This document shows positions 1 to 64,000 of a stretch of DNA of 64,000 nucleotides, one piece after another. Made by a program: the position numbers and the translations under genes. This DNA comes from Methanocorpusculum labreanum Z (GTDB taxonomy: Archaea; Halobacteriota; Methanomicrobia; Methanomicrobiales; Methanocorpusculaceae). The stretch is taken from positions 573,921 to 637,920 of the forward strand of contig NC_008942.1 of the NCBI RefSeq assembly GCF_000015765.1, read 5' to 3'. The notes under the pieces were generated by a model. It saw only the letters and a list, made by a program, of their open reading frames with translations. It was not told the DNA's origin and searched no databases. Positions within the stretch are counted from its first letter, which is position 1; the number at the start of each line of letters is the position of its first letter.

Positions 1-883
1 GCAGAACGGCAATCTGTGAAAATCTGGAAACCATTCTTGAAGTCTCCACCAGTTTTTCGGTCCGAATATTGGTTTCGATTCCATAGATCGATTTCAGGAT
101 CATAACCGTCTGGGCTAAATCCGCGTTACCTGCCCGTTCGCCGATACCGTTTACGGTGACCTGAATCTGGTCAGCTCCTCCTTCAACTGCTGCAATGGTG
201 TTTGCGGTCGCCAGGCCGAAATCGTTGTGACAATGCACATCGATTTTGCATTTGACGTTTTCGCGAATCATTGCGATGAGGGGTTTTATCATCGAAGGGG
301 TGCTTACACCGACTGTGTCGGGAATGTTGATTATCGTCGTGCCGGCTTCATCTGCTGCTTTGCAGATTTCAATCAGTTCCGACGGTTCAGTTCTGGTTGC
401 ATCCATCGGCGAGAACATCACATAATCGCACTTCGAACGTGCATAGGTAATGATCTCCCGGGTGATCGCCAGGACTTCTGCATGACTTTTTTTGATGGTA
501 TAGGTTCTCTGAATCTCAGATGTGGGAATAAACACATGGACCATATCAACGCCGGCCTCGATACAACGGTCTACATCCGCTTTGACAGAGCGTGCGAGTC
601 CGCAGATCTTGGGGCGGATACCCTCTTCAGCGCAAATCCTCTTGACCGTTTCAAATTCGACATCCGAAGATGCCGGAAAGCCTGCTTCAATCACATCAAC
701 GCCGATATCGGACAGCTGATGCGCAATTTCAATTTTCTGCTCCAGTGTGAATGACACGCCGGGAGTCTGTTCACCATCACGAAGTGTGGTGTCTAAAATA
801 GTCACTCTTCTGTTCGTGTTGACTGTACTTTTATCGCAATAGAATGCAATCCGCCACTTTCGCAGTGACTGCTCCGATCCCAT
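1..883 (-). CDS. leuA: 2-isopropylmalate synthase (LeuA type), 3' end cut by window edge
   Basis: Condenses acetyl-CoA with 2-oxoisovalerate in the first committed step of leucine synthesis, in the cytoplasm. The leftward frame reads TTLRDGEQTPGV near residue 32, then AGFPASSD, CGLAR, FIPTSEIQRTYTIKKS, MDATRTE, PDTVGV and the metal-binding DVHCHNDFG, followed by NGIGERAGNADLAQTVM. These are hallmarks of the DRE-TIM metallolyase family. MDATRTE and NADLAQTVM point to the methanosarcinal-type isopropylmalate synthase rather than homocitrate synthase (AksA) or citramalate synthase. About 294 codons are visible and the C-terminal part lies outside the window. I prefer ATG at 883, with AGGA just upstream and a TATA-like AT-rich run at 916-928. 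A GTG at 805 is possible but has no ribosome site. It is divergent from cimA. AksA remains the main alternative. Confidence 0.8.
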   Translation of the reverse strand, partial: MGSEQSLRKWRIAFYCDKSTVNTNRRVTILDTTLRDGEQTPGVSFTLEQKIEIAHQLSDIGVDVIEAGFPASSDVEFETVKRICAEEGIRPKICGLARSVKADVDRCIEAGVDMVHVFIPTSEIQRTYTIKKSHAEVLAITREIITYARSKCDYVMFSPMDATRTEPSELIEICKAADEAGTTIINIPDTVGVSTPSMIKPLIAMIRENVKCKIDVHCHNDFGLATANTIAAVEGGADQIQVTVNGIGERAGNADLAQTVMILKSIYGIETNIRTEKLVETSRMVSRFSQIAVL

Positions 884-915
884 CTTCCTGAGACATACCC
901 AGTATCAATGCATCG

Positions 916-928
916 ATACATAATAATA
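916..928 (-). promoter_or_regulatory. candidate TATA box of leuA
   Basis: On the minus strand this is the AT-rich run TATTATTATGTAT. Its centre is about 25 bp upstream of an expected start site near 897, leaving a short leader to the ATG at 883. Inferred from spacing and composition only. Confidence 0.4.
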
Positions 929-934
929 CTTTCG

Positions 935-964
935 TTTAGTGTCTAAAAAAAGTGGGTTAGACCC
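935..964. promoter_or_regulatory. two small palindromes upstream of leuA (candidate operators)
   Basis: TTTAG-TGT-CTAAA at 935-947 is a perfect 5-bp inverted repeat. GGGT-TAG-ACCC at 954-964 is a second, 4-bp repeat carrying the same TTAGA core. Both lie just upstream of the leuA TATA-like sequence and share the core with the palindrome overlapping the cimA start region. This looks like a binding site for an amino-acid-responsive regulator; that role is inferred. Confidence 0.4.
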
Positions 965-1030
965 CCATATCTGCGCACTTCTGTGAAAATTACATTCACG
1001 AGCGCATGGCAAAGGTGTTTTTTCCCAAAC

Positions 1031-1039
1031 TTATATATA
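1031..1039 (+). promoter_or_regulatory. TATA box of the cimA-ilvBN-leuCDB operon
   Basis: TTATATATA is a strong archaeal box A. Transcription would start about 25 bp downstream, near 1058-1062, inside the palindrome at 1050-1062 and 15-20 nt before the start codon. Confidence 0.7.
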
Positions 1040-1049
1040 CCAATCGAAG

Positions 1050-1062
1050 TTAGACAATCTAA
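1050..1062. promoter_or_regulatory. palindrome at the cimA transcription start (candidate operator)
   Basis: TTAGA-CAA-TCTAA is a perfect 5-bp inverted repeat with a 3-nt spacer. It lies between the TATA box and the ribosome site GGAG at 1065-1068, where a bound repressor would block polymerase. It shares its TTAGA half-site with the palindromes on the leuA side. Confidence 0.45.
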
Positions 1063-1081
1063 ACGGAGTTTAATCCCATGA

Positions 1082-2596
1082 GTGATTGTTTTATTTGGCT
1101 ATAAAAACATCCGTTTCCTGGACACGACCCTTCGTGACGGGGAACAGACGCCGGGCGTCTCTCTGACACCCGTACAGAAACTGAAAATCGCAGAAGAACT
1201 TTCCGCAATCGGCGTGAATGTGATCGAGGCTGGATCCGCGGTCGCATCCGAAGGCGAAAGAGAGGCTATAAAGCTGATATCCGATGCGGGACTCAACGCG
1301 GAAATCTGCACATATGCGCGGGCCAAGACCGAAGATATCGATCTGGCTGTGAAATGCGGTGTGGATTCGGTGCATCTCGTCGTTCCGGTTTCTGACCTTC
1401 ATATAACCAAAAAACTCGGGAAAACCCGCGAAGAAGTCTATGCAATGGCGATGGAAACCGTTGCATATGCCAAAGAAAGAGGACTTATCGTCGAACTTTC
1501 GGGTGAAGATTCTTCAAGGGCAGATCAGCAGTATCTGGCCCGGCTTTTTAGAGATGGAGTAGCACACGGAGCTGACAGGCTTTGTTTCTGTGATACCGTC
1601 GGGCTTTTAACGCCTGAAAAAACAGCAGAAATTATCCCGCCGTTATGCTTCGCACCACTGAGCATCCACTGTCACAATGACCTCGGACTGGCTCTTTCGA
1701 ATACCATATCGGCGTTAAGATCGGGAGCTACCTGTGCTCACACGACCATCAACGGAATGGGAGAACGTGCAGGAAATGTGCCCTTTGAAGAGGTCGTGAT
1801 GGTGCTTGAAAAGCTGTACGGCTATGATACCGGAATCGATACAACCAAGATCTATGCACTGTCGACCCTCGTATCACAGCTGACGAAGATCCCGCTTGCA
1901 GCCAACAAGCCGATCGTCGGCGGCATGGCATTTACCCACGAAAGCGGTATCCATGCACACGGCCTCCTGCGGGATCCGACGACGTATGAACCTATGTCCC
2001 CGGAAACGGTTGGCAGAAAACGAAGAATCGTTCTTGGAAAACATTCAGGAACCGCTTCGGTGCAGTCGGCCTTAAAGGAACTTGGCTACGAACCGGGAGA
2101 AAAACATCTTGCCGAGATCGTCGCAAGGGTCAAAAAAGTCGGCGATATGGGCATGAAAGTGACCGACGCCGATGTTATGGCAATAGCAGATTCGGTGATG
2201 CTTCTGGAATGCAAGCCGGTGATCAGCCTCAAACAGTTCACGGTCGTGAGCGGAAGTAACGCCATTCCGACGGCTTCGGCAACGATGGTCGTAAACGGGA
2301 CGAAGGTAACCGGCGCGGCTACCGGAACAGGTCCGGTCGATGCAACCATCAAAGTCCTCCAGCAGTCCGTCGCCAAGTTTGGGGACATCACGCTTGAGGA
2401 ATTTCATGTGGATGCGATCAACGGCGGAACGGATGCCTTGGTCGATGTAACGGTGAAAATGAGAAAGGACGGGAGGGTGCTTACCTCCCGGGGCGCTAGA
2501 ACAGATATCGTAGAGGCAAGTGTCGAGGCGGTAATAGCAGGCATGAATAGATTACTGAGAGATGAGAATGAAAACAGGCGCAGCAATACTGATTGA
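1082..2596 (+). CDS. cimA: (R)-citramalate synthase
   Basis: Joins acetyl-CoA and pyruvate to citramalate, the first step of the threonine-independent isoleucine pathway of methanogens. The 504-residue protein has the catalytic TIM barrel (DTTLRDGEQTPGV near residue 13, HCHNDLG, NGMGERAGN), the linker motif RIVLGKHSG and a C-terminal LeuA-type allosteric domain ending GGTDALVDV and ASVEAVIAGMN. EAGSAVASEGERE, VHLVVPVSD and CDTVGLLTP resemble the archaeal CimA group more than the LeuA encoded divergently at 1-883. The start GTG is 13 nt after GGAG. An ATG at 1078, better spaced, opens only an 8-codon frame. The end overlaps ilvB by 35 nt. It heads an operon with ilvB, ilvN, leuC, leuD and leuB. 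Isopropylmalate synthase is the alternative name. Confidence 0.8.
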   Translation: MIVLFGYKNIRFLDTTLRDGEQTPGVSLTPVQKLKIAEELSAIGVNVIEAGSAVASEGEREAIKLISDAGLNAEICTYARAKTEDIDLAVKCGVDSVHLVVPVSDLHITKKLGKTREEVYAMAMETVAYAKERGLIVELSGEDSSRADQQYLARLFRDGVAHGADRLCFCDTVGLLTPEKTAEIIPPLCFAPLSIHCHNDLGLALSNTISALRSGATCAHTTINGMGERAGNVPFEEVVMVLEKLYGYDTGIDTTKIYALSTLVSQLTKIPLAANKPIVGGMAFTHESGIHAHGLLRDPTTYEPMSPETVGRKRRIVLGKHSGTASVQSALKELGYEPGEKHLAEIVARVKKVGDMGMKVTDADVMAIADSVMLLECKPVISLKQFTVVSGSNAIPTASATMVVNGTKVTGAATGTGPVDATIKVLQQSVAKFGDITLEEFHVDAINGGTDALVDVTVKMRKDGRVLTSRGARTDIVEASVEAVIAGMNRLLRDENENRRSNTD

Positions 2597-4265
2597 AAGC
2601 TTAAAAGAAGAGGGTGTCGACATCATATTCGGATATCCGGGAGGCTCGGTCCTCCCGATATACGACGAGCTATACGATGCGGAGCTAACCCATATCCTTG
2701 TAAGACATGAACAGGCTGCGGTTCATGCAGCGGACGGATATGCCCGAGCCAGCGGACGTGTAGGTGTCTGTCTGTCGACATCGGGTCCGGGGGCCTGCAA
2801 TCTCATCTCTGGTATTGCCACGGCTAACATGGATTCGGTTCCAATTGTTGCACTTACCGGTCAGGTTCCAACCGGAATGCTGGGAAATGATGCCTTTCAG
2901 GAATCCGATATTACCGGAATTACACTGCCGATCACCAAACACAACTATCTGGTAAAAGATGCACGCGACATCAAAATGACGGTGAAAGCTGCGTTTTACA
3001 TCGCTGGAACCGGACGAAACGGGCCGGTCCTCATCGATTTACCTAAAGACGTGCTGACGGCAAAAGTAGCAGAAGAGGAGGTTCTCTCCGGAGAACCCGA
3101 ACTTCGAGGATATAAGCCGACGCTCAAAGGTCATTCCAAACAGATCAAAAAGGCACTCGACCTGATATACAAAGCAAAAAAACCGGTCCTGTACGTTGGG
3201 GGCGGAGTTATCACATCAGGAGCATCAGAAGAGCTGGTGAAACTTGCCGAACTCTTCTGTCTTCCGGTCACGACAACGATGATGGGTCTTGGCGCGATTC
3301 CTGCAGATCATCCGTTGAATCTGGGAATGCTCGGGATGCATGGGACCGAATATGCAAATTACGCGGTATCCGAAGCCGATCTGCTTATAGCGGTCGGAGC
3401 ACGGTTCGATGATCGTGTAACCGGAAAGCTGAGTCATTTCGCAACGCATGCAAAAGTCATCCATATCGACATCGATCCCGCCGAAATCGGGAAAAATGTG
3501 AATCCGGACGTGCCGATCGTTGGTGATGCCAAAAGCGTCCTTGCCGATATGATCTGTCTGGCAGAAAATAACGGATGCATCTCAGAACCCTGGCTGGAAC
3601 AGGTGAAATTATGGCGGACAAACCATCCCCTGCGTGTCGTAGAAGACGGAAAAGTTCACCCGCAGAACATCATCAAAAAGCTCTCCGAGCTTCTTGACGG
3701 CGGCGGCATAATCGTGAGTGAGGTCGGTCAGAATCAGATGTGGGCCGCACAACACTACGGCTTTAAAAAACCCCGTCAGTGGATCAGTTCTGGCGGCCTT
3801 GGAACGATGGGGTACGGATTTCCGGCTGCGATCGGAGCCTGGTTTGCGAAGCCCGAGGAAACGGTCGTTCTTATCGCCGGCGACGGGAGCTTCCAGATGA
3901 ACATTCAGGAACTTGCCACCGTTGCGCAGTACAAGATCCCGGTGAAGATCGTGATTCTGAACAACATGTATCTCGGTATGGTTAGACAGTGGCAGGAACT
4001 CTTCTACGACAGAAGATACTCCTACACGGAACTCCCGGCTGTGGATTTTGTTGGAATCGCAAAAGCCTACGGCATTCAGGGAATGAAAGTTGATTCCGTT
4101 GATCAGATAGACGCAGCTCTCCAGACCGCATTGGATTATAACGGCCCCTATCTCCTGGATTTCCAGATCGAGCGGGGAGAAAATGTTTACCCCATGGTTC
4201 CGGCAGGTGCTGCAATCAGCGATATGATTGGAAAACACTGTCACAACGGAGGGTCAGGGAGATGA
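2562..4265 (+). CDS. ilvB: acetolactate synthase, catalytic subunit
   Basis: Thiamine-diphosphate and FAD enzyme that condenses pyruvate with pyruvate (to valine and leucine) or 2-oxobutyrate (to isoleucine). The 567-residue length is standard. Visible motifs are GYPGGSVLPIYDEL, the catalytic glutamate in RHEQAAVH, FQESD, and the cofactor-binding GDGSF...ILNN signature near residues 440-470. Initiation may be at 2562 or at ATG 2568; either way the start lies within the end of cimA, which implies translational coupling. The stop overlaps the ilvN start as ATGA. The 2-oxobutyrate made through CimA and the downstream LeuCDB enzymes would be its substrate for isoleucine. Confidence 0.95.
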   Translation: MRMKTGAAILIESLKEEGVDIIFGYPGGSVLPIYDELYDAELTHILVRHEQAAVHAADGYARASGRVGVCLSTSGPGACNLISGIATANMDSVPIVALTGQVPTGMLGNDAFQESDITGITLPITKHNYLVKDARDIKMTVKAAFYIAGTGRNGPVLIDLPKDVLTAKVAEEEVLSGEPELRGYKPTLKGHSKQIKKALDLIYKAKKPVLYVGGGVITSGASEELVKLAELFCLPVTTTMMGLGAIPADHPLNLGMLGMHGTEYANYAVSEADLLIAVGARFDDRVTGKLSHFATHAKVIHIDIDPAEIGKNVNPDVPIVGDAKSVLADMICLAENNGCISEPWLEQVKLWRTNHPLRVVEDGKVHPQNIIKKLSELLDGGGIIVSEVGQNQMWAAQHYGFKKPRQWISSGGLGTMGYGFPAAIGAWFAKPEETVVLIAGDGSFQMNIQELATVAQYKIPVKIVILNNMYLGMVRQWQELFYDRRYSYTELPAVDFVGIAKAYGIQGMKVDSVDQIDAALQTALDYNGPYLLDFQIERGENVYPMVPAGAAISDMIGKHCHNGGSGR

Positions 4266-4765
4266 AACAGCATATCATGAGCATCCTTGTTGAAAACAAG
4301 GCTGGTGTCCTCGCGCGGGTTTCCGGCCTCTTCTCCCGAAGAGGGTTCAACATCGAAAGTCTTGCTGTCGGGACCTGCGAAACGCCGGGCATGAGCCGGA
4401 TCACGATTGTTGTGATCGGCGACGACATGCATATTGAACAGGTAAAAAAACAGCTCAATAAATTGATTGATGTTATAAAAATCACGGACATCACGGAAAA
4501 AGAGCATGTTGAGCGCGAACTTGCCCTGATCAAAGTTCATGCCGAACCTGGACTTCAGCGTTCCGAAGTCATGCAGATCGCCGGGATTTTCCGGGCGAAG
4601 ATCATCGATGTCGGATTACAGACTCTCGTGCTTGAAATCACGGGCGACTCGGATAAGATTCTCGCTCTGGAATCCCTTCTGCGTCCCTACGGGATTCTCG
4701 AACTTGTCAGGACCGGCAGAGTTGCTCTGCAGAGAGGAACCTCCAGTTCCGCTCTTCGTCAGTAA
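4262..4765 (+). CDS. ilvN: acetolactate synthase, regulatory small subunit
   Basis: Binds the IlvB catalytic subunit, stimulates it and confers valine feedback control. The 167-residue protein opens with an ACT domain (HIMSILVENKAGVLARVSGLF, then RRGFNIESLAVG) and has the usual C-terminal small-subunit domain (RSEVMQIAGIFRAKIIDVG). It overlaps ilvB by 4 nt, as expected for two subunits made together. A T-poor, A-rich 39-nt gap follows before leuC; no clear terminator is seen, so the operon probably continues. Confidence 0.93.
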   Translation: MKQHIMSILVENKAGVLARVSGLFSRRGFNIESLAVGTCETPGMSRITIVVIGDDMHIEQVKKQLNKLIDVIKITDITEKEHVERELALIKVHAEPGLQRSEVMQIAGIFRAKIIDVGLQTLVLEITGDSDKILALESLLRPYGILELVRTGRVALQRGTSSSALRQ

Positions 4766-4804
4766 AAAAAATAAAAATTATCATAAAAATCGAAAGTGAT
4801 GTAA

Positions 4805-6055
4805 ATGGGATTGACCATAACTGAAAAAATCTTCTCCGCTCACTGCAAAAAAGAATGCAGAGCAGGAGATGTAGTAATGGCACCGGTCGACGGTGCGATG
4901 ATACATGATATCACGGGTCCTCTTGCGATCAATGTAATGAAAGAGATGGGTGGAGGCAGCGTCTTTGATCCGAAAAAAGTCATCATGCTCTTCGACCATC
5001 AGATCCCGGCTGACTCCATCAGCGCAGCAGAAAATCATGTGATGATGAGAACATTTGCCCGCGAACAGGGCATCTACAACTATGACATAAAAGAGGGGGT
5101 CTGTCATCAGGTCGTTCCCGAAAAGGGAAGAGTAAAACCCGGCGATATCGTAGTCGGGTCGGATTCCCATACCTGTGCGTACGGCGCTCTTGGTGCATTT
5201 TCGACAGGTATCGGCTCGACTGATATGGCATATGTCCTGAAATTCGGCGAACTCTACTTTAGAGTCCCCGAGACGATCCGGATTAATGCAAACGGGAAAT
5301 TCCAGAACCGTGTCGGCCCAAAGGACCTCATCTTAACGCTCGCCGGAGATATCGGGGCAGACGGCGCAACGTATCGTGCTCTGGAATTCTGCGGGAATGC
5401 ATTCTCGGAGATGGACATTCCCGGAAGAATGACCTGTGCAAACATGGCCATCGAGATGGGAGCAAAGGCAGGCATCGTCCCGCCGGATGAAAAGACCTGG
5501 GAATATATGCGTGGACGGACCGAGGTCACACCGTTTTCCCTCGCGAGCGATGAGGATGCGGTATTCTTTGAAACACGGAATTATGACATCGCCAAAATCA
5601 ATCCAAAGATCGCCGTCCCGCATAATGTCGACAATGTCGTCGATGTGACCGAAGTCGCCGGAAAACCGGTCGATCAGGTCTTCATCGGGTCATGCACGAA
5701 CGGCAGATACGAAGACTTTGCCGAAGCGGCAGAAGTTCTTGGTGATAATGTCTTCTCTGAAGATGTGCGCGTGATCATGGTCCCGGCATCAAAAGCCGAG
5801 TACATGAAGGTCCTGAAAGCAGGGCTTATCGAGAAGTTCGTCGAAGCAGGGGCACTGGTTGAAGCGCCGTGCTGCGGTCCGTGTATGGGCGGGGCTTTCG
5901 GGCTTTTAGCTCCGGGAGAAGTTTCCCTCTCGACATCGAACCGCAATTTCAGGGGAAGACAGGGAAGTACCGAGAGTTTCGTGTATCTTTCTTCTCCAGC
6001 AACCGCCGCCGCCAGCGCGATTACCGGCGTGATCACCGACCCGAGGGAGGTGTGA
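4805..6055 (+). CDS. leuC: 3-isopropylmalate/citramalate isomerase, large subunit
   Basis: Iron-sulfur hydro-lyase subunit that, with LeuD, isomerises 2- to 3-isopropylmalate, and in this setting probably citramalate to 3-methylmalate. The 416-residue length fits the archaeal LeuC/HacA class. Cluster ligands are seen in [11 protein letters not shown] (about residues 298-308) and in PCCGPCMGG (about 357-365). [24 protein letters not shown] is the substrate-site region. It lies 3 bp from leuD. Placement behind cimA and ilvBN argues for branched-chain synthesis. A homoaconitase role in coenzyme B synthesis cannot be excluded from sequence alone. Confidence 0.88.
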
Positions 6056-6058
6056 ATC

Positions 6059-6535
6059 ATGGGAAGAGCATGGAAATTCGGGGACGACATCGATACCGAT
6101 GCGATCATCCCTGGCCGGTTCCTGACGATCTATGATCCAAAAGAGCTTGCATCGCATGCCTTTGAAGGTACGCGCAATGAGTTTGCTGCAAATTCAAAAG
6201 ACGGCGATGTGATCGTTGCCGGCAGAAACTTCGGCTGCGGTTCATCGCGGGAGCATGCACCCCTTGCACTGAAAGGGGCCGGCATCGAATTTGTGGTTGC
6301 AAAATCGTTTGCGAGGATTTTTTACCGGAATGCGATAAACACCGGCGTTTTACCGCTCGTTTGTCCGGATACCGATAAGATTGCCGACGGCGCCGAGGTT
6401 TTCGTGAATCTTGGTCAGGCATACATCGAAGCAGACAAAAAACAGTATCCGCTTGAACCGATTCCGGAGTTCATGATGAGAATAGTCGAGGCCGGTGGCC
6501 TTGTTGAATACGCAAAAATGCGAGGAAATAAATGA
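6059..6535 (+). CDS. leuD: 3-isopropylmalate/citramalate isomerase, small subunit
   Basis: Swivel-domain partner of LeuC. The 158-residue protein carries [17 protein letters not shown] at the N-terminus and the highly conserved [14 protein letters not shown] near residues 56-69, followed by [15 protein letters not shown]. The substrate-loop region reads RFLTIYD, which does not decide between isopropylmalate and homoaconitate as substrate. Its stop overlaps the leuB start as ATGA, so the three genes are translated together. Confidence 0.88.
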
Positions 6536-7656
6536 CATCATATAATGCGGCATGTATGCCGGGAGACGGCATTGGTCCGGAGATCATTGCCGAAGGAAGA
6601 AAAGTATTGGACGCTGCCGGAGAAAAATTCGGGTTCGACATCAATTGGACCGACTTTGATACAGGAGCTGAGAAGTATCTTCAGACGGGAGAGCTGATCT
6701 CGGAAGATGAATTAAAAGAGCTTGGGAAATTCCCGGCGATCTACTTCGGCGCTATCGGAGACGACCGTGTCAAGCCCGGAATCCTGGAGAAAGGAATTCT
6801 GCTTGCGGTCAGATTCTACTTCGACCAGTATGTGAATCTCCGTCCGATCAAACTCCTGCAGGGAATCGAGACTCCTCTCGCAAACAAGAAGCCGGAAGAT
6901 ATCGACTTCGTGGTCGTGCGGGAAAACACAGAGGACTTCTATGTGGGTATCGGTTCACGCGCAAAGGCGGGTAAACAGAGAGATCATTTGGAAGTCATCC
7001 GCGATCTCTACTCGGTCAAATTCGGCGTCGATGTGGAAACCGATTCCGACGAACTTGCCTATCAGATTGGCGTCGTGAGCCGCGAAGGTTCGAAGCGTGT
7101 GATGGAGTATGCGTTCGATCTTGCAGAGACGCGGAAGAAAAAGCTGACGTCTGTTGATAAGGCGAACGTTTTAACGGATGTGTACGGACTTTGGCGCGAA
7201 GTGTTCGAAGAGACGAAGAAAGGCTACCCGAACGTGACGACCGAATACAACTTCGTTGATGCGATCACGATGTGGTTTGTGAAAAATCCTGAGTGGTTCG
7301 ATGTTGTCGTCACCCCGAATATGTTTGGAGACATCATCACCGATCTGGGGGCGATGATTCAGGGAGGGCTTGGTCTTGCGCCGGGAGGAAACATCAATCC
7401 GAAGGGAACCTCGATGTTCGAGCCGATCCATGGATCCGCACCGAAATACAAAGGTAAAAACGTAGCAAATCCGCTCGCGACGATCTGGTCCGGCTCACTT
7501 CTGCTGGATTCGCTCGGCGAACACGCGGCGGCATCGGCCGTCGTCAGTTCGATCGAACATTCGATCCTCAATAAGGCGGTCACAAAAGATATGGGCGGTT
7601 CAATGCACACGTCGGATATCGGCGACTGGATCGCAAAAGATATTCTGAGAGGATAA
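6532..7656 (+). CDS. leuB: 3-isopropylmalate/3-methylmalate dehydrogenase
   Basis: NAD-dependent oxidative decarboxylase of 374 residues, completing either the leucine branch (to 2-oxoisocaproate) or the citramalate branch (to 2-oxobutyrate). Motifs are [11 protein letters not shown] at the N-terminus, [24 protein letters not shown] (substrate site), DKANVL, and the metal-binding [12 protein letters not shown], then EPIHGSAP in the cofactor region. It is the last gene of the operon. The convergent MFS gene ends 15 bp beyond its stop, with a short T-run between. Isohomocitrate or tartrate dehydrogenase relatives are the alternatives. Confidence 0.88.
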
Positions 7657-7671
7657 AATCCTCCAACTTTT

Positions 7672-9102
7672 TTACGGGTCTGCCAACCCACTTTTTTTCA
7701 CGATCAGATTCGGCACGACGCTTGAGAGAATAAGCGTTATAATTCCAAGGATCAAGCCGAAAGCGGCTGTAGCATGGAATCCGCTCGTCAATGCAGCGGA
7801 TGATAGATCACTCACCGAGACTCCTACCGATCCGGGGACTGCCAGGGAAAAAACGACGGCATACGCCGCAACCCCTATAACACCTCCAAGAAAATCCGAG
7901 GTGATCATGACTGACGTCCCCATCCCGTCTTCACCTTTTGGAGAGAACTGGACAATACGGGTTGTCGCCGGACCTCCCGAGATCCCAAACGAAAGGCCCA
8001 TGCAAATCAAACCGGGAATAATTGCTGCCGCCCCCCACTCTGGAATTATCAGCAGGAAGATCAGACAGAAGGATATTCGAAACAACGCGGCCATAATGCA
8101 GGGCGTACGGCAGCCGATTTTGTCGCTCCATGCGCCGATAGGGATTCCAACAAGCGCTGTCAGAATCGATGCGATCATCAGAAGCATCCCCGACGTCACC
8201 GTCGACAAACCTACCGCCGTCTGCATATAATACGGGACCATATACATCACGCCTGAGAAAACGGCACATGTCAGAAGATAGGAAATAGTGACTGAGGTAA
8301 ATTTCCAGTGCCGGAATATTCTGATATTCAAAAGAGGGTACGGGCTTCGCAGTGAATGGATACAAAACCCTGCAAAGGAGAAGGCAAATACCGCTCCGCA
8401 GATGAGAATCGTGGCATTCGTCCATCCAAGGACTGGGCCGCGTTCGAAGAAAATAATCATCGATGCAATCGCTGCAAACATCAGCGCCGTACCTGTTTTA
8501 TCGAAATGATCGTTCACTGGCTTGCCGTTCGGCGAAGGGATAGCCAGCTTTGCAAGAAGGATGGCAGCGATTCCGATTGGGACATTAATTAAAAAAATCC
8601 AGTGCCATGAAAGGTATGCCGAAATAAATCCCCCAAGAGGGGGGCCGAAGGTTAGAGCGATACCGCCGGTCGTCGCAATTACGCCCATCCCAAATCCCCG
8701 TCTTTCCTTCGGCAGGAACCTTGTAACAAGCAGAGGCGCCGCCGCTGCGATCATCGAAGCACCCAGCCCCTGCAGAGCACGTGCGGCGACGATGCATTCA
8801 AGCGACGGGGATAGAGCACACATCAGAGAACCAAGGGCGAAAATCCCAAAACCGATTGAGAACACTCCACGAATTTTTCCGTTGTCGGCAACTTTCCCGA
8901 ATGCAAGAATGAATCCTGCCATGAAAAGAAGGTACGCGATTACAATCCACGAGCTTCCCGAGATGTCGATACCGAACTCGGCGGCCATAACCGGAAGAAC
9001 AACGTTGACAATCGATCCGTCAAGTCCGTCCATAAAAACGGCAAATGCGGCAATCAAAAGCAGCATTTTCTGATGGTGTGGACTTGTGATGACGGAATAC
9101 AC
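7672..9102 (-). CDS. MFS multidrug-type efflux transporter (DHA2-like)
   Basis: A 476-residue, very hydrophobic protein of about 14 membrane segments. The start region FMDGLDGSIVNVVLPVMAAEFG matches the DHA2/EmrB-QacA family, whose members have an acidic pair in segment 1. WIVIAYLLFMAGFILAFGKVADNGKIRG is the family's conserved loop 2-3 region, and GPPLGGFISAYLSWHWIFLINVPIG the antiporter motif C to segment 6 stretch. Such proteins export drugs or metabolites by proton exchange; the substrate is unknown. It converges on leuB and stands alone. Confidence 0.85.
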   Translation of the reverse strand: MYSVITSPHHQKMLLLIAAFAVFMDGLDGSIVNVVLPVMAAEFGIDISGSSWIVIAYLLFMAGFILAFGKVADNGKIRGVFSIGFGIFALGSLMCALSPSLECIVAARALQGLGASMIAAAAPLLVTRFLPKERRGFGMGVIATTGGIALTFGPPLGGFISAYLSWHWIFLINVPIGIAAILLAKLAIPSPNGKPVNDHFDKTGTALMFAAIASMIIFFERGPVLGWTNATILICGAVFAFSFAGFCIHSLRSPYPLLNIRIFRHWKFTSVTISYLLTCAVFSGVMYMVPYYMQTAVGLSTVTSGMLLMIASILTALVGIPIGAWSDKIGCRTPCIMAALFRISFCLIFLLIIPEWGAAAIIPGLICMGLSFGISGGPATTRIVQFSPKGEDGMGTSVMITSDFLGGVIGVAAYAVVFSLAVPGSVGVSVSDLSSAALTSGFHATAAFGLILGIITLILSSVVPNLIVKKSGLADP

Positions 9103-9174
9103 GCTTAAACACGTTGACAGTATGAATACTTGAAATCTGCGAAGTAAAAAGGAAATGGGATGATGTTCCCGAGT

Positions 9175-11124
9175 TTACTCGAGAAGTTTTTCCGTTTTCG
9201 GATCCCAGGTCGGCATTTTTTTGCCGAGGATCAGAAGGGCCGCGACACACAGCGCAGCACCGATTGGAAGAACGATCCAGATTGGAAGGCCAAGGCCGAT
9301 CAGGAGATATGCCGCTACGGAAATCACGGCGATCGTCATTGCGTAGCCTATCTGTGTTTGAACGTGATCCATCAGACCGCATCCAGAACCCATCGATGAC
9401 AGAATCGTCGTATCCGAGATCGGAGAACAGTGATCACCAAAGATGGCTCCGGTAAGAACCGCTGATGAGCAAAGCACAATGAAGAGCGGATCTACTGCTT
9501 CACCGTTGATAACTCCTCCTCCGATAACGGCTGCAAGAGGGATGCACAGCGGCAGAAGAATCGCCATTGTTCCATACGCAGTTCCTGTTGCAAAAGAGAT
9601 CAAAGCTGCAATGATGAAGATCAGTGCGGGCACGATCCAAAGCGGGATGGAATCTGAGAAAATACCGGAAATGAAATAGGACGTACCAAGATCGCTGATA
9701 ACTGATCCGATCGACCAGGCAAGAATCAGGACGATACAGACGAAGACCATGGATTTCATACCATGTGCCCAGGTCTCTATACCTTCTTTCACGGTGAAAA
9801 TCCTCTGGGCAAAACCCATGATGATGGCAACGATACAGGCAAGAAGACCGGCCTGGAACAGGACAATACTTGCATCGGCAGAACTGTATGCATAGGTGAG
9901 GCCTTCAAAGAAGCTCATCTGAGTAAACAATTCCGCAGTGATGGTCTGACCGTTCGGAAGAATGCCGATACCTTCACCTGCCATAATGTAGGATACACCG
10001 TTCGTGTAGAAGAGAACGAGCGCCGAGATGATCAGAACGGCGATTGGGATGATTGCATTCCAGATATTTGGCGGGTGAACTTTTCTGGAAGTCGTCAATA
10101 TGCCGTGGTCATCCTTGAGTTCAGCTTTTTCCGGATCTTTGTCGTAGTCTTCTTCCGTTGCAACTTCGGAACCGGGTTTGATGGTTTGACCGGTTGTACG
10201 GGCACGCATCTCCGCTTTTGCCATCGGGCCGTATTCACGCAGAAGGAGGCCGGTTGCCAGCACGAAGAAGAGTGCGAGAATATTGTAGAACCGGTAGGGA
10301 ATCGTCTCGATGAAGATACCGAATGCGGACATGTCGGTGATGCCTGCAATACTAAGACCGGTGTTGATATTCACGATTTCGGTTCCGATCCACGTTGAAA
10401 CGAGAACGATTCCTGCGACCGGTGCCGCCGTCGAATCTACGAGGAATGCAAGTTTTTCACGCGAGATGCGGAACTTGTCGCAGACCGTACGCATGATAGG
10501 ACCAATAATAAGGGCGTTTGCATAATCATCGAAGAAGATGATCCATCCAGACAACCAGATGGCGACCTGTGCACTGCGGGGACCTTTGGCGATCTTGGTG
10601 ATCAGCGTTGCAAGACCACGCATACCTCCCATACGGGTGATGAGTGCGATCAGTGCTCCGATGACCAGGACCTGCATGAGAATTCCGGCATCCCACCGAT
10701 CTGCCATCGTTGCGACAAAATAATCGGTCGAGTTCAGGAATGCTCCCGATGCTGCACCAAAAATTGTGCCGGTAACAAGACAGAGGGTCCAGGCCCCGTT
10801 AAGAACACCAAGGAACAGAGAAAGAAGAACATTCTTTGTGAGGAATGCAAGAAGAAGAGCGAGCAGCGGGGCAAGAAGTGTAACGAAACCTAATGCATAG
10901 GCGAGTCGCATTTTGTCCACTTTGCCAGGATCGTTCACGACATCTTCGGCGTAAACACCGGTGGAATCTTCACCTAGTGTTGCTGCCGGGTGATTTTCAT
11001 ACCAAGAAATAAATCCGGAGTCTTCATCGGGGATTGTGGCGGCCCCGGTATAGGCAAGCGGAATTGCGAAGGCAATGAGAACCACTATAACACTGATGAT
11101 GCTAAGTAGTTTTTGTTTATCCAT
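9175..11124 (-). CDS. NhaC-family Na+/H+ antiporter
   Basis: Large membrane antiporter of about 649 residues, with roughly a dozen helices. Typical family stretches include WIIFFDDYANALIIG near residue 190 with its acidic pair, LVDSTAAPVAGIVLVSTWIGTE and IFGDHCSPISDTTILSS near the C-terminus. ATG at 11124 is preferred to the GTG at 11136 because GAGGTG lies upstream. Helix 1 is followed by an outside loop of about 45 residues rich in Asp and Glu, longer than usual, and a charged inner loop lies near residues 305-330. It likely exports Na+ in a cell that runs a sodium gradient. Specificity (NhaC or malate/lactate-coupled) is uncertain. Confidence 0.85.
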   Translation of the reverse strand: MDKQKLLSIISVIVVLIAFAIPLAYTGAATIPDEDSGFISWYENHPAATLGEDSTGVYAEDVVNDPGKVDKMRLAYALGFVTLLAPLLALLLAFLTKNVLLSLFLGVLNGAWTLCLVTGTIFGAASGAFLNSTDYFVATMADRWDAGILMQVLVIGALIALITRMGGMRGLATLITKIAKGPRSAQVAIWLSGWIIFFDDYANALIIGPIMRTVCDKFRISREKLAFLVDSTAAPVAGIVLVSTWIGTEIVNINTGLSIAGITDMSAFGIFIETIPYRFYNILALFFVLATGLLLREYGPMAKAEMRARTTGQTIKPGSEVATEEDYDKDPEKAELKDDHGILTTSRKVHPPNIWNAIIPIAVLIISALVLFYTNGVSYIMAGEGIGILPNGQTITAELFTQMSFFEGLTYAYSSADASIVLFQAGLLACIVAIIMGFAQRIFTVKEGIETWAHGMKSMVFVCIVLILAWSIGSVISDLGTSYFISGIFSDSIPLWIVPALIFIIAALISFATGTAYGTMAILLPLCIPLAAVIGGGVINGEAVDPLFIVLCSSAVLTGAIFGDHCSPISDTTILSSMGSGCGLMDHVQTQIGYAMTIAVISVAAYLLIGLGLPIWIVLPIGAALCVAALLILGKKMPTWDPKTEKLLE

Positions 11125-11139
11125 AAAATTTATCACACC

Positions 11140-11155
11140 TCAGGGTTTTCCCTGA
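11140..11155 (-). promoter_or_regulatory. hairpin covering the nhaC-type ribosome site
   Basis: TCAGGG-TTTT-CCCTGA is a perfect 6-bp stem with a 4-nt loop. On the transcribed strand its 3' arm runs straight into the GAGGTG ribosome site, so folding would mask part of it. A translation control function is inferred. Confidence 0.35.
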
Positions 11156-11309
11156 ATAGGAAAAGATTTAAACCACATCCTATTAATTGTCAGCGATTTA
11201 TCTGTCATATCATTTTGAAACAGAGTCTTTGAAGAGAACAACTTCAGACAAATTGACTCTATCGATGCGAAAAAATACGCGATGATAAATGGTGATGGGC
11301 CTCAGGCCT

Positions 11310-12503
11310 TCAATCAACCAAGATCATGCCGGGATTATTCCCTGTGAGGCACGCTCCGCCTTGAGGTGTGACGACAAAGGTATTTTCTATCCCAACAATC
11401 CCGATATCTTGTATCCCCTTCTTCGGCTCAATAGCGAGAGTCATATTTTCAGCAAGCGGTTCATCGAATCCTTTTGCAATAACCGGCATTTCGTCGATCT
11501 GAAGGCCGATCCCGTGACCGAGGAATTTGACCACCCGTTCTTTGTAGCCCATGAAATTCTGTTTGAAATCCTCATCGAGATCATCCATTATCGTCTGATA
11601 GATCACCGACGGAGCCATGCCTGGTTTCAGCATCGAGGCAACGGCATTCTGGATATCGACGCATTTGTAGTGCATCTCGATAACCTCATCCGGCAGAGAT
11701 TTGCCAAACATATAGGTCATCGTTTTATCGGTCTGATATCCGTGATACCCGCATCCTACATCCAGATACACGAGATCGCCGTATTTCAGTTTCCTGTCGG
11801 GACTGCCAAGGACCGGAGCATACGGCCCTATACCACGGTTTCCGCTTGCTCCGTTAAAATAGGACGGATAAAGGGAACTCTCGCCGAACCCGATATGTCC
11901 CATCCTGACTTCCGTGTCGAACATCCCGAATCGTACGATTCCCTGATGTCCTTCACGAATCATGATCTGATAGAGCTCGGTTCCAAGTTCTGCTTCGCTC
12001 ATCCCTTCCCGAAGAATATTGGGCACCAGTTCTTCTTTCACATGGCGGTGGATATCCCCGGATTTTCTCATCAGCGTCAGTTCATATTCACTCTTCACCG
12101 ATCTGACATCTGCAATTATTCGATCAGCTGAAGCGATATGCTTGAACGGGAAATACTTCAAAAATCTCTGCAGGTGGGCATACGAGATTACTTCCGTTTC
12201 CGTATACACCGTATCGCCGGTAATGGCCGTTTGTTTTGCAGCATCGCGGAAACTGTCCATTGGCCGAATATCGTTGAATGTTGATTCGTCGAGCGCGCGC
12301 GAATAACTGTTTCTTACCCAGAAAACTGCATCATCACGTTTTGGTATCAGAAGAACGCCGTCCTGCATCGTGCCGGTGAAGTAATAGAGATTGACCTTGC
12401 CAAAAACCGCTGCATATTCCCAGTCCGGGTATTTATTATCCATCTGAGCATGAAAACGGGCCATCCGGTTTTCAAGTTCAGCGAGAGGGACATTATTTTG
12501 CAT
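11310..12503 (-). CDS. M24-family metallopeptidase (Xaa-Pro aminopeptidase-like)
   Basis: Cytosolic dimetal peptidase or a hydrolase of that fold, about 397 residues. The C-terminal pita-bread domain shows the metal ligands: Asp residues in [16 protein letters not shown], His in [12 protein letters not shown], and Glu in IEPKKG and GIENTFVV. The N-terminal half (creatinase-like) begins [10 protein letters not shown]. The open frame extends to 12698 and would overlap ilvD by 56 nt, so I take ATG 12503. A TATA-like sequence about 25 bp upstream (GTATTATCC near 12525-12535) suggests a leaderless transcript. The substrate is not evident. Confidence 0.82.
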
Positions 12504-12642
12504 AACCAGTTTATCGAGAAGAAAGGGATAATACTTGGCATCCGGCAATGCATTCAGACGGCAAAAATATGGCTTCGGTTCCTTGAAGCGAAGATGCACA
12601 CGCGTCCGATTTAAGTGGAGCTTTCTAAAAAAAATAAAAAAA

Positions 12643-14286
12643 TTATTCAGGCACGGCGCCCTTATCGGCCTGACCAGCGTATCGTGCATATCGTGCAAGC
12701 ACGCCCTTTAACTCTCTTTCTTTGGGCACCCACGTCTTTCTTCTCTCTGCAAGTTCCGCCTCGTCAACGAGAAGATCCAGTGTTTGTTCATAGAGATCGA
12801 TCTTGATGATGTCTCCCTCACGAACAAGGCCGATCGGTCCTCCTGCCTTTGCTTCCGGAGCAACATGACCTATACACGGACCACGAGTTCCGCCGGAAAA
12901 ACGTCCGTCCGTCACAAGAGCTACATGCGTATAGCCAAGACCCATCAGTGCCGAGGTCGGGGAAAGCATCTCCGGCATGCCCGGTCCTCCTTTCGGTCCC
13001 TCATACCGGATAACGATCACGTCGCCTTCGACGATCTTTCCGGTAAGAATCGCGTCCATCGCCTCGTTCTCTCCGTCAAAAACCCGTGCGGGTCCCTGAT
13101 GCTTCCACATCGCATCGATTACTGCTGCCGATTTGATCACCGACCCGTTCGGCGCAAGCGAGCCTTTCAGGATCTTCAGCCCGCCTGCTTTGTGAACGGC
13201 ATTTTCCAGACTGTGGATCACATTTTCATCCACGTATTTCACGCCGTCTGCGATCGAAAACACTGTTTTTCCCGAAACCGTCATACAGTCGTCAAGATGC
13301 GGTCTGATCTGTTTGAAGACCGCGGGGATCCCCCCTGAGTGATATAACGTCTGCATTGAGTGTGGTCCTCCGGGCTGCATCGAACAGATGTGCGGAACGG
13401 TTGCTCCCATCTGGGTAAAATCATCAAGGCTCAGCGAGACATCCGCTTCCTGAGCGATCGCCATTAAGTGAAGGACCGTGTTCGTTGAACCGCCAAGCGC
13501 CATATCTACGGCGATGGCGTTTTTCAGCGAATTTTTCGTGATGATGTCACGGGGTTTGACATCCTCTTTGATCATCTCAACGATTCTGACACCGCTTTCA
13601 TAGGCGATCCGGAGTTTGGCCGCATCCACTGCGGGAATCGCCGCACAGCCGGGAAGGGACATTCCCATCGCTTCGGTCATGCAGGCCATCGTATTTGCCG
13701 TATATAATCCCTGACAACTGCCGCACCCAGGCATTGCCGCGGCTTCCAGTTCATGAAGTTCCTCCTCGCTCATTTTGCGGGCAGCCACCTTGCCGACCCC
13801 CTCGAAAATATCGGTCAGGGAAAGTTCGCAACCTTTGTGATGTCCGGGGAGCATGTTCCCGCCGGTGACGACGATCGCCGGAATATTACATCGTGCCGCC
13901 GCCATAAGCATGCCGGGAACGATCTTATCACAAGTGCAGATACAGACAAGAGCATCGAACCGGTGGGCCTGGATCATGAGTTCAACTGAATCCGCGATGT
14001 TTTCCCGTGAGGCTAGCGAGTACCGCATCCCTTCATGTCCCATCGCGATACCGTCGCAAATTCCTATCGTGTTGAACTCAAAAGCAACACCCCCGCCTGC
14101 CGCAACTCCCTCTCTTACGCGTTCGGCAACCATTCTGAGATGCGTGTGTCCCGGAACTATCGTGTTCCAGGAGTTTGCGATCCCGACAAAGGGTTTTTTC
14201 ATCTCTTGATCAGAAATCCCGAGTGAGCGTATAAGAGCCCTGTTGGGTGCTCTGGTGTATCCTGATTTCACATCATCGCTGCGCAT
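12643..14286 (-). CDS. ilvD: dihydroxy-acid dehydratase
   Basis: Iron-sulfur dehydratase that forms 2-oxoisovalerate and 3-methyl-2-oxovalerate, so it serves valine, leucine and isoleucine. About 547 residues. Cluster ligands are visible in CTCDKIVPG and [14 protein letters not shown], with [20 protein letters not shown] and GHVAPEA downstream. ATG 14286 (MRSDDVKSG) matches the family start; a 10-codon extension to 14316 would overlap the TATA box. It complements the cimA-ilvBN-leuCDB operon at 1-7.7 kb but is a separate unit. Confidence 0.95.
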
Positions 14287-14314
14287 CTGAATCACATAGA
14301 TAAAGGTAATAGGC

Positions 14315-14324
14315 AATAATAAAA
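14315..14324 (-). promoter_or_regulatory. TATA box of ilvD
   Basis: Minus-strand TTTTATTATT. Its centre is about 33 bp upstream of the ATG at 14286, predicting a leader of roughly 8 nt. Inferred from spacing and composition. Confidence 0.45.
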
Positions 14325-14389
14325 CAAGCGGCCGAAAATTTCTGATTACTTAAAGGAAAGCTAATGCGCAAAAAAGGAAAGCGGGCTGC

Positions 14390-14935
14390 TTATCTGTGGT
14401 GCAGCCCCTCTTCGTTCAGATTGTCCCAGAAGATCTTTCCGAGAAATTTTAGATCGGTGTATTTTCCGTCAAGATAAAACGCCATTTTTTTGGTTCCTTC
14501 CAGTTCGTATCCCAGCCGTTCATACAGACAGACGGCACGCGGATTCGTGTCGGCGACCAGACATTCCATCCGGATAAATCCGCGTTTTTTGGCTTCATCT
14601 TCAAGATGCATTATCGCTTTTGTACCGATACTCATCCCCCAGTACGCCGGTTCGATATACAGAAAAAATGTCGCGCTGTGGGATAGCCGGGTTCCGGGCG
14701 GCTGGGAATAAAAGCCGGCACCGCCGATTATCCGATCTTTGTAATGCATGCACCAGAGAGAAACGATTCCTGACTGGATGTAAGACCATAATGCCATTGT
14801 TGCCTCCATCGAAACCGGCGGGATGGATTCGAAATGCTCTGCAATCTCGGGGATATTGCATAACTCATTGATCCGCCCAAGTTCCGACTCCTGGACCGGG
14901 CAAAACCGAACCTGTGCGGAGATACTTTCAGCCAT
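14390..14935 (-). CDS. GNAT-family N-acetyltransferase
   Basis: A 181-residue protein with the GNAT fold. Residues about 85-125 (YIEPAYWGMSIGTKAIMHLEDEAKKRG) carry the acetyl-CoA pyrophosphate loop, and LVADTNPRAVCLYERLGYELEG the conserved beta6-beta7 region seen in RimI/SpeG-like enzymes. The acceptor is unknown: protein N-termini, polyamines or small molecules are all possible. It lies upstream of ilvD on the same strand with 103 bp between; ilvD has its own TATA box, so co-transcription is doubtful. Confidence 0.8.
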   Translation of the reverse strand: MAESISAQVRFCPVQESELGRINELCNIPEIAEHFESIPPVSMEATMALWSYIQSGIVSLWCMHYKDRIIGGAGFYSQPPGTRLSHSATFFLYIEPAYWGMSIGTKAIMHLEDEAKKRGFIRMECLVADTNPRAVCLYERLGYELEGTKKMAFYLDGKYTDLKFLGKIFWDNLNEEGLHHR

Positions 14936-15094
14936 GAGCTAGTGTGGGAAGGCGGATACAATAAATTTATCGTGGGTGAATTCGGGTCGGGGACCCTCGC
15001 CGGTGTCCGGAAATTCTTTGTCATTCCCTCCTTACAAAAATCCGCTGTATGAGGTCGCCATAATTAAAGCCCTCCAGAACCAATACAGTACCAG

Positions 15095-15946
15095 ATGACT
15101 ATAGTTGCATGCCTTGGAGTGGGCAGAATCGGCGGAGAAGTTGCATACGTTTCTGCCCTCAGAAAATTTGCCGACGAACTCGTCCTTTTCGATATCAGCG
15201 AACCCCTGCAGCATGCCCAAAAACTCGATATAATTCACGGGATGGATATTCCCGTGTCCACAAACCCTGCCGATCTCAAAGACGCCGATTACTGTATATT
15301 TTCTGCCGGCTACTCGCGGTCCCCCAACATAAAAACGCGTGCCGATCTTTTTGATAAAAATCTCCCGATCGCAAAGGAATCTTCGGAACTTCTGAAAGGA
15401 TTCTCCGGCAAACTCATCGTCGTTACAAATCCTATGGATGTTTTTACCTGGTACTTTGCCAAAAAAAGCTGCCTTGACGAAAGTCAGGTCGTCGGGTTCG
15501 GCGGTCTTCTCGACAGCAGAAGATTCACCGTGGTGCTTCGCTCAATAGGAATCGAAGCAGAGGGCCAGGTCCTCGGCGAACACGGCGAACACCAGGTCCC
15601 GCTCTTTTCCAGTCTGGACATCGACATTCCTATCCCGGTAAGAGAAGAGATCCTAACCGGTCTTCGCGGCTCTTCGATGCCGGTCATCAAAGGAAAAGCA
15701 GGTACGGTTTTTGGCCCGGCATATCACATCGCCTCCATGCTGGAAAAAATCGAAAAGGGAGAAAGAATCATCTGTTCTCTTCCGGCAAACGGTGCTTACG
15801 GGATAGAAGGCTGTTCACTTGGACTGCCGGCTGTCGTGACGCGTTCCGGCGCAAAGATCGATGAAAGTCTAAAATTCGACCCTTGGGAAATGGAAAAACT
15901 TCATGAGGCTGCGGATTTCCTACAGGGACTTTGCAGGAGAGTATAG
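15095..15946 (+). CDS. malate/lactate dehydrogenase family protein
   Basis: NAD(P)-dependent 2-hydroxyacid dehydrogenase, 283 residues. It has the Rossmann motif CLGVGRIGGEVA at the N-terminus, the acidic VLFDISEPL, the TRADLFDKN loop, VVTNPMDVFTWY, and the catalytic-histidine motif LGEHGEHQVP near residue 162. It probably interconverts malate and oxaloacetate in the incomplete reductive TCA branch. It abuts polB with no gap (stop then ATG), so the two share a transcript although they do unrelated jobs. Lactate specificity is possible. Confidence 0.85.
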   Translation: MTIVACLGVGRIGGEVAYVSALRKFADELVLFDISEPLQHAQKLDIIHGMDIPVSTNPADLKDADYCIFSAGYSRSPNIKTRADLFDKNLPIAKESSELLKGFSGKLIVVTNPMDVFTWYFAKKSCLDESQVVGFGGLLDSRRFTVVLRSIGIEAEGQVLGEHGEHQVPLFSSLDIDIPIPVREEILTGLRGSSMPVIKGKAGTVFGPAYHIASMLEKIEKGERIICSLPANGAYGIEGCSLGLPAVVTRSGAKIDESLKFDPWEMEKLHEAADFLQGLCRRV

Positions 15947-18337
15947 ATGGAAATTGCCATCAATCAGGCAGAATACTCAAATGCTCCCGGAGGTCCGGTT
16001 GTTCACATCTTTGGAAGAGAAGCGGACGGGACCCCTCATCAGCTGAAAGTCACCGGATTTCGTCCCTACTTCTGGGTTCGTGAAAGCGAAGCAGACAAAC
16101 CCCACACGGAAAAAATTGACGTTACGCAGGATCGCGGGGTCTCCATCAAAGGCGAACCTCTTCGCCGGATATATACGGAAAAACCCGGCGACGTCAGAAA
16201 TATCAGGGACAACTACCACCATTTCGAAGCCGACATCCCGTTCGCCACCAGGTTTCTCATCGACACCGGCCTTACCGGCGGTGTCCGTGCTCCGTTGGAC
16301 GAGTGTTCTTTTACCGAACTCTCACCGGCAGAGGTAATATCCAGACCGCGGGTCTGTATGTGCGATATTGAGTGTGATGACAGAAACGGATTTCCCGAAC
16401 CGGAACGCGATCCGATCATCTGTATAACCTGTCACGATTCGTTCGACGATCAGTATACAACGTTTGTTTTGAATGGAAAAACCAAAGGCGGATACGGCAG
16501 CGCCGAACCTCTTGCAAGCGGATGTTTTTCCAAGTGTCATACAATCATTTCCTATGACACCGAACGCGATCTTTTCGCAGGCTTCATCGATTACATCAAG
16601 GAGAAAGATCCCGATATTCTCTCCGGCTGGAACTTCATCGACTTCGATGCCGAGTACATCCTCAAGCGTGCCGAAACCCTAGGTTTCCGTTCCGAAGTCT
16701 TTGCCCGGATGCCCGGAATGACCGAGCGAAATGCGATGAGGGGACGTGTCATCTTCGATCTTCTCGCAGCATACAAGAAGATGCAGGGAAGTCAGAAGGA
16801 GTCGTATCGTCTCGACGCCGTCGCCGAAGATGAACTCGGCGAGACCAAAGTCCGGTACATTGGAACTCTTGGCGATCTCTGGGATAACGACCCCCTGAAG
16901 ATGGTAGAGTACAACTTCAAGGATGTCGAGTTGTGCGTTGGGATCAACAGGAAGAACAACATCATCGAGTTCTATCAGGAAGTTGCCAGATATGTGGGCT
17001 GTCCTCTGGATAAAACGCTGAACTCTTCGAACGTCATCGACATCTATATTCTCAGAAAAGCGTTCGGCAAATTTATCCTGCCGTCCAAAGGAAACGCCTC
17101 GGGCGAGGAGTTCGAAGGAGCGACCGTTTTTGATCCAAGTAAAGGTGTTCGGGAGAACGTCATCGTTTTGGATCTGAAATCGCTCTATCCAATGGCTATG
17201 ATGACGTTGAACGCTTCTCCGGAGACGAAATCCCCCGATGGCGAGATCCATGCCCCAAACGGGATACGGTTCAGAAAATCTCCGGACGGTCTGACCCGTT
17301 CGATCATCAGCGAGTTGATGGCAGAACGCGACGAACGGAAAAAACTCAGAAACAGTTTTCCGTTCGGATCTGATGAGTACACTCTGTACGATATGCAGCA
17401 GAACGTGCTGAAAGTGATCATGAACACGTATTACGGAGTCTCGGGTTTCTCCAGATTCCGGTTGTATGACCGGGACATCGGAGCGGCCGTGACTTCCGTA
17501 GGCCGTGCGATCATTCAGCACACGAAACTCGTTATAACCAAGCGCGGGTATGACGTGATTTACGGCGATACGGATTCATGTTTTGTGCAGATACCGTTCA
17601 CGTCTCTTGAAGATACGATGAAAATCGCCCGAGAGATCGAGGAGGAACTCAACGCAAGCTACCTGTCATTTGCACGGGAGACTCTCGGCGCGGATATGAA
17701 CTTCTTCTCGATCAAGTTCGAGAAGATCTACCGGAGATTTTTCCAGGGTGGTGCAAAGAAGCGGTATGCAGGACATCTGATCTGGAAAGAGGGACAGGAT
17801 GTCGATAAAATTGATATAACCGGGTTTGAGATGAAGAGATCCGATTCGGCACAAATCACTCGCGAAGTACAGGAGCGTGTTCTGGAGATGATCCTGAAAG
17901 GAAACGGCAAAGAAGACATAAAACAGTATCTGCCTGAGGTTCTGACGATGTACCGCGCGGGAAAATGTCCGCTTGAAAAGGCCGGCATCCCAAGCGGGAT
18001 AAATAAATCTCTTGCCGATTACGCTCATCTAGACGCGCACGGACGTGGGGCCATCTACTCGAATACCTATCTTGGAACCGACTTCAAACGCGGCAGCAAG
18101 CCCAAGCGGCTTTACATCAAACGGACATATATGCCTGAAAAGTATCCAGATACGGATGTACTCTGCTTTGAGTATCCCGATCAGGTTCCAGAAGGAGCGT
18201 TCGAGATCGACTGGGAAACGATGCTTGAAAAAACGATCCAGGCACCGCTGAACCGGATCTTCGACGCGCTCGGGTGGGACTGGGATGAGTTTGACCCGAC
18301 CAAGTCACGAAAAACGACGCTGGATATGTTCTTCTAA
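15947..18337 (+). CDS. polB: family B replicative DNA polymerase
   Basis: A 796-residue polymerase with 3'-5' proofreading. Exonuclease motifs are Exo I D140-I-E142, Exo II NFIDFDAEY and Exo III YNFKDVEL. Polymerase motifs are A (DLKSLYP, Asp near 409), B (KVIMNTYYG) and C (YGDTDS, residues 539-544). All catalytic acids are present, so the enzyme should be active in synthesis and proofreading. It is translated directly after the dehydrogenase gene. A stem-loop follows its stop and it converges with a nucleotidyltransferase. Confidence 0.97.
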   Translation: MEIAINQAEYSNAPGGPVVHIFGREADGTPHQLKVTGFRPYFWVRESEADKPHTEKIDVTQDRGVSIKGEPLRRIYTEKPGDVRNIRDNYHHFEADIPFATRFLIDTGLTGGVRAPLDECSFTELSPAEVISRPRVCMCDIECDDRNGFPEPERDPIICITCHDSFDDQYTTFVLNGKTKGGYGSAEPLASGCFSKCHTIISYDTERDLFAGFIDYIKEKDPDILSGWNFIDFDAEYILKRAETLGFRSEVFARMPGMTERNAMRGRVIFDLLAAYKKMQGSQKESYRLDAVAEDELGETKVRYIGTLGDLWDNDPLKMVEYNFKDVELCVGINRKNNIIEFYQEVARYVGCPLDKTLNSSNVIDIYILRKAFGKFILPSKGNASGEEFEGATVFDPSKGVRENVIVLDLKSLYPMAMMTLNASPETKSPDGEIHAPNGIRFRKSPDGLTRSIISELMAERDERKKLRNSFPFGSDEYTLYDMQQNVLKVIMNTYYGVSGFSRFRLYDRDIGAAVTSVGRAIIQHTKLVITKRGYDVIYGDTDSCFVQIPFTSLEDTMKIAREIEEELNASYLSFARETLGADMNFFSIKFEKIYRRFFQGGAKKRYAGHLIWKEGQDVDKIDITGFEMKRSDSAQITREVQERVLEMILKGNGKEDIKQYLPEVLTMYRAGKCPLEKAGIPSGINKSLADYAHLDAHGRGAIYSNTYLGTDFKRGSKPKRLYIKRTYMPEKYPDTDVLCFEYPDQVPEGAFEIDWETMLEKTIQAPLNRIFDALGWDWDEFDPTKSRKTTLDMFF

Positions 18338-18347
18338 ATTTGGCACA

Positions 18348-18366
18348 GGAGTTTAGTATAAACTCC
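18348..18366. terminator. bidirectional stem-loop between convergent genes
   Basis: GGAGTTTA-GTA-TAAACTCC forms a perfect 8-bp stem with a 3-nt loop, followed on the plus strand by TTTT shortly after. It sits 10 bp after the polB stop and 20 bp after the stop of the facing gene, so it may end both transcripts. Confidence 0.5.
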
Positions 18367-18385
18367 CGCACCTTTTCTAAAAAAA

Positions 18386-19312
18386 TTACTGATCGAGCAG
18401 AGTTCTCGAGACGATGTACTCGCCGTGGGCTTCGCGGGTCGTTCCGACGATAAGCCAGGTCTGATCCCCGTGCTCCTCGACGACGCCCTTTGCTTCCAGC
18501 GTTTCTCCCGTGAAACACTGGCCGCAGTAGGTGTGCGTGAAAGATAAGACCATGTCGATCTCTTCGTGGTCGACTTTATAGATCCCGGGCGAATCGAATG
18601 CCAGACTTGCATCGGTGACTTTTGCTTCGATCGTCATCACGCCCGTTTTTTCGCCGAGCGTGATCGGCGGAACGGATCTGATATTGTCGTATCCTCTTGA
18701 GTAGAGCAGATCGAAGTAGGTCCCTTCGAACTCGCCGCGGTTGAACTTCCGGCTCTCGTGCAGAACGAAGTCGTCGAAACTGATGTCGGGGACCCGCTTC
18801 CGGTAAACTTTCTGCCACATCTCTTCGCTCATCTCCGGGATCTTTCCCGCCTTCACCGCGGCCATCAGCTGCTCGCGTGCCAAAAACCAGGCCGAGCCGT
18901 AGACGACCATGTCGATGTCGGACGCGGAATTTTCCAGACCCGCAAGCAGGGATCCCGTGCATCCAAAGGTCATTGGGGGCAGATCAAAGTGGGAAAAAAG
19001 CCGGGCGACTCTGGGGTTTCTCGCAGCAATGTTTGCCGCTTCTTCTTCGGGCTTCAACACACGCACGATGTCTGAGAGGGGAACACGGTGTACCAGATCA
19101 AGGTATTCGGGTTTGTGTTCTTTGACCCAGGCAAAGGCGTCGGCAAAATCGTATTTTTTATATCGGATCCCGGACGGCGCTGTTCTGTCCCCGTCCTGTG
19201 TCGGGACATAGCGCAGCACGCATTCGGCGCGGGAATCGTTTTCATACCCCGAAACGGCGTAAAGACAGCCGTCTTCGGTCATAACAAAATCACGTAAACG
19301 AATCGGTTTCAT
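18386..19312 (-). CDS. predicted nucleotidyltransferase (COG1665-like)
   Basis: A 308-residue protein with a minimal polymerase-beta-type nucleotidyltransferase signature, GCTGSLLAGLENSASDIDMVVYG, near residues 118-140. The GS dipeptide and the D-x-D pair are intact. The C-terminal 60-70 residues (HTYCGQCFTGETLEAKGVVEE) look like a small beta domain. As I recall, archaeal relatives are annotated only as predicted nucleotidyltransferases; no substrate is known to me. It is convergent with polB. Confidence 0.65.
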   Translation of the reverse strand: MKPIRLRDFVMTEDGCLYAVSGYENDSRAECVLRYVPTQDGDRTAPSGIRYKKYDFADAFAWVKEHKPEYLDLVHRVPLSDIVRVLKPEEEAANIAARNPRVARLFSHFDLPPMTFGCTGSLLAGLENSASDIDMVVYGSAWFLAREQLMAAVKAGKIPEMSEEMWQKVYRKRVPDISFDDFVLHESRKFNRGEFEGTYFDLLYSRGYDNIRSVPPITLGEKTGVMTIEAKVTDASLAFDSPGIYKVDHEEIDMVLSFTHTYCGQCFTGETLEAKGVVEEHGDQTWLIVGTTREAHGEYIVSRTLLDQ

Positions 19313-19439
19313 AAAAATACACGGCTCTTTTTTTCATCTATTCGGGTAAATCCAGGTAGGGAAAGTTTGTCTCCATTTTTTGGCATTTTTCGATCTAACA
19401 TGTTTCATTCACCTGTTTTTCGATTGCGTATCTATAATT

Positions 19440-20207
19440 TCAGCTATTAGACTCTATTATTTCTTTTAGAGTCACATGTTCATTTTTAAACCGGGAATCC
19501 GGATTCTTCTCGGATTTTAGTTTAATTGCTTTTTTCGGACAGAGATTGATACAGGAAAGACAAAATTCACACGTATCTCCATGAATTGGTTTACTGTTTA
19601 CCTGCTCTTTGTCAAGTGAAATATTATCCCGCGGACACACCCTGACACATGTCCCGCAATTACTGCAGTCATCATTAATTGAGAATTTTTTTGGTGAATT
19701 ATACTCGGGAAGGATCTTTGTCACTTGTTGAAATCCACTCGTTAAAATGGCGTCTAATACTGAACCTTTATTGATGTATTCCTTACTTTCAGAAATATCC
19801 TTTAGTAAGACGCTCAAATTTTCTTCTATGTTCTTCTGCTTTTTTTTCTGTTCTTCAACGTCAAAAATCGGCAGATAATTATCAACCATCAAAAGGCTGT
19901 TTGCATAGTTTATAGAGATGCCATGCTTTTTTGCGTAGTTTGCAAACCAGCCAACCCCATTTGATATCATATTGCCGTATGTTAAAATAGCAAAGATATA
20001 CGGACTTTCCAGGGTCACCTTCTCTACAAATTCACGTACGATTTTCGGAGCAGCTAATCCGTAACAGGGGAATATGATGCCGATTTTCTCATCTTTATAC
20101 CGCAATTCATTGCTTCTTAGAACCTTTGGTATGGAATAGAGCTCTCCTTCAAATCTTTTAGCAACATATAAACTGTTTCCAGTGCCCGTAAAATAAAATA
20201 TTTTCAT
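19440..20207 (-). CDS. EFR1-type flavodoxin/ferredoxin fusion
   Basis: About 255 residues. The N-terminal half is flavodoxin-like, with the FMN phosphate loop TGTGNSLYVAKRF. The C-terminal part carries two 4Fe-4S motifs, CSNCGTCVRVCPRD and CEFCLSCINLCPKK. Such proteins move electrons between redox partners; the partner here is unknown. ATG 20207 follows a GGGAG ribosome site. The gene is visibly richer in A+T than its neighbours, with long A and T runs, and lies 51 bp from tRNA-Leu. That combination suggests acquisition by transfer. Confidence 0.82.
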   Translation of the reverse strand: MKIFYFTGTGNSLYVAKRFEGELYSIPKVLRSNELRYKDEKIGIIFPCYGLAAPKIVREFVEKVTLESPYIFAILTYGNMISNGVGWFANYAKKHGISINYANSLLMVDNYLPIFDVEEQKKKQKNIEENLSVLLKDISESKEYINKGSVLDAILTSGFQQVTKILPEYNSPKKFSINDDCSNCGTCVRVCPRDNISLDKEQVNSKPIHGDTCEFCLSCINLCPKKAIKLKSEKNPDSRFKNEHVTLKEIIESNS

Positions 20208-20258
20208 GATAAACTCCCTTAACAAATATGTTCAGGTTATTCATTTGATTGAGAAAAA

Positions 20259-20342
20259 TGCGAGGGAAGGGATTCGAACCCATGAACTACTGAAGACCAG
20301 ATCTTAAGTCTGGCGCCTTTGGCCTGGCTTGGCTACCCTCGC
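20259..20342 (-). tRNA. tRNA-Leu (TAA)
   Basis: An 84-nt cloverleaf with a long variable arm. Acceptor arms GCGAGGG and CCCTCGC pair fully, the T-arm reads GGGTTCGAATCCC, and the anticodon stem CCAGA/TCTGG holds loop CTTAAGA (anticodon TAA). CCA is not encoded. An AT-rich TATA-like run lies about 30 bp upstream on the minus strand, near 20370-20378. Confidence 0.95.
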
Positions 20343-20505
20343 CTACCCTATTACATTGATGTTCCTACATAAAAAAGAAAGCGGAAATATATCCGCAGAA
20401 GAGTGCCCGCGAAAGAAAGATTCAACCATTCAGACCCCCATAAAATCAACAGAGCGATGGAAAAAAGTATGCCGCACAAAACGGCTGTTTGAAGAGGAAA
20501 ATGCC

Positions 20506-21378
20506 ATGCACTATGTAAAATCCAAAGGGATCTTATCGGCCAATAACGGGATGAACCTCTACCGCGGGTGTTCCCACGGATGTATCTATTGTGATTCGAG
20601 AAGCAGGTGCTACCATATCGACCACGCGTTTGAAGACATCGAAGTCAAGGAAAATGCCATCGAATTACTAAGCGAAACCCTTCGACGCAAGCGGAAAAAA
20701 TGCATGATAGGCACCGGATCCATGACGGATCCCTATATTCCGCTCGAGATGGAGCTTGAACATACGAGAAAAGCCCTGTCTTTGATAGAGCAATACGGCT
20801 TTGGATGTACGCTTATAACAAAATCGAACCGCGTTTTGCGGGATATTGACCTCCTGAAAAAAATAAACGACAAAACGAAATGCGTCGTCCAGATGACGCT
20901 GACCACATTCGATGAGGATCTCTGCAGAAAGATCGAGCCGAACGTAAGCACAACAAGGGAACGCTTCGAAGTCCTGAAGCAGCTGCGGGATGCAGGCATC
21001 CCAACGGTCGTATGGCTTTGCCCGATCCTGCCGTTTATCAATGATACGAAAGAGAACATTGAAGGGATTTTGGATTACTGCAGAGAAGCAAAAGTCTACG
21101 GCGTTCTCTGTTTTGGCATGGGACTGACGCTTCGCGAAGGAAACCGGGAATACTTTTACCAGCAGCTGGATAAACATTTTCCGCACCTGAAAGAGAAGTA
21201 CATGGAGAAGTACGGGGAAAGTTACGGAATAGAGAGTCCAAAAAGCTCGGAACTCATGAAAGTATTTCATGAAACATGCGAACAAAACGGCATCGTGCAC
21301 GACAACGACCGGATATTCGCATATCTGAACACGTTTGAAGAAAAACACCGCGACAAACAGATGAGCCTGTTCGAATAA
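20506..21378 (+). CDS. SPL-like radical SAM protein
   Basis: About 290 residues. The radical SAM cluster is in RGCSHGCIYCDSR (C-x3-C-x2-C, residues 18-25 of this start), followed by GTGSMTDPYIPLE, ITKSNRVLRDIDLL and PILPFINDTKENI, as in the spore-photoproduct-lyase-like COG1533 group. Most members have no assigned reaction. An open frame extends upstream to 20329 through the tRNA-Leu gene, but ATG 20506 is preceded by GAGGAAA and begins the conserved region. It ends with MSLFE. It lies between two tRNA genes. Confidence 0.82.
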   Translation: MHYVKSKGILSANNGMNLYRGCSHGCIYCDSRSRCYHIDHAFEDIEVKENAIELLSETLRRKRKKCMIGTGSMTDPYIPLEMELEHTRKALSLIEQYGFGCTLITKSNRVLRDIDLLKKINDKTKCVVQMTLTTFDEDLCRKIEPNVSTTRERFEVLKQLRDAGIPTVVWLCPILPFINDTKENIEGILDYCREAKVYGVLCFGMGLTLREGNREYFYQQLDKHFPHLKEKYMEKYGESYGIESPKSSELMKVFHETCEQNGIVHDNDRIFAYLNTFEEKHRDKQMSLFE

Positions 21379-21430
21379 GATAGTATTCGAAAGACCTCTC
21401 GTGGAAAAATCGGAAATCTACAAATACTTT

Positions 21431-21448
21431 CCAGACCGACATGTCTGG
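21431..21448. terminator. stem-loop after the radical SAM gene
   Basis: CCAGAC-CGACAT-GTCTGG is a perfect 6-bp stem. A second weak hairpin (AGAC...GTCT, near 21462-21476) is followed by TTTTAA. Together they may end the upstream transcript before tRNA-Gln. Confidence 0.35.
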
Positions 21449-21487
21449 AGAAGATAGTGCAGACCGCATGCGTCTTTTAATTCGCCA

Positions 21488-21560
21488 ACTCCTGTAGTGT
21501 AGTGGTCAATCATTCCGGCCTTTGGAGCCGGAGACGGTGGTTCGAGTCCGCCCAGGAGTA
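21488..21560 (+). tRNA. tRNA-Gln (TTG)
   Basis: A 73-nt cloverleaf. Acceptor ACTCCTG pairs with CAGGAGT and the discriminator is A. The anticodon stem CCGGC/GCCGG holds loop CTTTGGA (anticodon TTG), and the T-arm contains GGTTCGAGTCC. A possible TATA element (AAATACTTT) lies near 21422-21430. No CCA is encoded. Confidence 0.94.
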
Positions 21561-21583
21561 TCGGCCTGTTTTTTTGTTCGCGT

Positions 21584-23224
21584 TTACTCTTCCTTATTCT
21601 GCAGAGAATACCGGCGGGTCAGGCTTTCCAGCGTCTCGATCTCCGAGACATCCTTGTCGTCCCTAAGCCTGACAAAACGCGGGAACCGGAGAGCATACCC
21701 GGCCTCGTAATTCGTACTTTTCTGCAGTTCCGCATACCCCACCTCAAAGACCACATCCGGTTCGAAGGTCACGGTCTTTCCCTTTTCGGCAATGATCTTG
21801 TCTTTGAAAAGATCATACAGGGTCGAAAGCATAGAGTCGTCGATACCGGTCGCCACCCGCGAGATCTCCAGAAGGTCGCCGTTCTCATCCTGACAGGCAA
21901 GAAGGAACGAGCCGAACATCTTCGCACGTTTTCCTTCGCCCCACTCGGCCGCCGTCACCACCAGGTCGATCGTATCGACCTCGGGCTTGATCTTGATCCA
22001 GAGCTTGCCACGATTTCCCGGAAGATACGGCGAGTCGAGCACTTTGAGCATGATCCCTTCATTCCCATTGTCGAGCGAGGAGTGGTAATACGCTTCGATC
22101 TCTTCTGCGGAGTCGCTGACGAGCTGCGGTGCGACATACGCATTCATGACGGATTCAAGGATCTTGCGCCGCTCCCTAAAGGGCAGATCGATCAGGGTCT
22201 CTCCGTCGGCAGCAAGGATATCGAACACCCAGGGAAGAAGGGTGATTGCCTCCTGCGCATCCCCGACATCATGCTTCCTGCGGATCCGCCGAAGGATTGT
22301 CTGGAAAGGCATGGGTTTTCCATTCATGATCGCGATCACCTCGCCGTCGATGATGACGTCATGATCGGTCGCCTTATCCAGCATCTTAACAACATCGGGA
22401 AGTGACGCCGTCATCTCTTCAAGACGCCTGGAGTAGATCGCACACTTCCCGCCGGATTTATGGAACTGGAATCTGCTGCCGTCGTATTTGTTTTCCGCAG
22501 CGAGTGTTCCATGCGTTTCGACCATCGAGGTGATGGAGCCCTGCTGGGCAAGCATCATTTTTACCGGGCGAAACGCGGTGATATGAACATTGGAAAGCCG
22601 GGAGGGGTCGGTTTTTGCGAGGAACGCCACCTCTCCGAGGTCGTTGAGAGCCTGATGAGCGTGTTCGACAATGTCTGACGGAACGCCGAACGCTTTTGAG
22701 ACCGCGTCTTTTACGACGCCTTCTCCAACACCGATCCGCATCTCTTCGAGCATGAGACGGGCAAGGTATCTCCCCTCAAGCGGCGTTGCGTTCGAAAGAA
22801 GATACTGGGCGGATCTCAGCCGCTCCTGCTGAGATCGTCTTCCCGAGGATTTTGCCATCTGCAGAAACCGGGCGTTCACATCCAGAAGATCCAGTTCTTC
22901 CGAGAAAAACATCGTCTGCTCCCGTTTTTCGATAAGACTCTCGACGACTTTACCGATATCACCTGCGTTGTTGATCGCCGAGACCACATAACTCCGCTTT
23001 TTACCGATGACGTAGGCAAGGGCATCATACAAAAGATTCGGGCCGAACCCGAGCTTCTCGGACGACCAGTCGGGAAAGAGTCTTCCCCGCATGAATCTGA
23101 CGAAGACGGGCAGTTCCTCTTCGGTGAGTAGAGGAAATTTTTCGGCCAGAATATCGGCCGTCGCAAGACGCGAGGATGTTCCCTCGATCGTATTACATAT
23201 CTCTGCAAACTCGACAAACTGCAT
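21584..23224 (-). CDS. lig: ATP-dependent DNA ligase
   Basis: Seals nicks in DNA replication and repair. The 546-residue length fits archaeal ligase I. The adenylation motif [10 protein letters not shown] is near residues 241-250, with the lysine that takes [16 protein letters not shown] and LWIKIKPE correspond to the later nucleotidyltransferase motifs, and the N-terminal helical DNA-binding domain is present. It follows the MBL hydrolase gene with 5 bp between, so the two form an operon. A link between the two functions is not established. Confidence 0.95.
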
Positions 23225-23229
23225 GTTCT

Positions 23230-24072
23230 TTACACCTCGAACCGGACAAGGCGGCGTTCCCGGTAATCCGCAAGCTGATCACTGACGTAAATTTCCGTTC
23301 CGCTCTCGCCCGCCGCAGCCAAAGCCATCTCGCGGGCAATGTTCGGACGGTTGTAATTTTCCGAAAGATGCGCAAGAGCGATGATCCCGACGTCCTTCGA
23401 AAGCTCGGCGATGCATGCCGAGGAATTTTCGTTCGAGAGGTGCCCGTCGTTTCTGATACGGTCTTTCAGGTACCGCGGGTAAACCCTGAGAACGCACCTG
23501 TTTCCCTGACATTCCGCTCCGCACGCCCGGCAGACTTCGCATTCCGGGAACTGATCGCTTTTCATCGCTTCGGAGCAGTAGTTGCTTTCCAAAACGACGG
23601 CATCGCAGGCGGAAAGGATCGTTTTCATGGTATCCGAGACCTCGTGGGTGTCGAGACAGATCCCGATCCGGGAATCTCCGTCGTCGATAACAAACCCCGT
23701 CGGCTCGGCCGCATCATGATATGCCCGAAACGTCGTGATCTTCAGACCGCCTGCCTGAACCGGGACATGTTCGCGGCAGATGACGCGTTCCGCGGTTGCC
23801 GGAATGATATTTCCATATCTGAGTGCGTCAAGCGTGCCGCCGGATCCAAAAACCGGAACATGTGCGGCTTTTACAAAAGCTTTCGCTGATCTGACATGAT
23901 CCGAATGTTCATGAGTAATGCAGAGCCCGCGAAGATTATCGGTATTCAGGCGCATACTCTGCAGTGTCCGCATAAGATATCCCAGCCCCGCATCGATTAC
24001 GATCGAATCGGTGTCGTTTCCAACATAGATACAGTTTCCTTTACTCCCGCTCGCAAGAAGGACGCAATCCAT
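23230..24072 (-). CDS. metallo-beta-lactamase-fold hydrolase
   Basis: A 280-residue hydrolase. The metal site ITHEHSDHV is near residues 52-60, preceded by [15 protein letters not shown] and IDAGLG. This order is typical of the YycJ/WalJ-like group, some of which are 5'-3' exonucleases. A cysteine-rich insert ([17 protein letters not shown]) lies near residues 172-190 and may bind zinc; as I recall, this is unusual for the family. It sits directly upstream of DNA ligase, so a DNA repair role is possible but inferred. Confidence 0.82.
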
Positions 24073-24153
24073 TACACAGTATTGGATTTACTAAGAGAAA
24101 TACTCAGAGGAAAATAAGAGTGAAAAAATAAGTAAGTAATCCTATGGATTGGA

Positions 24154-25605
24154 TCACTTCTTTTCTTCTTCGGACCAGCAGGTAACACCTGTTGAGTCGG
24201 AAAGACAGGATGCGTTGAAGACCGGCTCCATGACACCGTCGGCTTTCTGGTCGAAGTAATCTTTGAGTGCTTCAAAGGCGTGTTTGCCAAGGAAGAACAG
24301 GACACCCATGTTGAAGATACCCATAAGTGCCTGGAAAGTGTCTGCAAGGTTCCATGCAAGACCCATGGACATCATGGATGAGATGAAAACCATCGCAACG
24401 ATCGCAACACGGAGAACAACTACTGCTCCTTTCTTTTCGGTGATGAACTTCGTGTTCGTTTCACTCATGGAGTAGTAACTGATCAGACTGCTGAATGCAA
24501 AGATCAGCATGAAGACCGCAATGACATACGGGCCGGCGGCTCCAAGGAAGGTAGCGCTCATTGCTTCCTGAACAAGGGCTGCTCCGGAAACAGGGATGCC
24601 GTCGTAGCCTGGGTAGGCAACGTTGGTGTAGATGATGACCACAAAGGCGGTTGCCGAACAAACGACGAGTGTATCGATTAAAACACCGACAGACTGCATA
24701 AGTCCCTGCTTTACCGGGTGTTTAACATCTGCGGACGAGGAGACGTTCGGGATAGAACCGATACCAGCCTCGTTCGAGAACACACCACGCTTCAGACCCC
24801 ACATGATGGCTGCTCCGATTCCTCCGCCGACGAATGCCTGAACACCGAATGCGTAGGAGAAGATCGTCTGGATGACGAGGGAGACCTGAGTGAAATTGAC
24901 GAGGACGATCAGCAGACAGAGTAAGAGCCAGATGATTGCCATTGCCGGAACAAGCCATGTTGAAACTTTTGCAACACGTCTGATACCGCCGAAGACGACT
25001 AAGGCTGCAAGAACGGTGATGATGACCGCAAAGACGATCTGCGGGGTGTTGAACGCATTCGAGAAAGCGAGCGTTGCCGTGTTAGCCTGCACACCGATGA
25101 ACATCAGACCGTAGGTGATGATGATCAGAATTGCGATGAATGCTGCGAACTTCGGTTTGCCGAGACCATTCTTAATGTAGAATGCCGGACCACCGTGGAA
25201 ATGACCGTCATCCTTCTTTTCTTTGTAGATCTGACCGACCGTCGTTTCAACGAAACTGGTTGCAGCGCCGATCAAGGCAAAAATCCACATCCAAAAAACA
25301 GCTCCGGGACCTCCCATGACAATTGCCACGGCGACACCGGCGATATTACCGACACCGATACGTGCGCCCATACTGACGCAGAAGGCCTGGAACGACGAGA
25401 TCGTTTGTTTGCCTTTTTCTGCGCGTAATCCGGTAAACGCAACTCTGCATGCTTCACCCAGACGATTGATCTGGACGCCTTTCGTTTTGACGGTAAAGTA
25501 TAGACCGATACCGATCAGGAATACGAATGCTATATACCAAGCATACATATTGACGACGTCGTTCACTGAGTTAACAGCGTCGTTAATTGCCTCTAAAACA
25601 CTCAT
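24154..25605 (-). CDS. alanine/glycine:cation symporter (AGCS family)
   Basis: Sodium-coupled amino-acid carrier of 483 residues with about 10-11 membrane helices. Diagnostic stretches are RIGVGNIAGVAVAIVMGGPGAVFWMW near residue 91, FVETTVGQIYKEK, and GVFSNEAGIGSIPNVSSSADVKHPVKQG near residue 270. Alanine or glycine is the usual substrate. It precedes the MBL hydrolase by 81 bp on the same strand. TATA-like AT runs lie near 25620-25640. Confidence 0.92.
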   Translation of the reverse strand: MSVLEAINDAVNSVNDVVNMYAWYIAFVFLIGIGLYFTVKTKGVQINRLGEACRVAFTGLRAEKGKQTISSFQAFCVSMGARIGVGNIAGVAVAIVMGGPGAVFWMWIFALIGAATSFVETTVGQIYKEKKDDGHFHGGPAFYIKNGLGKPKFAAFIAILIIITYGLMFIGVQANTATLAFSNAFNTPQIVFAVIITVLAALVVFGGIRRVAKVSTWLVPAMAIIWLLLCLLIVLVNFTQVSLVIQTIFSYAFGVQAFVGGGIGAAIMWGLKRGVFSNEAGIGSIPNVSSSADVKHPVKQGLMQSVGVLIDTLVVCSATAFVVIIYTNVAYPGYDGIPVSGAALVQEAMSATFLGAAGPYVIAVFMLIFAFSSLISYYSMSETNTKFITEKKGAVVVLRVAIVAMVFISSMMSMGLAWNLADTFQALMGIFNMGVLFFLGKHAFEALKDYFDQKADGVMEPVFNASCLSDSTGVTCWSEEEKK

Positions 25606-25730
25606 GAGCTAAAACGTTTCTCTATAATGCATAATTAACCCGTATGATTCGTCTGCCGAAAAGAGCTTTTCAAAAAAAGAAATTATCCGATCAGTATTCA
25701 AAAAAATGGCTGAAATCCTTGATCGAAATA

Positions 25731-26048
25731 TCACAGAGAGTCAAGCGAGACGCTGCCGAAATCGTCGGAGTTCTGGGGAGCAGTGATGCCGAACGCGGAC
25801 TGACCTGCCCAAGTGTCGAGGGAGTTTGCCACCTCGACCATGTAGTCAAGAATATCGATTGAAAGTTCGCGTTTGGTTTTGCTGACCTGCATCTGCTCAA
25901 CGAGGAACCTCAGCCTTTCGGGAGACTCCATTCTCAGTTTGGCAAGCGAAATCACGCACATATAGATACGGGTCAGATTCCTGTCGGTGCCGGTGATCGT
26001 ATCGAAAAACGCCCGGAGGACCTGAGCCTGATAGACTTCGCTTCCCAT
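25731..26048 (-). CDS. uncharacterised 105-residue helical protein
   Basis: Not recognised. The sequence is mostly helical and amphipathic (VLRAFFDTITGTDRNLTRIYM, ESPERLRFLVEQMQVSKTKREL), with no membrane segment, cysteine pair or nucleotide motif. The start is followed by ordinary codon usage like its neighbours, and the plus-strand frame across it looks like a shadow, so I consider it a real gene. It is probably a lineage-specific methanogen protein. It may be co-transcribed with the downstream symporter, 125 bp away. Confidence 0.55.
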   Translation of the reverse strand: MGSEVYQAQVLRAFFDTITGTDRNLTRIYMCVISLAKLRMESPERLRFLVEQMQVSKTKRELSIDILDYMVEVANSLDTWAGQSAFGITAPQNSDDFGSVSLDSL

Positions 26049-26102
26049 AAGTATTCTACATTAGGGAGTTATCCGATATATAGATTTGCCAAAAAAGAGG
26101 GG

Positions 26103-27275
26103 TTATTTTGCGGTACTGACGATCTTGATGATGTCGCCGGACTTCAGTTCGGTCGTATCCTTGATCCGCATCTTCGTGCGGGCATCGACCGCATACAAAA
26201 ATCCGTTCCCGATATCCGTGTGGACGCGGAATGCCATGTCTTTGGGGTTCGATCCGATCGGCATAAGGAATGCATCCGGCAGGACCTGCCCTTTCGCATT
26301 GCAGTATTTGTTGTCGTCTTCCACCGGGTAGACCACGATCATGCCGATATCCTCGAAGACGATCTTGTTTAAGATCTCCTGAACGCCGGTGCTTCCGAAC
26401 TTTTTCATGTGCTCGGCGATCATCGTCAGGGCTTTTACCTGGGGTGCGGAAAGTTTTGCTCCCTCGATCGGAGCGAAACTGGAATCTCCCGGAAGATATC
26501 TCAGGATCTTTGCATGTGCGGCACTTTTCAGAGCAAGTTCGCCGGCCGCGATCGTCGGGACGGCGCCGAGAACCTTGAGTGCCTCGATGTTTTCATCAGA
26601 AGCAAGATCGGCCTTGTTTGCCGCAATGATCATCGGTTTTGAAACGCGGAGCAGAACTTCGCACATCTTCTCGATGTCTTCCGGCGTTGCCTTAGCGAGA
26701 TTGATCCCGCATTCGTCGACCGCCTCTTTGATCTGGATCGCGTTGATCCGAAGACCCGCAAGTGCTTCCCCTAAAAGATCGATCAGGACCTGCTCTTTTC
26801 CCTGCGCCTGACGGACGAGCCGGGGACGGTGCTTCTCGACGATCCCCGCCATCCACATGGCGAACTCGTAGCGCAGAAACTCGACATCTTCGATGGGGTT
26901 CCGGGTCCCGATATCGACCGGGTTTCCTTCGGCGTCCGTGCTTCCGGAAGCGTCAACGACCTGAATGATCGCATCCGCCTCGCGAAGGGTGTCGAGGAAT
27001 TGGTTTCCAAGACCGCGGCCTAAATGCGCATCGGGGACAAGGCCCGCCACATCGATGAGTTCGACCGGAATAAACCGGTTTCCGTCGATACATTCAGTAC
27101 ATCCTTCGATCCCGAGTTCCTTACACGGACATCTCGTCCGAACATAGGCGACCCCTTTGTTCGGGTTCACGGTCGTGAACGGATAATTGGCGATATCGAC
27201 ATTTGCAAGAGTCAGCGATTTATAAAACGTTGATTTGCCGCAGTTTGGTTTTCCAGCCAGTGCAATTTGTAACAT
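26103..27275 (-). CDS. YchF/OBG-like P-loop GTPase
   Basis: A 390-residue cytosolic TRAFAC GTPase of the OBG/YchF group, thought to act on ribosomes. G1 is GKPNCGKST (residues 7-15), G3 DVAGLVPDAH near 75, and G4 NKAD near 222. The C-terminal TGS-like domain ends ELKSGDIIKIVSTAK. Between G1 and G3 it has a cysteine cluster, CPCKELGIEGCTEC, residues about 49-62, which may be a zinc knuckle. No adjacent partner gene explains its role. Confidence 0.85.
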   Translation of the reverse strand: MLQIALAGKPNCGKSTFYKSLTLANVDIANYPFTTVNPNKGVAYVRTRCPCKELGIEGCTECIDGNRFIPVELIDVAGLVPDAHLGRGLGNQFLDTLREADAIIQVVDASGSTDAEGNPVDIGTRNPIEDVEFLRYEFAMWMAGIVEKHRPRLVRQAQGKEQVLIDLLGEALAGLRINAIQIKEAVDECGINLAKATPEDIEKMCEVLLRVSKPMIIAANKADLASDENIEALKVLGAVPTIAAGELALKSAAHAKILRYLPGDSSFAPIEGAKLSAPQVKALTMIAEHMKKFGSTGVQEILNKIVFEDIGMIVVYPVEDDNKYCNAKGQVLPDAFLMPIGSNPKDMAFRVHTDIGNGFLYAVDARTKMRIKDTTELKSGDIIKIVSTAK

Positions 27276-27445
27276 TGTGTATCTTTCCTTGTATCGAGGT
27301 ATCTCTGACCTATAATTAGGGCCGATGAACTCTTATGTGTTGTGTAGAAGACCAAAGTCAGTTTTCTGTGAAATGACTCCGGATGTCTTCTCTTTGAACA
27401 TGAACAAACGAGGCTCGGGTTGGGTCCCGGGCTGCTCGGTGTTCT

Positions 27446-29926
27446 TTACTGGTACTCGATCAGATTCTGCGCTTCTTTGGGCAGTCCGCCTTTGAATCTC
27501 TGCGAGATGGAGATGTAGTATTCTCGCACCCGCTCGTTCATTGTTGGATGGATCTTCTTTCTCGCTTCGGCAAAATCGTCCGCGGTGACAACGTTCGCCT
27601 GATTTCTGAGTGCATGCATTGCTGCTTCACGGCAGAGTCCTTCAAGATCCGATCCTACATATCCGGCAGTATCTTCTGCAAGTTGTCGGATCAGTTTTGT
27701 TTTTTCCGGATCACTGAGGGTTACGGCATGTTGTCGTAAAACTGCCGCAAGACGTCTTCTCTCTTCGATAAGGGAGAGAGGTGTTCCTTTCGTATATTTG
27801 CCGGCTGCCGTTTTTATCTGTTTGATGGTTACGGATTTTCCGGAAAACTTTGCGCCCAGAGATTCGAGTGAAGCCTCGTTCAGCCCGGAGACTTCTTTCA
27901 CCGCTTCATCGAATGATGATCCTTCGATTGGCATATTCTGCATGTGGACTGCAAGGATCTCTTTCCTGTCGGCCTCTTCGGGTTCTGAAATATAGACGAG
28001 CCTGTCGAAACGTCCGCTCCGGAGAAGTGCCGGGTCGATGATATCCGGACGGTTCGAGGCTGCCAGGATCATCACATCGTTCAACTCTTCGATGCCGTCC
28101 ATCTCCGTCAGGATCTGGTTGAGGACGTTTTCTGTCGTTCGACTGCCGTCGGAAGCGCCGCGTGACGGCGTTAAAGAGTCGAGCTCATCAAAGAAGATGA
28201 TCGCAGGAGCGACCTGCCGTGCTTTTTTAAAGATGTCTCGAACAGCCTTTTCGGATTCACCGACCCATTTCGAAAGAAGTTCCGGTCCTTTCACAGCGAT
28301 GAAGTTGGCGCCGCTTTCATGAGCGACCGCTTTGGCGATCATGGTTTTGCCGGTTCCCGGCGGCCCGTAAAGGAGGACGCCTTTTGGCGGACGAATACCG
28401 AGTTGTGCGAAGACCTCTTTTCTCGTGAGCGGGAACTCCACCGATTCGCGCACATCGCGAACCGCGTCCCGGCTTCCTCCGATATCGGTCCAGGAAACGT
28501 CTGCGGTTTCCAGAGCGATCTCCCGCATCGCTGATGGGGCTACCTCTCGTGAAGCGAGGATGAAATCCGACGTTGTGACTTCCAGTTTTCGCAGGACTTC
28601 TTCCGGGATCTTTTCATTGTCGATGTCCGCCACATCGATCTGCCGGCGTAATGCCCGGATCGCAGCTTCGCGTGCCAGAGCGGCGAGATCTGCCCCGACA
28701 AACCCTTTTGCCTGCGAAGCAAGCATCCACAGCAGTTTGTCCCGCGATGCTTCGTAGTCTGCGAGTGCCTTCTCAAGGACGGTCTCGGACGGCTCGCTGC
28801 TGCGCAGCTCCTTCAGCTTTGCCATCCCTTCAAACGGCATGTCTTTTGTGTGGATCTGGAGGATCTCCATCCTGTCTGCTTCGGCTGGAACGCCGATCTC
28901 GATCTCCCGGTCGAATCTTCCCGGTCTCCGAAGTGCAGGATCTATCGCATCGGGCCGGTTCGTTGCACCGATCACGATGACCTGCCCCCTGTCCGTAATG
29001 CCGTCAAGCATAGTCAGAAGCTGGGCAACCACGCGCCGCTCGACTTCGCCGTTTACATCCTCGCGTTTCGGGGCGATCGAATCCAGTTCATCGATGAAGA
29101 TGATAGAGGGGGCCTCCTCCTCTGCCTCTTCAAAAATCTCTCTGAGTTTCTGTTCCGACTCACCGTAGTATTTGGAGATGATTTCGGGACCCGCGATAGA
29201 AATGAAGTGTGCTCCGCTTTCATTTGCTACGGCCTTCGCGATCAGCGTTTTACCGGTTCCCGGCGGCCCGTAAAGAAGGACGCCCTTCGGCGGTTCGATC
29301 CCCATCGTTTCAAACAGTTCTGGGTGACGAATCGGGAGTTCGATCATTTCCCGAACGCGTTTCAGTTCTCCTTTCAGTCCGCCGATGTCCTCATAGGTTA
29401 TTGCTTTGGTGCCATCGAACTCATCATCGTCATTGAAGACGAGCTCCGTCATTTTATTGAGTATGCAGGCATTTTCCGGTTCAATTGCGGATACCTTGAA
29501 CTCAAGAGGGGGTCCCGGGTGGAAAGTTTTTATCGGGATGATGTCATCCAAGGACACCGGGAAGTTGATGAGCGATATAAGATAATCATCCTCTTCATCG
29601 GGGAATGCTGCTGATATTTCCGACGGCGATACAAGAGTAACCGATGTGGCCGGGATCTCCTCCTCGACTTTTTCCACGGTTACCCGGTCTCCCGGATTGA
29701 CGCTGGCATTTGCCCGGGTATATTTATCGATCCGGATCTTTTCCATATTCCAGTCGCTTTCAAACGAACGCCATACTTTGGCAACGGTGGAGGTTTTTCC
29801 GGTGATCCTGACCAAATCGCCAGGACTGACGTTCAGCGCCTGCATAGCTGATGGGTCAAGACGTGCCTTCCCGTTCCCCTGATCTTCCGGGTAGGCACTG
29901 TCCACCTTGAGTGTGATTTCCGGCAT
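27446..29926 (-). CDS. Cdc48/VAT-type AAA+ unfoldase
   Basis: An ATP-driven protein unfoldase of about 826 residues, expected to be a hexamer that feeds the proteasome. An N-terminal double-psi-barrel substrate domain (ITLKVDSAY...) is followed by two AAA modules. Each has GPPGTGKT, and the Walker B elements are [12 protein letters not shown] and [13 protein letters not shown] take ATG 29926 (MPEITL) rather than 30019, because the upstream 31 codons are unlike the family. An insert near residues 690-740 after the D2 core is longer than I expect. It is transcribed alone. Confidence 0.93.
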
Positions 29927-30043
29927 GATAGATGTATATACGATGGGTGTCGTTAATAATTTTCTACAGCGGGATATCCAGCATGCGCTGTCTTGGATTG
30001 GATACAGGATAAACAGCACGCCGGCTGAAAAGAAAAAAGATAT

Positions 30044-30304
30044 TTAGAGTAACCGGTTCAGAGACTCGATCTCTGTACGGTCGATGCCCGGGATCTGGGA
30101 AAACAGTCCTTCAATCTTATCGCCTGCTCCCTCGTCATCTTCAGTGATCATGGCGATCTTGATTGCAGAGAGACCAAATCCGATCGGCTCGACTTTCATA
30201 TCCTCGATACCGGATACTTTTGCTCTGATGTCTGCCTGCAGTTTCTCAAGGTCAACGTCCGGGGATTCCGGCATGATTTTCAGAATAACAACGACTTCAC
30301 CCAT
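30044..30304 (-). CDS. elongation factor 1-beta (aEF-1beta)
   Basis: Nucleotide-exchange factor for EF-1alpha. The 86-residue length and the start MGEVVVILKIMPESPDVDLEKL with the ferredoxin-like fold pattern (EPIGFGLSAIKIAMITEDDEG) match the archaeal family. It starts 6 bp after the stop of the zinc-ribbon gene at 30311-30472, an arrangement I recall as common in euryarchaea. Confidence 0.95.
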   Translation of the reverse strand: MGEVVVILKIMPESPDVDLEKLQADIRAKVSGIEDMKVEPIGFGLSAIKIAMITEDDEGAGDKIEGLFSQIPGIDRTEIESLNRLL

Positions 30305-30310
30305 GACTAT

Positions 30311-30472
30311 TCAGAGCCCCTGGAATCCGCACTTCGGGCAGGTGTATTTGACACTCTGTTTTCTGCAGCGTGCGCAGCGGTAAATTATCTCTCCACAGTC
30401 CGGGCATTTAAACTCGGTGGCACCGCGCTCTGCGAGCGGGGCATTGCATGATGTACATTTTATAGTTGCCAT
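30311..30472 (-). CDS. zinc-ribbon mini-protein linked to EF-1beta
   Basis: A 53-residue protein with four CxxC-type pairs: CTSC, CPDC, CARC and CPKC, which can bind two zinc ions. It belongs to the archaeal small zinc-finger (DUF1610-like) family usually found beside aEF-1beta. The start ATG 30472 and the 6-bp gap to EF-1beta show a two-gene operon. A role in translation is likely by association only. Confidence 0.85.
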   Translation of the reverse strand: MATIKCTSCNAPLAERGATEFKCPDCGEIIYRCARCRKQSVKYTCPKCGFQGL

Positions 30473-30507
30473 ACGATCAAACTCCTTAGTTAATTAGCGT
30501 CCGTTTA

Positions 30508-31020
30508 TTATAAACGTGTGGCTTCAAAGTATCTCCTCACACTGCCGAAAGCCCGTCCGTTGATGATCTCAGTCGTGACCCCGCTTTGTGCAAGAACGGA
30601 TGCAAATTCGGGATCGACGAGATCGTCCCCGGATTCCGTTGATTTTATGATCAAGAGCCGGCATTTGAGAACGCCTGCCGCCCATGCCGCGATCGAGTCG
30701 GAGGTGACGTCCCATGTGTGGGGAAGCGGGTCTTCTTTCTGCAGGATATATTTTGGAAGAAGGATGGTCGGTTCATCCGGGATTTTCAGTTCGTGCGTGA
30801 CCGGATAGCCGTATGTGGAAAGAAACCTGCCGTATTTTTCCATCGCTTCGATCGCTTTCCAGTGGGCGGTCTCGTCATCGAGCCTTTCGGCACGGACAAA
30901 ATCTGCAAAGACCCCGCCGCCGGGAACGATTAATGTCGGCGATGCCGGGATCTCGGCAAGTATGTTTTCTGCGGCATCCATCAGACTCCCGCCGATTTTT
31001 AGCACCGTCACCTCCGTCAT
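30508..31020 (-). CDS. mfnE: amino-acid-kinase-family protein, probable MfnE
   Basis: A 170-residue small kinase of the amino-acid-kinase fold: LKIGGSLMD at the N-terminus, VPGGGVFADFVR near 30-42, WDVTSDSIAAWAA near 103-115, and LIIKSTESGDDLVD near 125. This set resembles the methanogen COG2054 kinases. One of these, MfnE, phosphorylates 5-(aminomethyl)furan-3-methyl phosphate in methanofuran synthesis. It is shorter than typical amino-acid kinases. It starts divergently, 36 bp from the LTD-PLD gene. Assignment to MfnE is by family resemblance and the methanogen context. Confidence 0.7.
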   Translation of the reverse strand: MTEVTVLKIGGSLMDAAENILAEIPASPTLIVPGGGVFADFVRAERLDDETAHWKAIEAMEKYGRFLSTYGYPVTHELKIPDEPTILLPKYILQKEDPLPHTWDVTSDSIAAWAAGVLKCRLLIIKSTESGDDLVDPEFASVLAQSGVTTEIINGRAFGSVRRYFEATRL

Positions 31021-31056
31021 ACACTAATAGTATGACGTAAATAAAGAAAAACCAGT

Positions 31057-32709
31057 ATGAAAAGGCTGCTCGTTACCTTTTTGCTTCTTTCTCTCTGCGT
31101 ATCTCCTGTCTCGGCTTTCGTTCTCGCCGAGTTCTGCCCGGACGGATATGCCTCCGGGGACGGGGACGAGTATTTCATTCTGGAAGGAACGGGCAGTCTC
31201 GCCGGATGGACCGTCTCTGACGGTGAAGGGACGCTCTCGTTTCCCGCAGGATCTTTTTCCAGCGGGGAAATAATCGTTGCCAGAAGTGCCGAGGCCTATT
31301 ATTCGATTCATGGAACCTTCCCGGATTATGAGATCCTCGAGAGCGGCTCAACGCCCAATGTACTCCAAAGCGGCAGATTTCAGATGGCGAACACCGGCGA
31401 CGAACTCTCTCTTCTTTTCAATGGACAAATCGTTCAAACGGTCTCCTGGCCGGATGAACTCGCCGCATCGAACGGTCGGGTCCATGTGTATTCGGATGGA
31501 GGTTGGGATGAACGGATCTATAAAATCGGTCAGAGCAGATTCTCTGCCGAAACATTCACCGCAGACTCGGTGACCTTCTTCGTTTCGCCGGACGCGTCAT
31601 ACGATGTCGTGATGGATGTTATCCGGGAATCAACCGACACGCTGCTGATATCGATGTATGAGTTCACTCATCCGGAACTCGCCCGGGAGATCGCTGCCGC
31701 CGCAAATAGGGGTGTTTCGGTGACCCTTCTCCTTGAGGGCGGTCCGGTGGGCGGCGTGTCTGATGAAGAAAAGGGTGTTCTGAACTATCTGACGGAAAAC
31801 GGCGTCTCAGTATTGACGATCGAAAGCGAAGGAAATCTCCCTGCAAGATACCGGTATCTGCATGCAAAATATATGGTGGCTGATGACTATGTCACAACGG
31901 TTCTTTCGGAAAACTTCAAGCCAAGCGGGATCCCCCTCACAGGAACAAAAGGAAACAGAGGGTGGGGAGCGGCAGTCTATGACACAGAGGTCGCCGAGTA
32001 TTTCACGGATGTTTTCACCGCAGATGTTTTGGGCTACGACATATATCCATACGCTGCCGGAACAGAACCCCTTCCTGATTCATGGTCCGATGAGGAGATA
32101 ACGCCGTATTTTTCTTCGTTGACTCTCTACAACGTGACCATAACGCCGGTCGTCTCGCCGGATACGATCAGTCTTGTTCTTGATTTGATCAGATCTGCCG
32201 ACACATCGGTCGATCTTCAGCAGGCCTATATTTCGCCGTATCCGGACGGTGACAATATCTGGCTCGCCGCCGTTCTCGATGCGGCGGACCGGGGTGCTGA
32301 TGTTCGGGTAATGCTGGACGGCATGTATTATAATACGGAAGATGAAGCGGACAATAACGAGCTCGTGGCTACGCTGAACAGATACGGTCCAACTATTTCT
32401 GCACACCTGATGCTTCCCGGCGACTATCTCACCAAACTGCACAACAAAGGAATGGTCATTGACGGCGAGTATGTTCTTATCAGTTCTATTAACTGGAATT
32501 ATAACTCTCCAAACAATAATCGCGAGGCGGGTCTGATCATACAAAGCCCGGAGGCTGCACAGTATTATACAGCCGTTTTTGCATATGACTGGGACGGGGA
32601 TTTCGACAAAGACCCGGTTTCGACCGAAATCGGTTTTGACGTCCGGTTTATTCTTGCGGGAGGGATCGTGATCCTGCTTGTCGGGATCCTGATCTATCGG
32701 AGAAGGTGA
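31057..32709 (+). CDS. exported, membrane-anchored LTD + phospholipase-D-fold protein
   Basis: 550 residues. A signal peptide (residues 1-20, ending SPVSA) is followed by a lamin-tail-type beta domain (about 22-140). Two phospholipase-D modules follow, with HKD motifs H269-x-K-x4-D (HAKYMVAD) and H462-x-K-x4-D (HNKGMVID), each followed by an SxN element. A C-terminal helix and RRR tail (residues about 525-550) anchor it with the catalytic part outside. PLD-fold enzymes cut phosphodiester bonds in lipid or nucleic acid. Lipid cleavage is unlikely for ether lipids, so extracellular nuclease or surface function is plausible but inferred. Confidence 0.85.
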   Translation: MKRLLVTFLLLSLCVSPVSAFVLAEFCPDGYASGDGDEYFILEGTGSLAGWTVSDGEGTLSFPAGSFSSGEIIVARSAEAYYSIHGTFPDYEILESGSTPNVLQSGRFQMANTGDELSLLFNGQIVQTVSWPDELAASNGRVHVYSDGGWDERIYKIGQSRFSAETFTADSVTFFVSPDASYDVVMDVIRESTDTLLISMYEFTHPELAREIAAAANRGVSVTLLLEGGPVGGVSDEEKGVLNYLTENGVSVLTIESEGNLPARYRYLHAKYMVADDYVTTVLSENFKPSGIPLTGTKGNRGWGAAVYDTEVAEYFTDVFTADVLGYDIYPYAAGTEPLPDSWSDEEITPYFSSLTLYNVTITPVVSPDTISLVLDLIRSADTSVDLQQAYISPYPDGDNIWLAAVLDAADRGADVRVMLDGMYYNTEDEADNNELVATLNRYGPTISAHLMLPGDYLTKLHNKGMVIDGEYVLISSINWNYNSPNNNREAGLIIQSPEAAQYYTAVFAYDWDGDFDKDPVSTEIGFDVRFILAGGIVILLVGILIYRRR

Positions 32710-32994
32710 TTATGTAAAGTGCCTTCATAATTTAACCAGGATATCCGAGATATTTTGGACTCGCACATATTTTTGTTTGAATCGGACTTACGCGAGGCGT
32801 TCTTAATCAACAAATCTAACACACGTGTAAAGCGTACTTCGATTTCGTGTATGGCATTAGTGTAAACACAAGAGAGAAAAAAACCGCGAATCGCGAGAAT
32901 TCGCGAAGATTCGCGGTAAAATTATCTCTTATGTCCACACCCAGCAATACCTTTCCCAAGTTGGATTGAGGATAAAACCGCTTACGTCCTATTT
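32710..32994. other. intergenic stretch with a nested hairpin
   Basis: No open frame or RNA gene is convincing in these 285 bases. The only strong feature is the hairpin at 32884-32916. The A+T-rich remainder carries no clear TATA box near either flank. Confidence 0.5.
32884..32916. repeat. nested inverted repeat built on TTCGCG
   Basis: A 9-bp outer stem, CCGCGAATC paired with GATTCGCGG, encloses GCGA-GAAT-TCGC, a perfect 4-bp inner stem. The unit TTCGCG or CGCGAA occurs several times within 33 bp. It lies between the convergent LTD-PLD gene and the 136-residue gene. It may be a terminator, protein site or genomic repeat family member. Confidence 0.6.
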
Positions 32995-33405
32995 TTATTT
33001 GAATCCTGTCGCCTTTCTGACTTCCATCTCCTCCATTTCATCAAGATAGGGGAGGAGTGCTTTGATATATCCCCGCGGACCGACGGCCGTCTGCATGGTG
33101 CCGATTTCTAGAATTTCCGCGGAAAGAGGCTGTTCTTTCAGCATTTTTTCGATGTTTGCTCCCGGACCTTCGATCTGCTTCATATGTTTCTGCATATTTT
33201 TCAGCCAGTCTTCGATCTCGAGGACCGGGCGAAAATCCATGTCGATCAGACGGTATTTTTCCACATCATCCGCGACATTCGAGGTCTTTGCGATCTCTTC
33301 ATCCATATAGAGATAGACGTTGATCCGTTCGCGCTGTCTGATCTCTTTGAGTTTCAGCAGATCGATCTGTTCACCGGGTGCGGGCATATCTGTCATACCA
33401 GTCAT
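32995..33405 (-). CDS. uncharacterised 136-residue coiled-coil-like protein
   Basis: Not recognised. The highly charged sequence is predicted helical with heptad-like Leu/Met patterns (residues about 13-35 and 60-100), no cysteines and no membrane helix. Initiation at the first ATG or at ATG codon 4 or 7 (MTDMPAPG) cannot be separated. It converges with the LTD-PLD gene across the nested hairpin and lies just downstream of the OB-fold-like membrane gene on the same strand, 24 bp away, so the two may be one operon. Confidence 0.6.
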   Translation of the reverse strand: MTGMTDMPAPGEQIDLLKLKEIRQRERINVYLYMDEEIAKTSNVADDVEKYRLIDMDFRPVLEIEDWLKNMQKHMKQIEGPGANIEKMLKEQPLSAEILEIGTMQTAVGPRGYIKALLPYLDEMEEMEVRKATGFK

Positions 33406-33429
33406 GTATGTCGGTTGAAACTATTAAGA

Positions 33430-33912
33430 TCATACAAGAATCGTGATGTCTGATATCCCATTTGTCGTGATCTCTTTTTTTCCTGCATAGGTATCGACAG
33501 TGCCCAGAACTCTGACCTGGTCTCCGGGAAGAAGTACGGATTCACTTCCTCCGTTTGGAACGAATACATCCACGCCCGAGACATTCACGATCAGATGACC
33601 GCCGGTACTCGTGATCTTCGTGTCAAAAACGACCCCCTCCAGATATACGAGGGTTCCGTCCGCTCTGTCATCCTGATAGAAAACGGCCCCACCGTCCGGA
33701 AACAGAACCATCATTCCGGCATACAGTGCGGCAAGCAGCAGGATCACACCAACCATGATCACTACCGCGCGGCGTTCGGGGCGGGTCAGCATACTGGTTT
33801 GTGTGTATGTTACCCTGACCTGATTAATCTTCGTCTCCGGCCTCAGTCTGCCCAACAGACCCGGCAGAGGGATGTATTTTAGTTCGTGACAACCAGAACA
33901 ATATCGAACCAT
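33430..33912 (-). CDS. membrane-anchored OB-fold-like protein
   Basis: 160 residues from ATG 33912, or 120 from ATG 33792 (MLTRPERR). The only hydrophobic helix is at about residues 48-70 (VIMVGVILLLAALYAGMMVLF). The rest is a beta-rich domain with GVVFDTKITSTGGHLIVNVSG and LLPGDQVRVLGTVDTYAGKKEI, which suggests an OB fold of the nucleic-acid/CcmE type. With the long start there is an N-terminal CSGC pair. Function is unknown. The gene is divergent from the winged-helix gene. Confidence 0.55.
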   Translation of the reverse strand: MVRYCSGCHELKYIPLPGLLGRLRPETKINQVRVTYTQTSMLTRPERRAVVIMVGVILLLAALYAGMMVLFPDGGAVFYQDDRADGTLVYLEGVVFDTKITSTGGHLIVNVSGVDVFVPNGGSESVLLPGDQVRVLGTVDTYAGKKEITTNGISDITILV

Positions 33913-33956
33913 ATAAACAAACAGTTCAAAATAACACGAACTAGTGTGGGAAATGA

Positions 33957-33964
33957 TTATATAC
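33957..33964 (+). promoter_or_regulatory. TATA box of the winged-helix regulator
   Basis: TTATATAC, with its centre about 25 bp before ATG 33985, so the transcript is probably leaderless. A weak inverted repeat ACAC-N6-GTGT at 33934-33947 upstream may be a regulator site. Confidence 0.55.
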
Positions 33965-33984
33965 TTTCGCGTAGATTATCTTGT

Positions 33985-34224
33985 ATGCAGAGAACAAACA
34001 TGCCCAAGTCGTGTCTCACGATCTTCCAGTTGCTGGAACGCACAGGTTCTCAGACGCACAAAGATATTGTCTTAAGCACAGGACTTGCGCCACGCACGGT
34101 CCGCTATGCGCTCAGACGTCTGAAGGAAAATGGCCTCATCATCGAGAAGTTCAACTTCCGTGACGCACGCCAGGCAATTTACATGCCGAAGATGACGACA
34201 GCACCGACTCATGCATCGGCCTGA
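33985..34224 (+). CDS. small winged-helix (MarR-like) regulator
   Basis: An 79-residue DNA-binding protein. LTIFQLLERTGSQTHKDIVLSTGLAPRTVRYALRRLKENGLIIEKFNFRDARQ is a classic HTH-wing pattern. Recognition helix APRTVRYALRRL lies near residues 34-45. The start at 33985 is set by the TATA box 25 bp upstream; the longer frame from 33886 overlaps the divergent gene. It probably represses or activates nearby genes or itself. Its ligand is unknown. Confidence 0.75.
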   Translation: MQRTNMPKSCLTIFQLLERTGSQTHKDIVLSTGLAPRTVRYALRRLKENGLIIEKFNFRDARQAIYMPKMTTAPTHASA

Positions 34225-34452
34225 AGTCTCACGCACCTCCTCAAGAATACACCTCACAAACTCACCTTTTTCTTTTTCGTAAGCATTTGTCCAAGTATTT
34301 ATTCGATTGATCAACTTCCCGTATTGTTCTAAAAAAAGCACCCGACTTTTAGGTATTATTCATAGTTTGTACTTCGATGTTAGGAATCTTCACGCGATCG
34401 CAACACCCCCCGACAAACGTCTTAATTTATTTGCACGTTCAATATTAATGCG
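34225..34452. other. AT-rich intergenic region with dapL promoter
   Basis: TTAATTTATTT at 34422-34432 lies about 26 bp before the dapL ATG, so the gene is probably leaderless. Upstream is a run of C residues and no credible open frame. A long minus-strand frame here is antisense to the regulator and is rejected. Confidence 0.45.
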
Positions 34453-35607
34453 ATGTACGCAAAACGGCTTGACAACTTACCTCCGTATCTTTTCGCACAG
34501 ATAGATGCATTGAAGGCACAGAAGCGTGCCGAGGGTGTTGATTTAATTGATCTTGGTGTGGGGGACCCGGATTTACCGACGCCGAAGCATATTGTTGATG
34601 CGTTATGTGAAGCCGCCAGGGATCCTGCAACACATCATTATCCTGACTACTTAGGAATGCTCGAGTACAGGCAGGCGGTCGCCACCTGGTATGACAGACG
34701 TTTCGGCGTGAAGCTCGACCCGAAAAAAGAGGTCCTCGCATTGATTGGATCCAAAGAGGGTATCGCGCACATCCCTGAGGCATTCGTCAATCCAGGTGAC
34801 TATGTCCTCGTATCCGACCCCGGATATCCGGTCTACAAAACCTCTACACTCTTCGCAGAGGGAAAATGCCACCCGATGCCGCTTCTCGAGAAGAACAACT
34901 TCCTTCCGGACTATTCCGCTATTCCAAAGGATGTTCTGAAAACTGCAAAACTCATGTTCATCGGCTACCCGAACAACCCGACAGGTGCGGTTGCCTCCAT
35001 GGACTTCTTCGAAGAGACCGTTGATTTCGCGAAAGACAACGACATCATTGTCGTGCACGACAATGCCTACTCGGAGATCTCCTTCGATGGCTACAAATCT
35101 CCCTCCTTCCTCGAAGCAAAAGGCGCCATGGACGTTGGACTTGAGACCCACTCGCTTTCCAAAACCTACAACATGACCGGTTGGCGTATCGGCATGTGTG
35201 TTGGAAATGCAGGTCTTATCGAGGCATTCGGCAGAGTCAAAACCAACATCGACTCGGGTGTATTCGATGCAATCCAGCGTGCCTCGATCGTTGCCCTCAC
35301 AGGCCCCCAGGACTGTGTCGACGAGGCATGTGCCGTGTACAAGGAACGCCGCGACGCACTGGTCTCCGGCCTTAGGTCGCTTGGTTTCGAAGTAACCTCC
35401 CCGAAAGCATCCTTCTACGTGTGGATGAAGGTGCCCGACTCGGTCGAGTTCGTTGCAAAAATGATCAATGAAGCAGGAATCGTCGTAACCCCGGGAACCG
35501 GATTCGGCGCATCCGGAGCGGGATACGTCCGCTTTGCCATTACCCGTCCCGTCGACAGAATCAATGAAGCAATCGACCGCATGAACGAATGCGGCATCAG
35601 AGGATAA
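34453..35607 (+). CDS. dapL: LL-diaminopimelate aminotransferase
   Basis: PLP enzyme that makes LL-diaminopimelate directly from tetrahydrodipicolinate in lysine synthesis. The 384-residue class I aminotransferase has LGVGDPDLPTPKHIVDAL, SKEGIAHIP, YPNNPTGAVA, the PLP-lysine loop SLSKTYNMTGWRIG near residues 236-249, and a C-terminal GYVRFAITRP. The lysA gene follows after a single base, which supports the lysine assignment over a general aspartate aminotransferase. Alternative: an AspB-like transaminase. Confidence 0.85.
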   Translation: MYAKRLDNLPPYLFAQIDALKAQKRAEGVDLIDLGVGDPDLPTPKHIVDALCEAARDPATHHYPDYLGMLEYRQAVATWYDRRFGVKLDPKKEVLALIGSKEGIAHIPEAFVNPGDYVLVSDPGYPVYKTSTLFAEGKCHPMPLLEKNNFLPDYSAIPKDVLKTAKLMFIGYPNNPTGAVASMDFFEETVDFAKDNDIIVVHDNAYSEISFDGYKSPSFLEAKGAMDVGLETHSLSKTYNMTGWRIGMCVGNAGLIEAFGRVKTNIDSGVFDAIQRASIVALTGPQDCVDEACAVYKERRDALVSGLRSLGFEVTSPKASFYVWMKVPDSVEFVAKMINEAGIVVTPGTGFGASGAGYVRFAITRPVDRINEAIDRMNECGIRG

Positions 35608-35608
35608 C

Positions 35609-36910
35609 ATGAACCTTCCAGAGTCTCTCTCAGTTAGCGGCGGTCACCTTTTCTGCGGGGGCGCGGACTGCGTCTCACTTGCGGAAAAGTTCGGGACCCC
35701 GCTGTATGTCACGAACGAAAATCACGTGACCGGAAACTTCAGACGCTATGAAGCAGCGCTGAAGAAGTACACAAACAACGTTCAGCTTCTCTACGCCGCA
35801 AAGGCAAACGAGAACCCGGTGATCATCCAGTCGCTTGCACGCGAAGGTGCCGGCGCAGATATCTTCTCGCTTGGAGAGATGCGTGCCGCACTTGAAGCCG
35901 GCATTCCTGCCGGGATCCTTCTCTTTAACGGCAGTTCCAAGACCGAAGCCGATCTTCGCGCAGCCATCGAAAAAGACATCATGATCTCGGTTGACTCGGT
36001 CGATGAACTCCGTCAGATCGATGCGATCACAAAAGAGCTCAAGAAGACCGCAAAGATCGGATTCCGCGTCAACCCGGCAATCGAGGTGCCGACCCACCCG
36101 AAGATCGCCACCGGTATTAAAAACAGTAAGTTCGGCATCCCTGCCGAAATGATCCTGGAAGCATACCGCGAAGCCCTTTCCATGGAATATGTTGTTCCGG
36201 TCGGCATGCACTGTCATATCGGTTCCCAGATCCTCGAAGTCGAACCATTCGCGATCGCCTGCGGCGTTATCATGAAAGTTGCCGGCGAGGTCACCAAAAT
36301 CGGCGTCAAACTCGAGTTTATCGACTTCGGCGGAGGACTCGGTATTCCATACCACCGTGAAGGAACCGTCGACAAAGCTCCAACCCCCGAGGAGTATGCG
36401 GCAGCCGTTATGCCGGTATTCCTTGAAGGATGCAAAAAGGCCGGCATCTCACCCGCATTCTGGGTCGAGCCCGGCAGATGGATGGTCGGCGAGTCAACGA
36501 TCCTTCTGACCCGCGTCAACTCCGTGAAAAAGGTCCACAAGACCTTTGTGAACGTCGATGCAGGATTCAACCTCCTGATCCGTCCGGCGATGTATGACTC
36601 CTGGCACGAGGTCGTCGTAGCAAACAAGGCTGACCAGCCTGCAGACGGGACCTACACGATCACCGGCCCCATCTGTGAGACCGGAGATATTTTCGGATCC
36701 GATCGGGCGCTCCCGTCCGTTGTTGCCGGTGATCTTATCGCGGTTTTGGATGCAGGAGCATACGGTTACTCGATGTCTTCCCAGTACAACTCGCGTCCCC
36801 GGTGCCCCGAGGTCTTAGTGAACGGCGACAAGGCAGAACTTATGCGCCGTGCCGAGACCTACGAGGAAATGACCGGCTGCGTAGTCACTCCATCCTGGCA
36901 CAGAAAATAA
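35609..36910 (+). CDS. lysA: diaminopimelate decarboxylase
   Basis: PLP alanine-racemase-fold enzyme that releases CO2 from meso-diaminopimelate to give lysine. 433 residues. LYAAKANENP (lysine that holds PLP, near 57), GADIFSLGEM, HCHIGSQI near 203, DFGGGLGIPY near 247, EPGRWMVG near 288 and CETGDIF near 356 are all present. It directly follows dapL. Its end is separated by 2 bp from the RPA-like gene, so the transcript may extend. Confidence 0.96.
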   Translation: MNLPESLSVSGGHLFCGGADCVSLAEKFGTPLYVTNENHVTGNFRRYEAALKKYTNNVQLLYAAKANENPVIIQSLAREGAGADIFSLGEMRAALEAGIPAGILLFNGSSKTEADLRAAIEKDIMISVDSVDELRQIDAITKELKKTAKIGFRVNPAIEVPTHPKIATGIKNSKFGIPAEMILEAYREALSMEYVVPVGMHCHIGSQILEVEPFAIACGVIMKVAGEVTKIGVKLEFIDFGGGLGIPYHREGTVDKAPTPEEYAAAVMPVFLEGCKKAGISPAFWVEPGRWMVGESTILLTRVNSVKKVHKTFVNVDAGFNLLIRPAMYDSWHEVVVANKADQPADGTYTITGPICETGDIFGSDRALPSVVAGDLIAVLDAGAYGYSMSSQYNSRPRCPEVLVNGDKAELMRRAETYEEMTGCVVTPSWHRK

Positions 36911-36912
36911 CA

Positions 36913-38187
36913 ATGCATTACGCGCTCGTCTCTGATCTCCTCAGTAAGGAAGCATTCGATGAGCGGGTAGAGCAAAAATCAGCCTCCCTTGGCGGGCTGG
37001 TGGATGAGGTCACGGCCGCGATGATGGTCGTGGATGAGCTTGGACGAAGCCATATCAAAATCGGCGAGATTCCAACGGCCAAAACCTCCATCGTCTCTTT
37101 TTTTGGAAAGATCCTCGAGATCAAACCTCCGCGTGAGTTTACCCGCGAAGGGGAACCGCCCGGACTCGTTGCTTCGATCATTCTCGGTGATCCCACTGGA
37201 ACGGTGACTCTGAGTCTCTGGGATGAACGTGCAGAGGCGGCGGCCGAGCTTGAAGTCGGGTCGGTGATCGAAGTGATCGCAAAACCCCGCCCCGGAAAGA
37301 AGGAAGGAAACTGTCTTGCTCTTCGGGAAAGCAATGTGACGATCGTCGAGACGAAAAAGCCGCCCAAGTCGGAAGTCATGGCCGCTCCGCTTACCGTCAA
37401 AATCCTTGCCGCGTTTGAGATGAAGGAGATCGTCCGCCGCGACGGAACGTCATCATTTCTGCAGGAGTTCATCATAGGAGATGCTTCCGGCACGGCACGT
37501 CTGGTAAGCTGGTCGCCCGAACTTTTCGCCGATGTGGATGTTGGATCATGCGTATCGATTTCCGGTGTGCAGAGAAAGGAGGATGAGGGCATCATCGAGT
37601 ATGTCGTCTCCGACTCTGCCGAGATCCGCATCATCCCGGATGAGATCCCCGTTCTTTCCAAAGATGCATCAGAAGTGAGCGAAGGATCGAACCCGATCAT
37701 AACCGGAGTCGTGACGTCCGTTTCCGAGATCCGGTCATTCACCACCCGCCGCGGAACGGAGTCGCGTGTCAGAAACGTGACCATACGCGGGTCTTCGACG
37801 AACTGCAGCGTGAATGCGGCCGTATGGGGTGATGCTGCGGACACCCTTTTTTTGCCGGGGGATTCTGTCCAGATTATCAACGCCGCTGCAAAACTGAATC
37901 GTTACGGGGAACTGGAGCTTTCCGTCGGCCGCGGCTCGGTGATTCAGATGGTTTCCCTTCCCGGAGAAAATATTTCGGTTACCGGCATAGTGATTTTGCG
38001 GCCCGAAGGCCTTTCACTCGATGACGGCAGCGAGGTCTGGATACTTCTTGGCGATCATATGCCGGAGCCCGGCATGATTGCAGAAGTAGACGGAGTCTCG
38101 CAAAACGGGCGGATTAAGGTGACGAATCTCAATGTCCGGACCACATATCCCGCTCCGCTTGTTTCGCGGCTCGACCCTCTTTTATAA
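36913..38187 (+). CDS. RPA-like single-stranded DNA-binding protein
   Basis: 424 residues from ATG 36913 with repeated OB folds. The pattern of GDPTGTVTLSLWDE (about 92-105), GDASGTARLVSWSPE (about 190-204) and the third repeat GSSTNCSVNAAVWGDAAD (about 294-311) is that of multi-OB archaeal RPA proteins. A fourth OB-like segment lies at about 350-405. I see no zinc finger, unlike some euryarchaeal RPA41 types. It coats ssDNA in replication and repair; radA is close by. The start two bases after lysA implies read-through. Confidence 0.85.
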   Translation: MHYALVSDLLSKEAFDERVEQKSASLGGLVDEVTAAMMVVDELGRSHIKIGEIPTAKTSIVSFFGKILEIKPPREFTREGEPPGLVASIILGDPTGTVTLSLWDERAEAAAELEVGSVIEVIAKPRPGKKEGNCLALRESNVTIVETKKPPKSEVMAAPLTVKILAAFEMKEIVRRDGTSSFLQEFIIGDASGTARLVSWSPELFADVDVGSCVSISGVQRKEDEGIIEYVVSDSAEIRIIPDEIPVLSKDASEVSEGSNPIITGVVTSVSEIRSFTTRRGTESRVRNVTIRGSSTNCSVNAAVWGDAADTLFLPGDSVQIINAAAKLNRYGELELSVGRGSVIQMVSLPGENISVTGIVILRPEGLSLDDGSEVWILLGDHMPEPGMIAEVDGVSQNGRIKVTNLNVRTTYPAPLVSRLDPLL

Positions 38188-38367
38188 TCCGAGTTTGTCG
38201 GTGATCTTTCGTTTGGCATATTCGCCGAACGCCTTTTTACATTCAGGAGACCGGATAAAATCATACACGAGCTGGTCAATGATCGGCTTCACGAGCGGGT
38301 TGGCTGCGATATCGCCGGCCATGTCAAGGAGGGCATTTTTGTATTCTTCATTGTTTTTTTCGGCCAT
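38182..38367 (-). CDS. small conserved-looking 61-residue protein
   Basis: Not recognised. The protein is helical and charged (EEYKNALLDMAGDIAANPLVKPIIDQLVYDFI), resembling a short helix-turn module without cysteines. The last 6 bp overlap the convergent end of the RPA-like gene, and a start ATG with AT-rich upstream DNA is present, so I treat it as real. It may be a small regulator or an adaptor; no evidence decides. Confidence 0.5.
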   Translation of the reverse strand: MAEKNNEEYKNALLDMAGDIAANPLVKPIIDQLVYDFIRSPECKKAFGEYAKRKITDKLGL

Positions 38368-38513
38368 ACCGATAGATGGGTCTACGGCGGGTATAAGGAT
38401 ATCGGAGCGGCCAAAAAATCAATGAAAAAATACCAAAATAAAACTGCATCTCTCTGAGTGAGATCGGGGTTTATGCGCGTTGGCAGGGCATTATCGCACC
38501 GCGCGGTTAGGGG

Positions 38514-38522
38514 TTTATATGG
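38514..38522 (+). promoter_or_regulatory. TATA box of radA
   Basis: TTTATATGG, expected start near 38543, giving a leader of about 30 nt with a GGAG ribosome site before ATG 38573. Confidence 0.55.
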
Positions 38523-38572
38523 CTCTGTGCAGATGTATTAGTATATCTGAAAAAACAGGAGAACAAGAAGAT

Positions 38573-39562
38573 ATGACAGCACTTGATATTGAAGAAATCC
38601 CGGGAGTAGGGCCGGCAACCGCCGACCGGCTGCGTGACGCCGGCTACATCACGGTCGAAAGCATCGCGACGGCAACGCCGGTGGATCTTGCAGAAGCTGC
38701 CGAGCTTGGCGAGTCCACCACAAAGAAGATCATCAAAGCAGCCCGCGAGATGGCCGACATCGGCGGATTTAAAACCGGGACCGATATCCTTGCACGCAGG
38801 CAGGACGTTCTCAAACTCAAAACCCTTGTCCCGGAGATCGATGAACTGTTCGGCGGGGGTCTTGAGACCCAGGCAATTACCGAACTCTATGGTGAATTCG
38901 GTTCAGGAAAATCCCAGATCGCTCATCAGCTCGCGGTAAACTGCCAGCTCCCGCAGGAACTTGGCGGTCTTGGCGGCAGCTGTCTCTACATCGACACGGA
39001 AAATACCTTCCGCCCCGAGCGTATCGAGCAGATGGCCGAAGGGCTGGAACTCGCCGATCTGCCGGAGGGATATGTCGTTCCAACACCTGACGAGTTCCTC
39101 GCAAATATCCATGTGGCACGCGCCCACTCGTCGGATCACCAGATGCTCCTGATCGACGCTGCCAGAGAACTGTCCAACGAACTTACGGCATCCGGTCTCC
39201 CGGTCAAACTCGTCATCATCGATTCCCTGACCAGTCTCTTCCGTTCGGAATATGCCGGACGCGGAACGTTAGCCGGCAGACAGCAGAAACTCAACAGACA
39301 TATGCACGACCTCTTCAAACTGGTCGACGATCTGAACGCGGTCGCTTTAGTCACGAATCAGGTCATGGCAAACCCGGGTCTTCTCTTCGGGGACCCGACC
39401 AAACCGATCGGCGGAAACATCGTCGGCCACACGGCAACCTACCGTGTCTATCTCAGAAAGAGCAAAGCCGGCAAACGTATCGCCAGACTTGTGGACAGTC
39501 CCAACCTTCCTGAAGGCGAAGCGACCTTCATGGTCGAAACCGCAGGTATCAAACCCTGCTGA
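38573..39562 (+). CDS. radA: RadA recombinase
   Basis: Archaeal RecA/Rad51 ATPase for homologous recombination. 329 residues from ATG 38573. The N-terminal helix-hairpin-helix domain ([18 protein letters not shown]) is followed by ATPase Walker [10 protein letters not shown] near residue 106, Walker [12 protein letters not shown] near 218 and the L2-side NQVMANPG near 265. ATG 38573 with the GGAG site is chosen over the upstream in-frame ATG at 38480, which lies before the TATA box. Confidence 0.96.
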
Positions 39563-39582
39563 ACCCAATACTATTTTTAATC

Positions 39583-40263
39583 ATGCCCAGGGCCTTTATC
39601 ACTGATATCGACGGTACGTTGACGGATGACCGCCGCAGATTATCAACGGAAGTCGTTGATGAGATGCGTAAACTTCTTGATAACGATATCCCGATCATAC
39701 TTGCTTCGGGCAACACACTCTGTTTTCTGGATGCCTTTTCTCACATGATCGGAACGGACGGGACCATCATCGCGGAAAACGGCGGGGTGTATCGTCTTGG
39801 TTACCTCGGTAAAAAGCAGATCTCGGGAAACCAGGAACTCTGTCTTGCAGCGTATCAGAAAGTCGTGGATGAACTGCAGCCCAAAGGTGACGACCTGCGG
39901 CTTTTCAGCAACAGATACCGTGATTCAGATATCGCATTCTCCCGGGATGCGCCGACAGAAACTGTAAAAGAGATCCTCAAAGACATGCCGGTCGTCGTCA
40001 TCGACACGGGATTTGCCATCCATCTGCAGGTCCCGGGCATCACCAAAGGTGCGGCATTTGAAAAACTGGCTGAACAGATGGGCCTTGCGCCTTCGGATTT
40101 CCTGGTCGCCGGAGACTCAGTCAACGACGTATCGATGCTGAAACTCGGCGGGATCTCCGTTGCTCCGGCAAATGCCTCTCCGGAAGCAAAAATGGCTGCA
40201 GACCACGTGATGGAAAAATCCTACGGCGAAGGTACGGCCGAAGCACTGCGCAAATACTTCTAA
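39583..40263 (+). CDS. HAD-type phosphoglycolate phosphatase
   Basis: A 226-residue HAD phosphatase with a cap domain. Motif I is DIDGTLTDDRR (residues 7-17), motif III is in the region around GITKGAAFEKL, and motif IV GDSVNDVSMLKLGGISVAPANA near 180. This Cof/archaeal phosphoglycolate-phosphatase type clears phosphoglycolate, for example after DNA repair. It starts 20 bp after radA, so it may be co-transcribed. Other small sugar phosphates are possible substrates. Confidence 0.85.
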   Translation: MPRAFITDIDGTLTDDRRRLSTEVVDEMRKLLDNDIPIILASGNTLCFLDAFSHMIGTDGTIIAENGGVYRLGYLGKKQISGNQELCLAAYQKVVDELQPKGDDLRLFSNRYRDSDIAFSRDAPTETVKEILKDMPVVVIDTGFAIHLQVPGITKGAAFEKLAEQMGLAPSDFLVAGDSVNDVSMLKLGGISVAPANASPEAKMAADHVMEKSYGEGTAEALRKYF

Positions 40264-40289
40264 AAAAGGAGTGAGGGGGTTAAACGTAT

Positions 40290-40541
40290 TCAGCGAAGCA
40301 TATACCTGTCGACCACAATAAAGTCCGTGATATCCTTCACGGCCTCAAATGGCAGGGTAATCGCCTCGTTTTCAAGTTTATAACCGGTCGTATCAAAACC
40401 TGCATCGGGGCGGATGACGAGCGCCTTCAGCTGTCCGGTCGGTGCGTCAAAAGTTACGTTTCTGATCTGTCCTATGATCTTGCCATCGGTGCTCATCACG
40501 CGCTTTCGCCGGATATTATGGGTAAACTGCTCACTCTGCAT
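40290..40541 (-). CDS. PRC-barrel domain protein
   Basis: An 83-residue single PRC-barrel: KRVMSTDGKIIGQIRNVTFDAPTGQLKALVIRP and a matching second half around ITLPFEAVKDITDFIVVD. PRC barrels bind RNA or proteins, for example in ribosome maturation (RimM) or photosynthesis proteins. A stand-alone archaeal copy has no known function. It converges with the phosphatase gene. Confidence 0.75.
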   Translation of the reverse strand: MQSEQFTHNIRRKRVMSTDGKIIGQIRNVTFDAPTGQLKALVIRPDAGFDTTGYKLENEAITLPFEAVKDITDFIVVDRYMLR

Positions 40542-40600
40542 GATTAATCAGCTTTAAAGTTTGACAAGATAGTATTTATCCGTTTGTATAAGTCCTGCAT

Positions 40601-41479
40601 TTATAATGACGGGAACACCTGGATGATATCCGAATGCGTGAGAATGCCGATCGGTTTTTCATCCTCGGTAACGATCACCCTTCCAACATGCTGTTCCTTG
40701 AACTGTTTGATAACTTCATACAGCCGCATATCCCCCGGCATCGTTATGACTCTCGTGACCATCACGTCGGCTACAAGAGAGGTCGTCGGCATCTCCCGGT
40801 CCAGTGCCGAAACGATGTCAGTCATCGTCAGGATTCCAAGCAGTGTCCCGTTTTCAACAACCGGTGCTCCATGGATCTTTCTCTGGAGAAACGTTTTCAT
40901 CGCATATGCTAATGTCATATCCGGTTCAAGCGAGATCAGCGGGGAATTCATATATTCGCGGATCTGTTTTTTCGGCAGCGATGTCATCTCCGATGTCGAA
41001 ATCAACAGAGCACTGTTGATCTCATCCTTTCCGAAAACCTCTCCTTTGATGAGCAGTTTGTTCACCGGAGTCGGCCCGATGGTTATTTTGTCGCCGACCT
41101 CAAACGACCTGACATTGCCGATGATCTTGATCAATGCGTGACACAGATCCGCGTGGGTGAGGGTAGTAAAGGCGATCTCATTTACGCGCACACCCTCGAC
41201 CCGTTCACCGTTTCTCTGAATGATCACTTCGCTTTCCGAGTAATCCGTTGAAATATTCAGTTCCGAATAGGCGCGGGCAGTCGGCTGGTATCCGCCTTTG
41301 GGTCCGGGAATTCCGTCTACGAGTCCAAGCACTTTGAGAGCAAGCATCTGGTTTCTGACCGTTCCCGGGTTCCTTCGAATGATATCGGCTATGACCTCGC
41401 TCTTGATTGGATGCGAATATTGATGATAAAGCGAGATAAGAGTAATAAGGATATCTTTTTGAATTAGTGATAAATCCAT
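40601..41479 (-). CDS. HTH + CBS-pair transcriptional regulator
   Basis: 292 residues from ATG 41479. The N-terminal winged helix (about 1-65, SEVIADIIRRNPGTVRNQMLALKVLGLVDGI) is followed by a central beta domain and two CBS domains in the C-terminal half (about 175-290: LALAYAMKTFLQRKIHGAPVV and VADVMVTRVITMPGDMRLYEVIKQFKEQHVGRVIV). CBS pairs bind adenosyl ligands or sense energy, so this is a predicted archaeal transcription factor of the HTH-CBS class. The target is not visible. It is divergent from the NOG1-like gene 56 bp away. Confidence 0.82.
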   Translation of the reverse strand: MDLSLIQKDILITLISLYHQYSHPIKSEVIADIIRRNPGTVRNQMLALKVLGLVDGIPGPKGGYQPTARAYSELNISTDYSESEVIIQRNGERVEGVRVNEIAFTTLTHADLCHALIKIIGNVRSFEVGDKITIGPTPVNKLLIKGEVFGKDEINSALLISTSEMTSLPKKQIREYMNSPLISLEPDMTLAYAMKTFLQRKIHGAPVVENGTLLGILTMTDIVSALDREMPTTSLVADVMVTRVITMPGDMRLYEVIKQFKEQHVGRVIVTEDEKPIGILTHSDIIQVFPSL

Positions 41480-41534
41480 ACTTACTGATTCTTTCTGATT
41501 GCTATAGTAATAAACCAAATGGATTGGATGAAAA

Positions 41535-42557
41535 ATGTACTTCGATAAAATCCCGACCGTTCCAACAGCAGACGAACTGCTTGACCGCAGTTTCCGCCGT
41601 GCCTCGAAGAAAATGCGGGAAAAAACAAATAAACGTCATGCAAACGAGGACTTCGTCCGGGCGATCACCCAGGCGACGCATGACAAGCTGGTGGCAATTA
41701 TCCAGAGTTTCCCCGAATTTGAAGAGCTGCCGCCGTTTTACCGGGACCTTTGCGATATTTTGTTCGGGATGGATGATTTAAAGAAAAATCTGGGCATGGT
41801 TGGCTGGGCCGCAAAGAATGTGCGTGATGTGGGAGCAAGCATCTCCAAAGGGATGCGCTGGACCGATACGCAGGTCGAAAGAAAACGCGCCGTCGCACGG
41901 ATCGCCTCGATCGTTCACCGGGCGGATGACGCTCTTCGATACCTGAACGATGCGAGAAACGTTCTTCGAAAACTCCCCGTGATCAGCACGGACGAGTTTA
42001 CGATCGTCGTTGCCGGATATCCTAACGTGGGAAAATCTTCCTTCATCCGCTTAGTCTCCAGCGGAGAACCCGAGATTGCTTCCTACCCCTTTACGACAAA
42101 AGGTGTCATTGTCGGACACAGGAATGCCGAGCGACGAAAAAAGATCCAGTTCATCGATACGCCAGGTCTTTTAGACCGGACGGAAGAGGAACGAAACGCG
42201 ATCGAAAAACAGGCCTTGAACGCTCTTGTCTACGTCGCCGATCTGGTTCTCTTCGTTATCGATGCAAGCGAGAACTGCGGATATTCGTTTGAAGCCCAGA
42301 TGAAACTCCGCGAGGAGATTGAATCTATCATCTCAGTTCCGATGATCTCCGTCGTAAACAAATCGGATGTGAAGACCGTTGAAGGATTTTTCAACATGTC
42401 CACCGTCTCAGGCGAAGGTGTCGACGAGGTCCTTGCCGAACTTCTCCGTCTTCGCGAAGAGTTGAAAGTGGACGAGGTCGTGGATATCCGCGCCGAACTC
42501 CCGCAGCCGGAAATGAAGAGGCGCGGGGGAAGACAGGAGTCGGAAACCGATTTCTGA
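41535..42557 (+). CDS. NOG1-like GTPase
   Basis: A 340-residue GTPase of the Obg/Nog1 class, which acts in large ribosomal subunit assembly. An N-terminal helical Nog1 region (about 1-155, EDFVRAITQATHDKLVAIIQSFPEFEELPPFYRDL) is followed by G1 GYPNVGKSS near 162, G3 DTPGLLDRTEEERN near 212, and G4 NKSD near 275. The charged tail is short compared with eukaryotic Nog1. It is divergent from the CBS regulator. Confidence 0.88.
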   Translation: MYFDKIPTVPTADELLDRSFRRASKKMREKTNKRHANEDFVRAITQATHDKLVAIIQSFPEFEELPPFYRDLCDILFGMDDLKKNLGMVGWAAKNVRDVGASISKGMRWTDTQVERKRAVARIASIVHRADDALRYLNDARNVLRKLPVISTDEFTIVVAGYPNVGKSSFIRLVSSGEPEIASYPFTTKGVIVGHRNAERRKKIQFIDTPGLLDRTEEERNAIEKQALNALVYVADLVLFVIDASENCGYSFEAQMKLREEIESIISVPMISVVNKSDVKTVEGFFNMSTVSGEGVDEVLAELLRLREELKVDEVVDIRAELPQPEMKRRGGRQESETDF

Positions 42558-42586
42558 TCCGGCAAACTTTTTTTAGAAAAAAAGAG

Positions 42587-43234
42587 TTAATCTTTTTTGT
42601 ATTCCCCGTGCTTTCTCCAGAGATACCATAACCTCTGGAATGCGGAAAGGTTCGTGCAGACGGCAACGAGAATCACGGCAATCCAGATCTGACCGATAAC
42701 GCCGAAAAGGACAAGAGCGATCATCGTCTCGGGCCTGCCGAAAAATCCGATTCCCTCAAGAGGGTCCGAGATCTTTCCATCCTCTTTGCAGGTGTAGCCG
42801 ATCTCGGCATACGTCACCGGTTTTACAAACGTGTTCATGATCGAACCGATAACGGCAAGGCCGGCGATCAGCATATCCGCCGTCGGCGCAAATCCGACAA
42901 ACTGGGAGATGATGGGAACCCCTGACAGACCGATTGCGAGAAGCACGATCCCGTCCACGTATTTGTCGACGATCCAGTCGCTGATCGCCCCGAAATCGCT
43001 TTTCTTTTTGGTTATTCGTGCGACCGATCCGTCCGTCAGATCAAGTATCCCGGATATCAGGAGAAGAATGCTTCCAAGGATAAACGACTGACAAAAATAG
43101 CAGACCGCCGCGCCGATCCCGAAAAAGAGTGAAAGGAGAGTGATCTGATTTGGACTCATCCCTGTTTTAACGAATACTCTAACAATCGGGTCGAGCCATC
43201 CCGTAAGTTTGTATCTGAGCGATGTAATATTCAT
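42587..43234 (-). CDS. CDP-alcohol phosphotransferase, probable archaetidylinositol phosphate synthase type
   Basis: A 215-residue membrane enzyme with about six helices. The signature D-G-x2-A-R-x8-G-x3-D-x3-D is seen as TDGSVARITKKKSDFGAISDWIVDKYVD near residues 65-93, with all catalytic aspartates. It attaches a polar head group (inositol phosphate, glycerol or serine) to CDP-archaeol. The head group is not resolved from sequence. It converges with the NOG1-like gene. Confidence 0.85.
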   Translation of the reverse strand: MNITSLRYKLTGWLDPIVRVFVKTGMSPNQITLLSLFFGIGAAVCYFCQSFILGSILLLISGILDLTDGSVARITKKKSDFGAISDWIVDKYVDGIVLLAIGLSGVPIISQFVGFAPTADMLIAGLAVIGSIMNTFVKPVTYAEIGYTCKEDGKISDPLEGIGFFGRPETMIALVLFGVIGQIWIAVILVAVCTNLSAFQRLWYLWRKHGEYKKD

Positions 43235-43315
43235 GGATATAGAGGTAAAATCATTTATCAGTGCGTGCTAAATATCTATACATCGTCAAGCTATAAGAAT
43301 CAGAAGGAAACTTTC

Positions 43316-43993
43316 ATGGAGACATTACAAAAACCACACGTGCTGATGATTTCAGAGATCACGGCTGACGGGAAACTCACTCTTGGCAAAGGTGTTTCCA
43401 GTAAAATACTCATGAAACATATGTCCCATGAAGCCGAGATCCTTCTCCACGAAACACGTGCCGAGTACGACGCGATCATGGTTGGTTCATCTACGATACG
43501 TATTGATAACTCCTTTCTGACTGTCAGAATGGTCGAGGGGGAGAACCCTCTCCGCGTCATCCCAAACAGCCTTGCTGATTTGCCGCTGGAAGCAAACGTC
43601 TTCGACACGACAAAAGCCCGGACCGTTCTTGCCGTTTCTGAAAAAGCTCCAAAAGACCGGATCGATGCGTTCACCGCCCGCGGGGTAGACGTGGTCGTCT
43701 GCGGCGAAGACCGGGTGGATTTTGTGCAGCTGATGAATATTTTGTCCGCCAAATATCAGATAAAAAAACTCATCATCGAAGGCGGGCCGACCCTCAACTG
43801 GCACATGCTTCATCACGGCCTCGTTGACGAGATCAGACTCATCCACATGCCGTTCATCGTCGGCGGAAGCGACACGCCGTCACTGGTCGGCGGGATGCCG
43901 CTTGCCTCGGAAAACGACATGATCAAACTCGATCTTCGAAGCACGAAGATGTATGGTACCAATCTGGTGACCGAGTACCGGGTCCTCTACTGA
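43316..43993 (+). CDS. 2,5-diamino-6-(ribosylamino)pyrimidinone 5'-phosphate reductase
   Basis: NADPH reductase of the RibD C-terminal domain family, the archaeal riboflavin and F420 deazaflavin precursor step. 225 residues from ATG 43316. Conserved features are ISEITADGKLTLGKGVSSK near residue 10, EYDAIMVGSSTIRIDNSFLTVR near 48, and IIEGGPTLNWHMLHHGLVDEI near 158. F420 is essential in methanogens, so a single-copy gene is expected. It has no deaminase domain. Confidence 0.88.
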   Translation: METLQKPHVLMISEITADGKLTLGKGVSSKILMKHMSHEAEILLHETRAEYDAIMVGSSTIRIDNSFLTVRMVEGENPLRVIPNSLADLPLEANVFDTTKARTVLAVSEKAPKDRIDAFTARGVDVVVCGEDRVDFVQLMNILSAKYQIKKLIIEGGPTLNWHMLHHGLVDEIRLIHMPFIVGGSDTPSLVGGMPLASENDMIKLDLRSTKMYGTNLVTEYRVLY

Positions 43994-44027
43994 AATTATT
44001 ATCTTTTTGCCGTGCCAAGATTCAGAC

Positions 44028-44495
44028 ATGGCACTTCAGGTAAACGATTTTGTCTCCCCCTTCACGCTTTCCGATGCTTCGGGAAAAACATGGACATTTC
44101 CAACGGACGCATTCCGTTTTGCCGTCCTCTATTTTTATCCGAAAGACAACTCCACCGGATGCACGGCCGAAGCAAAAGACTTCTCCGCACTTTTACCGGA
44201 GTTTTCCCGCCTCGACACACAGGTTTTCGGCGTCAGTCCCGACTCGGCCGCCAGCCATCGTAAGTTTACTGAAAAACAGGAGTTGTCCGTGACCCTTCTG
44301 TCTGACCCGGAAAAGACCGTGATCGGCGCATTCGGTGTCTGGGTCAAGAAAAAACTCTATGGCCGCGAGTATATGGGTGTTGAGCGCAGCACGTTCGTCA
44401 TCGATTCAACGGGTAAAATCCTTGCCGCCTGGGATAAGGTCAAAGTCAAAGGACATGCAGAGGAGGTACTGCAGAAGATTCAGACACTCGTCTGA
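44028..44495 (+). CDS. peroxiredoxin (BCP/PrxQ type)
   Basis: Thiol peroxidase of 155 residues from ATG 44028. LYFYPKDNSTGCTAEAKDFS holds the peroxidatic cysteine near residue 45. There is no obvious second cysteine in the usual BCP position (five residues later), so it may be a 1-Cys form. GREYMGVERSTFVIDSTGKI near 112 matches BCP proteins. It protects an anaerobe from peroxide. It is upstream of the phosphoglycerate mutase gene by 49 bp. Confidence 0.88.
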   Translation: MALQVNDFVSPFTLSDASGKTWTFPTDAFRFAVLYFYPKDNSTGCTAEAKDFSALLPEFSRLDTQVFGVSPDSAASHRKFTEKQELSVTLLSDPEKTVIGAFGVWVKKKLYGREYMGVERSTFVIDSTGKILAAWDKVKVKGHAEEVLQKIQTLV

Positions 44496-44544
44496 GCTCC
44501 CAAACAGAATACAATAAGTGGGATTCAGTCAAATACATCATATA

Positions 44545-45765
44545 ATGACAGCATCGAAAATTCTTCTTCTCATCATTGACGGTGTGGGTGACCGACCGTG
44601 CGGGGTCCTTGGCAATAAAACCCCGCTTCAGGCGGCAAAAATCCCAAATCTCGACCGTCTTGCAACTGAAGGGATCTGCGGGATCATGGATCCGATCGCT
44701 CCGGGCGTTCGCGGCGGCTCGGACACCTCGCATCTCAGCCTTCTCGGATACGACCCCCATATCTATTACACCGGCAGGGGACCCTTGGAAGCGGCAGGCT
44801 GCGGCATAAAGATGGAACCCGGCATGATCGGATTTCGGGCGAATTACGCCACGATCGATGATGACGGCAATGTGATCGACCGGCGTGCCGGCCGTATCCC
44901 CGACACGACCGAGATCACCGCCGCCGTGAAAAACGGTGTCGATCTCTCAAAATACGGTGTCGAGATCGAGTTCTCGCCTGGAACCGGTCACCGGGCAGCC
45001 CTTGCCCTCAAAGGAAAAGGACTCAGCGCCGCCGTCTCGTCCAATGACCCGAAGAAAACCGGTGTCCAGCCGAAGACGATTCATCCAGATGACGACAGCA
45101 AAGAGGCGGCCTTTACCGCCGAGGTATGTAATGAATTTTCCCGACAGGCAGCCGAGATCCTGAAAAACCATCCGGTCAACCTCGAACGCAAAGCCCGCGG
45201 CGAGTTCCCGGCTAACGTAGTTCTCATCCGGGGAGCCGGAGAGATGGGCGTTTACGAGACCTTTGAAGAAAAACATGAACTCTCCGGCAGTGTGGTCGCG
45301 GCCGCGGCATTGATCGCCGGGATCGGCAGTTCCGTCGGTCTTGAACGCATCCCCGTTCTGCCCACAACGCCGCTCGATGAGCAGGTGCGTCTTGTGTGCC
45401 GCGAGCTGGAGAAAAAGGATTTCGTTCTCTTCAATGTCAAAACGGCCGACGAGTACGGACATGACGGAAAAGCCGTCGAGAAGACGAAATATCTCGAGGA
45501 GGTCGATGCGGCCCTTCTGCCGTTCTTTGATATGCCCGAGCTGATGATCGCGGTCTGCGGGGATCACTCAACGCCCTGCACGATCAAGGAACATAGCGCA
45601 GATCCGGTTCCGCTGATCCTTCACGGAGACGGGACCCGTATTGATCTCGTCACAAACTACGACGAGATCTCCTGTGCGGCAGGCGGTCTTTGCCGGATAT
45701 CCGGCGGCAGTCTGATGCCGATCCTTCTGGACCTCATTGACAAAACCCATAAGTACGGAGCATAA
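44545..45765 (+). CDS. apgM: cofactor-independent phosphoglycerate mutase (ApgM)
   Basis: Interconverts 3- and 2-phosphoglycerate in glycolysis and gluconeogenesis. About 406 residues from ATG 44545. An alkaline-phosphatase-type metal core is visible: LLIIDGVGDRP near residue 6, RGGSDTSHLSLLGYDP near 54 with the active serine, VLFNVKTADEYGHDGKAVEK near 295, and VCGDHSTPCTIKEHSADPVPLI near 335. This matches archaeal ApgM. Start 44545 is preferred over 44518, whose extra residues are not family-like. Confidence 0.92.
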   Translation: MTASKILLLIIDGVGDRPCGVLGNKTPLQAAKIPNLDRLATEGICGIMDPIAPGVRGGSDTSHLSLLGYDPHIYYTGRGPLEAAGCGIKMEPGMIGFRANYATIDDDGNVIDRRAGRIPDTTEITAAVKNGVDLSKYGVEIEFSPGTGHRAALALKGKGLSAAVSSNDPKKTGVQPKTIHPDDDSKEAAFTAEVCNEFSRQAAEILKNHPVNLERKARGEFPANVVLIRGAGEMGVYETFEEKHELSGSVVAAAALIAGIGSSVGLERIPVLPTTPLDEQVRLVCRELEKKDFVLFNVKTADEYGHDGKAVEKTKYLEEVDAALLPFFDMPELMIAVCGDHSTPCTIKEHSADPVPLILHGDGTRIDLVTNYDEISCAAGGLCRISGGSLMPILLDLIDKTHKYGA

Positions 45766-45791
45766 CGATATACTAATACACGTGGTGGAGC

Positions 45792-46853
45792 ATGGCGGAG
45801 GATAAAAAACGGATAATAATAGCTGAATCATTGCCCGAAGAGGAGGAAAAGTACCTGACTCTGCCGCAACTCACCCCCGAAGAAGAGGAAGAACTCGAGG
45901 AGCAGGCATCAAACGATGCCGACGAAAGTCCTGAACCTCTGTTTTCCGAGGTGGCCGCGGATGAAAAAAAGCTCCCCCCTCTGAATCTCTCCGAAGTAGA
46001 CGAAGAGACGGCGTCGATGGTCGTATCCTCCTCTGATCTTTTTAAAAGCTGTTATCTCCCAGATAAAACCGAGCTGCAGGAACGCAATCTCAAAACCAGA
46101 CACGACATCCTTGTCGGGGATCACTGCGATATCGGATACGGCCTCTACGGAGAAGATATCGTTATCAGTGAACTTTCGACCATGCACGGCGATATCGTCG
46201 CGGAAGGTGATCTCCGTATCGACAACTTCTGCGAGGTATTTGGGACGGTCCTTTGCAACGGGGATGCGTATCTCGGCGAAGGCGTGAAGATCCACGGCAA
46301 ACTGAATGTCGGCGGCAATCTGGATATCGGGGACAATGTGGTGATCGACAAGGAGTTCAAGGCATACGGGGATATCGCGATTCGAAATCCGATGCCGGTC
46401 GTCCTCTATCTTCTGCTCTATGTTATGACGATGCTCCATCTGGAAGGAGAAGAAGCTGCACGAAAACGTGTCGAGAGTCTGATCTCCGAAGCGAACTCCG
46501 CACCTCTGGTACTTCCTCCAAAAACCGCCATGGATCTTCGCTACTTCGCTGTTCCCACACCGATGGAGATCGGATCAAACTGCCGTCTGCATGGAAATAT
46601 CCGTGCCCAGTCGGTCAAGATCCGCAAAGACACTACGCTTTTTGGGAGTGTGCAGGCTTCCCAGCGAGTAAAACTCGGGCCGCGGACGGCGATCCACGGA
46701 GATGTCGTCGGACAGAATATCCGGGTCGAGCGGGGAGCGGATGTGCTTGGCGATGTGGCCGGAAAAACGGTCTGGCTGCACGAGGACGCACGAGTGAGCG
46801 GCGTGATCAAAGCGACCGAAGGGCTTACCATAGGTCATGCGGAGGGAAAATAA
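45792..46853 (+). CDS. bactofilin-like / left-handed beta-helix polymer-type protein
   Basis: 353 residues, soluble. An acidic N-terminal tail (1-80, many E and D) is followed by two blocks of short beta repeats, about 105-195 and 255-350, in which G-x-V/I and hydrophobic hexapeptide-like units recur (for example MHGDIVAEGDLRIDNFCEVFGTV and RGADVLGDVAGKTVWLHEDARVSGVI). This fits the polymer-forming cytoskeletal (bactofilin) or left-handed beta-helix family. No catalytic acyltransferase histidine context is evident. The stop abuts the next gene (TAAATG), so the two proteins are translated together. Confidence 0.65.
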   Translation: MAEDKKRIIIAESLPEEEEKYLTLPQLTPEEEEELEEQASNDADESPEPLFSEVAADEKKLPPLNLSEVDEETASMVVSSSDLFKSCYLPDKTELQERNLKTRHDILVGDHCDIGYGLYGEDIVISELSTMHGDIVAEGDLRIDNFCEVFGTVLCNGDAYLGEGVKIHGKLNVGGNLDIGDNVVIDKEFKAYGDIAIRNPMPVVLYLLLYVMTMLHLEGEEAARKRVESLISEANSAPLVLPPKTAMDLRYFAVPTPMEIGSNCRLHGNIRAQSVKIRKDTTLFGSVQASQRVKLGPRTAIHGDVVGQNIRVERGADVLGDVAGKTVWLHEDARVSGVIKATEGLTIGHAEGK

Positions 46854-47693
46854 ATGTCGAAACTTGCTGAAATGCTGGAGCTGGATGAACTCAGACTTCT
46901 TGAACCGGATTATGCTTCGCTCGTGAATAACGGCGAGCCGGGTGTTTTAATCTGCGAGGCGGAGCCTGTGGAAAACGGAGCGAGACTCCTGATCGATGAG
47001 GAGGAGAGTCCTCTGTTGTTTGCGGTGAAAAACGGCGATGAGTGGTGCGGAACCTCCTGGCTTTTCCGGTCGCCGACGTCTGGAGAGCTGGCTCTCTTTG
47101 AAGCGGCGGACGGGGATATCTATCAGGAAGACCGCGAAGATGTGGAGGATGCGTGCCGAGCATATTATGCGGACGTGATCCAAAAGGTCATCCCGCCGGC
47201 CGGAGACGACCTTACCACCGACAGGATCGCCAAGGTCCGCGATCTTCTTCACGAGATGTGGGGAAGTTCGATCTCTGGAATCGCGCTGGACGCGTGTGCC
47301 GGGTCAGGAATCGGTTCTCTCCTTTTGAGTGAGATGGGAGCTCATCCTATTGCATATGATAACGATCCCGAGCTTCTGGCGCTTGGTCTTTCATCGGGCA
47401 GACTTTCGCCCGAGCGGATGATCTGTATCGACGCACGGATCGCCTCGGCGTATCTTCCGGATGCGGCGTACGGGGTTGGGATCATGTTCGGGCAGATTTA
47501 CGGGTATACGAAGGATATCTGGCGGCCGATCATCGAGGAGCTTGCCGGGATCACCGAGAATACGCTCATCACGGTCGCAACGGAAGAAGAGGCTCACTGG
47601 GTAAAGGAGTGGGCAAAGGGTGTTGGAAAAACGCTCGAGATCATGGAAAATGAACGTGATCCGATCTACGACCGCTGGGTCTGTTTCGGGTGA
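46854..47693 (+). CDS. predicted SAM-dependent methyltransferase-like protein
   Basis: 279 residues. The C-terminal half has the Rossmann methyltransferase motif I, ALDACAGSGIGSLLLSEMG (near residues 143-161), then AYDNDPELLALG as the acidic motif II. The N-terminal 120 residues form an uncharacterised alpha/beta region. No target motif (such as DPPY) is visible, so the substrate is unknown. The gene starts directly after the bactofilin-like gene, which suggests the pair works together. Confidence 0.6.
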   Translation: MSKLAEMLELDELRLLEPDYASLVNNGEPGVLICEAEPVENGARLLIDEEESPLLFAVKNGDEWCGTSWLFRSPTSGELALFEAADGDIYQEDREDVEDACRAYYADVIQKVIPPAGDDLTTDRIAKVRDLLHEMWGSSISGIALDACAGSGIGSLLLSEMGAHPIAYDNDPELLALGLSSGRLSPERMICIDARIASAYLPDAAYGVGIMFGQIYGYTKDIWRPIIEELAGITENTLITVATEEEAHWVKEWAKGVGKTLEIMENERDPIYDRWVCFG

Positions 47694-47813
47694 AGGTTGG
47701 ACGGAAGAAATTTCCTCTTTTATTTTTTATTGAGTTGAGTATTCTTTTTTGATTGATGGCACTTTTTTCGTGCTTGACGTGATAAACAACATAATTATTG
47801 AGAAAAGCGATAG
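47694..47813. terminator. T-rich intergenic end of the bactofilin-like operon
   Basis: GGAA-GAAA-TTTCC near 47702-47714, followed by T-runs (TTTTATTTTTTATTG) within 25 bp. It is a plausible transcript end between the plus-strand operon and the minus-strand tRNA pair. No gene is seen here. Confidence 0.35.
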
Positions 47814-47885
47814 TGGATCCGAGGAGATTCGAACTCCTGACCTTCGCCGTGTGAAGGCGACGTCATACCACTAGACCACGAATCC
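47814..47885 (-). tRNA. tRNA-Val (CAC)
   Basis: A 72-nt cloverleaf: acceptor GGATTCG with CGGATCC (one G-U pair), anticodon stem TCGCC/GGCGA holding loop TTCACAC (anticodon CAC), and T-arm GAGTTCGAATCTC. Discriminator A. It lies 19 bp from tRNA-Gly on the same strand, so the two are likely one transcript. Confidence 0.94.
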
Positions 47886-47904
47886 ATACAAAAAGGATGA
47901 AAAG

Positions 47905-47975
47905 TGCACCGACCGGGAATCGAACCCGGGCTATTGGCTTGGAAGGCCAAAGTCATACCTCTAGACCATCAGTGC
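47905..47975 (-). tRNA. tRNA-Gly (TCC)
   Basis: A 71-nt cloverleaf: acceptor GCACTGA with TCGGTGC, anticodon stem TTGGC/GCCAA holding loop CTTCCAA (anticodon TCC), and T-arm GGGTTCGATTCCC. It is the first of the Gly-Val tRNA pair, downstream of a TATA box on the minus strand. Confidence 0.95.
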
Positions 47976-48006
47976 AGTCTTTGCGTCACTTATGTTTCTC
48001 TTTGAT

Positions 48007-48015
48007 CTAATTAAA
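48007..48015 (-). promoter_or_regulatory. TATA box of the tRNA-Gly/tRNA-Val transcript
   Basis: Minus-strand TTTAATTAG. Its centre is about 25 bp before an expected start near 47986, eleven bases ahead of tRNA-Gly. Confidence 0.5.
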
Positions 48016-48038
48016 CCTGTCGAAAAAATATTGGATGA

Positions 48039-48953
48039 TCAGTATCCTCTGATCTCTGCACGGACTTTTTCCAGATTGGCAATCCTCTTCTCAAGTGACG
48101 GGTGGGTGGAAAATAACTCCATAACCGACTCGCCGGAGATCGCCGGGATGATGAAGAACGAGTTCGTCCCGGAAACCGCCCGTTTTGCATCGGGAGACGC
48201 TGCATTCACGCCGCTGCTGATTTTTCTCAGAGCGCGGATAAGCGCATCCGGATCACGGGTGAGATAGGCACTCCCGCGGTCTGCCGAGAACTCCCGGTAC
48301 CGGGAAATCGCCATGGTCACGATCGTTCCAACGATGTACACGACAAAGGTCAGGAGCATCGCCAGAATGAATATGATGATCCCGCCGCCGTTTTCACTGT
48401 CCCTGCTCCCTCCAAAGAGGGCCATGAGGAACGCATTGTTCAAAATGATCGAAGCGATCATCACCGCGAAACTGCCGACCGTCATCGTAAGCATGTCCCG
48501 GTTCTTTACATGAGCCATTTCATGTGCCAGAACGGCCTCCAGTTCGTCATCGGTCAGAAGATACCGGATCTTCGGGGTTACGGCCACAACAGCCTTTCTC
48601 GGGCTTCTGCCGGTCGCAAAGGCGTTGGGAATATTTGCCATTGCTTTGTGCTGGATAATCCCTACTTTGGGCATCGGAAGGCCCGCTTCATCGGCCAGCC
48701 GCCGGACCATTGCATACAACTGCGGCTCCTCGTCCTCATCGACCAGCATCACCTGCATACTCCTCTGCACAAGCTTATCGGAGAAGAAGTACTGTACAAA
48801 CGCCATGATAAATACCAGACCGACCAGGAAGTACATCATCGTTCCTTTCAGGAACACCATGATCACTGTCAGTATTACCATATACAACAGGAGCATGATC
48901 AGCCAGGCTATAACCTGACGACCAACCAGCCCCCAGTCACGTTTCCAAATCAT
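48039..48953 (-). CDS. htpX: HtpX-like membrane zinc protease
   Basis: A 304-residue M48 peptidase. Two N-terminal helices (about 12-55), the zinc motif LEAVLAHEMAHVKNRDML (HEMAH near residues 140-144), a following hydrophobic pair of helices (about 155-215) and the downstream ligand region FSADRGSAYLTRDPDALIRAL (E in a SADR context) are visible. It would remove damaged or misfolded membrane proteins. It is divergent from the Bles03-like gene. Confidence 0.92.
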   Translation of the reverse strand: MIWKRDWGLVGRQVIAWLIMLLLYMVILTVIMVFLKGTMMYFLVGLVFIMAFVQYFFSDKLVQRSMQVMLVDEDEEPQLYAMVRRLADEAGLPMPKVGIIQHKAMANIPNAFATGRSPRKAVVAVTPKIRYLLTDDELEAVLAHEMAHVKNRDMLTMTVGSFAVMIASIILNNAFLMALFGGSRDSENGGGIIIFILAMLLTFVVYIVGTIVTMAISRYREFSADRGSAYLTRDPDALIRALRKISSGVNAASPDAKRAVSGTNSFFIIPAISGESVMELFSTHPSLEKRIANLEKVRAEIRGY

Positions 48954-49047
48954 TGTACTTAGTATGGATAATGCCGGAATAATAGGTTTCCTGACCCCGC
49001 ATATTCAATCCGAAATATAAACTACATGAAGGATACAATAATGAATA

Positions 49048-49722
49048 ATGACTGCAGATGATTTCGAAATAATCGAAGAGGAGTTCCCCGCTGACGAACT
49101 TGCCGATCTGGCATTTGGAATGTTCACCATCTTCATCGAAAAACATCAGGAATCACAAGGATCGTTTCTTTTCCGCGAGGTGGAGTCCGGCGGGGATATA
49201 GACGGACTCTGTCAAAAACTTATGCAGGACTTCACCACCGAATATGCTCCACTCGCCGACTCTCTCAAGCGTTTTGGGACCGCGCAGGAGATCGCAGATC
49301 TCTATCGTTTCGGTGAAGGCATCGTCCCGTCAAAAACGGTAAAGTCATACTGGATTCAGCAGGATAAGCCGGGAACTTCATCCCAGGCAGCCGGCGCAGA
49401 AGAGGCCGGAAAATGGCTGATCTTTGTCGGGCCGGAAGAAGTCGATGCGGCCTGGCAGAAGGTGCGGGACGCGACGATCGAAGGGCGGCTCGGTATCGGA
49501 GCAAAAGTGAGTACCGCAAAAGAAAATGAGGACTCGCACGATGACCGGAAAGTGATCTATGTTTTTACCGCAGACTGGGCGGATGAGCCGGATGTTATGC
49601 GGGTTCGTGCCGAACTCAAGGAACTCGGGTTTGTCGACAGGATCGGATACAAGCGAAATCTGGATACGTATGCCGGGGAATACCGGGAAAAAGGCAAGCG
49701 GGTCGCGTATTACTCGGTCTGA
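49048..49722 (+). CDS. Bles03-like (DUF1917) protein
   Basis: 224 residues. The C-terminal part (about 118-222: GKWLIFVGPEEVDAAWQKVRDATIEGRLGIGAKVST and VYVFTADWADEPDVMRVRAELKELGF) matches my recollection of the DUF1917/Bles03 family, which has an eIF4E-like fold and no settled function. An acidic, low-complexity N-terminus precedes it. The gene ends convergently, overlapping the membrane-protein gene by 13 bp. A TATA-like ATATAAAC lies near 49014-49021. Confidence 0.65.
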   Translation: MTADDFEIIEEEFPADELADLAFGMFTIFIEKHQESQGSFLFREVESGGDIDGLCQKLMQDFTTEYAPLADSLKRFGTAQEIADLYRFGEGIVPSKTVKSYWIQQDKPGTSSQAAGAEEAGKWLIFVGPEEVDAAWQKVRDATIEGRLGIGAKVSTAKENEDSHDDRKVIYVFTADWADEPDVMRVRAELKELGFVDRIGYKRNLDTYAGEYREKGKRVAYYSV

Positions 49723-50258
49723 AGACTTCTTTTTTTCATTACAAAGCCGAAAATCGAGATAACGATGGCAAGGAAACTCGTAATGCTGGCAACAATATAA
49801 CTCCAGGGAAATCCGCCTTCGCCGAGCGCATTTTTGACGATCATGTCGATGCAGATGCACAGAAGGCCGCTGAGAAAAATAACTGCCGGCACGGTGAACC
49901 ATATGCTCCGCGGTTTGATCAGCAGACCGTAAATTATCCACATGAAGACGATTCCCGTGGCCGAAACCGGAACGCCGATCGGAAGGAACCAGCTGACTCC
50001 GCCGTCGAGCTGGTCGATCACCAGAAGAAACGGCATTACAAGGGCCGTAATGATCGCAAACGAGATTTTTATCCCGCGCTTTTTGTAATACAAAATCGGC
50101 ATTAAAACGAGCCATCCGAATATCAGCGAACAGACCGGATACACCAGCCATCCGATGGTATTGGTGAAGGCCATATTGCAGAGAATACAGATAAAAACAG
50201 CGACAAAAACACAGATAGAGATGATCCACATCGTCAAATCGGAAAATGATGGTTTCAT
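49710..50258 (-). CDS. uncharacterised six-helix membrane protein
   Basis: 182 residues, strongly hydrophobic, with about six membrane helices (near 10-30, 34-52, 62-82, 88-108, 117-137 and 150-172). The C-terminus is short and basic (KKRSLQTE). There is no motif I recognise. It is a stand-alone gene that overlaps the convergent Bles03-like gene. Function unknown. Confidence 0.6.
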   Translation of the reverse strand: MKPSFSDLTMWIISICVFVAVFICILCNMAFTNTIGWLVYPVCSLIFGWLVLMPILYYKKRGIKISFAIITALVMPFLLVIDQLDGGVSWFLPIGVPVSATGIVFMWIIYGLLIKPRSIWFTVPAVIFLSGLLCICIDMIVKNALGEGGFPWSYIVASITSFLAIVISIFGFVMKKRSLQTE

Positions 50259-50344
50259 GTCGGTGTGCTCTTTATTTCAGGAACGATACTTTCATGCAAA
50301 AAATGGGACGGTGCAAAAATACCGCACCAGATGTATGTGAAAGA

Positions 50345-50488
50345 TTATGCTTTACGTTCTTTATTCTTCGGGCGAAGGGACGTCGAGCCGCATTTACGGC
50401 AGGTCGTTGCGCGAACAGCGTTACGTGCGTTGCATTTCATGCAAACTTTAACATTAAGAAGTCTTGCTTCTGCTTCTGGGAATCTCAT
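50345..50488 (-). CDS. large-subunit ribosomal protein eL40
   Basis: A 47-residue zinc ribbon with CMKC (residues 16-19) and CRKC (30-33) and a basic tail, identical in layout to archaeal L40e: short N-terminus [11 protein letters not shown] and end PKNKERKA. It is too short for most gene scans. It lies 50 bp downstream of the XTP pyrophosphatase gene, at the end of the information-processing cluster. Confidence 0.93.
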
Positions 50489-50538
50489 CTATGAATAACC
50501 CCGTATATTGAGTTCTAATATGTATGCTCTTGTTGATA

Positions 50539-51096
50539 TTAACGATTACGTTCAGACCGTGCCGAAATATACCATTCGCGGAAGGCTAACAGGGCACGGG
50601 CGCGGTGGGAAACGGTATTTTTCTCATGCATGTTCATCTCGGCAAGGGTCCGCCCCTGAACGGAAAAGATGGGGTCATACCCGAATCCGTCCGTTCCTCT
50701 TGGAATATCGGTGATCTCGCCGTCGACTCTGCCTTCGAATATTTCGATGCCTGCATCATCGATGTAGGCAATCGAGGTGGCGAAGTATGCACGGCGGTCG
50801 GAAAGCCCTTCCATCAGGCGCAGAACCCCGGCGTTTCCAAGCGTATCCTGAACATAGGCGGCGTACGGCCCGGGAAATCCGGTCAGTGCTTCGATGAAAA
50901 GTCCTGTGTCGTCAACGATCAGGGGGATTTTAAGGGCTGCGTAGGCCTGCTTCGCTTTTTCCTTGGCAATTTCGGCAATGCTGTCCGACTGAGGCTCGAT
51001 GCAGTCGAAGGCGATGTGGGACACTTCCGCGATCCCGTCAAAGAATGCGGCGACCTCCGCGGCTTTGTTTTTATTTCCGGTAACAACGGTGATCAT
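50539..51096 (-). CDS. rdgB: XTP/dITP pyrophosphatase (HAM1/RdgB)
   Basis: House-cleaning enzyme that hydrolyses deaminated purine nucleotides before they enter DNA or RNA. A 185-residue HAM1 protein: VVTGNKNKAAEVAAFF at the N-terminus, VDDTGLFIEALTGFPGPYAAYV near 61, GTDGFGYDPIF near 135 and the SHRARAL C-terminal motif. Its start overlaps the Kae1-Bud32 stop by 4 nt, so both are in one transcript. Confidence 0.93.
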   Translation of the reverse strand: MITVVTGNKNKAAEVAAFFDGIAEVSHIAFDCIEPQSDSIAEIAKEKAKQAYAALKIPLIVDDTGLFIEALTGFPGPYAAYVQDTLGNAGVLRLMEGLSDRRAYFATSIAYIDDAGIEIFEGRVDGEITDIPRGTDGFGYDPIFSVQGRTLAEMNMHEKNTVSHRARALLAFREWYISARSERNR

Positions 51097-52670
51097 AAGT
51101 ATCTCCCGCGCAGTTCGATCTCGTGTTCGCGCCGGATCACGTTTTCGGCTTCGGAAAACGCCGCGCAGTATCCATTGATGAATGCGGATTTGAGCGTCTC
51201 CGGATTTTCGGTCGTGCTTTCCAGCGTCTGGAAGAGAACGTGCAGATCGACGCCGCGCGGTTCGATCTCTTCCGTCATCTGCGAGAGACCAAAGTCGATC
51301 AGATACACGCGGTCGTTATGCCAGATCATGTTCGAGGTCGTGAGGTCTCCGTGCGTTATCCCCGCCTTGTGGAGTTTACCAACCGTGAGCCCCGCACCTT
51401 TGGCGTACTCTTCGTTCATGACGTACTTGAGAACATCACCATCGAGTTTTTCCATCACGATCTCGTGATCGGTCACATCGCGGATCACCGGAACCGGCAC
51501 GCCGCCGCGTCTCGCTGCTGAAATCGCACGGGCTTCGGCCCGGGTTCGTTCGGCAATGAGATGCCGGTCGAGTTCGGGTACCCGGTATCCTTTGGCAAGA
51601 CGGGTTTTCACCACGTCCTTGTCCGTGAGATTGACCGAAGCCTCCGCACCGCGCTCGGCAGTTTCCGATTGGCCGGGAGCGAAGAGCTGGCCGGCATCGT
51701 GCCGCCAGGTCACCTCGACCTGATCGGATCTGAATCCGGGATTCACCACGGATTCAGCAATCGGGATCGTGGATCCGGCTTCGAGCATGATCTTTCCGGT
51801 GTAGGCGATCATCGCGCCGTTGTCACCCATATAGACTCTTGGGGGAGCCATGAACTTCGCTCCGCGTTCCTCGCACATTTTTGCGAGCATCTCCTGGAGG
51901 CGTGCGTTTGCCCCGACGCCGCCGACTAAAATGACCTCATCCTTTCCTGTGTGGGCAAGGGCCCGTTCGGTCACTTCCACACACATGGCAAAGGCCGTTT
52001 CCTGGAAACTGAAGCAGACATCTTCCATGGATTCGCCCCGCTGGGTCGCTTCCTTTGCGGCACTCATCAAGCCGGAGAATGCAAGGTCCATGCCTTTCAC
52101 CGTGTAGGGAAGGTGAATATAAGATCCGTCCTTCGCCATCTTTTCGATGATGGGGCCGCCTGGGTGGGGGAGGTTATGACTCCGCGCGAATTTGTCGAGT
52201 GCGTTGCCGAGTCCGATATCCAGCGTCTCGCCGAAGATCCGGTACTTTCCGTTCAGAAAGCCAAGGACCTGGGTGTTTGCACCCGATGCGTAGAGCACGA
52301 TAGGGTCGGCGAATTTTGTGTACCATCTGCCGATCTCGACATGGGCCACACAGTGATTCACGCCGATAAGCGGGACGCCAAGCTTCAGCGCAAGAGTGCG
52401 GGCTGTCGTAGCCGCGATTCGAAGCGAGGGGCCAAGACCCGGGCCAATGGAAAAAGCAACGGCGTCGATTTTCTCTCCCGCTTCATCCAGAGCTTTTCTG
52501 ATAACATCCGACGCAACAGACGCATGATGCTGGGCAGCTTCACGCGGGTGAATACCGCCGGTTGGCGGAACATACGGTGCAGAGTGAAGACAAACTAAAT
52601 CTTCTGCAAAAACAGCGGCACTGAAGTTCCATGCAGTTCCTTCAATGCCGAGGACCCTTTTTTCGGGCAT
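51093..52670 (-). CDS. Kae1-Bud32 fusion, tRNA t6A synthesis
   Basis: 525 residues: an N-terminal ASKHA domain (Kae1, about 1-325) fused to an atypical protein kinase (Bud32, about 335-525), both parts of the KEOPS complex that puts threonylcarbamoyl on A37 of ANN-reading tRNAs. Kae1 has VNHCVAHVE (metal His-x3-His) near 107, ASGANTQVL, GGPIIEKMAKDG and GGVGANARLQ. Bud32 shows IVMEKLDGD, the catalytic HGDLTTSNM near 451 and DFGLSQ. Fused forms are known in methanogens. It lies with ribosomal and RNA-polymerase genes, in keeping with its role in translation. Confidence 0.95.
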   Translation of the reverse strand: MPEKRVLGIEGTAWNFSAAVFAEDLVCLHSAPYVPPTGGIHPREAAQHHASVASDVIRKALDEAGEKIDAVAFSIGPGLGPSLRIAATTARTLALKLGVPLIGVNHCVAHVEIGRWYTKFADPIVLYASGANTQVLGFLNGKYRIFGETLDIGLGNALDKFARSHNLPHPGGPIIEKMAKDGSYIHLPYTVKGMDLAFSGLMSAAKEATQRGESMEDVCFSFQETAFAMCVEVTERALAHTGKDEVILVGGVGANARLQEMLAKMCEERGAKFMAPPRVYMGDNGAMIAYTGKIMLEAGSTIPIAESVVNPGFRSDQVEVTWRHDAGQLFAPGQSETAERGAEASVNLTDKDVVKTRLAKGYRVPELDRHLIAERTRAEARAISAARRGGVPVPVIRDVTDHEIVMEKLDGDVLKYVMNEEYAKGAGLTVGKLHKAGITHGDLTTSNMIWHNDRVYLIDFGLSQMTEEIEPRGVDLHVLFQTLESTTENPETLKSAFINGYCAAFSEAENVIRREHEIELRGRYL

Positions 52671-52682
52671 AGATAAAATATT

Positions 52683-52865
52683 TTATTGCTTAAACTCGGT
52701 GTATCCGCACTTTCCGCAGGAAAACCGGTCTTTGTGTTCGCCCATGAAGACACCGGCTCCGCAGCGCGGGCATGCACGGTGAGAGGTGGTTGCTTTTCCC
52801 TGGGCATCAACAGTGTAAAGTTCGCTGCGTTTTGGTGTCGCTTTGACGACCTTCTTCGCTGCCAT
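52683..52865 (-). CDS. ribosomal protein eS27-type (S27ae) zinc ribbon
   Basis: 60 residues: basic N-terminus ([17 protein letters not shown]), then CPRC near 33 and CGKC near 50, the zinc ribbon of the S27ae family. It is 2 bp from eS24 and 12 bp from Kae1-Bud32, matching the conserved order in euryarchaeal genomes. Confidence 0.93.
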
Positions 52866-52867
52866 TT

Positions 52868-53161
52868 TTACTCCTCCTTTTCTGCCTTGGGCTGTCCGCG
52901 GGCAATCAGGAACTCGCGTTCAGTTGCTTTGAGTGCTTCGGGGGTGTCGTAGATACGGGCTACGCCGGTTACGGCTCTGGTTCCGAAACGTCCTTTCAGC
53001 GGGGAGAGAATCAGGTTTTCAACAGGGGTATTCTGCATCGCTGCAATCTTTGCACCAATGTCTGAACGTGCCGGGGTAGCACCATCATAACTTGCGGTGA
53101 AGGCAAGTTCGTTACGGCTTAAAAGCTCGTTCCTGGTATTAGAGGTAATCTTAATCTCCAT
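52868..53161 (-). CDS. small-subunit ribosomal protein eS24
   Basis: 97 residues from ATG 53161 (MEIKITSN). [32 protein letters not shown] and [26 protein letters not shown] match archaeal S24e, which contacts 16S rRNA. The upstream frame to 53209 adds 16 unrelated residues and is rejected. It is translated just before eS27. Confidence 0.93.
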
Positions 53162-53205
53162 CGATATCCCACAATTATTGGAATGCAGTATATTTAATAC
53201 TGGCG

Positions 53206-53691
53206 TCATAGACTTACAAAATAGGTCAGAAGCTTTTTTGCATTCGCGCGAAGCTGCTTGTTCACTTCGCAGATTACAAGCCCTTCTTCCGGCTGACCGT
53301 ATAAAATAACAGCGCCGTCGGGCAGGATTTCTGTTAGGGGCAGGACCGCAAGATCCTCTTCTCCATTGACCATGACTACGCAGGGGATCTCATCCATTGC
53401 CAGACGGAGCGCGGCAATCAGCTCATCGGTGATCGTTCCTGCAGGATTTGTCACGTGCAGGATATGGCCCTGAATCTCCGGCATTTTCAGATACGGAGAA
53501 CGCTTGGTAAATCCGTCGATAACGCCGATCGACGGGATCAGGCCGGCCGACAAGGCATTATGGGTCACAACATCCCCGACAGTACAGAATATCTTTCCCT
53601 CTATGTAGGGCAGAACCATGGAAAAATCTGAAAAAACGGTACCGAACGGCTCTCTGAAGAGCCACCGGTTTTCTGGCGGGAGTGTTAGCAT
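53206..53691 (-). CDS. GTP-dependent dephospho-CoA kinase (DUF359 family)
   Basis: 161 residues. FGTVFSDFSMVLPYIEGKIFCTVGDVVTHN near 17, DGFTKRSPY near 60, and HVTNPAGTITDELIAALRLAM near 78 are typical of PF04019. Members phosphorylate dephospho-CoA with GTP, completing archaeal CoA synthesis. It lies between Spt4 and eS24, a place I recall as conserved in euryarchaea. It directly abuts the Spt4 gene. Confidence 0.88.
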   Translation of the reverse strand: MLTLPPENRWLFREPFGTVFSDFSMVLPYIEGKIFCTVGDVVTHNALSAGLIPSIGVIDGFTKRSPYLKMPEIQGHILHVTNPAGTITDELIAALRLAMDEIPCVVMVNGEEDLAVLPLTEILPDGAVILYGQPEEGLVICEVNKQLRANAKKLLTYFVSL

Positions 53692-53910
53692 TTATCTTAC
53701 CTTGAGTGCGTATCTGCCGTTATATTCAATGTTCATCTTTTCCGCAACATCGGAGTGGCGCGAGTCGATGATGACCAGATACCCGAACCATTCAGGCGTC
53801 AGGGCGTTTCCCTGACATTCGGGGCAGACGGTTTTATCCGCCTCAAGAATTTTGTGACAGTTTCGGCAAGCCTGCAGGACTTTCTTTTGCGTGGAACGTT
53901 TTGCTGCCAT
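53692..53910 (-). CDS. RNA polymerase subunit E'' / Spt4
   Basis: 72 residues. The zinc ribbon CRNCHKILEADKTVCPEC (CxxC at 16-19 and 31-34) and the core LTPEWFGYLVIIDSRHSDVAEKMNI match Spt4, the partner of NusG/Spt5 that keeps RNA polymerase moving. It begins at the end of rpoE' (overlap of one base), so the two subunits are co-translated. Confidence 0.94.
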   Translation of the reverse strand: MAAKRSTQKKVLQACRNCHKILEADKTVCPECQGNALTPEWFGYLVIIDSRHSDVAEKMNIEYNGRYALKVR

Positions 53911-54482
53911 TACTTGAGCTCCTTCTCGGCTTTCTCTTTGTTCATGTCCTCTTCGATCCAGGCCAGGGTTCCAAGACCTGGCTGGCGCATGGTGAGACCG
54001 ATCTTCGATTCGCGGGGATCGCGTTCGTTTAAGGAAAGAGCAACGACACGTGCACGCAGAGTGTCGCCGACACCGATCGTTCTGCCGCTGTCTTTGCAGA
54101 CCAGACGCGAGTTCTTCTCGTCATAATCGATGTACTCGTCGGAGATCTGACTCATGTGCAGCATGGCATCGATCGGCCCAAGAGACACGAATGCGCCAAA
54201 GCTTGTCGTCTCGACAACAACACCCTCGATAATCTCCTGAAGGGATAAGCGGAGGACGACAGCTTCGAAATCGACATCATAGTATGCCCCTCCGTCACTG
54301 TAGATGATCTCTCCATCACCGACGCGGTTTACGCCGGTCACTGCGATGAAAATACCCATCTCTTTGTCGACACTTCCTTCAAACTGTTCCTGCAGGACGT
54401 CTAGGATAACCGTGTTAAGATCTTCACCCATGCGTTCCGGGGGGACTCTGACTTTGTCGTTGAGTTTCAGTTTATAATACAT
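53910..54482 (-). CDS. rpoE1: RNA polymerase subunit E' (Rpo7)
   Basis: 190 residues. The N-terminal RNP-like part (YYKLKLNDKVRVPPERMGEDL...) is followed by an S1-type OB domain (VVVETTSFGAFVSLGPIDAMLHMSQISDEY near 89-118), the layout of Rpo7/RpoE'. It forms the stalk with RpoF and binds nascent RNA. Downstream are Spt4 and the CoA kinase, upstream the PIN protein, in the conserved order. Confidence 0.95.
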   Translation of the reverse strand: MYYKLKLNDKVRVPPERMGEDLNTVILDVLQEQFEGSVDKEMGIFIAVTGVNRVGDGEIIYSDGGAYYDVDFEAVVLRLSLQEIIEGVVVETTSFGAFVSLGPIDAMLHMSQISDEYIDYDEKNSRLVCKDSGRTIGVGDTLRARVVALSLNERDPRESKIGLTMRQPGLGTLAWIEEDMNKEKAEKELK

Positions 54483-54506
54483 ATTTTGTCTCCTCGCCTG
54501 TTTTGC

Positions 54507-54920
54507 TTATTTTCCGATTAATTCTAGTTTGCAGCGCGATCTGAGAACAACAACTGGAATACGGCGTTGTCTCAGACGATTTCTTAATTCTCTATCATTG
54601 GTAACTACTACACCATTAAACATCTCTGCAGTACGGATAACTTTGTCGTCCACAGAGATATCTTCTGCCATTTCCGAAAGGACGGTGCAGCGTGCCGCGA
54701 CGGTCAAACCAAACCGCGCAGCTGCCGCATCTTTTCCGCGTCCCGTCGAAAGACCGCGCAGTTCGTACACCACCTCGGCAGGTACGAGCGCGTCATAGGC
54801 GCCCAAAAGGTCACGCAGACCTTCGAAAAGATCCACATTGAACTGGGCCGGCATCATCAAAGCGTTTGTGTCTAAGATGACCGTTACTCGGTCAGCAGAC
54901 CCATGCCGATCAAACGCCAT
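54507..54920 (-). CDS. PIN-domain protein (Fcf1-like)
   Basis: 137 residues. PIN nuclease residues are visible: VILDTNALM near residue 14, E in [12 protein letters not shown] near 59, [10 protein letters not shown] near 94 and [12 protein letters not shown] near 105. This Fcf1/Utp24-type protein next to aIF2-gamma is widespread in archaea and may cut rRNA precursors. It starts 37 bp inside the aIF2-gamma gene, in a different frame. Start 54920 is the only suitable ATG. Confidence 0.85.
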
Positions 54921-56128
54921 CTGCCTCCAACCTGACGGCTGATTGCGATCCGAGACCCGACTTCGGCGCAGACCGGACGTTTCAGCATCACTTCAGCCTG
55001 GTTCTTTTTCACTGCAAGAACGATACCTACGGTAACGGCGGTCCCAACGGAAAGCATCAGCGGTTCTTTGAGTCGAAGGGGGTCGATGTTCAACTCGGCA
55101 GATGAACCGACGACCCTTTCCATAAGGGTGACATCGAACTTGAGTTTGTCCCAAACCGGCGGCAGAGATCCTGCCATACCGGCGACCTGTCCGACAAGCG
55201 TATCGCTTTTGGTGATCGCCGGATCAAGTTTCGTGCCGATTGCTGACAGTCCGCCCGGTGTTGCTGTCGGAACTTTGTGGGATGCCTTGTTCATCGAGGT
55301 GATCTTGGTTGTGATCGGTTCCCACTTGGCTTTGTTCTCCGACATATATTGTCTGCCGGGCCGGATCTCTATTTCATCCCCTTCGTGGAACTCGCCGCGA
55401 ATGAGTGAGCCGCCGATAACCCCGCCTTTGATGTCACGCCAGGAACTTCCCGGCCGGTTCACATCGAAAGAACGGGCGATCAGCATGATCGGCATGACAT
55501 CTGTTTCACGCTCAACATCCGGAATCGTTGTATTCAGCGCATCCAGAAGCATCCCGAAGTTAATTCTCTTCTGTGCAGAGACCGGAATGATTGGCGCGTT
55601 TTCCGCGACCGTGCCTTTTACGAATGCTTTGATCTGCTTATAATTTTCCAGTGCTTTCTTCTGCGGAACAACATCGATTTTATTCTGAACTATGACGATG
55701 TTTTTTATGCCGGTCAGTTCCAGAGCCATAAGATGCTCTTTGGTCTGGGGTTGCGGACACGGCTCGTTTGCTGCAATTACGAGCATCGCGCCGTCCATGA
55801 TGGCGGAGCCTGAAAGCATCGTGGCCATGAGGGTTTCATGCCCCGGGGCATCCACAAATGAGACTGATCTTACTGCTTCAAGTTTTTCACCGCAGGTAGG
55901 GCACGTCTCTGTATTTGTCCAGAGTTCCTCCCCCCCGCATTTTGGACATTTATAAAATGTTGCATCGGCATACCCAAGCCGGATCGAGATCCCGCGCTTC
56001 AGTTCTTCACTGTGGCGATCTGTCCACGAGCCGGTAAGCTGGCTGACTAATGTCGTCTTGCCGTGGTCAACGTGACCAACTACGCCGATATTTACATTTG
56101 GTATTGTAGGATCATGCAAAGAAACCAA
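54884..56128 (-). CDS. eif2g: translation initiation factor aIF2, gamma subunit
   Basis: GTPase core of aIF2, which delivers initiator tRNA to the small ribosomal subunit. 414 residues: G1 [10 protein letters not shown] near 17, the zinc knuckle [19 protein letters not shown] near 60-79, G3 DAPGHET near 91 and G4 NKID near 152, then domains II and III. It is the first information-processing gene in the leftward cluster, 59 bp after the DUF2098 gene. Confidence 0.97.
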
Positions 56129-56187
56129 AACCTCCTCTAACCCTATATAGTTGACTTCAACACAGATATATGTGTTTGATAATGGTA

Positions 56188-56463
56188 TTATCCGCCGCCT
56201 TCACAACTTTGGTCGGTATTTCTCCAGGCATTTTCCTGCATATCACGTATTTTTTCCTGCTCCTCTTTGAAATCGCGCGTTGAGTCGCGGGTTTTTTCCT
56301 CACGTCTTTTCTCTTCTTTGATTGCGGTGAGTTGATCTATGCGGTAGTACATACCTGTGCTGTCAAGTTCGGCGAAGGTCTCCCCCATCTCCTCAGAAAA
56401 CGTCACGATTTTTCCAACCGTACCGGTTCGTCCGTAACGTACGGTCTCTCCAACTTTGAACAT
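56188..56463 (-). CDS. DUF2098-family small protein
   Basis: 91 residues: a beta-barrel-like first half ([44 protein letters not shown]) and a charged helical tail rich in E and K. The first half matches the DUF2098 methanogen family as I recall. No function is known. It lies between AglB and aIF2-gamma on the same strand. Confidence 0.7.
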
Positions 56464-56513
56464 ACTTATGAGTAGTATGGAAAGTAGTTTGTGATAAAAG
56501 TGTGGGAAAAAAG

Positions 56514-59120
56514 TTAGTTGATGGTCAGACCATTCAAAACTGCTTCTTCTGAGACGGTAAACGTCTGGTCTGTTCCAACAATTCTGTAGAGGCTCGTAGT
56601 CTTAACATCATATGAGCTTCCTGTGGTTGAATATGGTACAATGAACTGTCCATTCACGCTTTCCTGACGGTAGGTGAACGTGCGTCCGTTATTTGTAATA
56701 ACGTCGACTTCTATGATTCCTTCTCCATTGATGACAGCCCCAGGAACATATTCAAATGTCTTGACATATGCGGTACCGCCTTCATTTGCTCCAGTAACGT
56801 AGCCGCCCACTACGTAGGTCGCGGTTTCATGCACCAGGCGGAAGTGCTGAAGTGCTGGCACATCAACACTTGGGAGATCGTAATTGGTCAGGTCCGTGGG
56901 AGCCGAGATCACGTATGCCTGCTTTCCAGTTGCCGCGTTGGCATTGTAGCTTTCTGCAGCTGCCCATGCTTCGTCTGCATTGCTGTAGGCTTTGACTGAT
57001 GTGATCACCGGGACACCGTATCCTGCAGTTGAATCGGTGATTACCACATAAACATTTCCTGCATCAGTCATTGAGCCGTCGAAGTTTTGGAGTCTGACAG
57101 TCAAAGTGTCGTAGAACTCAGGTGTCGCTGCCGAGACATAGGAATAAGTTCCATCCGTGCCCTGTTGAAGGAATGAATAGTAATACGGGGCTGTTTGTAA
57201 TGTGGTGTCATTCCAGATGGCCATCGCTCCGAAGATGCCGTTTGCCATAAGATAATCGGTCATCACGTATTTTGTACCAAGATAATCCAGCTTTTCCGTA
57301 ATCTGTGACTCATCGGTATTGGTTAACACGGCTGCAACACCGTATTCACCGGTAACCCCAGCCTGGAACGGATTGCTGTTTGGAATCCGTTTACCGATGG
57401 TGGTGATGTAGTGGCCATAGTCCCACCATGAAAGAACACCATAGGACTCTGATGGATAGGTAAATGTGGATTCGTCATAAATCGTCAGATAATCTACGCC
57501 AGTCTCGGGAGTGTTTACGGAAAGCCATTCACATGCATCGATCCAGTCCTGTGGAGTACCTCCGTTTGCAGAGGCAGAACTTAGTTCAACGGCATATGCA
57601 GCAGATAATCCAACAAATACCACTGCTATTATCATAATAATGGCACAGATACCAAGTTTGATTGAACTTGGTTTTTCTGCTGCAGAGTTTTCCTTGGTTT
57701 TGGATTTCTTTATCTCATTCTTATTTGCAGATTCAACCGGCGTATTTGTATCCGGTTGGTTTCCTACGAGCAAAGCAAAATCTTTTTGTGCAAACGTAAT
57801 TGCCCAACCTACGAATACTGCGGCGAGTAATGCGACATTTGCGGCAAAATAATACTCCCAGCGTATGTGAGCACAAGTCGCAAAAAACATGAACAGGGAC
57901 CATATGACTACAAAGATAAGACCGGGAGTCTGGTTTTTCCAGATCTTCCAGAGGAGACATACAAAGCCGCCGATGGCAAGCAGGATTCCCCAGTTGTATG
58001 ATGAAACAGCGCTGGCAAAAGACCATGACGACATCTCCTGTACAGTGGCTGCCGTGGTATTGTTTGCGAAAAATCCGGCAAGATTTCCTATGAGTGCACT
58101 GAAGAGATCAGGAAGAACGACTGCAAGGCATAGCAAACCTCCTGCCAACAGCAGAGCGAGAGTAATCAGATAATAATACCATGGTTTATCGAACTTTGTT
58201 ATGAAACGTGAGATGAGGTACAATATTATCGTACCGAGAACGAGGAAGAGATGTACCAGGAACAAACCTAAGGAATAGTTAACAAAGCCAAAACTCAGAT
58301 CACGTATGCCGTATAATAGCAGTCCCAGAGCGACAATCATGAACGTTATCACATTTAATGTCAGCAGGTACTCCGTTGGTTTCCCAGAATATTGATTCAG
58401 AACGAACTGAATCAACGTAAATACTGCGACGAACAATCCAAAGACAACCATGGTCGTCATGGTAAGAAGACCAAGGAAGTACGCGATACCGCAAATAACG
58501 CCGTAAATGACCGGCAACTTTAACGTTGCGGCCTGCTTGAAATCGATTTTTTTATCGCTCAGCGCATACAATGCGAGAACATAGCAGAGACAAAACAAAC
58601 AGGAGAAAAATGTTTCTGCGATGTGGTGATCCAGATGTCCATACAGTGAGCGGGAAAGGAACTGGCCTCCTATCACTGCGATGAAAAGAGCAGAGATGAT
58701 GCCGGTTTTCCAGTCGCCGATCCTTTTTCCAAGGAAGAACATGACGGGAACCATCAGTGTTCCAAGAACTGCCGGTGCCCATGAAGCTGCAGTGATCACA
58801 TCTACCCTTGATGCTGCTCCTGCGAGAAGAGCAAAGAATGAAGCGATGTAGGTAAAGAGTGGACCCCAGACAATCTCCTGTCCTGTCGGATACAATGTCA
58901 TTGGTTCAAAGAAGATGAAGCCAAAGTTATTTGCAAGTGCTACTTCTATCAGTCGCAGGTTATACCAGGCATCCGGACCTGCCGTCATATCTCCTGTGCC
59001 GGCAAGTCCTGCCATCGGGATTATTCTAATCCAGAAAGCAATTAAAGTACATATCAGGACAGCGAGTCCGATAATGCCATAACGATATTTTTTATCGTTC
59101 CAAAAACTCTTAAAATCCAT
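56514..59120 (-). CDS. aglB: oligosaccharyltransferase AglB (STT3 family)
   Basis: Transfers lipid-linked glycans to asparagine in secreted and S-layer proteins. 868 residues: about 13 membrane helices (residues 1-510) followed by an extracellular domain. The catalytic WWDYGHY is at about 564-570 in the soluble part, and the first loop holds the metal-binding GPDAWYNLRLIE near 43. A TATA box precedes the start by about 45 bp. It is divergent from a GT2 gene and lies beside amino-sugar genes. Confidence 0.95.
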   Translation of the reverse strand: MDFKSFWNDKKYRYGIIGLAVLICTLIAFWIRIIPMAGLAGTGDMTAGPDAWYNLRLIEVALANNFGFIFFEPMTLYPTGQEIVWGPLFTYIASFFALLAGAASRVDVITAASWAPAVLGTLMVPVMFFLGKRIGDWKTGIISALFIAVIGGQFLSRSLYGHLDHHIAETFFSCLFCLCYVLALYALSDKKIDFKQAATLKLPVIYGVICGIAYFLGLLTMTTMVVFGLFVAVFTLIQFVLNQYSGKPTEYLLTLNVITFMIVALGLLLYGIRDLSFGFVNYSLGLFLVHLFLVLGTIILYLISRFITKFDKPWYYYLITLALLLAGGLLCLAVVLPDLFSALIGNLAGFFANNTTAATVQEMSSWSFASAVSSYNWGILLAIGGFVCLLWKIWKNQTPGLIFVVIWSLFMFFATCAHIRWEYYFAANVALLAAVFVGWAITFAQKDFALLVGNQPDTNTPVESANKNEIKKSKTKENSAAEKPSSIKLGICAIIMIIAVVFVGLSAAYAVELSSASANGGTPQDWIDACEWLSVNTPETGVDYLTIYDESTFTYPSESYGVLSWWDYGHYITTIGKRIPNSNPFQAGVTGEYGVAAVLTNTDESQITEKLDYLGTKYVMTDYLMANGIFGAMAIWNDTTLQTAPYYYSFLQQGTDGTYSYVSAATPEFYDTLTVRLQNFDGSMTDAGNVYVVITDSTAGYGVPVITSVKAYSNADEAWAAAESYNANAATGKQAYVISAPTDLTNYDLPSVDVPALQHFRLVHETATYVVGGYVTGANEGGTAYVKTFEYVPGAVINGEGIIEVDVITNNGRTFTYRQESVNGQFIVPYSTTGSSYDVKTTSLYRIVGTDQTFTVSEEAVLNGLTIN

Positions 59121-59161
59121 TGTTTCTCACTGGTAGATATTAGATATGTATTATCTGGGCG

Positions 59162-59170
59162 TTTTATATG
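59162..59170 (-). promoter_or_regulatory. TATA box of aglB
   Basis: Minus-strand CATATAAAA. A start site would fall near 59140, giving a leader of about 20 nt before ATG 59120. The divergent GT2 gene may use the AT-rich run near 59202-59212. Confidence 0.45.
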
Positions 59171-59244
59171 ATAAAATAATTGTAAAGCAAATCAGTTCTC
59201 AGCAATATTTCTAAGTATGGAACAGGTTCAATGAATAATAAATA

Positions 59245-60375
59245 ATGTATCTCTATCTCCTTCCAGTCGGGGCGGGAATCATACTTCTTGCAATCATTCC
59301 CTACGTAATATATTTATTCGGCGTAACATTCGGAAAAAAGCCAGCCGAAATGGATATGGACACAAAAAAGACCCTTCCTGCCATCTCCATTGTGATCTGT
59401 GCCTACAACGAAGAAAGAACCATCGCCAGAAAGATCCAAAGTATCTCTTCCTGCACATATCCAAATGAGTTGATGGAAGTTGTCCTTGTTATCGACTGTT
59501 CTGATGACAAAACTGAAGAGGTCGCACGAAGTGAACTGGCGAATGTCGACTTTTCCTGGAAAATACATATTAATGAACAGAGATCTGGGAAAAACACCTC
59601 ACTCAATACGGGGATTGGGCTCACTGAGAGCGAGCTTGTCATCGCAACGGATGCAGATTTGGTCTGGGATAATCGTAGCGTTGAACAACTCGTTTTGAGG
59701 ATTTTGGCAGATGATCGATTTGCTGCAGGAACAGGCGATCTTCAGCCGAATCCCGGAGCCGACCGTGTCACTTCAATGGAAAAAACTTACAGATCCTACT
59801 TCGGCAGAATGGCAGAATGGGAATCGGCTCACGACGCCACGCCGGCATTCAACGGCTGTCTCTTAATCCTGAGAAAAAGTATTGTCGGGGGAGTGAACGA
59901 AACAAACGGGGCGGATGATGCAAATCTTGCCTATGAAGCGATACGAAAAGGGTATCGGACATTTTATGAAACACGCGCCGCGATCTATGAGGAACTTCCG
60001 GAAAATCTCAAAAAACAGTACACCCAAAAAGTACGGCGGGCCAAAGGTCTTATCCAGACGACGCTTGCCAACCTTGACCTTCTGAAAATTGACCGCCCTT
60101 TCTGTAGAGTCTTTTATCCCCTCCGCCTATGGATGTATGTGGTAACGCCGACGATGCTTCTGATTGGCTGCCTTATTTTCTCGATCGGCCTGATTCTCAA
60201 TGTCCCTCTGCTGCTTCTGTTGTTAATTGCTGCATTTCTCTTGTTCAGCGTTATCAGAAAAGGAAATCTTTTCACTGCTTTTGTGACGAATCAGTTTTAT
60301 CTTCTGGCCGGTCTGTATTCCAGACGCAAAGATGCTGTTCTCTGGAAAAGCACCTCGAAAAAAGTCGGAGAGTAA
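59245..60375 (+). CDS. membrane GT2-family glycosyltransferase
   Basis: 376 residues. One N-terminal helix (about 5-30) is followed by a GT-A domain with SIVICAYNEERTI near 51, the metal DxD ATDADLVWDN near 134 and NGCLLILRKSI near 207, then QRRxx-like RRAKGLIQT near 272. Two to three C-terminal helices (about 290-350) follow. It probably adds a sugar to a lipid-linked glycan on the cytoplasmic face, feeding AglB. The donor sugar is not evident. Its C-terminal stop is 2 bp from the convergent glmS stop. Confidence 0.85.
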   Translation: MYLYLLPVGAGIILLAIIPYVIYLFGVTFGKKPAEMDMDTKKTLPAISIVICAYNEERTIARKIQSISSCTYPNELMEVVLVIDCSDDKTEEVARSELANVDFSWKIHINEQRSGKNTSLNTGIGLTESELVIATDADLVWDNRSVEQLVLRILADDRFAAGTGDLQPNPGADRVTSMEKTYRSYFGRMAEWESAHDATPAFNGCLLILRKSIVGGVNETNGADDANLAYEAIRKGYRTFYETRAAIYEELPENLKKQYTQKVRRAKGLIQTTLANLDLLKIDRPFCRVFYPLRLWMYVVTPTMLLIGCLIFSIGLILNVPLLLLLLIAAFLLFSVIRKGNLFTAFVTNQFYLLAGLYSRRKDAVLWKSTSKKVGE

Positions 60376-60377
60376 TT

Positions 60378-62120
60378 TTATTCAACCGTCACACTTTTTG
60401 CCAGATTTCTCGGCATATCCACATCTCTTTCAAGAGCGACTGCGGTGTGATATGCGAGCAGCTGTAATATGATCGAAGACAGAATAACCGAACCGTATTC
60501 TGACACGTCGGGAAGCATAATACAGACATCGGCCACCTCTTCAAGATCGGCATCATGTTCTTTTCCAATCACGATAAGGGGTGCACTGCGGGCCTTTACC
60601 TCTTTCAGGTTTGACATCATCACGGGATAAACGGTACTTGAAAAGCATAGCCCGATGACCGGCGTTTCCAAAGAAAGCAATGCAAACGGCCCGTGCTTCA
60701 ACTCACCGGCCGCATATCCTTCTGCATGGATATAGGAGATCTCTTTCATCTTTAATGCCCCCTCCAATGCTGCAGGATAGAACATCCCCCTTCCAATATA
60801 CAGCAAAGTTGCGGCATCTTTGCATATATCGACTGCCTTTGAAAGATCAATGGTGAAGACGTCCGGAATATATCGGCGAACTTCAGCTAACTCCGCCTCA
60901 AGGGAATGGTCAGTGAGGAGATTTACGATCTGCATAAATGCAGCAACCTGAGATATGAATGATTTTGTTGCCGCGACACTTATCTCGGGTCCCGCTCTCG
61001 TATACAGGACGGAGGAAGCCACGCGTGTGATGGAACTCCCCAGAACATTTGTTACTGCGATGGTCTGTGCCCCGAGACTTTTTGCAAGTTTCAGCGCCGC
61101 TATCGTATCCGCCGTCTCTCCGGACTGTGAAACCCCGATCACCAGATCAGTGCCTGGAGTCGGGAAGTACTTGAACTCTGATCCAAGAACCACGCGGGTT
61201 GGGATGTGACAGACGCTCTCCATCAGATAGGAAAAGACCAGAGATGCATTTGCGGAGGTTCCGCAGGCAACAACCGTTATGGAACGGGCCTTTTTGATTG
61301 AATCAACTATCTCTGAACAACGTTTGACTGATGAGAGGGTGTTGGCAAAAGCATCCGGCTGTTCATAAATCTCTTTGAGCATGAAATGCCGGAACCCTCC
61401 TTTCCTGACCTCATCGCCGCTCCATTCGATTTCGGTGATCTCGCGCGACACCGGAACTCCGGTATTATGGATTCTATATTCACCTCTGCCGATTTCAGCG
61501 ATATCGCCGTCCTCGAAATACACCGCATTCCGTGTATACTCCAGAAGCGGAAGCGCGTCTGACCCCAGAATGAATTCCTGATCACCGATTCCAAGAACCA
61601 GAGGACTGCCTTTTCTGACGGCAACGATCTTCTCTTCACCTTCGGCGAGTATCAGCAAAGCATACGACCCTTCAAGAAGCGGAATGATGCCTGATACCGC
61701 CTCGAAAAGGTTTCCCGAATACTTTTCGGCAATCAGGTGGGGGATGACTTCTGTGTCCGTCTGGGATGTAAACACGACCCCACGCTCCTCCAGCCCGCGT
61801 TTCAGTTCGGCATAATTTTCAATAATCCCGTTATGGACCACCGCGATCTTTCCTGCTTCATCGAGGTGAGGATGCGCATTTATCTCGCTTGGAACACCGT
61901 GGGTGGCCCAGCGCGTGTGCCCTATACCAATAGTTCCCGTCAGATGACTGGCAGATGTTTTGGCATCCGAGATTTTTCCAAGATGTTTGTAGACAGAGAG
62001 GCTGGGAGCGAGAGTAGCGATCCCAAATGAGTCATATCCACGGTATTCTAATGAAAGAAGGCCGTTCGTACATATGGGAGCTGCCTCATGATACCCGATA
62101 TAACCGACAATCCCGCACAT
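60378..62120 (-). CDS. glmS: glucosamine-6-phosphate synthase
   Basis: Makes glucosamine-6-phosphate from fructose-6-phosphate and glutamine. 580 residues. Cys2 begins the glutaminase domain (CGIVGYIGYHEA, then GHTRWATHG near 69 and HNGIIENYAEL near 95). Two SIS sugar-isomerase domains follow, with SQSGETADT near 330 and the C-terminal DVDMPRNLAKSVTVE. It starts one base after the first GlmU-like gene stops, so it lies in the amino-sugar operon. Confidence 0.96.
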   Translation of the reverse strand: MCGIVGYIGYHEAAPICTNGLLSLEYRGYDSFGIATLAPSLSVYKHLGKISDAKTSASHLTGTIGIGHTRWATHGVPSEINAHPHLDEAGKIAVVHNGIIENYAELKRGLEERGVVFTSQTDTEVIPHLIAEKYSGNLFEAVSGIIPLLEGSYALLILAEGEEKIVAVRKGSPLVLGIGDQEFILGSDALPLLEYTRNAVYFEDGDIAEIGRGEYRIHNTGVPVSREITEIEWSGDEVRKGGFRHFMLKEIYEQPDAFANTLSSVKRCSEIVDSIKKARSITVVACGTSANASLVFSYLMESVCHIPTRVVLGSEFKYFPTPGTDLVIGVSQSGETADTIAALKLAKSLGAQTIAVTNVLGSSITRVASSVLYTRAGPEISVAATKSFISQVAAFMQIVNLLTDHSLEAELAEVRRYIPDVFTIDLSKAVDICKDAATLLYIGRGMFYPAALEGALKMKEISYIHAEGYAAGELKHGPFALLSLETPVIGLCFSSTVYPVMMSNLKEVKARSAPLIVIGKEHDADLEEVADVCIMLPDVSEYGSVILSSIILQLLAYHTAVALERDVDMPRNLAKSVTVE

Positions 62121-62121
62121 T

Positions 62122-63246
62122 TTACATCACCAGAGTGTTATCGGGAATCTCTTTTTCGAGGAGCTTTCCGCCTTCGATGCTGGCATTGTTTCCAATAACC
62201 CCGTCCTTGATGGCGGTAAATGGTCCGATAGTTACGCGATCCCCGCAAACGGAACTGGATTTTTCAGAGAATGACGAGAGATGATCCCTGCAGATACACC
62301 CCTCTCCCATGATCGTATCAACGATCCGGGAGTGAGAACCGATCACACAATCGTTCATGATGATACTGTTTTCAATGCAGGTGAACGGCTCGATCGTAAC
62401 GCGCGATCCGATGCAGGTGTTCGGCCCGATATATACGTGCGGTCCGATTTTACCTCCCTCTCCTATAACGACCGGACCGTGAATCACTGTGCCCGGACCC
62501 AGACTGTTTTTCTTTCCGATAACGGCATGCCCCTGCACGGTGACGCATTTATCGATCGTACCGGATACAGAATCCACCACCTGTCTGAGCAGATGTTTGT
62601 TTACTGATAGCAGATCGTTTGGAGAGACCGCGTCCTGCCAGTCGCTTGCCGCAACGATGGATATCTGCATCCCCTCCTTTATTCGATTCTGCAGGGATTC
62701 GGGAATCGTTTGTTCACGTATTTTTTGAATGAACTCCTGCGTAAAAATATACACACCGCAGCTTACGAGAGCCCCGGGCGGAACATCTGCCGGTTTCTCC
62801 ACGATACGTGTAAGATTCCCGTCGTCTCCAAAAATTACGCCGAAGTTCGAAGGCGAGATGTGGCGTGCAACCAGCAGGGCATTATCCTTGTCCAGTATGG
62901 ACCGCAGCGACTCGGGATCGATGTAGTTGTCTCCGGCAAGGACGAGGGTCTTTGTATGTACATACTCCTTTGCCATGGAAAGGGCATGCGCCGTTCCCAG
63001 CTGCTTATCCTGCACGACCACATTCACAGGAATTGGATAGGTGTTTAGGAACGTCATTACCTGTTCTTTTCTATACCCGACGACCACCGTGATGTCACGA
63101 ATACCTGCGGCAACGACCGAATTTAACACATGCTCGAGAATCGGGCGGTTTGCTACAGGCAGCATGACCTTCGGGCGGTTTTTCGTCAAGGGTCGAAGCC
63201 TCGTCCCTTCACCAGCAGCAAGGATCACTGCCTGAATATCCGTCAT
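62122..63246 (-). CDS. GlmU-like bifunctional sugar-1-phosphate nucleotidyltransferase/acyltransferase (copy 1)
   Basis: 374 residues. The N-terminal nucleotidyltransferase has QAVILAAGEGTRLRPLTKNRPKVMLPVANRP with the G-x-G-T-R-x-R-P loop, and AGDNYIDPESL near 98. The C-terminal part is a left-handed beta-helix with hexapeptide repeats (about 240-360). The probable product is UDP-GlcNAc from glucosamine-1-phosphate. It abuts glmS and lies directly downstream of a second copy. Substrate assignment to one copy is not certain: one of the two might make UDP- or dTDP-glucose. Confidence 0.88.
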   Translation of the reverse strand: MTDIQAVILAAGEGTRLRPLTKNRPKVMLPVANRPILEHVLNSVVAAGIRDITVVVGYRKEQVMTFLNTYPIPVNVVVQDKQLGTAHALSMAKEYVHTKTLVLAGDNYIDPESLRSILDKDNALLVARHISPSNFGVIFGDDGNLTRIVEKPADVPPGALVSCGVYIFTQEFIQKIREQTIPESLQNRIKEGMQISIVAASDWQDAVSPNDLLSVNKHLLRQVVDSVSGTIDKCVTVQGHAVIGKKNSLGPGTVIHGPVVIGEGGKIGPHVYIGPNTCIGSRVTIEPFTCIENSIIMNDCVIGSHSRIVDTIMGEGCICRDHLSSFSEKSSSVCGDRVTIGPFTAIKDGVIGNNASIEGGKLLEKEIPDNTLVM

Positions 63247-63247
63247 C

Positions 63248-64000
63248 TTACTTCACCACCGTTTTATCTTCGATCATCCCTGTGACAAGAGTATGGGGTG
63301 CGACTCTCGTCCCGCTGCCGATCGAAGACCCGGTGTTTACGGAACAATTGATCCCAAACAGTACATCGTCCCCAATGACTGCCCCAAATTTCTTTCTGCC
63401 GGTTGATCTTCCGCCTACCTTTACCGGACCATGGTCATGACGAAGGTTTGCGATCTTTGTGCCGGCGCCGAAGTTGCATCCGCTTCCAATCACGCTGTCG
63501 CCGATATAATTGTAATGCGGGACTTTTGTATCATCAAAGATGATGGAATTTTTGATCTCGACGGCGTGACCGATGTGACAGTTGTTTCCAACCGTCGTTC
63601 CCGGGCGAAGGTAGGCATTTGGACCGACAACGGTGTTTTCGCCGATAATACAGGGACCTTCGATGTATGTTCCTGATTTGACGACCGATCCTTTTCCAAG
63701 AATCAGCTGACCTTTTACTATCACGTTTTCTTCAATCGTTCCGTTTAATTCGCTCGAAATACGCTCAAGGAGATGTTCGTTTGCCGTCAGCATATCCCAG
63801 GGATAGCCCACATCCATCCAGACGGACAATGGATACGCGGTAAGTTTTCCATCACCGATATAATCGGTCAAAGCATCGGTCAGTTCATACTCCCCCCGGG
63901 TTGACAGTGAAAGTTTTTTTAGGACGGCAAATATTTCAGCATCGAAGAGATATGCCCCGGCGTTAATGATATTTGATTTTGGGTGAAGGGATTTTTCTTC
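63248..64000 (-). CDS. GlmU-like nucleotidyltransferase/acyltransferase (copy 2), 5' end cut
   Basis: About 250 residues visible. Reading leftward from the edge: NAGAYLFDAEIF (end of the nucleotidyltransferase domain), RGEYELTDALTDYIG, VWMDVGYPWDML, then a left-handed beta-helix with YIEGPCIIGENTVVGPNAYLRPG and MIEDKTVVK at the end. The start lies beyond the window, since the frame runs open to base 2 of the edge. It ends 1 bp before copy 1. The repeats are similar in layout to copy 1, which suggests an old duplication with divided roles. Confidence 0.88.
   Translation of the reverse strand, partial: EEKSLHPKSNIINAGAYLFDAEIFAVLKKLSLSTRGEYELTDALTDYIGDGKLTAYPLSVWMDVGYPWDMLTANEHLLERISSELNGTIEENVIVKGQLILGKGSVVKSGTYIEGPCIIGENTVVGPNAYLRPGTTVGNNCHIGHAVEIKNSIIFDDTKVPHYNYIGDSVIGSGCNFGAGTKIANLRHDHGPVKVGGRSTGRKKFGAVIGDDVLFGINCSVNTGSSIGSGTRVAPHTLVTGMIEDKTVVK

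Follow-up and report, generated by a model that had tools for sequence, protein, structure and literature searches.

A close gene pair of very probably separate origin in the Methanomicrobiales: a bactofilin-like gene, a methyltransferase-like gene and a possible link of the latter to MCR

Nearly all biological methane is made or consumed by MCR and, to our knowledge, several of its modifications have no assigned enzyme. N1-methylhistidine is common to the MCR of ANME-1 and of methanogens, and ANME-1 is without 5-methylarginine. A 2020 review gave no enzyme for the N1-methylhistidine of McrA (PMC7581889); the S-methylcysteine methyltransferase of McrA in Methanosarcina is McmA (PMC7058361). 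Regarding scaffolds, bactofilins have been described in bacteria such as Thermus thermophilus and Caulobacter, and in the account of Curtis et al. (2024) given in PMC12186497 the halofilins HalA and HalB of Haloferax volcanii are archaeal bactofilin families.

Here we analyse two adjoining genes, ORF A and ORF B, in a window of 64,000 nucleotides, that is, the whole stretch of DNA that was analysed. An earlier note had described them as a bactofilin-like protein coupled to a methyltransferase, perhaps a scaffold with its own modifying enzyme and an undescribed two-gene system. Our main reading, to which we give a probability of roughly 0.45, is that two genes of separate origin have been co-translated since the ancestor of the Methanomicrobiales, and that ORF A would be a scaffold and ORF B a methyltransferase linked to MCR.

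Both reading frames could be confirmed at 45792-47693 on the forward strand (Table 1). The upstream gene, apgM, which in relatives starts at a position equivalent to about 44545 and in the window was called from 44518, is separated from ORF A by 26 nt. Downstream of ORF B there are genes for tRNA-Val and tRNA-Gly on the opposite strand. Many Methanomicrobiales have the order uS15, DHH phosphoesterase, SerRS (the type 2 seryl-tRNA synthetase), eS1, apgM, ORF A and ORF B, the products being read from the sequence.

Table 1. Position of the features of the ORF A/ORF B locus in the window
Feature	Coordinates	Strand	Basis
apgM, 2,3-bisphosphoglycerate-independent phosphoglycerate mutase	44518..45765	+	NF003104, 506 bits, above cut-off
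ORF A, two-block bactofilin-like protein, 353 aa	45792..46853	+	Pfam Bactofilin score, AF2 model, 6ria superposition
N-terminal tail of ORF A (residues 1-86), acidic and predicted to be disordered	45792..46049	+	Alignment; pLDDT
Predicted beta-helical block 1 of ORF A, about residues 85-200	46044..46391	+	AF2 model, structural superposition
ORF A residues 87-101 (C..LPD.TELQER.LKT), cluster invariant in Methanomicrobiales and not elsewhere	46050..46094	+	Alignment
Helical link of ORF A, residues 204-232, after RNPMPV; conserved	46401..46487	+	Alignment, AF2 model
Predicted beta-helical block 2 of ORF A, about residues 240-348, bactofilin fold	46509..46835	+	Pfam, AF2 model, superposition
TAAATG junction, ORF A stop abutting ORF B start	46851..46856	+	Sequence reading
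ORF B, class I SAM-dependent methyltransferase-like, 279 aa	46854..47693	+	AF2 model, class I fold
SAM-binding motif I of ORF B (DACAGSGIG, residues 146-154)	47289..47315	+	Conservation in alignment

The junction reads ...AAA TAA ATG.... The earlier note took TAAATG as shared by the stop and the start; the two codons do abut, but zero bases are common to both. The coupling that it proposed is in line with what we found in the order. Of the 77 named Methanomicrobiales loci that contain the pair, 57 show an ATGA-type overlap of exactly 4 nt and almost all the other junctions fall between -7 and +9 nt, which means that the close junction is conserved.

ORF A was described correctly as a protein with an acidic tail and two beta-repeat blocks. 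By direct count, residues 1-86 have 26 D/E and 7 K/R, and the pLDDT of residues 1-80 in the AlphaFold2 model is mostly 38-73, as in a predicted disordered region. In the alignment this tail is restricted to the genus of the window and the other Methanomicrobiales begin near block 1. The model (46 sequences) is confident over residues ~81-200 and ~240-348, the two blocks, and places helices between them at residues 204-232. The bactofilin-like assignment holds as well, given that the Pfam model Bactofilin scores 50.1 bits on ORF A (cut-off 27.9) and is above cut-off in all 5 distant homologues scanned. Residues 256-348 of the model superimpose on the Thermus bactofilin 6ria (Z 14.4, rmsd 1.6 A, 88 residues aligned), and the second-best structural match for block 2 is Caulobacter BacA. 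The right-handed beta-helix core of the solved bactofilins is present in the model of this block. The canonical architecture, a single beta-helical core with unstructured tails, is not that of ORF A, and because of its two blocks and the helices at 204-232 we term it bactofilin-like and not a canonical bactofilin.

In the model, block 1 is a beta-helix with no clear nearest family; hexapeptide-enzyme matches to this block, with rmsd near 11 A, were left out. The tail and the presence of two blocks probably explain why Foldseek returned zero matches at E <= 0.001 for the whole model of ORF A; block 2 was matched by a second structural aligner, used after it. A search of PDB sequences with ORF A found no convincing relative. 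The objection that ORF A is a plain acyltransferase of the hexapeptide class (LpxA, LpxD or GlmU type) fails, as every model scored below its cut-off (Hexapep 25.7 against 27, LpxD 29.1 against 242.5, GlmU 18.3 against 366.85). ORF A is a two-block architecture inside a known superfamily. Judging from the model it is probably a bactofilin-like scaffold, which would most likely self-assemble or polymerise.

The AF2 model of ORF B has a pLDDT of 94.9 and a pTM of 0.90. Its residues 115-279 adopt the standard class I methyltransferase fold (Z up to 16.7 over 157 residues), with the features of that class: a Rossmann-like fold, a glycine-rich motif I and an acidic residue after strand 2. The SAM motif, judged sound by the earlier note, is conserved at D146, G150 and G152, and a YDND motif is conserved too. 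No named family could be attached to it, since no model of Pfam or NCBIfam reaches its cut-off on ORF B; a search of PDB sequences gave generic SAM-motif matches only. Homologues outside the Methanomicrobiales are 22-27% identical to the protein of the window, and throughout the family W64, R124, G150, G152, D193, E246, N266, D273 and W275 are invariant. The family of ORF B is uncharacterised although its fold is known, and the fold itself does not indicate the substrate. We consider it very likely that ORF B is an active methyltransferase.

Of the 199 Methanomicrobiales genomes in the order-level sample, 188 have ORF B and 145 have ORF A (131 and 105, respectively, of the 135 genomes of better quality). 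There was no genome with ORF A and without ORF B, and 43 had ORF B without ORF A. We inspected four of these B-only genomes (L062, L065, L075, L077) and in all four ORF B directly adjoins apgM, as if ORF A had been removed. In one Methanoregula MAG (L232:6097-6552) the ORF B homologue is apparently truncated or frameshifted, with ORF A intact.

The family searches covered the Halobacteriota; names such as haloarchaea-like, Archaeoglobi-like, Methanosarcinaceae-like or ANME-1-like are group names inferred from gene content. Full-length homologues of ORF A occur across the phylum with E down to 1e-97, in haloarchaea-, Archaeoglobi- and Methanosarcinaceae-like families, and the helical segment after RNPMP is kept in the first two of these. 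Outside the Methanomicrobiales more than 100 genomes have ORF A without ORF B, and both genes occur in only 11 of 202 genomes (odds ratio 0.025). Where both exist and their positions were compared they are unlinked, for instance at 547,990 and 4,087,775 in G320. The gene-neighbourhood survey that the earlier note had suggested therefore has a double outcome: the pair is conserved in the Methanomicrobiales, but outside the order its members are unlinked and nearly mutually exclusive.

In distant lineages the ORF A homologue follows apgM (L127-L132, L134), which means that apgM, and not ORF B, is the old partner of ORF A. A YchF-like GTPase lies downstream of the homologue in L115, L119, L128-L130, L132 and L134, a set which overlaps with the former. 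Even among distantly related Halobacteriota a bactofilin-like gene is thus linked to that of a glycolytic enzyme, and in some of these clusters DHH phosphoesterase, SerRS and eS1 are found further upstream. We consider it very probable that ORF A and ORF B are of separate origin, and we do not regard the pair as a novel type of two-gene system.

These different phyletic histories would also suit two ordinary operon neighbours with no functional link, in which ORF B was inserted downstream and the overlap is a product of genome compaction only. In line with this reading, ORF B keeps its place next to apgM where ORF A has been lost, and the junction drifts in the window's own genus (0, +1, +5 and -4 nt). 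Nevertheless, the junction has been kept across six families of Methanomicrobiales, and the pair is intact in L061, L066, L076, L088 and L090, although there apgM is gone from the locus and lies elsewhere. We regard mere neighbourhood as rather unlikely.

The same conserved junction, with its -4 nt in 57 of the 77 loci, and the fact that ORF A never occurs without ORF B in the order-level sample would be expected if ORF B methylated ORF A and so tuned the assembly of the scaffold, at least in the Methanomicrobiales. Furthermore, C87, E94, L95, Q96 and K101 of ORF A are invariant or nearly so in 46 Methanomicrobiales sequences; 20 homologues, from lineages that mostly lack ORF B, have other residues at these positions. 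As an alignment pattern this is compatible with ORF A being substrate or partner of ORF B and equally with common descent, as clade-specific residues may be plain shared descent. However, ORF B is retained in the 43 genomes without ORF A, and outside the order ORF A does without ORF B in the more than 100 genomes mentioned, the two being unlinked in the examples checked among the 11 of 202 with both. Methylation of ORF A by ORF B is unlikely on these counts, and the idea of a scaffold with a dedicated modifying enzyme finds no support in the form proposed.

ORF B has itself diverged in the Methanomicrobiales. Outside the order, all 19 homologues checked have two pairs of cysteines that could bind a metal, one of the form C-x(1,2)-C and one C-x2-C (homologues L135-L154; the second pair of L153 was read by eye). 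None of the 45 Methanomicrobiales sequences tested has the second motif, and in the alignment the first is not present at its position. Moreover, a long branch of 1.54 changes per column leads to the Methanomicrobiales. The long branch and the lost cysteine pairs suggest that the substrate or function of ORF B may have shifted in the order.

The distribution of ORF B follows that of MCR. McrA was detected in 98 of the 111 genomes with ORF B; 43 genomes are McrA-positive without ORF B and 93 have neither. All the Halobacteriota families with ORF B (f1-f8, f10, f14, f22, f30) hold McrA, and the 13 single genomes with ORF B and without detected McrA are mostly incomplete MAGs. In the ANME-1-like family f10, ORF B lies within a few kb of McrC, AtwA, YcaO or mcrBGA in 12 of 16 loci, and is often the gene directly after McrC or McrC-d28. 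The arrangements are AtwA, McrC-d28 and ORF B, or McrC and ORF B, or ORF B next to YcaO; in two loci mcrBGA follows after about 10 kb. The McrA of f10 has a CCx4Cx5C patch in both loci checked, a hallmark of ANME-1 MCR. In the Methanothrix-like family f22, ORF B is beside methanogenesis marker 8 in two loci. The linkage to MCR genes is limited to f10 and, weakly, f22: it was not seen in Methanomicrobiales, in Methanosarcina-like genomes or in f7, f8, f14 and f30, where the neighbours are other genes. In the Methanosarcina-like genomes the ORF B homologue is present once, next to the genes for pyruvate carboxylase. A sensitive profile search found ORF B absent from several other MCR-bearing lineages. 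The co-occurrence counts are phylogenetically structured and represent few independent events, and therefore we take these associations as leads and not as proof.

Our literature search on the ANME-1 cluster found no report of a gene homologous to ORF B. Among L144, L145, L147, L247, L248 and L252, two further reading frames recur beside the ORF B homologue in the ANME-1-like MCR cluster: a conserved, divergent one of ~100 aa without a Pfam match, and a protein of ~195 aa between McrC and the methyltransferase. Two tandem genes for AtwA (component A2) lie upstream of McrC in L145, L146 and L147, all of one ANME-1-like genus.

The range of ORF B also resembles that of McmA, for which the query was chosen by its position beside the mcr operon. 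Among the McrA-positive genomes, 69 have McmA and ORF B, none has McmA without ORF B, 29 have only ORF B of the two (chiefly f10 and the genus of the window) and 43 have neither. ORF B is not McmA: its profile misses the McmA candidate, the hhalign probability is 8.8, and the two occur as distinct genes within single genomes. We did not find a McmA homologue in the genome of the window (G000), which has two McrA loci, or in G012 and G016, while other Methanomicrobiales have one. For the subgroup of G000 this absence predicts an MCR without S-methylcysteine.

From the position of ORF B in the MCR cluster of f10 and its co-occurrence with McrA and McmA, we tentatively link its substrate to MCR, at somewhat short of even odds. 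A substrate in translation, either a ribosomal protein, rRNA or tRNA, is very unlikely: S15, eS1 and the type 2 seryl-tRNA synthetase are in the Methanomicrobiales neighbourhood and archaeal RNA methyltransferases are among the many nearest folds of the ORF B model, but the equivalent cluster is without ORF B in L130-L132, the fold matches are generic for class I, and the family is absent from non-methanogen relatives with the same ribosomal genes.

According to the preferred reading, of two joined genes with a scaffold and an MCR-linked methyltransferase, ORF A would be an ancient Halobacteriota protein, ancestrally adjoining apgM, which self-assembles and has a scaffold role. ORF B would form the Methanomicrobiales branch within a class I methyltransferase family whose other members are confined to MCR-bearing archaea, and the target of its methylation would be MCR or a factor for the maturation or activation of MCR. 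Both genes would have merged into one operon in the ancestor of the Methanomicrobiales, where the coupled junction would set co-expression with the housekeeping apgM operon, and ORF A would not necessarily be a substrate. That the family installs a methyl group of MCR itself, with the N1-methylhistidine of McrA as the leading candidate, is highly unlikely, and if it were true the MCR-bearing lineages without ORF B would need a different enzyme.

The value of the locus is thus as an MCR lead: a family that follows MCR and sits in the ANME-1-like MCR cluster is a candidate for MCR maturation. ORF A, conserved through most of the Halobacteriota and linked to apgM, is a target for work on archaeal cell shape outside the haloarchaea.

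Regarding the known systems, ORF A shares with the bactofilins (PF04519; Thermus thermophilus 6ria, Caulobacter BacA 2n3d) the beta-helix of block 2 and a disordered N-terminal tail, both as predicted, but it differs from them in its two beta-helical blocks, the helical segment between them and the RNPMP motif. The halofilins, as far as that account of HalA and HalB goes, belong to the same phylum, in which haloarchaea-like genomes carry full-length orthologues of ORF A. In its residues 115-279 the model of ORF B is like YunM (7wzf), CalS10 (6uk5) and TylM1, generic class I enzymes, with Z of 16-17; however, the identity is 12-14%, and its N-terminal domain (1-112) is outside the matches. McmA is the closest parallel in kind: both are SAM-dependent and MCR-associated, have an N-terminal domain followed by a C-terminal SAM domain and show a near-identical phyletic range. 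Nevertheless, their sequence relation does not go beyond the generic SAM motif, and the ANME-1-like genomes have ORF B and lack McmA.
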